Of a DNA stretch of 21,118 bases, positions 1 through 21,118 are shown one piece after another. The stretch's first letter is position 1. Each line of letters opens with the position of its first letter. Origin of the DNA: a virus. Where the stretch lies: positions 1 to 21,118 of the IMG/VR virus record IMGVR_UViG_3300025889_001136; one strand, 5' to 3'. The position numbers were made by a program, and so were the translations under genes. The notes below the pieces were generated by a model. That model did no database searches, was not told where the DNA came from, and worked only from the letters and a program-made list of their open reading frames with translations.

Positions 1-218
1 GTAACCTAGTTGAACCATTCCTTCGTGATGTCCAAGGTCGTAGAGGTATTACCGACTTCCGTGTAGTTTGTGACGCATCAAACAACACTGGTGAGGTGAT
101 TGACCGTAACGAGTTTGTTGGTGATATTTACATCAAGCCTGCTCGTTCCATTAACTTTATTACACTGAACTTTATTGCCGTAAGAACGGGCGTATCGTTT
201 AGTGAGGTAGGAGGTTAA
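1..218 (+). CDS. 18: Tail sheath protein, C-terminal end (partial)
   Basis: This is the last 71 codons of a gene that enters from the left, reading in frame from base 3 and ending at TAA 216-218. The translation begins NLVEPFLRDVQGRRGITDF and contains the segment VGDIYIKPARSINFITLNF, which resembles the C-terminal domain of T4-family contractile sheath proteins (gp18). The sheath surrounds the tail tube and contracts to drive it through the host envelope. The tube gene starts 2 bases downstream, matching the T4 order gp18-gp19. The identification rests on a short fragment plus this gene order. A GGAGG-like stretch at the end of the gene can serve as ribosome binding site for the next gene. 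Confidence 0.88.
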   Translation, partial: NLVEPFLRDVQGRRGITDFRVVCDASNNTGEVIDRNEFVGDIYIKPARSINFITLNFIAVRTGVSFSEVGG

Positions 219-220
219 TC

Positions 221-754
221 ATGGCTAATATTGACGATTTCAAGGCAAACCTAATCGGTGGTGGTGCTCGTGCGAACCAGTTTCGTGTAACGATCACTCC
301 ACCACCCGGCATTGCAATTGGACTTGATGTTCGTAGAACCTCATTTCTAGTTCGTGCCTCCAACCTTCCTGCACAAACTCTTGGGGAAATTCAAATCCCA
401 TTCAGAGGTAGGCAGATTTACATTGCTGGTGATAGAACGTTTGATGAAGCATGGACGACTACGTTTATGAATGACACAGACTTCATGATCCGTAATGCGA
501 TGGAACGTTGGAGTAACGGTATCAACGATCTTGCAAATAACACTGGTGTTGTTGCTCCTGCTGATTATCAGACGGACCTCACAGTGGAACAACTTGATCG
601 TGACGATACAGTGCTAAAGACATATATCTTTAGAAGTGCATGGCCAACAACAATTTCTGCAATCGAATTAACATCTGACACAGCAGATGCGATTGAAGAA
701 TTTGAAGTAACATGGAGATATCAACACTTTGAAGCTTCAGGCGTGAACTTCTAA
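221..754 (+). CDS. 19: Tail tube protein gp19
   Basis: 177 residues, close to the T4 gp19 length of about 163. It forms the stacked hexameric rings of the inner tail tube through which DNA passes. Visible family marks are the N-terminal RANQFRVTI strand, the central RQIYIAGDRTFDEAWTTTFMND segment, which corresponds to the NVAGDRTFDDWTVTVMND stretch of T4 gp19, and the C-terminal WPTTISAIEL...EEFEVTWRYQHFE. The start ATG at 221 is preceded by GTAGGAGG at 207-214. The gene sits directly between the sheath and portal genes, as in T4. Nothing appears broken. Confidence 0.95.
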   Translation: MANIDDFKANLIGGGARANQFRVTITPPPGIAIGLDVRRTSFLVRASNLPAQTLGEIQIPFRGRQIYIAGDRTFDEAWTTTFMNDTDFMIRNAMERWSNGINDLANNTGVVAPADYQTDLTVEQLDRDDTVLKTYIFRSAWPTTISAIELTSDTADAIEEFEVTWRYQHFEASGVNF

Positions 755-761
755 TTTAAAC

Positions 762-771
762 CTACTAAATA
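762..771 (+). promoter_or_regulatory. Possible weak late promoter box before gp20
   Basis: The short gap between tube and portal genes contains TACTAAATA at 763-771, one or two changes away from the T4-type late box TATAAATA. It lies about 22 bases before the portal ATG. It is much weaker than the exact boxes elsewhere in the window, so the portal gene may simply be read through from the tail genes. Confidence 0.25.
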
Positions 772-793
772 GAAGATACTAGTAGGAGATATT

Positions 794-2446
794 ATGGCAC
801 AACTTTTTGGGTTCCAAATTCAAAGAGCAACCAAAGAAGTAGAGGGTGGTGAAAAGACATTCACCACCCCTACTCCTGATGACGGCGCAATTGACGTTGC
901 TGGCGGTGGTTTTTTATCGTCTGTACTCAACACAGATGGACGTGAAAGATCAGATGTTGATCTTATTCGAAGATACAGAGATATCGCATTGCAGGCTGAG
1001 TGTGATGCCGCAGTTGAGGATATCGTAAACGAATCAATCGTAGCAAATACGAATGACGTTGCAGTACAAATTACACTAGACAATCTACCCTATCCAGAGA
1101 AGATTAAGAAAAGAATTCGTGACGAGTTCAACGAAATCCTTCGTCTATTAGATTTCAGTGTCAAGGGACATGATATCTTTAGACGGTGGTACGTTGACGG
1201 TCGCATCTACTATCACAAAGTTATTGACGTTAATAATCCTCGGCGGGGTATTACACAGGTTCGTAATATCGACCCTATGAAGATTAAGAAGGTCAGAGAA
1301 GTAAAGAAGAGCAAAGATCAGAAGACGCAAGTTGATATGATCGAAAAGGTAGACGAGTATTTCGTGTATAATGAAAAGGGATACTCTGGTGTTGGCGGTA
1401 TGTCAAACTCAACATCACAGGGCATTCGTATTTCCAAGGATGCAATCTGCTATGTTCCTTCTGGTTTGATCGACAGTTCATCAGGTCGTGTTCTTTCTTA
1501 CCTACACAAAGCAATCAAACCTGTTAATCAGTTGCGTATGATTGAGGATGCGTTGGTTATCTATCGTATTTCTCGTGCGCCAGAACGTAGAATTTTCTAT
1601 ATTGACGTTGGTAATCTACCAAAGGTCAAGGCAGAACAGTATCTAAAAGACGTTATGAACCGTTATCGTAACAAACTTGTTTACGATGCAACGACAGGTG
1701 AGATACGAGATGACCGTAACCACATGAGTATGTTGGAAGACTTCTGGTTGCCACGAAGAGAAGGTGGTAGAGGAACAGAGATTACCACACTTCCCGGCGG
1801 TTCTAATCTCGGAGAGATTGATGACATCGTATATTTCCAACGGAAACTATACCGTTCACTTAACGTGCCGATTTCAAGACTTGAAGCAGAAAACGGGTTC
1901 TCTCTCGGAAGAGCAACTGAAGTTACTAGAGACGAACTTAAATTCACAAAGTTCGTACAACGTATTCGTAAGAAGTTTACCCCACTCTTCGTAGACCTCT
2001 TGAAGACAAACCTTCTATTGAAGGGAGTAATCTCACCAGAAGACTGGCCAAATATGCAAGAACATATTCAGTTTGACTTCCTAGAAGATGGTCACTTTGC
2101 AGAACTGAAAGAGGCAGAACTACTTAACGACAGAATTCAAACACTTGACAGCATTCAGTCATACATTGGAACATTCTTCTCAAAAGAGTATGTTCTCAAA
2201 CGTGTATTGAACATGAATGATGCAGATATTGCAGAGATGCGGGATCAGATTGCAAAAGAACGTGATATGGACCCAATCGAAGGTGGCGTCGATATTCCAG
2301 ATGGTTCTGATGGTGTAACTCGTTATCCACAGGATGGTACTGGTGGTATTATTGCACCAGACGAAATGCCTGATTACGAAGACCCAGAACAAGACGGTAT
2401 TCCATCTGATGATGACGCATTTGGTGATGAAGGAGATGAACAATGA
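794..2446 (+). CDS. 20: Portal vertex protein gp20
   Basis: 550 residues, slightly longer than T4 gp20 (524). The portal dodecamer occupies one capsid vertex, nucleates prohead assembly, and is the channel for DNA packaging and tail joining. Recognisable stretches include the region around residues 50-75 with DVDLIRRYRDIALQAECDAAVEDIVNE, the core around RISRAPERRIFYIDVGNLPK, and ENGFSLGRATEVTRDELKFTKFVQR, all typical of T4-type portals. The last roughly 50 residues are strongly acidic and rich in Gly/Pro, as is common at portal C-termini. AGTAGGAG lies at 780-787 ahead of the ATG. The stop overlaps the next small gene by 4 bases (ATGA). Confidence 0.96.
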   Translation: MAQLFGFQIQRATKEVEGGEKTFTTPTPDDGAIDVAGGGFLSSVLNTDGRERSDVDLIRRYRDIALQAECDAAVEDIVNESIVANTNDVAVQITLDNLPYPEKIKKRIRDEFNEILRLLDFSVKGHDIFRRWYVDGRIYYHKVIDVNNPRRGITQVRNIDPMKIKKVREVKKSKDQKTQVDMIEKVDEYFVYNEKGYSGVGGMSNSTSQGIRISKDAICYVPSGLIDSSSGRVLSYLHKAIKPVNQLRMIEDALVIYRISRAPERRIFYIDVGNLPKVKAEQYLKDVMNRYRNKLVYDATTGEIRDDRNHMSMLEDFWLPRREGGRGTEITTLPGGSNLGEIDDIVYFQRKLYRSLNVPISRLEAENGFSLGRATEVTRDELKFTKFVQRIRKKFTPLFVDLLKTNLLLKGVISPEDWPNMQEHIQFDFLEDGHFAELKEAELLNDRIQTLDSIQSYIGTFFSKEYVLKRVLNMNDADIAEMRDQIAKERDMDPIEGGVDIPDGSDGVTRYPQDGTGGIIAPDEMPDYEDPEQDGIPSDDDAFGDEGDEQ

Positions 2447-2619
2447 ACACCACAAAAGATTTACTAAACGCAATTGTCTCAGGAAACAACATTGAGGCAG
2501 AGAGAATTTTTCAAAACGATATGGCAGATAGAGTGGGTAGCAAACTAGAGATGCAACGAAGAGAAGTTGCAAACAGTTTTGTCAAGTCACCTATTGAGGA
2601 CGTAAATGAGGAAGATTGA
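2443..2619 (+). CDS. 67: Small prohead core protein, gp67-like
   Basis: A 58-residue open frame overlapping the portal stop by 4 bases (ATGA at 2443-2446), with AGGAG at 2431-2435 and a 7-base spacer. The product begins MNTTKDLLNAIVSGNNIEAE and continues with a region rich in charged and helical residues (RVGSKLEMQRREVANSFV). In T4, the small core proteins gp67 and gp68 are encoded between gp20 and gp21, and marine T4-like phages carry a protein of this type at the same place. The function, part of the internal scaffold removed during head maturation, is inferred from position, size and a remembered resemblance to marine phage gp67 sequences. Confidence 0.68.
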   Translation: MNTTKDLLNAIVSGNNIEAERIFQNDMADRVGSKLEMQRREVANSFVKSPIEDVNEED

Positions 2620-2854
2620 GGACATCTACGAACAGACAGTTCTAGAGAAGGATGAGCATCGTAAGTCTAAGGAGTATCGGAAACTTTCTCCTAAGATGAA
2701 GAACGCTGTTGACTCTATTTTCAGTGTTATGGATTCCAAACCCTCAGATTTCCTAAATAGTTTCGAAAAAACAATAAAAGACGTTTCAAAACAGTTCAAA
2801 GTGTCGGAAAAAGACCTAATGTCTTACTTTGAACGAGAAATGCTAAACATTTAA
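2606..2854 (+). CDS. Small helical protein in the gp68 position
   Basis: 82 residues starting at an ATG that overlaps the end of the preceding gene by 14 bases, in another frame. No clear Shine-Dalgarno sequence is visible, so it may depend on translational coupling. The sequence is highly charged and predicted to be mostly helical (KEYRKLSPKMKNAVDSIFSVM, then FEKTIKDVSKQFKVSEKDLM). It occupies the place of T4 gene 68, which codes for another prohead core component, but I see no motif that proves homology. It is best treated as a conserved head-operon protein, probably part of the core or an assembly factor. Confidence 0.6.
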   Translation: MRKIEDIYEQTVLEKDEHRKSKEYRKLSPKMKNAVDSIFSVMDSKPSDFLNSFEKTIKDVSKQFKVSEKDLMSYFEREMLNI

Positions 2855-2864
2855 GGACTAAGAT

Positions 2865-3245
2865 ATGGCTTGGGCAACACAGATTCTATCGGATAAAGAC
2901 TTCGAAGTGACAGTCAAAGCAGTTGCAACTGGTGCAGAGACAGAAGCAGTTATTGTTGATGCATCTGCACTAGACGGTCATGACGCAAACCCTGCACTAG
3001 ATATTGTAGGTGTTCACTGGTGTACAACTGGTGGTACACTACTACTAGAGTTTGATGCAACCACAGATGATACTGCAATGGCTCTGGTTGGTAACGGTAA
3101 GTTGGGCGGATTTGATGGCCTGCCAGTTCTTGCAAAGAACCCAAAATCATCTGGTTATACGGGTGATATCCTCGCAACTTGTGCTGGCGCAACAACTCTG
3201 ATTATTAAATTAAGAAAATCTGCTGGTTACGATAACCTAGTATAA
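2865..3245 (+). CDS. Unknown beta-rich protein of the head operon
   Basis: 126 residues, preceded by AAGGACTAAG about 6 bases before the ATG. I do not recognise the family. The composition is rich in Ala, Thr, Gly, Val and Asp with alternating hydrophobic residues, suggesting a beta-sandwich (for example LDIVGVHWCTTGGTLLLEF and ATTLIIKLRKSAGY). It has no signal peptide or membrane segment. Its place inside the late structural operon suggests a virion component such as a head decoration or minor structural protein; that is inference from context only. Confidence 0.6.
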   Translation: MAWATQILSDKDFEVTVKAVATGAETEAVIVDASALDGHDANPALDIVGVHWCTTGGTLLLEFDATTDDTAMALVGNGKLGGFDGLPVLAKNPKSSGYTGDILATCAGATTLIIKLRKSAGYDNLV

Positions 3246-3256
3246 GGACAGTAATA

Positions 3257-3985
3257 ATGTTAAACTCACATACTCATAAAGAGATTGAAAAAGCAGTTAT
3301 TCGTAGTCAACACACTCAAAGAAATTGGGACTTGACTAAGAGAATTCCACAAGAAGACATTGATACAATGATTCATGCGGTAACAAATTGTCCAAGTAAA
3401 CAAAATATTGCTTTCTATAAGGTAACTTTTATCGAAGATAGATCACTTATTGAAGACATTCACAACTTGACATATGGGTTTAGTACTCACGGTGATTCTC
3501 CAGAACTACCTTCTGGTGAACAAAACAAACAACCAATCTATCTAAGAAAAAGATTGGAAGGCCGTGTTGCAGAAACAAATCCACAGACTTTGGCAAATCT
3601 ATTAGTAATTTTTGAAGAGCATAATTTCTTAGATGACTTGCATGAAGATACTGTTCCTAGAAACGAACTTACTAGAAGTTTCTTAAAGAATGGTGAGTTG
3701 ACAGAATGGGATATGCAAGAGATTGAAAGAGACAGAAATATTGCAGTAGGTATTGCTGCAGGATATTTAAACATTGTTGCCTCACTTATGGGATATAGAA
3801 CAGGTTGTTGCCAATGTTTTCATGAAGAGGGTGTACAAGAGACTGCACTTCTGAAGGGAAGACCAATTCTTCTTATGGGTGTTGGTTTTCATCAAGAAGG
3901 TGTGAGTCGTAAAAAGCACCACATTCGTGATTTCAATTTTAGGTCTAAGAAGAAACAACCAATCCAATACGAAGTTTGGAAATAA
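3257..3985 (+). CDS. Nitroreductase-family flavoprotein
   Basis: 242 residues. The N-terminal part (residues 14-60, including IRSQHTQRNW, then IDTMIHAVTNCPSKQNIAFYKVTFI) has the layout of FMN-dependent nitroreductases, in which a basic R-x-x-x-R region precedes a helix and an N/S-rich phosphate-contacting loop. The C-terminal half holds GIAAGYLNIVASLMGYRTGCC (165-185), matching the family helix that usually reads like AxAxxNLLLAAxxLGLGT. Such enzymes transfer electrons from NAD(P)H to a substrate through bound FMN; the substrate here cannot be told. The cysteine cluster CCQC at 184-187 and the basic tail are unusual. The gene is more AT-rich than its structural neighbours and separates the core genes from the protease, so it looks like a later insertion. 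Confidence 0.72.
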   Translation: MLNSHTHKEIEKAVIRSQHTQRNWDLTKRIPQEDIDTMIHAVTNCPSKQNIAFYKVTFIEDRSLIEDIHNLTYGFSTHGDSPELPSGEQNKQPIYLRKRLEGRVAETNPQTLANLLVIFEEHNFLDDLHEDTVPRNELTRSFLKNGELTEWDMQEIERDRNIAVGIAAGYLNIVASLMGYRTGCCQCFHEEGVQETALLKGRPILLMGVGFHQEGVSRKKHHIRDFNFRSKKKQPIQYEVWK

Positions 3986-3996
3986 GGATAAGAAAA

Positions 3997-4656
3997 ATGT
4001 CTAACACGGTAAAACTGTTCTCAGAACAAGTAGAAGAAGTAGAATACATCTGCGAAGAAAAAGAAGACGGTAAGAAGAGTTACAAGATTCGTGGTATCTT
4101 CATGCAATCGGATATCAAGAACCGAAATGGCCGTGTTTATCCAGAACAGGTACTTGCAAAGGAAGTTGCAAAGTACAACAAGAATTTCATCAAAGAGAAT
4201 CGTGCTTTTGGTGAATTAGGTCACCCAGACGGACCAACCGTGAACCTTGAAAGAGTTTCACACATGATTACAAGTCTGGAACAAGACGGTAAGAACTTTA
4301 TTGGTGAGGCAAAGATCATGTCCACACCAATGGGTGAAATCGTAAAGAATCTCATGGACGAGGGTGCTAAACTCGGCGTTTCCTCGCGTGGTATGGGTAG
4401 TCTAGAACAAAAAAATGGTGCAAACTATGTTCGTGATGACTTCTATCTCGCAACGGCCGCCGATATCGTTGCTGATCCATCCGCTCCAAATGCTTTCGTA
4501 GAAGGTATTATGGAAGGTAAGGAGTGGGTTTGGAACAACGGTGCTCTACTTGAAGCAGAATTGGTTGAGATGAAACGGGAATTTGATGCAAAACAGGCAA
4601 GACTTGACGAATCGCGGAAAGCACTTGCCTTTGCAAAATTTCTACAAAGATTATAA
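3997..4656 (+). CDS. 21: Prohead core protease gp21
   Basis: 219 residues from the ATG at 3997, which I prefer over an ATG 21 bases upstream because AAGGATAAG lies just before it and the upstream codons run into the end of the preceding gene. It is the serine protease that cleaves scaffold, core and capsid proteins before DNA packaging. Candidate catalytic residues are His76 in GELGHPDGP and Ser129 or Ser130 in LGVSSRGMGS, with Asp160 in DIVADPSAP also conserved in this family. The length matches T4 gp21 (212). The C-terminal stretch is charged and helical. It is followed at once by an exact late promoter box that overlaps nothing else. Confidence 0.95.
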   Translation: MSNTVKLFSEQVEEVEYICEEKEDGKKSYKIRGIFMQSDIKNRNGRVYPEQVLAKEVAKYNKNFIKENRAFGELGHPDGPTVNLERVSHMITSLEQDGKNFIGEAKIMSTPMGEIVKNLMDEGAKLGVSSRGMGSLEQKNGANYVRDDFYLATAADIVADPSAPNAFVEGIMEGKEWVWNNGALLEAELVEMKREFDAKQARLDESRKALAFAKFLQRL

Positions 4657-4658
4657 TT

Positions 4659-4666
4659 TATAAATA
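4659..4666 (+). promoter_or_regulatory. Late promoter for gp22-gp23
   Basis: An exact TATAAATA, the T4-type late promoter box read by RNA polymerase carrying the gp55 sigma factor. It begins 3 bases after the gp21 stop. The predicted start lies near 4672, leaving a leader of about 34 bases with AGGAGG at 4696-4701 before the gp22 ATG. Confidence 0.8.
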
Positions 4667-4705
4667 AATATTAGTAATTTTATTACTGCAAAAAGGAGGC
4701 ATCCT

Positions 4706-5971
4706 ATGTCAGAACTAGAACAAACAATTGAAGAGTTGGAGGCGGAAGTCCTTGCTGAGCTTGAAGAAGCGAATGAAAGTGACCCCCAGAAAAAGGGTGC
4801 CGTCCCAGCAGAAAAGGGCAAGAAGGTCGATGGTGAAGTCCAAGATGGTGGCGCACCTGTAGTCGATCCAGAAGCCGCATCATCCCCAACAGACGTTGCA
4901 GCAAAGAATGCAAAGCCTGTTACTGGTGATGCACAACAGAAAGGTGCGAAACCCGCCGAAAAATCCAAAAAGGTTTCAGAAGATCACGAAAGTGATGAAG
5001 ACGAGGTAATTGAAGAAGCCGCCGCCCCCCGTACAAAGATGGAAATGTTGAAGGCGATGTATGATAAAATGGAAACCATGAAGGCAAAAGACCTCAAAGC
5101 TTCATATGGGAAAATCATGTCCGCGATGCACCCAGATGAAGAAGATGATGACGAAGATAAGGAAATGCAGGAAGAGATCAAGAAGCTCGAAGCTGCAAAG
5201 ATGGCCATTGAAGAGAAGATCAAGTCCATCAACGTCAAGGAAGACGTAGATGCACTTATGGAAGGTGAAGACCTTTCTGAAGACTTCAAGTCAAAGGCAT
5301 CCACAATCTTCGAAGCAGCCGTTAAGTCCAAGACCCGCGAAGAAATCGCCCGTCTATATCAGGTTACTGTCGATGAGTTCGATACAAAACTTGACGAAGC
5401 AAAGGATGAGATGACTGACAAAATTGATACCTATCTTAACTACGTTGTTGAGGAATGGACAAAGGAAAATGAACTCGCAATCGAGCGTGGACTCAAGGGT
5501 GAAATCGCAGAAGACTTCATCTCTGGTCTTAAGCAACTTTTCGAGGATCATTACATCGACGTTCCTGACGAGAAGTATGACGTACTAGGTGCTCAGTCTG
5601 ATAAGATTGCAGAACTAGAAGAGAAGGTAAATGAGGTTCTTGAACAGAATATCGCTCTTAAAGAAAAGAACGGTGAACTTGTTCGCGAACACGTTGTCGT
5701 TGAAGTCTCTGAAGACCTAACCGACACAGAAGTTGAAAAGTTCAAGTCACTTGTAGAGGATGTTGACTTCGTTGACGAAGATGCATTCCGTGCAAAGCTC
5801 GACACAATCAAGGAGAACTATTTCCCCAAGGTTCGTGAAGAAGTGATCACAGAACAAGTTATTGATAATGAAGTACATGACAGCGCAGCACAGGACATTA
5901 GTGTTAGTGACAGCATGGCTAAGTACATGACTGCAATCACAAAGACTAAGGCTCGCGCCAATAATTCATAA
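4706..5971 (+). CDS. 22: Prohead core scaffold protein gp22
   Basis: 421 residues, longer than T4 gp22 (269) but with the expected highly acidic, coiled-coil-rich composition. It forms the internal core around which the capsid shell assembles and is digested by gp21. The first 110 residues are a low-complexity, Ala/Glu/Lys/Pro-rich linker containing an imperfect 16-residue repeat (26-41 and 75-90, both with KGAxPAEKxKKV). The rest has long helical stretches such as EEIKKLEAAKMAIEEKIKSI and KIAELEEKVNEVLEQNIALK. An AAGGAGG-type site precedes the ATG. It lies directly upstream of the capsid gene, as in T4. Confidence 0.9.
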   Translation: MSELEQTIEELEAEVLAELEEANESDPQKKGAVPAEKGKKVDGEVQDGGAPVVDPEAASSPTDVAAKNAKPVTGDAQQKGAKPAEKSKKVSEDHESDEDEVIEEAAAPRTKMEMLKAMYDKMETMKAKDLKASYGKIMSAMHPDEEDDDEDKEMQEEIKKLEAAKMAIEEKIKSINVKEDVDALMEGEDLSEDFKSKASTIFEAAVKSKTREEIARLYQVTVDEFDTKLDEAKDEMTDKIDTYLNYVVEEWTKENELAIERGLKGEIAEDFISGLKQLFEDHYIDVPDEKYDVLGAQSDKIAELEEKVNEVLEQNIALKEKNGELVREHVVVEVSEDLTDTEVEKFKSLVEDVDFVDEDAFRAKLDTIKENYFPKVREEVITEQVIDNEVHDSAAQDISVSDSMAKYMTAITKTKARANNS

Positions 5972-6010
5972 TAAACCACTTAGATGTAATTAATTAATAA
6001 GGAGAAACAA

Positions 6011-7351
6011 ATGTTTCAGACAGAACATCTACAAGAAAAGTGGCAGCCCGTCCTAGATCACGCTGATCTTCCAGAGATCAAAGATTCTTACAAGCGCGCT
6101 GTTACTACAATTATCCTAGAGAACCAAGAGAAGGCTCTCCGTGAGGATCGTGGCTTCCTCGCAGAAACCGCCCCTGTCAACAGCATGGGTGGTGGACAGA
6201 TGGACACATGGGACCCAATTCTAATTTCCCTAGTTCGTCGTGCAATGCCAAACCTCATTGCTTATGATGTCTGCGGTGTTCAGCCAATGACAGGTCCAAC
6301 TGGTCTAATCTTCGCAATGCGTTCTTCATTCACCTCACAGGATGGTGCAGAAGCTCTCGTTGATGAAGCAATGCCAGACATCTCAAACCAGAACGCTGCT
6401 GGTACAATCGGTGGTGGCGACGTTGGTGCAACAGAGACTAACCCTGCTGTTCTTAACGACTCACCTTCCGCTGGTACATACGTTAGTGCAACTGGTATGA
6501 CACGATCACAGGCAGAAGCCCTCGGTGATAGCGCCACAAACTCTTTCGGTGAGATGGCTTTCTCCATTGAGAAGTCAACCGTTACCGCTGTGTCCCGTGC
6601 CCTCAAGGCCGAGTACACAATGGAACTCGCACAAGACCTTAAGGCAATCCACGGTCTTGACGCCGAAACAGAACTTTCCAACATTCTCAGCACAGAAATT
6701 CTTGCTGAAATCAACCGTGAAGTCATCCGTTCACTATATGTGACCGCTGTCAAGGGTGCCGCAGTTAACACAACTACTGCTGGTATCTTCGACCTAGACA
6801 CTGACTCAAACGGTCGTTGGTCAGTTGAGAAGTTCAAGGGTCTAATGTTCCAGATCGAACGTGATGCTAACGCAATTGGTCAGCAGACACGTCGCGGTAA
6901 GGGTAACATGATCATCTGTTCAGCAGACGTTGCTTCTGCCCTACAGATGGCTGGTGTTCTAGATTACACCCCTGCCCTCAACAACTCACTAAACGTTGAT
7001 GACACTGCCAACACATTTGCTGGTACAATGAACGGACGTTACAAGGTCTATGTTGATCCATATTCCGCTAACGTTGCTGCTTCTCAGTACTACGTTGTTG
7101 GTTACAAGGGTACATCACCATACGACGCTGGGTTCTTCTATTGCCCATACGTTCCACTACAGATGGTTCGTGCCGTTGGTGAAAACTCCTTCCAGCCAAA
7201 GATTGGGTTCAAGACACGCTACGGCATGGCTGCTAACCCATTCGCTGCTGCTGGTGCCGTTGCTGCTGGTGATACCGTCAATACTGACGCTTCACTCGAC
7301 GCAAACACCAACGCTTGGTATCGTCGCGTTAAAGTCACAAACCTTATGTAA
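6011..7351 (+). CDS. 23: Major capsid protein gp23
   Basis: 446 residues; forms the hexamers of the head shell with the HK97-type fold. The N-terminal region (1-52) is a likely delta domain: FLAE at 49-52 fits the L/I-x-E cleavage pattern of the T4 protease, so the mature protein probably starts near Thr53 (inference). Strongly conserved parts include WDPILISLVRRAMPNLIAYDVCGVQPMTGPTGLIFAMR, AEYTMELAQDLKAIHGLDAE and, near the end, PKIGFKTRYGMAANPF. AAGGAG stands at 5999-6004 before the ATG. No exact late box lies directly upstream, so it is probably read from 4659 with gp22. A terminator follows. Confidence 0.97.
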   Translation: MFQTEHLQEKWQPVLDHADLPEIKDSYKRAVTTIILENQEKALREDRGFLAETAPVNSMGGGQMDTWDPILISLVRRAMPNLIAYDVCGVQPMTGPTGLIFAMRSSFTSQDGAEALVDEAMPDISNQNAAGTIGGGDVGATETNPAVLNDSPSAGTYVSATGMTRSQAEALGDSATNSFGEMAFSIEKSTVTAVSRALKAEYTMELAQDLKAIHGLDAETELSNILSTEILAEINREVIRSLYVTAVKGAAVNTTTAGIFDLDTDSNGRWSVEKFKGLMFQIERDANAIGQQTRRGKGNMIICSADVASALQMAGVLDYTPALNNSLNVDDTANTFAGTMNGRYKVYVDPYSANVAASQYYVVGYKGTSPYDAGFFYCPYVPLQMVRAVGENSFQPKIGFKTRYGMAANPFAAAGAVAAGDTVNTDASLDANTNAWYRRVKVTNLM

Positions 7352-7383
7352 TAATAAGAAAAAGAAAGTTTGTGATCAAACTT

Positions 7384-7415
7384 GGGAGACACTCGAAAGG
7401 GTGTCTCCCTTTTTC
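7384..7415 (+). terminator. Rho-independent terminator after gp23
   Basis: A GGGAGACAC / GTGTCTCCC stem (7384-7392 with 7401-7409) extends by a T-G and a C-G pair and is closed by a GAAA tetraloop; five T residues follow immediately. It lies 32 bases after the gp23 stop and should end the capsid transcript. Confidence 0.93.
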
Positions 7416-7416
7416 T

Positions 7417-7424
7417 TATAAATA
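7417..7424 (+). promoter_or_regulatory. Late promoter for the second tube-like gene
   Basis: An exact TATAAATA directly after the gp23 terminator. With the usual T4 spacing, transcription would start about 6 bases downstream, at or next to the ATG at 7430, leaving no leader and no ribosome binding site. Confidence 0.78.
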
Positions 7425-7429
7425 CTTAC

Positions 7430-8017
7430 ATGGCAACACAAAGAACAATAGAACGACAACCTGATAAGTTAGACTACCTCAGTCCAACTCAGTTTAAATT
7501 TAACATTCACCAACTTCCAAAGGTGGAGTTTTTTACTGTGACAGCATCAATTCCATCTATCAGTATGGGTAATGCAGTTATGCCCACAAGACTTACTGAT
7601 ATTCCTATGATGGGAGATAAGGTTACATATGACCCATTTACACTTTCTTTCATTGTAGATGAATATCTAGAGAACTATTTGTCACTTCATGAATGGATTA
7701 CTTCTATTGGTTTTCCAAAGAACACAGACCAGTTCAAGAACTTTCGTTCAGAGACATCTGCAACTCCTACTGCCACTAGAGGATCAAGTAGAGACATTGG
7801 TGATGTGCAACCCGCCACTGGAGTTCGAGCAATGTTCTCAGATGCAACTCTGACTATTCTATCAAACAAGAATAATCCAGTTGCAAACGTTTTCTTTCGT
7901 GATCTGTATCCAACGTCATTAGATGCATTAGAATTCACTCAAGCAGAAACAGATGTTAATTATCTTGTTGCAAGTGCATCATTTGCATACACACTCTATG
8001 AAATCGAAAGTATATAA
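7430..8017 (+). CDS. Tail tube-fold protein, gp19/gp54-like
   Basis: 195 residues from the ATG at 7430. An in-frame extension upstream to 7382 would run through the terminator hairpin and the promoter, so it is rejected. The N-terminus (YLSPTQFKFNIHQLPKVEFFTV) resembles tail-tube-fold proteins. The segment DPFTLSFIVDEYLENYLSLHEWITSIGFP (about residues 65-93) is like the DPLVISFRMDSEACNYRAMQDWVNSVQDP stretch that I recall for T4 gp54, the tube-initiation/baseplate-junction protein. I therefore infer a tube or tube-junction protein distinct from gp19 at 221. The C-terminal VASASFAYTLYEIES also fits the final strands of the fold. It could equally be another paralogue specific to marine phages. 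Confidence 0.72.
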   Translation: MATQRTIERQPDKLDYLSPTQFKFNIHQLPKVEFFTVTASIPSISMGNAVMPTRLTDIPMMGDKVTYDPFTLSFIVDEYLENYLSLHEWITSIGFPKNTDQFKNFRSETSATPTATRGSSRDIGDVQPATGVRAMFSDATLTILSNKNNPVANVFFRDLYPTSLDALEFTQAETDVNYLVASASFAYTLYEIESI

Positions 8018-8020
8018 ATA
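8013..8020 (+). promoter_or_regulatory. Late promoter for the structured RNA
   Basis: An exact TATAAATA overlapping the stop codon of the tube-like gene (TAA 8015-8017). Counting 6 bases beyond the box puts the predicted start at G8026, the first base of a 7-bp closing stem. Confidence 0.72.
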
Positions 8021-8025
8021 AAAAC

Positions 8026-8148
8026 GAGCAGATGCGATAAACTTTAACATTTATTAAATCTGAGACTTAATAACTAGTGATAACTCGGCAAGCCTCACTA
8101 GGGTCAATATATACCAAGAGAGTTACATCAACTCTGCTCACTTTTTTT
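8026..8148 (+). ncRNA. Probable phage small structured RNA, family unknown
   Basis: This gap contains no gene but is clearly structured. GAGCAGA at 8026-8032 pairs perfectly with TCTGCTC at 8133-8139, and seven T residues follow at 8142-8148, as at the end of a terminated transcript. Inside, CTAGTGA (8074-8080) pairs perfectly with TCACTAG (8095-8101), and CTGAG (8060-8064) can pair with CTCGG (8084-8088) in the loop of that hairpin, which would make a pseudoknot. An alternative 3-prime hairpin AGAGTT / AACTCT (8119-8124 with 8130-8135) competes with the closing stem. It lacks the D and T arms of a tRNA. It could be a free small RNA or the leader of uvsY. Confidence 0.6.
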
Positions 8149-8162
8149 AATATGGAATAAAC

Positions 8163-8594
8163 ATGAACTTAGATGAATTGAAGCGTATATCAAAAGAAGA
8201 CCTTCCAATTATAGATGATGAACATATTGATCAAGAATCCTATAAGAACCAGTTGATCAAACAGAAGTGGTTAGATTTTAAATCTGACTTCGAACTTCTT
8301 CTCATCAAAGCACGAACCGACCATCAGCAACTCTATCGTGAGAAGTGGGAGTATTATGGTGGTAAGGCAGATGCAAAGGTCTATGCTGCAAAACCCTTTG
8401 ACATAAAGGTAATGAAAACTGACTTGCAAATGTATGTGCAGTCAGATGAGGATATTCTACGCCTACAGAACAAGATTGGATATTATGAAACCTGTGTAGA
8501 TTACTGCAAGGGTATCATTAAGTCTATTGACAATCGTGGATGGGATATTCGCAATGCAACTGATTGGAAAAAGTTTGAGGCTGGGATGGTATAA
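8163..8594 (+). CDS. uvsY: Recombination mediator UvsY
   Basis: 143 residues, close to T4 UvsY (137). UvsY helps load the UvsX recombinase onto gp32-covered single-stranded DNA in recombination-dependent replication. The N-terminus MNLDELKRISKEDLPIIDDEHIDQES and the C-terminal KIGYYETCVDYCKGIIKSIDNRGWDIRNATDWKKFEAG are characteristic. The central part is charged and basic, as expected for a DNA-binding protein. The start follows GGAATAA with only a weak ribosome binding match. It overlaps the oxygenase gene by one base (ATAATG), so the two are likely coupled. It lies right behind the structured RNA. Confidence 0.92.
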   Translation: MNLDELKRISKEDLPIIDDEHIDQESYKNQLIKQKWLDFKSDFELLLIKARTDHQQLYREKWEYYGGKADAKVYAAKPFDIKVMKTDLQMYVQSDEDILRLQNKIGYYETCVDYCKGIIKSIDNRGWDIRNATDWKKFEAGMV

Positions 8595-9136
8595 TGGACA
8601 TTGAAAAATATATTATGGAATATTCGAATATGGTTTCCAAAGATTTGACCGATGAGATTATGGGCGCAAACCTAGATTACCAGAAATCGACATATGCAAA
8701 TAAGACAGGTAAAGTGGACAATTCGGATGAACGAGTAAACATGGATGAGTTCTGGATTCGTAACACACACGAACTCTATGAACCTCTCAAGAAATGTTTT
8801 GTAAATGCCATCAATATGTACATGACAGACCATCCATATTTCTCTGTTCAACATCTTACAGACTTTCGTATCAATCGGTATTCAGAAGGTGGGTTCATGT
8901 CCAAACACTACGACAGCATCCACCACAGTCACGGACAACACTATGGATATCCACACGCAACAGTTCTGTTATATCTGAATGATGACTACGAAGGTGGTAA
9001 GTTCACAGTTGCAACAAAAACTATGAAACCCAAGGCTAGGTCTGCCGTAGTGTTCCCATCAAACTTTATGTATCCACACGAAGCAGAGGTTGTTACCAAA
9101 GGAACACGTTGGAGTATTGTATCGTGGTTGATGTAA
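8594..9136 (+). CDS. 2-oxoglutarate/Fe(II)-dependent oxygenase (prolyl-hydroxylase type)
   Basis: 180 residues. The double-stranded beta-helix motif set is complete: His105 and Asp107 in SKHYDS, distal His162 in YPHEAEV and Arg172 in GTRWSI, which would bind iron (His, Asp, His) and the 2-oxoglutarate carboxylate (Arg). The surrounding text, RINRYSEGGFMSKHYD, then HATVLLYLNDDYEGGKF, is typical of the P4Hc/PKHD branch. Such enzymes hydroxylate proteins or other substrates; the target here is unknown. Oxygenases of this class are frequent in marine T4-like phages. It forms a tight operon with uvsY and a second oxygenase. Confidence 0.9.
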   Translation: MDIEKYIMEYSNMVSKDLTDEIMGANLDYQKSTYANKTGKVDNSDERVNMDEFWIRNTHELYEPLKKCFVNAINMYMTDHPYFSVQHLTDFRINRYSEGGFMSKHYDSIHHSHGQHYGYPHATVLLYLNDDYEGGKFTVATKTMKPKARSAVVFPSNFMYPHEAEVVTKGTRWSIVSWLM

Positions 9137-9690
9137 AAACATACAAGTGTTTTCCTACATCTATTCATGAAGTCAAAATGAATATTAGTACTTTTGACCA
9201 GAAGAATATGTTGATTTATGTCAAGAATGGTGGAAAGGGGGATGACTTTCATACCATGTCTTATTTCCGTCCTCTGGCAGAAAAGATTATAGAGACATCA
9301 AAGACTATTCTGACAAACAGCGGATACGAGTTTGAGGACGTAGAGATTACTAATATGTGGGGAAACCTTCTTTCAGAGGGAAACTCGCACCCACCACACA
9401 CTCACTCTAATAACGTTCTATCTGGCGTCTATTATCTACAGAGTGGTGCTCCTATTCAGTTCTTTGACCCCAGACCATCTGCAACAATCTTCAAACCCAG
9501 AAATACACCAGATTGGGACAACTCTAGTATGTTGCAGTTTAACTCTGTTGTAGACACTGCATTATTCTTTCCATCATGGCTCATGCATTGGGTTCCACCC
9601 ACTCCAAATGAACGCATAAGTATTGCATGGAACATATTGGTTAGAGGACACTACGGTGAACCTCGAACACTACAAAATGCGTATATCTAA
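9124..9690 (+). CDS. Second 2OG-Fe(II) oxygenase (2OG-FeII_Oxy_5-like)
   Basis: 188 residues if translation starts at the GTG at 9124, which has GGAG at 9111-9114 and a 9-base spacer; a TTG at 9109 is possible. There is no ATG before the conserved start VKTYKCFPTSIHEVKM. The signature SHPPHTHSNNVLSGVYYL (His92 and His94 by this numbering) and ALFFPSWLMHWVPPTPNERISIAWN (His155, Arg164) match a family of short oxygenases common in marine phages. It overlaps the preceding oxygenase by 13 bases and uvsW by 14 bases. Substrate unknown; it is not closely similar to its neighbour, so it is not a recent duplicate. Confidence 0.85.
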   Translation: MVDVKTYKCFPTSIHEVKMNISTFDQKNMLIYVKNGGKGDDFHTMSYFRPLAEKIIETSKTILTNSGYEFEDVEITNMWGNLLSEGNSHPPHTHSNNVLSGVYYLQSGAPIQFFDPRPSATIFKPRNTPDWDNSSMLQFNSVVDTALFFPSWLMHWVPPTPNERISIAWNILVRGHYGEPRTLQNAYI

Positions 9691-11152
9691 AAAAAATGAA
9701 GTATATCTAATACTGGAAGACATGTCTGAGTCCACAAGGCGTGAACTCACAGAATTCTTTACCTTTGAGGTGCCTGGTGCAAAGTTCATGCCCATGTATC
9801 GCAAACGTATTTGGGATGGTAAGATAAGATTGTTCTCACCCGCAAATGGTGAGATATACGTTGGACTACTTGACTACATCACGAAGTATTGTGATGATAA
9901 CAATGTATCATACGAATTAGAAGAGGGAGTAAAAAATGAGCGGAATGTTGTGGATTCAGTTGCAAGAGGTTTTATCAAAAGTCTCAAACCAAGGTCGCAA
10001 GGAAAATCCATCAAGGTGCGAGATTATCAGATTCAGGCTTTCTCTCATGCCGTGGGAAATGATCGTGCCCTTATTCTTAGTCCTACTGCTTCTGGTAAAT
10101 CACTTATAATCTACTCACTGGTTCGTTACTACCACATGGCAGGACTCAAGACACTCATTCTTGTTCCCACAACTTCACTGGTAGAACAGATGTATAGTGA
10201 CTTTCAAGATTATGGTTGGTCACCAGGCACATACTGTCAAAGAGTTTATCAGGGACATGATACAAAAGTTACAAAGGATGTGGTGATATCAACTTGGCAA
10301 TCTCTATACAAGATGCCAAAGAAATACTTTGATGATTTCGGTTGTGTGATTGGTGACGAAGCACATTTATTCAAGGCAAAGTCACTCACAGGGATCATGA
10401 GTAAACTACATAGTTGTAAGCATCGTTTTGGTTTTACAGGGACACTTGATGGGACAGAGACTCATCGACTTGTGTTGGAGGGATTATTCGGTCCTGTAGA
10501 ACGAGTTACGACAACAAAGGAGTTGATGGATAATAAGTCACTGGCAGACTTGAAGATAAAATGTCTTGTTCTCAAACACCCAAATATTCGTGAGAGAATG
10601 ACATATGCAGATGAACTGAAGTATCTTGGAACATCTGAAATACGCAACGAGTTTATCAGTAATCTTCTTTTCCACATTCCAGGCAACACACTTTGTCTGT
10701 TTCAGTTGGTAGAAAATCAAGGACAACTGTTATACGACAAAGTAATTGATGCCAGAGATAATGGTTTCTTTGACGATAAAATGAGAAAGATATTCTTTAT
10801 CTACGGTAGTACTAGTACCGAAGAAAGAGAACACATTCGGGCTGTCGTTGAAAATGAAAAGAACTCTATCACTATTGCGAGTTACGGGACTTTTAGTACT
10901 GGTGTCAATATTCGCAATATCAACAACATCGTGCTCGCTTCCCCTTCGAAAAGTAAAATTAGAGTCCTGCAATCAATCGGCCGAGGTTTGCGTAAGGGGG
11001 AAAATAAAGATTCCGTTTTGATTTTTGATATTGCTGATGATATGACATTTCGTAATCAACCCAACTTCACGTTAAACCATTTTACAGAACGACTAAATAT
11101 TTACAACAGTGAACAGTTTGATTATGAAATCAGCAAGGTAAAACTCAAATGA
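9677..11152 (+). CDS. uvsW: DNA helicase UvsW
   Basis: 491 residues from the ATG at 9677, similar to T4 UvsW (503). I chose this ATG because MRISKKNEVYLILED resembles UvsW N-termini; an earlier ATG at 9623 would overlap the oxygenase gene by 68 bases. It is a superfamily 2 ATPase that unwinds branched DNA and R-loops and helps switch replication from origin- to recombination-initiated. Visible motifs are motif I SPTASGKS (135-142), motif II GDEAH (DEAH 227-230), motif III GFTGT and motif VI QSIGRGLRKG near residue 430. The N-terminal 90 residues fit the small double-stranded-DNA-binding domain. No strong ribosome binding site; coupling to the oxygenase is likely. Confidence 0.95.
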   Translation: MRISKKNEVYLILEDMSESTRRELTEFFTFEVPGAKFMPMYRKRIWDGKIRLFSPANGEIYVGLLDYITKYCDDNNVSYELEEGVKNERNVVDSVARGFIKSLKPRSQGKSIKVRDYQIQAFSHAVGNDRALILSPTASGKSLIIYSLVRYYHMAGLKTLILVPTTSLVEQMYSDFQDYGWSPGTYCQRVYQGHDTKVTKDVVISTWQSLYKMPKKYFDDFGCVIGDEAHLFKAKSLTGIMSKLHSCKHRFGFTGTLDGTETHRLVLEGLFGPVERVTTTKELMDNKSLADLKIKCLVLKHPNIRERMTYADELKYLGTSEIRNEFISNLLFHIPGNTLCLFQLVENQGQLLYDKVIDARDNGFFDDKMRKIFFIYGSTSTEEREHIRAVVENEKNSITIASYGTFSTGVNIRNINNIVLASPSKSKIRVLQSIGRGLRKGENKDSVLIFDIADDMTFRNQPNFTLNHFTERLNIYNSEQFDYEISKVKLK

Positions 11153-11544
11153 TAAACTCAGAATACAAGATCGTAAAGTTAGTCAGTGGTGAAAACATCA
11201 TCTGTGAAGTAACTGATCATGGCGCACATTATGAGATTTGTAATCCTTTGCTTATGAATGTGATTCCTCGCATGAGAAGAGATGGACTGTCTGAATCACT
11301 TGCATTGACTCGATGGGTACAACCCTTCACAGAACAAAAATATTTTGAAATTGAAAAATCAAAAATTATCCTCACCGCAAATGCTTCTGCCGGATTATCC
11401 GTTTATTATGAAAAGTGTTTGCAGGCTCACGATGAATGGATACATGAAGAGCCCACCCATGAGGAACTAGAAGAAATCGAGCAAGAAGAATACAGCGAAC
11501 TTCTAGAAGAACTAGATAATAGTGAATATAAAGTATATCACTGA
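11149..11544 (+). CDS. Unknown protein with Sm-like N-terminus and acidic tail
   Basis: 131 residues overlapping the uvsW stop by 4 bases (ATGA). The first 50 residues, SEYKIVKLVSGENIICEVTDHGAHYEICNPLLM, have the strand pattern of an Sm/LSm-like small barrel (KLxxGExIxxEV). The middle holds RWVQPFTEQKYFEIEKSKIILTANASAGLSVYYEKCL. The last 35 residues are extremely acidic, with repeated EE pairs. Genes of this appearance sit in many marine T4-like genomes without an assigned role. An RNA-binding or adaptor function would be guesswork; the fold is inferred from pattern only. Confidence 0.7.
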   Translation: MINSEYKIVKLVSGENIICEVTDHGAHYEICNPLLMNVIPRMRRDGLSESLALTRWVQPFTEQKYFEIEKSKIILTANASAGLSVYYEKCLQAHDEWIHEEPTHEELEEIEQEEYSELLEELDNSEYKVYH

Positions 11545-11583
11545 AGACTCAACATAGTCTATTATACTGATTTTTTCGATAAT

Positions 11584-11631
11584 GTCAAGTCACTTAGGGT
11601 ACTTGACAAATAATAACTCATATGTTATTGT
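11584..11631 (+). promoter_or_regulatory. Sigma70-type promoter of gp55 with two overlapping dyads
   Basis: TTGACA at 11603-11608 and TATTGT at 11626-11631 are separated by 17 bases. A perfect 7-bp inverted repeat, GTCAAGT (11584-11590) and ACTTGAC (11601-11607), covers the -35 box. A second, AATAAC (11612-11617) and GTTATT (11624-11629), covers the spacer and -10. The start would be near 11638, with AAGGAG at 11650-11655 before the gp55 ATG. Confidence 0.72.
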
Positions 11632-11658
11632 AGTGAAAGTTTTAGTTAAGGAGTAATT

Positions 11659-12240
11659 ATGGCTAAACGTCAAAAGGGTGAACATTATGTAGATAATAAG
11701 GTGTTTCTCCAAGCAATGGTTGAGTGGAAAGAGAAGTGTGCTCTTGCAGAAGAGGCAGGAGAAGACAGACCACCTGTTACGAATTATATCGGTGAGTGTT
11801 TTCTAAAGATTGCAACGCACCTTTCCTATCGTCCTAATTTTATTAATTATACTTACAAAGATGAGATGATTTCAGATGGCATCGAAAACTGCCTACAGTA
11901 TGCTTCAAACTTCAATCCAGAGAAGTCAAAGAATCCTTTCGCATACTTCACCCAAATTATCTACTACGCATTTTTGCGTAGAATTCAAAAAGAGAAAAAG
12001 CAAACCCATGTCAAGAACAAGATTGTTGAAGAGACAGACCATCAGTCATGGACCACAATGACCTACGATGATAGGTCTTACAGTATTCCATATTCTTTTG
12101 CGATAGAAAATCTTCCTAATGAAGATGTCTACAAACCAAAGAATAAAAAGACAGAAGAAAAGAAGAAGTCAACAACAAAGAATGGTCTAGAGCGTTTTAT
12201 GGATGAGGATGAAACAGATGCAGTTAGAGGATACGATTAA
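11659..12240 (+). CDS. 55: Late-transcription sigma factor gp55
   Basis: 193 residues (T4 gp55 is 185). It directs host RNA polymerase core to TATAAATA late promoters, acting with the sliding clamp. The segments VDNKVFLQAMVEWKEKC at the N-terminus, FLKIATHLSYRPNFINYTYKDEMISDGIENCLQYASNFNPEKSKNPFAYFTQIIYYAFLRRIQKEKKQ in the middle, with its sigma region 2-like helices, and a Lys-rich linker followed by GLERFMDEDE near the end are characteristic. It starts behind a sigma70-type promoter with a good ribosome binding site, fitting expression before late genes. Its stop abuts the TTG start of gp47. Confidence 0.95.
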   Translation: MAKRQKGEHYVDNKVFLQAMVEWKEKCALAEEAGEDRPPVTNYIGECFLKIATHLSYRPNFINYTYKDEMISDGIENCLQYASNFNPEKSKNPFAYFTQIIYYAFLRRIQKEKKQTHVKNKIVEETDHQSWTTMTYDDRSYSIPYSFAIENLPNEDVYKPKNKKTEEKKKSTTKNGLERFMDEDETDAVRGYD

Positions 12241-13296
12241 TTGAAAATCGCACTTGTGACTGACACACATTTTGGTGCTCGTAACGATAACCAGAATGTG
12301 AATGAATACTTCTATAAGTTTTATGATAATATCTTTTTTCCAGAGTTGGAAAAGAGAGGTATCAAAACGTGTGTGCATCTTGGGGATGTAGTTGATAGAC
12401 GTAAGTTTATCAGTTTCAAAATTGCCAATGATTTCCGTAATCGGTTCATCAATCGCTTTGCAGAGTTGGGTATCGACTTACACATTATCATTGGCAATCA
12501 TGATACCTACTACAAGAACACAAACGAAGTAAACTCTATGGAAGAACTTGTCGGTAGAGACAGGTGCAACATCTACACAGGCCCAGAGGTTGTAGAGTTC
12601 GATGGTGTTCCTATTCAGTTCATTCCTTGGATCAATGCAAACAACTACGAAGAGTCTATGTCTGCACTGAGTAAGTCCCCTGCACAGATTGCAATGGGAC
12701 ATCTTGAGGTAAATGGATTTCAGATGCACAAAGGTCACTTTGCCGATGGTGCATACGATAAGGAACTGTTTCGTAGATTTGATATCGTGATGAGTGGACA
12801 CTTTCATCACAAGTCAGACGATGGACAAATCTATTATCTCGGCACACCATACGAAATTTACTGGAGCGATTTTGAAGACCCTAGAGGTTTTCATATCTTC
12901 GATACAGAGACGAGAGAGTTAGAACGTATCGTAAATCCATACCATCTGTTTGAGAAGGTTTACTACGACGACACTACAACGGATTACACAGACTACGACA
13001 TGTCCAAGTTCAAGGACATGTATGTAAAGGTAATTGTGGTAAACAAGAAAGACCTTTACCAGTTCGATAAGTTTGTAGACAAACTCCTACAGGCTGACGC
13101 ACATGAGGTGAAGATTGTAGAGGACTTCTCTGAACTGGATGCAGAGAATGTATCAGATGACATTGTTGAGAACACAGAGGACACGATGACTCTGCTAGAG
13201 AAATATATAGATGAACTGGACGTTACACTGAGCAAGGACCGATTGAAAAATACGATGCGGTCACTTTATACAGAGGCCCAAGATTTAGAAATATGA
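12241..13296 (+). CDS. 47: Recombination nuclease subunit gp47 (Mre11/SbcD-like)
   Basis: 351 residues, close to T4 gp47 (339). The start must be the TTG at 12241: it follows the gp55 stop directly in the same frame, and the first metal motif begins only seven codons later. Metallophosphoesterase motifs are clear: D8 and H10 (VTDTHFG), D49 and D52 (HLGDVVDRR), N86-H87-D88 (GNHDTY), H154 (MGHLEVNG) and H187/H189 (SGHFHH). With gp46 it forms the exonuclease that resects DNA ends for recombination-dependent replication and helps degrade host DNA. The C-terminal end looks complete. Its TGA overlaps the ATG of the inserted restriction enzyme gene. Confidence 0.95.
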   Translation: MKIALVTDTHFGARNDNQNVNEYFYKFYDNIFFPELEKRGIKTCVHLGDVVDRRKFISFKIANDFRNRFINRFAELGIDLHIIIGNHDTYYKNTNEVNSMEELVGRDRCNIYTGPEVVEFDGVPIQFIPWINANNYEESMSALSKSPAQIAMGHLEVNGFQMHKGHFADGAYDKELFRRFDIVMSGHFHHKSDDGQIYYLGTPYEIYWSDFEDPRGFHIFDTETRELERIVNPYHLFEKVYYDDTTTDYTDYDMSKFKDMYVKVIVVNKKDLYQFDKFVDKLLQADAHEVKIVEDFSELDAENVSDDIVENTEDTMTLLEKYIDELDVTLSKDRLKNTMRSLYTEAQDLEI

Positions 13297-13814
13297 TTAT
13301 TGAAAATATAGAATTAATAAATTGTGATAAGAATATTAAACTTTCAAAAATTATATCTTTTCTTGAAACAGATTTATCTTCACACTTTTATTTCAAGAAA
13401 TCTCTTGAATTAAAATCAAAAGGTAGAGAATTAGTTTCTCCAAAATCAATAAATGAAGGTTATAAAAATATATTTAATAAAAATGGATATGTCTCACTAA
13501 AACCTTTTGGAGATGAATGTGAAGTAGATTTTTATAAAGATCGTGTTGGAATTGAAATTCAATTTGGAAAATATGCTTTTGTTATATATGATTTGTTTGC
13601 AAAATTTAAGGTATGTTATGAAAATGATATTATTGACTTAGGTGTTGAAGTCATCCCATCTAAGAATTTAGCAAAAAATATGTCATCTGGTGTGCCGTCT
13701 TTTCCATCCGTTATGAGAAGTATTAATAGAATGAACATTGATTTTCCTGTCTGTTTGTTTGGAATTAATTTAAAAAATGAGAAACCTCTAGAAAGGGGTG
13801 TTTTACCAATATGA
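13293..13814 (+). CDS. BstYI/BglII-like type II restriction endonuclease
   Basis: 173 residues. The stretch DFYKDRVGIEIQFGKYAFVIYDLF followed by IDLGVEVIPSKNLAKNMSSGV and FPVCLFGI closely follows, from memory, BstYI (DFVKDRVAIEVQFGKYSFVAYDLF ... IDVGVEILPMKELSKEMSSGI ... APLVLIGI). The active-site set of this PD-(D/E)xK branch is present: Asp79, Glu88 and Gln90, with Gln replacing the usual Lys as in BglII and BstYI. The length is a little shorter than BstYI (about 203). The gene overlaps gp47 and gp46 by 4 bases each and is very AT-rich (about 18 percent G+C in several 60-base stretches against over 40 percent in neighbours), pointing to recent transfer. The specificity RGATCY is inferred from family. 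Confidence 0.85.
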   Translation: MIIENIELINCDKNIKLSKIISFLETDLSSHFYFKKSLELKSKGRELVSPKSINEGYKNIFNKNGYVSLKPFGDECEVDFYKDRVGIEIQFGKYAFVIYDLFAKFKVCYENDIIDLGVEVIPSKNLAKNMSSGVPSFPSVMRSINRMNIDFPVCLFGINLKNEKPLERGVLPI

Positions 13815-15523
13815 TTCATTTTAAATATGTACGTTGGCGAAACTTCCTATCCACAGGTAATAATTTTACAGAGATACAGTTAGACAGAAGTTCTACCACA
13901 CTCATTATTGGAGAGAACGGTGCGGGTAAGTCTACTATTCTTGATGCTCTATGTTTTGGTTTGTTTGGTAAGCCTTTTCGCAATATCAATAAACCCCAAC
14001 TACTTAACTCAATTAATAACGGTAATTGCGAAGTAGAGGTAGAGTTCAATATCGGTAAGAAAGAAATCAAGGTTATTCGTGGTATCAAACCAAATAAGTT
14101 TGAGATTTACATCAATGGTAAGATGTACAATCAGGATGCGAATTCCCGTGATTATCAGAAGTACCTAGAGCAGCAAATCCTAAAGTTGAACTACCAGAGT
14201 TTCACACAGGTTGTTATTCTCGGTTCTTCGACGTTCATTCCTTTCATGCAGCTGAAGGCAAAGCACCGCCGTGAGGTTGTTGAGGAAATCCTTGACATCC
14301 AAATCTTCTCACTGATGAACCTGTTGGTCAAACAGAGAATGAAGACCATCTCTGAAGACATACGAGAGATGGACTACAACATCGAACTAAACAGAGAGAA
14401 GATTTCTCTACAGGAGAAGTATATCTCTGAGGTGAAACAGAATAAGGACAAGTTGATTGAAGAGAAGACACTTCTGATTTCAAGTAATGAGGAAGAAGTA
14501 TTCAGTCGTAACTCTGAGAATGAGAAACTAAATCAACAGAAGGACAACTGGCTCACAGAGATTGCAGACAAGGATAAGATTGTCACAACGATGAGTAAGT
14601 TGAATAATCTGAAGTCCACTCTTCGTGAGAAACACAAGTCACACTCTAGTGTGGTATCGTTCTTTGAGAACAACGAAGACTGCCCCACCTGTCAGCAACA
14701 CATTGATGAGGCGTTCAAGTCTGGTATGATTGAAGACAAGATGGTTGAGGTGAACAAGTTCTCTTCTGCATTGGAAGAACTTGAGGACAAGATTTCAGAG
14801 GCAAAGAATCGACAGAGTGTTATCAATGACATTGTAGAGAAGATACGAGAGAACGAAGTACAGGTTGCAAAGAATAATCAATCTATCGTGCAACTAGAGA
14901 AGTTCAATGCCACACTATCTACAGAGGTCGCACAACTTGCAGATGAAGAATTGAGTAAGTCTGACTATGATAAGTTGAAACGTCTAAACAAAAAGATGAA
15001 AGGACTTGACGAACAGAGAAGTAAGTTGCGTGAAGACCAGACGTATTCTGATGCAGTTCGTAACATGCTACAGGATAGTGGTATCAAGACAAAGATTATC
15101 AAACAGTATCTTCCTATCATGAACAAACTCATCAACACTTACCTAACTTCGATGGAGTTCTATGTGAACTTCACACTGGATGAGAACTTCAACGAAACTA
15201 TCAAGTCACGGTATCGGGATGAGTTTACCTATGCATCATTCTCCGAAGGTGAGAAGATGCGTATCGACCTTGCACTACTCTTTACTTGGAGAGCCGTTGC
15301 AAAGATGAAGAACAGTACAAATACGAACCTGTTGATACTTGATGAAATCTTCGATAGTTCTTTGGACGGCACGGGAACAGATGAGTTCCTAAAGATTCTA
15401 AACACACTTGGTGATGAGAACGTGTTTGTGATCAGTCACAAACAGGATGCACTTGCAGACAAGTTCCGAAGCACTATTAGATTTGAGAAGATCAAAAACT
15501 TCAGTCATATATCAAATGGGTAA
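13811..15523 (+). CDS. 46: Recombination ATPase subunit gp46 (Rad50/SbcC-like)
   Basis: 570 residues (T4 gp46 is 560). Walker A GENGAGKS at 34-41, a zinc-hook CPTC at 291-294 between two coiled-coil arms, the ABC signature FSEGEK around 477-482, and Walker B LLILDE ending at D511-E512. With gp47 it makes the end-resection nuclease complex. The long charged stretches flanking the hook are coiled coil. The ATG overlaps the stop of the restriction enzyme gene by 4 bases, so translation is probably coupled to the insert. The end overlaps the methyltransferase gene by 8 bases. Confidence 0.96.
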   Translation: MIHFKYVRWRNFLSTGNNFTEIQLDRSSTTLIIGENGAGKSTILDALCFGLFGKPFRNINKPQLLNSINNGNCEVEVEFNIGKKEIKVIRGIKPNKFEIYINGKMYNQDANSRDYQKYLEQQILKLNYQSFTQVVILGSSTFIPFMQLKAKHRREVVEEILDIQIFSLMNLLVKQRMKTISEDIREMDYNIELNREKISLQEKYISEVKQNKDKLIEEKTLLISSNEEEVFSRNSENEKLNQQKDNWLTEIADKDKIVTTMSKLNNLKSTLREKHKSHSSVVSFFENNEDCPTCQQHIDEAFKSGMIEDKMVEVNKFSSALEELEDKISEAKNRQSVINDIVEKIRENEVQVAKNNQSIVQLEKFNATLSTEVAQLADEELSKSDYDKLKRLNKKMKGLDEQRSKLREDQTYSDAVRNMLQDSGIKTKIIKQYLPIMNKLINTYLTSMEFYVNFTLDENFNETIKSRYRDEFTYASFSEGEKMRIDLALLFTWRAVAKMKNSTNTNLLILDEIFDSSLDGTGTDEFLKILNTLGDENVFVISHKQDALADKFRSTIRFEKIKNFSHISNG

Positions 15524-16037
15524 ACGTTCAGACTTTGAAAGAAAACCTAGAGACTTCTACCCCACACCATTTGCGGCAGTAGAACCTCTAATCGACCATT
15601 TACCAAAGGGGTTCACGTTTGCAGAACCTTGTGCTGGTGATGGACAATTGTGCAGACACCTAGAACACTTTGGTGGCACTTGCATGTGGGCGAGTGATAT
15701 CGAACCACAGTTACATGGTATCGCAAGAAACAATTATACTGATATTGGTGAGAAAGAAGTATACGAGTCGGACTTCATTATTACAAATCCACCTTGGGAT
15801 AGAAAACTACTGCACCCAATGATTGAACACTTTGTGTCACTGAGGACCACATGGTTATTGTTTGACGCAGATTGGATGCACACCAAACAATCGTCTGAAT
15901 ATATAAAGTACTGTTCGAATATTGTGAGTGTTGGACGAATCAAATGGTTTGGTAATATGACAGGCAAAGACAATTGTGCTTGGTATAGATTTGAAACAAA
16001 TACGAATTACGCCACTATTTTTCATGGGAGAACATGA
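15516..16037 (+). CDS. DNA methyltransferase-like protein (Dam/N6-adenine type)
   Basis: 173 residues from the ATG at 15516 (MGKRSDFERKPRDFYPTP). An ATG at 15447 would overlap gp46 by 77 bases and adds an unconserved stretch. Motif I, AEPCAGDG at 36-43, would bind S-adenosylmethionine, and NPPW at 91-94 is the catalytic loop of amino-methyltransferases acting on adenine or cytosine. The later text TWLLFDADWMHT ... KDNCAWYRFE is familiar from many phage proteins of this type. The target-recognition part is short. Whether it protects DNA from the nearby restriction enzyme is open: the family also occurs alone. It overlaps the deformylase gene by 4 bases. Confidence 0.85.
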   Translation: MGKRSDFERKPRDFYPTPFAAVEPLIDHLPKGFTFAEPCAGDGQLCRHLEHFGGTCMWASDIEPQLHGIARNNYTDIGEKEVYESDFIITNPPWDRKLLHPMIEHFVSLRTTWLLFDADWMHTKQSSEYIKYCSNIVSVGRIKWFGNMTGKDNCAWYRFETNTNYATIFHGRT

Positions 16038-16540
16038 TGGAACTACTACCAAATAATGACCTTTCACTGCGTCAGAGACTTAACGTTTGCAGTGAAGACT
16101 TGGATAGACAGAAACTAAAGGATGATTTGATTGCCTGCATGGAGAGAAACAACGGAGTTGGACTCTCTGCGAATCAGGTGGGTATTTCTGAACGTGCCTT
16201 CGTGATGTATTCCGATGTGAAGGAGAAAGAGATTATCGCCTGCTTCAATCCATTCATCACAGAGTATTCCAAGGAAACAATCAAGATGGATGAGGGTTGT
16301 CTGACTTGGCCTGGTGTCTGGTTACTCGTAGAACGACCAGAGGGTATCGTGTGTAGTTTTGAGGATGAGACAGGAGAACATGTTCAGTGTACGATGCATG
16401 GACTTGAGGCTCGTATCTTCCAACATGAATACGACCACATGGAAGGCACCAATTTCACTCGCCGTGTCAGTAGATTGAAACTCGATATGGCACAGAAGAG
16501 GGCAACGAAGGTTAGGAAACGTGCGTCACGGATTGCGTGA
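16034..16540 (+). CDS. def: Peptide deformylase
   Basis: 168 residues, typical length for the enzyme that removes the formyl group from nascent N-terminal methionine. All three motifs are present: GVGLSANQVG (41-50; the family G-x-G-L-A-A-P-Q), EGCLTWPG (87-94, metal ligand Cys89) and QHEYDH (130-135, metal ligands His131 and His135, catalytic Glu132). Two adjacent ATGs (16034, 16037) are possible starts; the first overlaps the methyltransferase stop. Marine cyanophages carry deformylases thought to act on photosystem D1 and other host or phage proteins. The basic C-terminal tail is short. The gene ends the gp55-led operon. Confidence 0.94.
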   Translation: MMELLPNNDLSLRQRLNVCSEDLDRQKLKDDLIACMERNNGVGLSANQVGISERAFVMYSDVKEKEIIACFNPFITEYSKETIKMDEGCLTWPGVWLLVERPEGIVCSFEDETGEHVQCTMHGLEARIFQHEYDHMEGTNFTRRVSRLKLDMAQKRATKVRKRASRIA

Positions 16541-16580
16541 TAGTATGTTGCAAAAATGTCACACATTTCATAAATAATAC

Positions 16581-16606
16581 AAAAAACGCCTGAAAGGGCG
16601 TTTTTT
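16581..16606 (+). terminator. Rho-independent terminator after the deformylase gene
   Basis: A 10-bp perfect stem, AAAAAACGCC (16581-16590) with GGCGTTTTTT (16597-16606), and a TGAAAG loop. The A-run upstream and T-run downstream would let it work on either strand. It closes the gp55-deformylase operon and lies 4 bases before the next -35 box. Confidence 0.93.
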
Positions 16607-16609
16607 CGT

Positions 16610-16638
16610 TTGACAGATTTAGTTCTATAGTGTACTAT
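16610..16638 (+). promoter_or_regulatory. Sigma70-type promoter, first of three with ATGATG at +1
   Basis: TTGACA (16610-16615), 17-base spacer, TACTAT (16633-16638). The predicted start, seven bases after the -10 box, is A16645, the first base of ATGATG. A 29-base block covering -10 and the start (16627-16655) recurs identically at 19459-19487. Confidence 0.82.
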
Positions 16639-16668
16639 GTATATATGATGAGAAATAAGGAAAAAGAC

Positions 16669-16824
16669 ATGACCAAGAAGACACGCGGTGCTACCGTCAA
16701 ATACAAGATGTATGGCAAGATTGAATTTGAGAAAAAATTTGAGACTGCCAAGGAAGCAAAAGGTTTCTTCTGGGGTTACGTTGTGAAGACTCCGAATATC
16801 ACTGGCGAATTAATTATTCACTAA
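16669..16824 (+). CDS. Small unknown basic protein
   Basis: 51 residues from the ATG at 16669, which has AAGGAAA at 16657-16663 in front. The in-frame ATGATG at 16645 would add eight residues (MMRNKEKD) and coincides with the predicted transcription start, so a leaderless longer form is possible. The product is basic with aromatic residues (KYKMYGKIEFEKKF, then GFFWGYVVKTPNITGELIIH) and looks like a small beta-strand protein. I do not recognise it. It is the first gene behind an early-type promoter and shares the ribosome-binding stretch AAGGAAAAAGACATG with the next gene. Confidence 0.68.
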   Translation: MTKKTRGATVKYKMYGKIEFEKKFETAKEAKGFFWGYVVKTPNITGELIIH

Positions 16825-16834
16825 GGAAAAAGAC

Positions 16835-17230
16835 ATGTACACCTTTGATGACAACATCTTCTCTGATCTTCACAAGGACGCTTATGGGTTTCGTCCTCGT
16901 TCCCATGAGTATTGGGATGCAACAAATGACCGTAAGGAAGAAATCTGGAACGGTCTTCTTAAGGAACTAGACGCCGCAATCGAGCGTGAGAAGATGGCTG
17001 AACGGTGGGCAATCACCAAGTTCGAAAACGATCTGTCTGATATTGAGGTTCTTGTGGGTGACCGTGAGACTGCAATTCGGTGGTTTGTCGAGTCTCTCGA
17101 ACTTGACGAAATTGACTTGATGTATGGTGGTGAGAAGATTTGTTACGATCTAGGTCTGCCCTTCTCTATGGCAAACATTTTTGACGAGACATGCAAGAAA
17201 CTTCTTGACAATGTTGAGGGAATCGAGTAG
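16835..17230 (+). CDS. Unknown acidic, mostly helical protein
   Basis: 131 residues, ATG preceded by AAGGAAAAAGAC, identical to the site before the gene upstream. The N-terminus MYTFDDNIFSDLHKDAYGFRPRSHEYWDATNDRKEEIWN and the rest (WAITKFENDLSDIEVLVGDRETAIRWFVESLELDEIDLMYGGEKICYDLGLPF) are rich in Asp, Glu and Trp. I recognise the style from marine phages but no domain. It has no membrane segment. The promoter of the downstream large gene lies within its last 27 bases. Confidence 0.8.
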   Translation: MYTFDDNIFSDLHKDAYGFRPRSHEYWDATNDRKEEIWNGLLKELDAAIEREKMAERWAITKFENDLSDIEVLVGDRETAIRWFVESLELDEIDLMYGGEKICYDLGLPFSMANIFDETCKKLLDNVEGIE

Positions 17231-17233
17231 AAT
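17205..17233 (+). promoter_or_regulatory. Sigma70-type promoter for the VWA gene, inside the preceding gene
   Basis: TTGACA (17205-17210), 17-base spacer, TAGAAT (17228-17233). The predicted start is A17240, the first base of the ATGATG that opens the VWA gene. No Shine-Dalgarno sequence is seen before that start. The geometry is the same as at 16610 and 19442. Confidence 0.75.
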
Positions 17234-17239
17234 ATAAAC

Positions 17240-19435
17240 ATGATGAAAAAAGACACACTCGCAAAACTCCTCGCAGAAGAGGATATCTTCGTAGTTCACA
17301 AGCAGACTCCTACTGCTTACTTTGATGTGAAGCGTCGTGAACTTGGTCTTCCTATCTGGAAAGATGAGGAGATGACTAACAACATCTATGACCTGATGGT
17401 ATGTCATGAGATTGCTCACGCACTCTGGACGCCTCTGGAGATGATGGAAGAGGTCGTCACTCGCAATCTCAACAAGGGTGTTGTTAACATTCTTGAGGAT
17501 GCTCGCATTGAGAAGATGGTCCAGAAGAAGTATCCCGGCTCTGTCGGTATCTTCAATCGTGGATACGCAGAACTCGGCGAGAAGAATTTCTTCGATGTCG
17601 AGGGTGAGGACATTTCTAAACTCACTGTCATTGACCGCATCAACCTGTTCTTCAAGAAGCAGAAGGGTGTGACGTTCTCTGATGAAGAGAAGGTGTTTGT
17701 CAAGAAGACTGCCGAACTCGAAACTGTCGAGGACGTTCTGACTCTCGCAGAAGAAATCTACAAGTGGATGGAAGAGCGTTCCACTGAGGAAGAAAACTCT
17801 GATGGTGAGGATGGTTCTGTTGGTGACACTGGTGACACTGGTGAGTCCTCTGAGGGAATGTCCTCTTCTTCTGAAAAAGGTGAGGGTGAAGGTAAGTCTA
17901 AAGAATCAAAAGGTGAAGAAGATGGTGACGGTAACAACAATGCTCCTGTTGGCAACAACGGTGATGATGACTCCGAAACTGGTGATGGTGAAACTGAAGT
18001 AGGTAACACTGAGGGTGGTGTCGAGTCTGACGGTACTGGTAGTGTTCCTGTCAAGACTGACACAGACTCGAACAATGCGATTGACAAGTTGCGTGACGAG
18101 ACTGCTCAGGACCGCATGTATGGTCGTATTGCTCCTGTTCCGGCAGACACCATTGTTTCCTTCAAGACTTGCCTTGAGGAACTTGGTTCTTGGTACAATG
18201 GTTATTCTGATGAACTCTATTACCGTTCTACTCTTGAGGAAGTAACTGAACTCAAGGCTGCATCCAAGAAGACGGTTGCATACATGGTAAAAGAATTTGA
18301 GATGAAGAAGTCTGCTGACCAGTATGCTCGTGCGGCAACTGCCAAGACTGGCACTCTCGACATGGGTGCTCTTCACACCTACAAGTTCAATGATGACCTG
18401 TTCAAGAAGGTAACTACTCTGCCGGGCGCAACAAACCACGGTATGGTGATGGTTCTGGATTGGTCTGGTTCCATGTCTGACAATCTGATTGGTACTCTCT
18501 CACAGTTGTACAATCTGATTTGGTTCTGCCGTCGGACACAAATTCCTTTCAAGGTCTATGCGTTCTCTGATTGTTATGGTCGTGTAAATCGTTTTGATTC
18601 AAATGAAGATTCTGAAACAACGTTCGAGTATGGTGAGATTGAATACAACCAGTTCAAACTGTTGGAGTTCTTCTGTTCTGACATGACTGGCAATGAAGAG
18701 AACCGCATGATGCACTATCTCTGGATGGTTGCCTCTCGTTGGATTTATCGCAATTGGAATGAGAAGGGATATCCTATTGATGGTCCTTACAAGTACCAGC
18801 TTGGTGGTACTCCGCTGAACGATGCAATCATGGCAATGACTACGATTGTTCCCAAGTTTAAGAATGAAACTGGTGTCCAGAAAGTCAACACGATTTTCCT
18901 GACAGATGGTGCCTCAAGTCGCCACCACTACATTCGGGATTACAACATGGTTGATGGCAATGACGTTGAGCGCAATCTCTATGGTCGATACAAGACGATT
19001 GTTACTAATCCCAAGAACGGTAAGACCTACGAAATGACTGGTAATACCACCAATGACTTGCTTCGTATTCTCAAGGACTCTGTGGATGGTATGAACCTAG
19101 TTGGGTTCTTCATTGCGGGAACTGGTCGTTCTGGACGCATCGACAAACGGACCATTGCGTATGCCACTGGTATCAGTGTTTATGATGATAAGATGAAGTC
19201 CATGCTAAAACAAGTGAATAAGGACAAGTATCTCGCAGTCGAGGGTGATACCACTGGATATGATGAGTACTATCTGTTGCAGGGTGGTCGCAATCTGGAA
19301 GTCGAGAACGAGACTCTCGACAATGAACTGGTCGGTGCATCCAAGGCAAAACTCAAGTCTGCCTTTGGTAAGATGACTAAGGGTAAGGTTCAGTCTCGTA
19401 CCCTGTTGAATCGGTTTGTGAAATTAGTTGCATAA
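17240..19435 (+). CDS. Metalloprotease-like/VWA protein, CobT-like partner of the AAA+ ATPase
   Basis: 731 residues. Near the N-terminus HEIAHALW gives a zincin HExxH (H56, E57, H60), followed by NILEDARIE (84-92), whose acidic residues could supply a further ligand. Residues 181-275 form a low-complexity linker rich in Gly, Asp, Glu and Ser. The C-terminal half is a von Willebrand A domain with a full metal-ion-dependent adhesion site: DWSGS (D407, S409, S411), Thr524 in LGGTPLND and Asp556 in LTDGASS. The layout recalls the CobT chaperone subunit and other VWA proteins that pair with MoxR-type ATPases; the ATPase gene follows. A role in remodelling or metal insertion into a target is inferred. 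It starts with ATGATG at a predicted transcription start. Confidence 0.87.
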   Translation: MMKKDTLAKLLAEEDIFVVHKQTPTAYFDVKRRELGLPIWKDEEMTNNIYDLMVCHEIAHALWTPLEMMEEVVTRNLNKGVVNILEDARIEKMVQKKYPGSVGIFNRGYAELGEKNFFDVEGEDISKLTVIDRINLFFKKQKGVTFSDEEKVFVKKTAELETVEDVLTLAEEIYKWMEERSTEEENSDGEDGSVGDTGDTGESSEGMSSSSEKGEGEGKSKESKGEEDGDGNNNAPVGNNGDDDSETGDGETEVGNTEGGVESDGTGSVPVKTDTDSNNAIDKLRDETAQDRMYGRIAPVPADTIVSFKTCLEELGSWYNGYSDELYYRSTLEEVTELKAASKKTVAYMVKEFEMKKSADQYARAATAKTGTLDMGALHTYKFNDDLFKKVTTLPGATNHGMVMVLDWSGSMSDNLIGTLSQLYNLIWFCRRTQIPFKVYAFSDCYGRVNRFDSNEDSETTFEYGEIEYNQFKLLEFFCSDMTGNEENRMMHYLWMVASRWIYRNWNEKGYPIDGPYKYQLGGTPLNDAIMAMTTIVPKFKNETGVQKVNTIFLTDGASSRHHYIRDYNMVDGNDVERNLYGRYKTIVTNPKNGKTYEMTGNTTNDLLRILKDSVDGMNLVGFFIAGTGRSGRIDKRTIAYATGISVYDDKMKSMLKQVNKDKYLAVEGDTTGYDEYYLLQGGRNLEVENETLDNELVGASKAKLKSAFGKMTKGKVQSRTLLNRFVKLVA

Positions 19436-19441
19436 TAGGGG

Positions 19442-19470
19442 TTGACAAATGTTCCCCGATAGTGTACTAT
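19442..19470 (+). promoter_or_regulatory. Sigma70-type promoter of the AAA+ gene
   Basis: TTGACA (19442-19447), 17-base spacer, TACTAT (19465-19470). The predicted start is A19477, the first base of ATGATG in frame with the ATPase gene. The -35 box is flanked by GGGG (19438-19441) and CCCC (19454-19457). Confidence 0.82.
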
Positions 19471-19506
19471 GTATATATGATGAGAAAACAGACAGAAGGA
19501 ATGACT

Positions 19507-20649
19507 ATGTATCTCTCACCTCGTAAGAAGCTCTTTGTTGATACCGCTGCCGAAATGTTCGGTGAAGGTGCAATCATTACCAAGGCACAGAAGGCGGAGG
19601 CTGCCGAGAAGGCAGGTGTTCCGTTCCCAACGTGGTTTGGTAAGGACTACACTGTTGGTTACAATGCGTACAAGTTGCCCACTGAGGGTGGTTCCGTAGT
19701 TGCTCCTGCTGCTGTAACTGAGGATGCGTCTGCTGTGGTTAACCTTGTTGCAACAAATATGAATGACCAGAATTTGGTTCCTTCCAAGTTCGAGGGTTTT
19801 GTCTCTTGGGGTAACTTCTCTCTGATTGAGAAAGTCGTCAAGTCTGGTATGTTCTACCCCATGTTCATCACTGGTCTGTCCGGCAACGGCAAGACTCTGA
19901 TGGTCGAACAGGTTTGTGCCAAACTCAAGAAGGAACTCATTCGGGTCAACATCACCATCGAAACTGATGAGGATGATCTGCTTGGTGGTTTCCGTTTGGT
20001 GAACGGTGAAACCAAGTTCATGCCTGGTCCTGTGATCGAAGCAATGGAACGTGGTTGCACTCTTCTGCTTGATGAGTGTGATCTGGGTTCGAACAAGTTG
20101 CTCTGCCTGCAGCCGGTCCTTGAGGGTAAAGGTGTTTACCTCAAGAAGATCAACAAGTGGGTTACTCCAAAGGATGGTTTCAACGTCATTGCCACTGCCA
20201 ACACTAAGGGCAAGGGTTCTGACGATGGACGGTTCATTGGAACCAACATTCTAAACGAAGCGTTCCTTGAGCGGTTCGCAGTCACGATGGAACAGCCCTA
20301 TGCCTCTGCGGCAATCGAGAAGAAGATTGTTCTCGGTTCCATGCAGAAGTATGGTGCTGTCGATAAAGACTTTGCAGATAACCTTGTCACTTGGGCAGAG
20401 GTTATTCGTAAGACGTTCTTCGATGGTGGAGTTGATGAGGTAATCTCAACTCGCCGTCTGGATCACATTGTGAAGGCTTTTGCCATCTTTGGTGACAAGA
20501 TGCAGTCCATCGAACTGTGTGTCGCTCGTTTTGATGAAGACACTAAGGCATCATTCCTAGACCTCTACACCAAAATTGATGCTGGCGTTTTGACCAGTGA
20601 AGATAGTGTTACTGAGGATGCTGAGGAAACTGCCGAAGTTGCCTTCTAA
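19507..20649 (+). CDS. MoxR/CobS-like AAA+ ATPase
   Basis: 380 residues from ATG 19507, which lies 6 bases after AGAAGGA; ATG 19501 and the leaderless ATGATG at 19477 are in-frame alternatives. AAA+ motifs: Walker A GLSGNGKT (123-130), Walker B LLLDE (186-190), sensor 1 ATAN (229-232) and a probable arginine finger in LERF. The insert LLGGFRLVNGETKFMPGPVIEAM is the MoxR/CobS pattern. Marine phages often have this gene annotated cobS after the cobaltochelatase subunit, but nothing here proves a cobalamin role. With the upstream VWA protein it forms a MoxR-VWA pair. The C-terminus is acidic. Confidence 0.9.
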   Translation: MYLSPRKKLFVDTAAEMFGEGAIITKAQKAEAAEKAGVPFPTWFGKDYTVGYNAYKLPTEGGSVVAPAAVTEDASAVVNLVATNMNDQNLVPSKFEGFVSWGNFSLIEKVVKSGMFYPMFITGLSGNGKTLMVEQVCAKLKKELIRVNITIETDEDDLLGGFRLVNGETKFMPGPVIEAMERGCTLLLDECDLGSNKLLCLQPVLEGKGVYLKKINKWVTPKDGFNVIATANTKGKGSDDGRFIGTNILNEAFLERFAVTMEQPYASAAIEKKIVLGSMQKYGAVDKDFADNLVTWAEVIRKTFFDGGVDEVISTRRLDHIVKAFAIFGDKMQSIELCVARFDEDTKASFLDLYTKIDAGVLTSEDSVTEDAEETAEVAF

Positions 20650-20662
20650 AAAAATTATGTGT

Positions 20663-20699
20663 GGGGGTTGAAATTTTTGTTTCAATCCCCATATATAAT
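20663..20699 (+). promoter_or_regulatory. Putative sigma70-type promoter and hairpin before the Hsp20 gene
   Basis: TTGAAA (20668-20673) and TATAAT (20694-20699) are 20 bases apart; TATATA at 20692 gives 18. An 11-bp inverted repeat (GGGGGTTGAAA 20663-20673 with TTTCAATCCCC 20680-20690, one G-T pair) spans the -35 box. It lacks a following T-run, so an operator is more likely than a terminator. Confidence 0.5.
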
Positions 20700-20754
20700 A
20701 AACGATAACGCCTAATGGGTTATCATATTAATCTTGCTTTTAAAGGAGATACCG

Positions 20755-21118
20755 ATGAATAAAGCACTAACAATTTTCGACAACATCAACCAACTAACAC
20801 CCTATTCAGTAGGTTACGATAGGATGTTCGATACTCTAAAGAGATATGTTGATAATAACCCCTCGTCTACTACGGGATATCCCCCATATAACATTCGAAA
20901 GGAAGGTGATTACAACTATGCCATTGAGATGGCACTAGCTGGATTTTCCCGTGAGGATTTAGAAGTAGAGGTTTCCGATGGTGTGCTAACCGTCCGTTCT
21001 GTGAAGGATACCACTGATGATGACACAAGTAATATTTACCGTGGCATTTCCTTCCGTAAGTTCGTGAGGAAGTTTACTATCGCTGACGATATTGTTGTCA
21101 AGGGTGCTAAGATGGAAA
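20755..21118 (+). CDS. Small heat shock protein Hsp20 (partial, runs off the window)
   Basis: The first 121 codons of an Hsp20/alpha-crystallin chaperone, which holds unfolding proteins in an ATP-independent way. AAAGGAG at 20742-20748 precedes the ATG. The alpha-crystallin domain begins about residue 46 (YNIRKEGDYNYAIEMALAGF) and continues with SREDLEVEVSDGVLTVRS, then RGISFRKFVRKFTIADDI, all typical. The N-terminal arm (LTPYSVGYDRMFDTLKRY) matches the phage and bacterial IbpA-like form. The gene continues beyond 21118, so the C-terminal I-x-I tail is not seen. Hsp20 genes are a common trait of T4-like cyanophages. Confidence 0.94.
   Translation, partial: MNKALTIFDNINQLTPYSVGYDRMFDTLKRYVDNNPSSTTGYPPYNIRKEGDYNYAIEMALAGFSREDLEVEVSDGVLTVRSVKDTTDDDTSNIYRGISFRKFVRKFTIADDIVVKGAKME

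Follow-up and report, generated by a model that had tools for sequence, protein, structure and literature searches.

Between gp47 and gp46, the genes for the two subunits of the recombination nuclease, the phage sequence we investigated carries a gene for a type II restriction endonuclease (REase) of the BstYI/BglII family. No cognate methylase adjoins the gene, and the sequenced DNA is free of RGATCY, the site that BstYI recognizes. With moderate confidence we lean toward the view that the gene encodes a functional, partnerless RGATCY nuclease, an accessory cassette at a homing-endonuclease-type site that spares its site-free phage and acts on non-self DNA. The window, i.e., the whole stretch of 21,118 nucleotides that was analysed, belongs to the record of a T4-like (Kyanoviridae-related) marine phage; by gp46 its closest cultured relatives are those of the Methylophilales phage Melnitz group (60% identity). 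Judged from Melnitz, the whole genome may be about 140 kb, of which about 36 kb is seen. The features discussed below are the following:

12241..13296, + strand: gp47, SbcD-like subunit of the recombination nuclease (phrog_100, 1.1e-104)
13289..13299, + strand: left copy of a 9-bp direct repeat, AATATGATT, at the insert's left edge (right copy within 13806-13816)
13293..13296, + strand: ATGA overlap of the gp47 stop and the REase start
13293..13814, + strand: BstYI/BglII-family type II REase gene, 173 aa, ATG start, without an adjacent cognate methylase
13527..13562, + strand: catalytic stretch DFYKDRVGIEIQ, aligned to BstYI DF.KDR..IE.Q
13527-13529, 13554-13556 and 13560-13562, + strand: codons of D79, E88 and Q90, respectively
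13790..13816, + strand: 3' tail of the insert, AGAAAGGGGTGTTTTACCAATATGATT, matching the 3' tail of the L466 HNH-like insert at 25/27 nt
13811..13814, + strand: ATGA overlap of the REase stop and the gp46 start
13811..15523, + strand: gp46, SbcC-like subunit of the recombination nuclease (phrog_77, 7.5e-175)
15516..16037, + strand: NPPW-motif DNA-methyltransferase-like gene downstream of gp46 (phrog_799, 3.5e-36)

The initial annotation had placed the gene in the BstYI/BglII branch of type II restriction enzymes and had recognized D79, E88 and Q90; both statements are borne out. The protein matches Pfam family PF09195, Endonuc-BglII, with 61.2 bits (cut-off 26, E=1.3e-16), phrog_28079 "restriction endonuclease II" (E=2.4e-23) and BstYI (PDB 1sdo, E=1.7e-21), and all matches in the Pfam, PHROG, PADLOC and PDB searches are BglII/BstYI-type or type II restriction endonucleases. 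When 39 relatives are combined into a profile, it recovers BstYI (2.1e-68), BglII (6.1e-10) and nothing else from the PDB, and the Pfam, PHROG and PDB profile searches gave no match to any established family of homing nucleases (GIY-YIG, HNH, LAGLIDADG). The catalytic Asp-Glu-Gln is found in the QFGKY region; D79, E88 and Q90 lie within the conserved stretch DFVKDRVAIEVQFGKY aligned to BstYI and, together with K93, are invariant across the alignment of 39 homologues. The AlphaFold model of the protein (mean pLDDT 89.5, pTM 0.85) retrieves BstYI (6.9e-13), BglII (5.5e-8), and BamHI and OkrAI (about 1e-6 to 1e-5) in Foldseek, and the predicted fold is BstYI/BglII/BamHI-like. The recognition sites of these four enzymes are GATC-centred. 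Profile, catalytic residues and predicted fold all agree on membership of the putative enzyme in PF09195. A scan of genome contigs with the single sequence gave no match; a profile scan yielded bacterial relatives in the hundreds, with identities of about 30-47%, too distant for any of them to be named as a donor of the gene.

As had been noted from the sequence, the gene overlaps gp47 (end at 13296) and gp46 (start at 13811) by exactly four bases, ATGA, on either side, and it is more AT-rich than its surroundings. The GC content of the insert is 0.25 compared with 0.40 for gp46, and because its third-position GC is 0.13, against 0.46 in gp47 and 0.48 in gp46, the gene has a foreign composition and is probably a recent arrival. 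Another, non-identical virus record of 36 kb (L001/G001), which differs from the window at 30 positions over 8.3 kb, contains the same REase gene with identical DNA; the gene's position therefore does not reflect an assembly join.

For each genome the expected number of RGATCY sites was computed from the GATC frequency plus the flanks on either side. The 36-kb record G001 has no RGATCY among 88 GATC (10.2 expected, P=1e-7). Among other T4-like phages with partnerless copies of the REase gene, which adjoin gp43 or gp44, the site is likewise missing from G011 (172 kb; 0 among 737 GATC, 92.2 expected, P=1e-66) and from G004 (10.0 expected), and G002 has two where 11.6 are expected. AGATCT, AGATCC, GGATCT and GGATCC are all missing from G001, G004 and G011, and the other three GATC flank classes are well represented in the RGATCY-poor carriers, which points to RGATCY, and not to the specificity of BglII or BamHI, as the avoided site.

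If the enzyme is indeed a partnerless RGATCY nuclease, it would be made as part of a gp47-REase-gp46 message and would cut double-stranded DNA at RGATCY, a specificity that we infer from the family and from the site avoidance. The phage would then be protected by the absence of RGATCY from its own DNA, not by methylation, and the targets would be the host chromosome (shut-off, nucleotide recycling) and/or co-infecting phages whose DNA retains sites. Between near-identical phages the cassette would be gained and lost, probably via recombination at short shared ends that resemble those of HNH-like cassettes using the same junction. The initial annotation had proposed that the putative nuclease attacks host or rival DNA, or helps its own spread. 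This fits the evidence, because no methyltransferase adjoins the gene, the sequenced DNA has no RGATCY, and the gene's tail is common to an HNH-like nuclease.

At 80 related gp46 loci, gp47 and gp46 mostly abut (ATGA/TTGA overlap or a few bases); other genes lie in between at about two dozen of these loci: 2OG-Fe(II)-oxygenase-like ORFs (named by eye), MT-A70 with a GNAT-like ORF, Mom-family DNA modification genes, HNH/endonuclease-VII-like ORFs, and kinases. The initial annotation had described the 46/47 region of T4-like phages as a known site of insertion. A review of T4 homing endonucleases lists no free-standing endonuclease at 46/47 in its table (PMC2988022); in the marine clade of the window, however, comparison of the loci marks the junction as a clear insertion site. 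Three phages whose gp46 sequences are about 98% identical illustrate three states of the junction: the window has the REase, L430 is empty, and L431 has an HNH-like ORF. Presence and absence are thus clean, and the gene is sporadic at this site, not ancient or universal, with D79 and E88 kept. A sporadic nuclease gene between conserved genes that is missing in a near-identical phage is a pattern expected of free-standing homing endonucleases, and the REase gene displays it. The 3' tail of the REase gene is identical at 25 of 27 nucleotides to that of an HNH-like ORF at the junction of L466, whose gp46 is 68% identical, and both proteins have ERGVLPI as their C-terminus; the similarity points to cassette ends common to different nucleases. 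A PF09195 search did not find the REase elsewhere in the close relatives G014-G037 and G038-G050, most of whose records are fragments.

The junction also holds Mom-family genes (PF25680) in L020 (L020:553-1434, 6e-52) and L051 (L051:4210-5004, 3e-53), and Mom-like genes were seen by eye at the junctions of L437, L439, L450, L465 and L468. The Mom gene of L020 is preceded in the same junction by a 181-aa ORF (L020:72-617) without a family match; it has a PD...EIK-like stretch, and its sequence suggests another PD-(D/E)XK nuclease. Accessory DNA enzymes in these phages (HNH-like, Mom, D12 and other methylases) have TLEAFL- or STLDAFFG-like ends (L431:5301-5765, L020:553-1434, L437:2270-3097, L439:290-1099, L468:1537-2364, L092:3090-4004, L110:4574-5701), as does gp43 of L090, L092 and L108. 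The motif may be a sliding-clamp binding peptide, or may in part be a by-product of the next gene's ribosome-binding site.

Copies of the REase gene are found at other positions in T4-like phages. Contigs of the L090 and L092 types have copies, 41-45% identical, after gp43 (DNA polymerase); the L090 copy has no methylase between or adjoining, and the L092 copy lies behind a D12-type methylase. In L108/G011 the copy is located just before gp43, joined by TAATG overlaps, in L106 it lies between gp44 and an HNH gene that is followed by gp62, and L104-L114 have a copy with a methylase-like gene farther off, before gp43. The L090 copy is missing from the 98%-identical L520/L521, with a repeat of ~20 bp at the insert ends, and the L092 copy was lost from the 99%-identical L352/L353 through a deletion of 507 bp, of which a MIVS* scar remains. 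On these gains and losses among near-identical phages, the gene is to be regarded as mobile and dispensable. The dN/dS between the L090 and L092 copies is about 0.11, an approximate value given a near-saturated dS near 2. Directly downstream of the REase in L092 are an ORF (L092:4605-5180) whose sole match is weak (S-AdoMet lyase family, 0.003) and which is possibly a nuclease, and an N6/N4 methylase (L092:5119-5925); the two are perhaps a second restriction-modification (R-M) pair in the same phage.

An alternative explanation, which we think unlikely, is that the cassette is above all a selfish element of the homing type: its enzyme would cut cassette-less genomes, gp46/47-dependent repair would copy the cassette, as for seg and mob, and any benefit to the phage would be incidental. 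The use of the same junction by HNH/EndoVII-like nucleases in near-isogenic and related phages, the 3' tail common to the REase and the L466 insert, the gain and loss of the REase among phages that are 94-99% identical, and the other copies beside gp43 and between gp44 and gp62, with the L106 copy adjoining an HNH gene, all speak for such an element, and the free-standing homing endonucleases of T4 also sit between conserved genes, many of them promoterless (PMC2988022). However, a short degenerate site would lead to many cuts per recipient, whereas homing enzymes have long, rare targets, and near-isogenic recipients offer little to cut since they are almost free of RGATCY (G038, without the REase at its junction, has one site in 50 kb with 11.0 expected).

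We regard as improbable that the REase is the nuclease of an ordinary R-M system whose methylase is encoded in the unsequenced part of the phage or is the NPPW methylase downstream of gp46. Methylase pairing is found in most family members, with an adjacent methylase in most other viral and plasmid relatives that have enough flank, and the NPPW gene matches a DNA methyltransferase PHROG. A cognate methylase elsewhere is possible because the sequence seen covers only about 36 kb, out of perhaps about 140 kb. However, no PF01555 or D12 (PF02086) match was found within the 36-kb record, and neither methylase family was found in the 172 kb of G011. A methylated genome need not shed every site, and the carriers with an adjacent methyltransferase-like gene (G008, G009, G012 and G013) keep RGATCY at 0.36-0.70 of expectation. 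The NPPW gene, moreover, is widespread in phages without the REase, including one with an ordinary RGATCY count (G043).

The NPPW methylase was rejected as the partner of the REase on account of its frequency in relatives without the REase, and a supposed tracking of RGATCY absence by NPPW presence in sister phages failed on a larger set: G043, L453 and L440 each have the NPPW gene plus RGATCY sites. In the L092 group, D12/Dam is unlikely to be the cognate methylase; its homologues are also present in relatives that lack the REase and have normal RGATCY counts. The NPPW gene is widespread in the clade and seems to recombine independently, because the copy of L432 is 96% identical although the L432 gp46 is only 72% identical.

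The distribution of RGATCY avoidance extends beyond the carriers in some lineages. Among relatives of G004, G011 and G002 collected via gp43/uvsX, the median RGATCY ratio is 0.95 over 161 contigs with at least five expected sites, some of which are near-copies, so that these do not represent 161 independent lineages; three of the 161 have a ratio of 0.2 or less, and one of the three is a carrier. Deeper relatives of G004 and G011 without the REase gene have RGATCY at expectation. In the window clade, relatives without the REase at the junction have no RGATCY where 15.6 (G041), 7.8 (G014) and 10.1 (G016) sites are expected, and in the gp46 clade around the window, 16 of 22 rows, including the window itself and L001, are free of the site. 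Near relatives of G002 are also low (L520, 3 seen and 9.2 expected; L522, 2 and 7.5). By these counts, avoidance is lineage-wide in the window clade and may predate the REase gene. Since gene-free kin also avoid RGATCY, the insertion alone did not cause the purge, and avoidance in the clade may reflect host restriction. Either host restriction purged the clade first and a methylase-free enzyme was then harmless, or a circulating gene selects for site loss even in phages that do not currently carry it.

Other sites are avoided as well. RTCGAY is missing from G011 (L225-L233, 172 kb; 78.8 expected), which may be due to a second enzyme or to host pressure of that specificity. RCATGY is entirely missing (ratio 0.0) from G008, G009, G012 and G013, where RGATCY is only partly reduced. 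Related T4-like contigs without any GATC (G028, 30 kb; G031, 60 kb sampled; L033, L048, L049 and L063) represent an extreme tetranucleotide avoidance.

The least probable reading, in our judgement, is that host restriction drives RGATCY avoidance and the REase is a stray recent arrival, perhaps inactive or differently specific. In its favour, avoidance is seen in gene-free relatives too, different R....Y sites are avoided in other lineages (RCATGY in G009, RTCGAY in G011), and the gene looks recent from its third-position GC of 0.13. Against it, no catalytic residue has been lost, purifying selection acts on the L090/L092 pair, and RGATCY is avoided by partnerless carriers in several lineages but not by deeper relatives of G004 and G011.

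Returning to a partnerless RGATCY nuclease that acts on non-self DNA, we tentatively put forward a bolder version, which we think rather doubtful: T4-like phages may harbor a class of mobile, methylase-free type II REases beside gp43, gp44/62 and gp47/46, with immunity gained by site purge, and the avoidance in gene-free kin would be the trace of an arms race across the population, with carriers destroying those co-infecting relatives whose DNA still contains the site. A restriction enzyme is usually considered safe only where a methylase is present. Several T4-like lineages, however, appear to keep the REase with no methylase found and with no or almost no target sites in their genomes. If this is correct, the phage's own sequence would be its immunity, restriction-site avoidance would be tied not to host defence alone but also to a weapon that the phage itself carries, and restriction enzymes would be linked to homing-endonuclease-type sites in T4-like phages.

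The enzyme family is known; as far as our searches reach, the setting, i.e., a partnerless gene in a target-free sequenced genome, at a homing-type site and in several T4-like lineages, is new. In the literature searched, whose coverage is incomplete, we found no paper dealing directly with a phage orphan REase combined with site avoidance, which is no proof of novelty. BstYI and BglII (PF09195; 1sdo, 1d2i) have in common with the window REase the fold, as predicted, the D-E-Q residues and the QFGKY signature, and the BstYI site RGATCY is exactly the one avoided by the phage genome. The window REase differs in its length (173 aa compared with 203 for BstYI), lacking ~30 residues of the N-terminal half and having a short C-terminal extension, and, unlike BstYI and BglII, it has no adjacent methylase and lies between two paired recombination genes of a phage. 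The only annotated phage matches, those of the Burkholderia phages BcepIL02 and DC1 (Lessievirus), are also phage-borne BglII/BstYI-type REases, but they are 32-33% identical to the window REase, have an adjacent methyltransferase gene, and do not belong to T4-like phages.

The seg and mob genes of T4-like phages are likewise sporadic intergenic nuclease cassettes that use their neighbours' transcription (PMC2988022); however, they encode GIY-YIG or HNH enzymes with long targets, whereas the window gene encodes a predicted type II REase fold with an expected degenerate site of 6 bp. Virus-encoded REases are known to act against host DNA in chloroviruses and against competing viruses in marseilleviruses (PMC7253447). 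In these R-M systems the virus protects itself by methylation, whereas in the window phage no methylase was found and the sites are missing. The intron endonuclease gp210 of PhiPA3 confers an advantage over a co-infecting phage (PMC11620839), as we suggest the window REase may do, but gp210 is a site-specific HNH homing enzyme in an intron, whereas the window enzyme belongs to a restriction-enzyme family.

Follow-up and report, generated by a model that had tools for sequence, protein, structure and literature searches.

Three genes in a viral contig lie directly behind promoters whose predicted RNAs would begin with ATGATG, which raises the question of whether the first AUG is a start codon, a ribosome docking site or simply the beginning of the transcript. 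The window analyzed here is the entire 21,118-base virus record IMGVR_UViG_3300025889_001136 (positions 1 to 21,118). Judged by its sequence, this 21-kb contig belongs to a marine T4-like phage and has the T4-like gene order gp19, gp20, gp21, gp22, gp23, UvsY, UvsW, gp55, gp47, gp46, and def (genes named by order and from relatives). Among cultured marine phages, Melnitz and Mosig have major capsid proteins (gp23) 74% identical to that of the window, and the HTVC008M protein is 68% identical. The explanation that we hold with good confidence for the locus as a whole is that sigma70-type promoters would yield RNAs with an initial ATGATG, that the CobT-like gene would be translated leaderless, and that the genes at 16669 and 19507 would be SD-led with an accessory 5' AUG.

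Geometry of the three promoters

We scanned the window for TTGACA-N17-TANNAT-N6-ATGATG and found exact matches at 16610-16650, 17205-17245, and 19442-19482, all on the plus strand. With up to three mismatches allowed, one more weak match was obtained, versus 0.56 expected. Assuming standard spacing from the -10 box, the predicted transcription starts fall at 16645, 17240, and 19477, on the first A of each ATGATG, and the sequence-only reading was correct on this geometry. The promoters and two neighboring elements are as follows.

16581 to 16606, bidirectional: hairpin resembling an intrinsic terminator, with a 10-pair stem and a T run, between the def gene and the first promoter
16610 to 16638, plus strand: sigma70-type promoter 1 (TTGACA, 17 nt, TACTAT), predicted +1 at 16645
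17205 to 17233, plus strand: sigma70-type promoter 2 (TTGACA, 17 nt, TAGAAT), predicted +1 at 17240, conserved in relatives
19442 to 19470, plus strand: sigma70-type promoter 3 (TTGACA, 17 nt, TACTAT), a near-copy of promoter 1, predicted +1 at 19477
11603 to 11631, plus strand: comparison promoter before gp55 (TTGACA, 17 nt, TATTGT), followed by an SD-led leader without ATGATG

The hexamers agreed with the TTGACA/TATAAT-like consensus at 10 to 11 of 12 positions with a spacer of 17 at all three sites; the -10 boxes at sites 1 and 3 (TACTAT) are imperfect. By this measure, the three promoters are of the ordinary sigma70 type. Sites 16610 and 19442 are near-identical (34 of 41 positions, with the common block ATAGTGTACTATGTATATATGATGAGAAA), and 25 of 41 positions are identical between 16610 and 17205. 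The threefold repetition noted earlier is therefore exact, but it amounts to about two independent cases because two of the sites are near-copies. Promoter 1 has homologues with the same small gene in four related contigs (L162, L008, L022, and L112), and the 16835 ORF ends within promoter 2, which covers its final codons and its stop (17228-17230). An Rfam search gave no match, and the RNA structure near the 5' ends was nothing out of the ordinary (z -0.69 to 1.07).

The gene for gp55, the late sigma factor, occupies 11659-12240, and T4-type late boxes (TATAAATA) were found in the window at 4659, 7417, and 8013. A T4-type late promoter, with TATAAATA as the -10 and no -35, is absent at all three ATGATG sites. 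The distribution of late boxes is consistent with early expression from host sigma70, which falls short of proof. The proposal of a dedicated early expression signal held in part: ATGATG does recur, but the promoters that carry it are ordinary sigma70-like ones, and the gp55 promoter does without it. As a start-region motif, ATGATG recurs on some sigma70-like promoters and is missing from others. We also observed a sigma70 promoter matching the consensus at 12 of 12 positions (TTGACA-N16-TATAAT) on the minus strand at 11561-11588, between the 11149 gene and gp55. Diverging from the gp55 promoter, it would produce RNA antisense to the 3' end of the 11149 gene.

The SD-led genes at 16669 and 19507

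Promoters 1 and 3 precede the following features.

16645 to 16824, plus strand: small ORF with ATGATG at 16645 in frame, AAGGA at 16657-16661, and an SD-led ATG at 16669 (51-aa product)
19477 to 19506, plus strand: leader that opens with the predicted 5'-terminal ATGATG; SD AAGGA at 19496-19500
19507 to 20649, plus strand: CobS/MoxR-type AAA ATPase gene, SD-led, with the homologous start MYLSPRKK at 19507

The second, SD-led starts were found where they had been noted, 24 nt (16669) and 30 nt (19507) into the predicted RNAs, and both upstream ATGs (16645 and 19477) are in frame with the following gene in the window. AAGGA lies 6 nt before 19507, and an alternative ATG is present at 19501. Neither gene is leaderless in the sense of having a 5' AUG as its main start and no SD-led one: SD-led ATGs are present at 16669 and 19507, and CobS homology begins at 19507. 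For the small ORF, 16669 is likely the main start. The sequences at 16645-16671 and 19477-19509 each hold an AUG at the predicted 5' terminus and an SD-led start downstream, if +1 lies where the geometry places it. At 19477, and probably at 16645 too, the ATGATG resembles the 5'-terminal AUG of an mRNA whose gene is SD-led. The RNAs from 16610 and 19442 would carry a leader of 24 to 30 nt with an SD and give their main products from 16669 and 19507. The 5' AUG would be accessory, possibly docking ribosomes and sometimes yielding an N-terminally extended protein. For both sites we favor such a standby role, with lower confidence than we give to the leaderless reading of 17240. In addition, a ribosome-binding/start cassette, AAGGAAAAAGACATG, occurs at both 16657-16671 and 16823-16837, before two consecutive small genes.

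The strongest competitor, which we consider somewhat less probable than its opposite, is that ATGATG at 16610 and 19442 is a mere preferred initially transcribed sequence or part of a duplicated promoter cassette, without any role in translation. The near-identity of the two sites fits this explanation, as does the frequent replacement of ATGATG by AAGATG, ATAGTG, or ATAATC in other CobS relatives, which indicates that an AUG at +1 is dispensable there. However, genes without an SD start (CobT, gp43, and DUF3310) have an ATG at the same place, and ATG was in excess at offset 6 behind other promoters (15 of 163 in sampled viral contigs picked by control patterns).

A further alternative, which we regard as unlikely, is that the genes at 16645 and 19477 each give two protein forms, initiated at the 5'-terminal ATG and at the SD-led ATG, respectively. 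Both ATG pairs are in frame in the window, the 14 leadered CobT loci with both starts keep the frame, the leaders of Mosig and HTVC008M are in frame at CobT and CobS, and many E. coli 5'-uAUGs are translated (PMC4965119). For the small gene, the frame of the 16645 ATG is kept in all five loci (the window and four relatives), which comprise few distinct leader lengths. The CobS loci argue against this alternative. The later start is present in 56 of 58 distinct loci, opposite to the adjacent CobT: a start near the promoter is the sole one in 2, a 5' ATG in frame is combined with a later start in 26, and 30 have the later start only. Many relatives, the close L090/L161, L091, and L107 among them, have the upstream ATG out of frame. 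L090/L161 and L091 have CobS proteins of 91-94% identity and the same leader except for one additional A, which shifts the ATGATG out of frame.

Across leaders in general, 31 of 65 upstream ATGs at promoter ends were in frame, compared to 548 of 1,539 control upstream ATGs (p = 0.064). Given this weak excess, we do not take frame bias to prove that the 5' ATG is translated. A sample of 81 leaders showed an in-frame excess (42/81, p = 0.0004), but it came from pattern-selected contigs, the selected hits are among its members, and some of its pairs are not genuine leaders. Loss of the CobS frame in 91-94% identical relatives that retain ATGATG leaves two conserved protein forms at 19477 unsupported; in this window two forms are possible, as the sequence-only reading proposed. 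A gene for ribosomal protein S21 lies beside CobS in the Pelagibacter phages HTVC008M (L179 16229-16432) and Mosig (L180 9932-10141), a possible link to altered translation initiation.

The CobT/peptidase-like gene at 17240

Promoter 2 precedes a single long gene.

17240 to 19435, plus strand: CobT/peptidase-like gene (PHROG 459, E 8e-199; 731 aa), whose only usable start is the ATGATG at the predicted +1

The sequence 5' of 17240 reads TAGAATATAAAC. No SD is present 4 to 12 nt ahead of the start. The in-frame stop, a TAG 12 nt upstream, falls inside the promoter, and the gene has no alternative upstream start. The same holds in relatives, in which promoter geometry likewise places the start at or a few nucleotides from the predicted 5' end. 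Among related contigs, TTGACA-N17-TANNNT-(5 or 6 nt)-ATGATGAAA recurs before the CobT start down to ~47% protein identity. We counted 66 distinct related CobT loci with a recognized promoter; these loci are not phylogenetically independent, and promoter and SD classes were assigned partly by regular expressions. A start no more than 14 nt from the -10 box was the sole one in 40 of them, 14 combined it with a later in-frame start, and 12 had the later start only. The figure of 40 is conservative, since L039, L110, and L055 were counted as leadered yet have a second promoter of the leaderless type nearer the gene. On the CobT tree, the leaderless label required 10 changes versus 20.3 when shuffled, and leaderless loci lay on both sides of the midpoint root. 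Tandem promoters, one leadered and one of the leaderless type, were seen in some CobT relatives (L039 at 3888 and 3965; L110 at 1520 and 1597).

The best reading is that the 17240 gene is probably read from a leaderless mRNA, as had been suspected from its missing ribosome-binding site, because it has no SD, a stop inside the promoter, an ATG that is the sole usable start, and the same geometry across the family. The 14 loci with both starts and the 12 with only the later one indicate that leaderless expression is not obligatory. We envisage that a host sigma70-type promoter at 17205 would produce RNA whose 5' end lies on the AUG or ~1-3 nt off, with the first ATG as start codon. The CobT/peptidase-like protein would then be made by SD-independent leaderless initiation, in which a 5'-terminal AUG is recognized, classically by 70S ribosomes. 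With two AUGs in tandem, a slight displacement of the transcription start may be tolerated.

Transcripts that begin at the 16610 promoter and read through could also include the 17240 gene. An explanation built on this, in which the gene is expressed mainly by termination-reinitiation on the longer RNA and the promoter match and ATG spacing are incidental, appears improbable. In its favor, the stop of the 16835 ORF lies 9 nt before the ATG, with no terminator in between. However, the gap from the upstream ORF to the CobT start ranges from 2 to 147 nt across relatives and the upstream ORFs differ, while the promoter and the ATG spacing are kept; translational coupling is thus not the conserved feature. 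Three near relatives (L006, L007, and L080) also have other upstream sequence on the same promoter. At this junction, the CobT promoter and the final codons of the gene before it (KKLLDN...) are joined to sequence different from that of the window, as if by recombination at the promoter edge. An accident in AT-rich phage DNA can practically be dismissed, even with two of the three sites being copies of one sequence, since none of 2,000 simulated first-order Markov windows held an exact match and the pattern is conserved in dozens of relatives.

The same layout at other genes and in known systems

The geometry also recurs elsewhere, both in related contigs and at further genes, a point that the sequence-only reading had put forward for checking. 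In 223 non-redundant TTGAC[A/T]-N17-TANNNT sites of related contigs, ATG peaked 6 nt (62 sites) and 9 nt (63 sites) after the -10 box, compared to 0 to 2 at offsets 0-4 and 1 to 7 at offsets 13-19; homologous loci among these sites are not independent, and many are CobT and CobS. The gp43 DNA polymerase has the same layout in long related contigs (L551, L557, L556, and L563, with a broken copy in L562), as do DUF3310 (L547 and L563), primase (L548), MazG-like (L555), 2OG-oxygenase (L059), and other genes. The sites at gp43, DUF3310, primase, and others have no SD and usually have an in-frame stop inside the promoter. Among the IMG/VR matches listed, the N6 spacing opened an ORF of at least 60 aa preceded by a stop in 58 of 128, compared to 24 of 119 for N12 and 13 of 120 for N1; these sets are samples, and the controls contain repeats. 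Five viral contigs found by the pattern alone (L190, L265, L266, L289, and L295) contain at least one promoter with a ATGATGAATAAGGA or ATGATGAAAGGAAATG leader behind it; most of these leaders are in frame with the SD-led start.

A broader generalization is possible, though we hold it tentatively and think it more doubtful than not. A whole class of phage early genes, including DNA polymerase, may have start regions that encode AUG(AUG) and may be translated without an SD as the RNA emerges, bypassing 30S/SD selection and repressors of the SD region. Genes that also have an SD start would gain additional ribosomes through the 5' AUG, and the arrangement would be common in unrelated phages too. 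If so, marine T4-like phages would use leaderless mRNAs for key replication genes and AAA/VWA-type genes, with consequences for start-site annotation, DNA polymerase autoregulation, and phage competition for ribosomes. In T4, this autoregulation represses gp43 at the ribosome-binding region. HTVC008M is one of the cultured relatives suited to a direct test. Its depositor-annotated start at 18049 of L179, in a DUF3310-like position, lies 7 nt after the -10 box, and its annotated gp43 start at 22062 of L179 lies 12 nt after.

Leaderless mRNAs as such are well known. The 17240 gene resembles those of lambda cI and of many actinobacterial and haloarchaeal genes in having a start codon on the predicted +1 or beside it, no SD, and A-rich first codons. 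Unlike them, the layout here, with predicted 5' ends, is conserved across a phage family at CobT-like, gp43, DUF3310, and primase genes, often with a tandem ATGATG. A literature search that covered few subscription journals returned no paper on leaderless transcripts in T4-like marine phages, which does not show that they are undescribed.

Among phage isolates, T4-like cyanophages (P-SSM2, S-SM1, P-RSM1, S-RIM44, and others) have orthologous CobT and CobS in the same order after gp46. However, their CobT and CobS have a TATAAT-like -10 without TTGACA-N17 and short leaders without ATGATG, and we rejected these isolates as support because the arrangement is absent at both genes. Melnitz, Mosig, and HTVC008M share with the window TTGAC[A/T]-N17 promoters, some starts 7 to 12 nt after the -10 box, and ATGAGAAA-type leaders. 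The exact N6-ATGATG form without mismatch was not found in these three phages, and Melnitz, unlike the window, has no annotated CobT or CobS in this region.

The closest parallel to the two SD-led genes comes from E. coli, in which mRNAs with a 5'-terminal AUG ahead of an SD-led gene have been described and several such AUGs are translated (Beck, Fleming and Janssen 2016, PMC4965119). Mutation of some of these AUGs lowered expression of the downstream gene, to below 8% for ptrB, and a standby-site role was proposed (PMC4965119). Like these mRNAs, those predicted from 16645 and 19477 have an AUG at the 5' end and an SD-led gene 24 to 30 nt downstream. In contrast to the E. coli cases tested, which were chosen out of frame, the pair in the window is in frame and the AUG is doubled.
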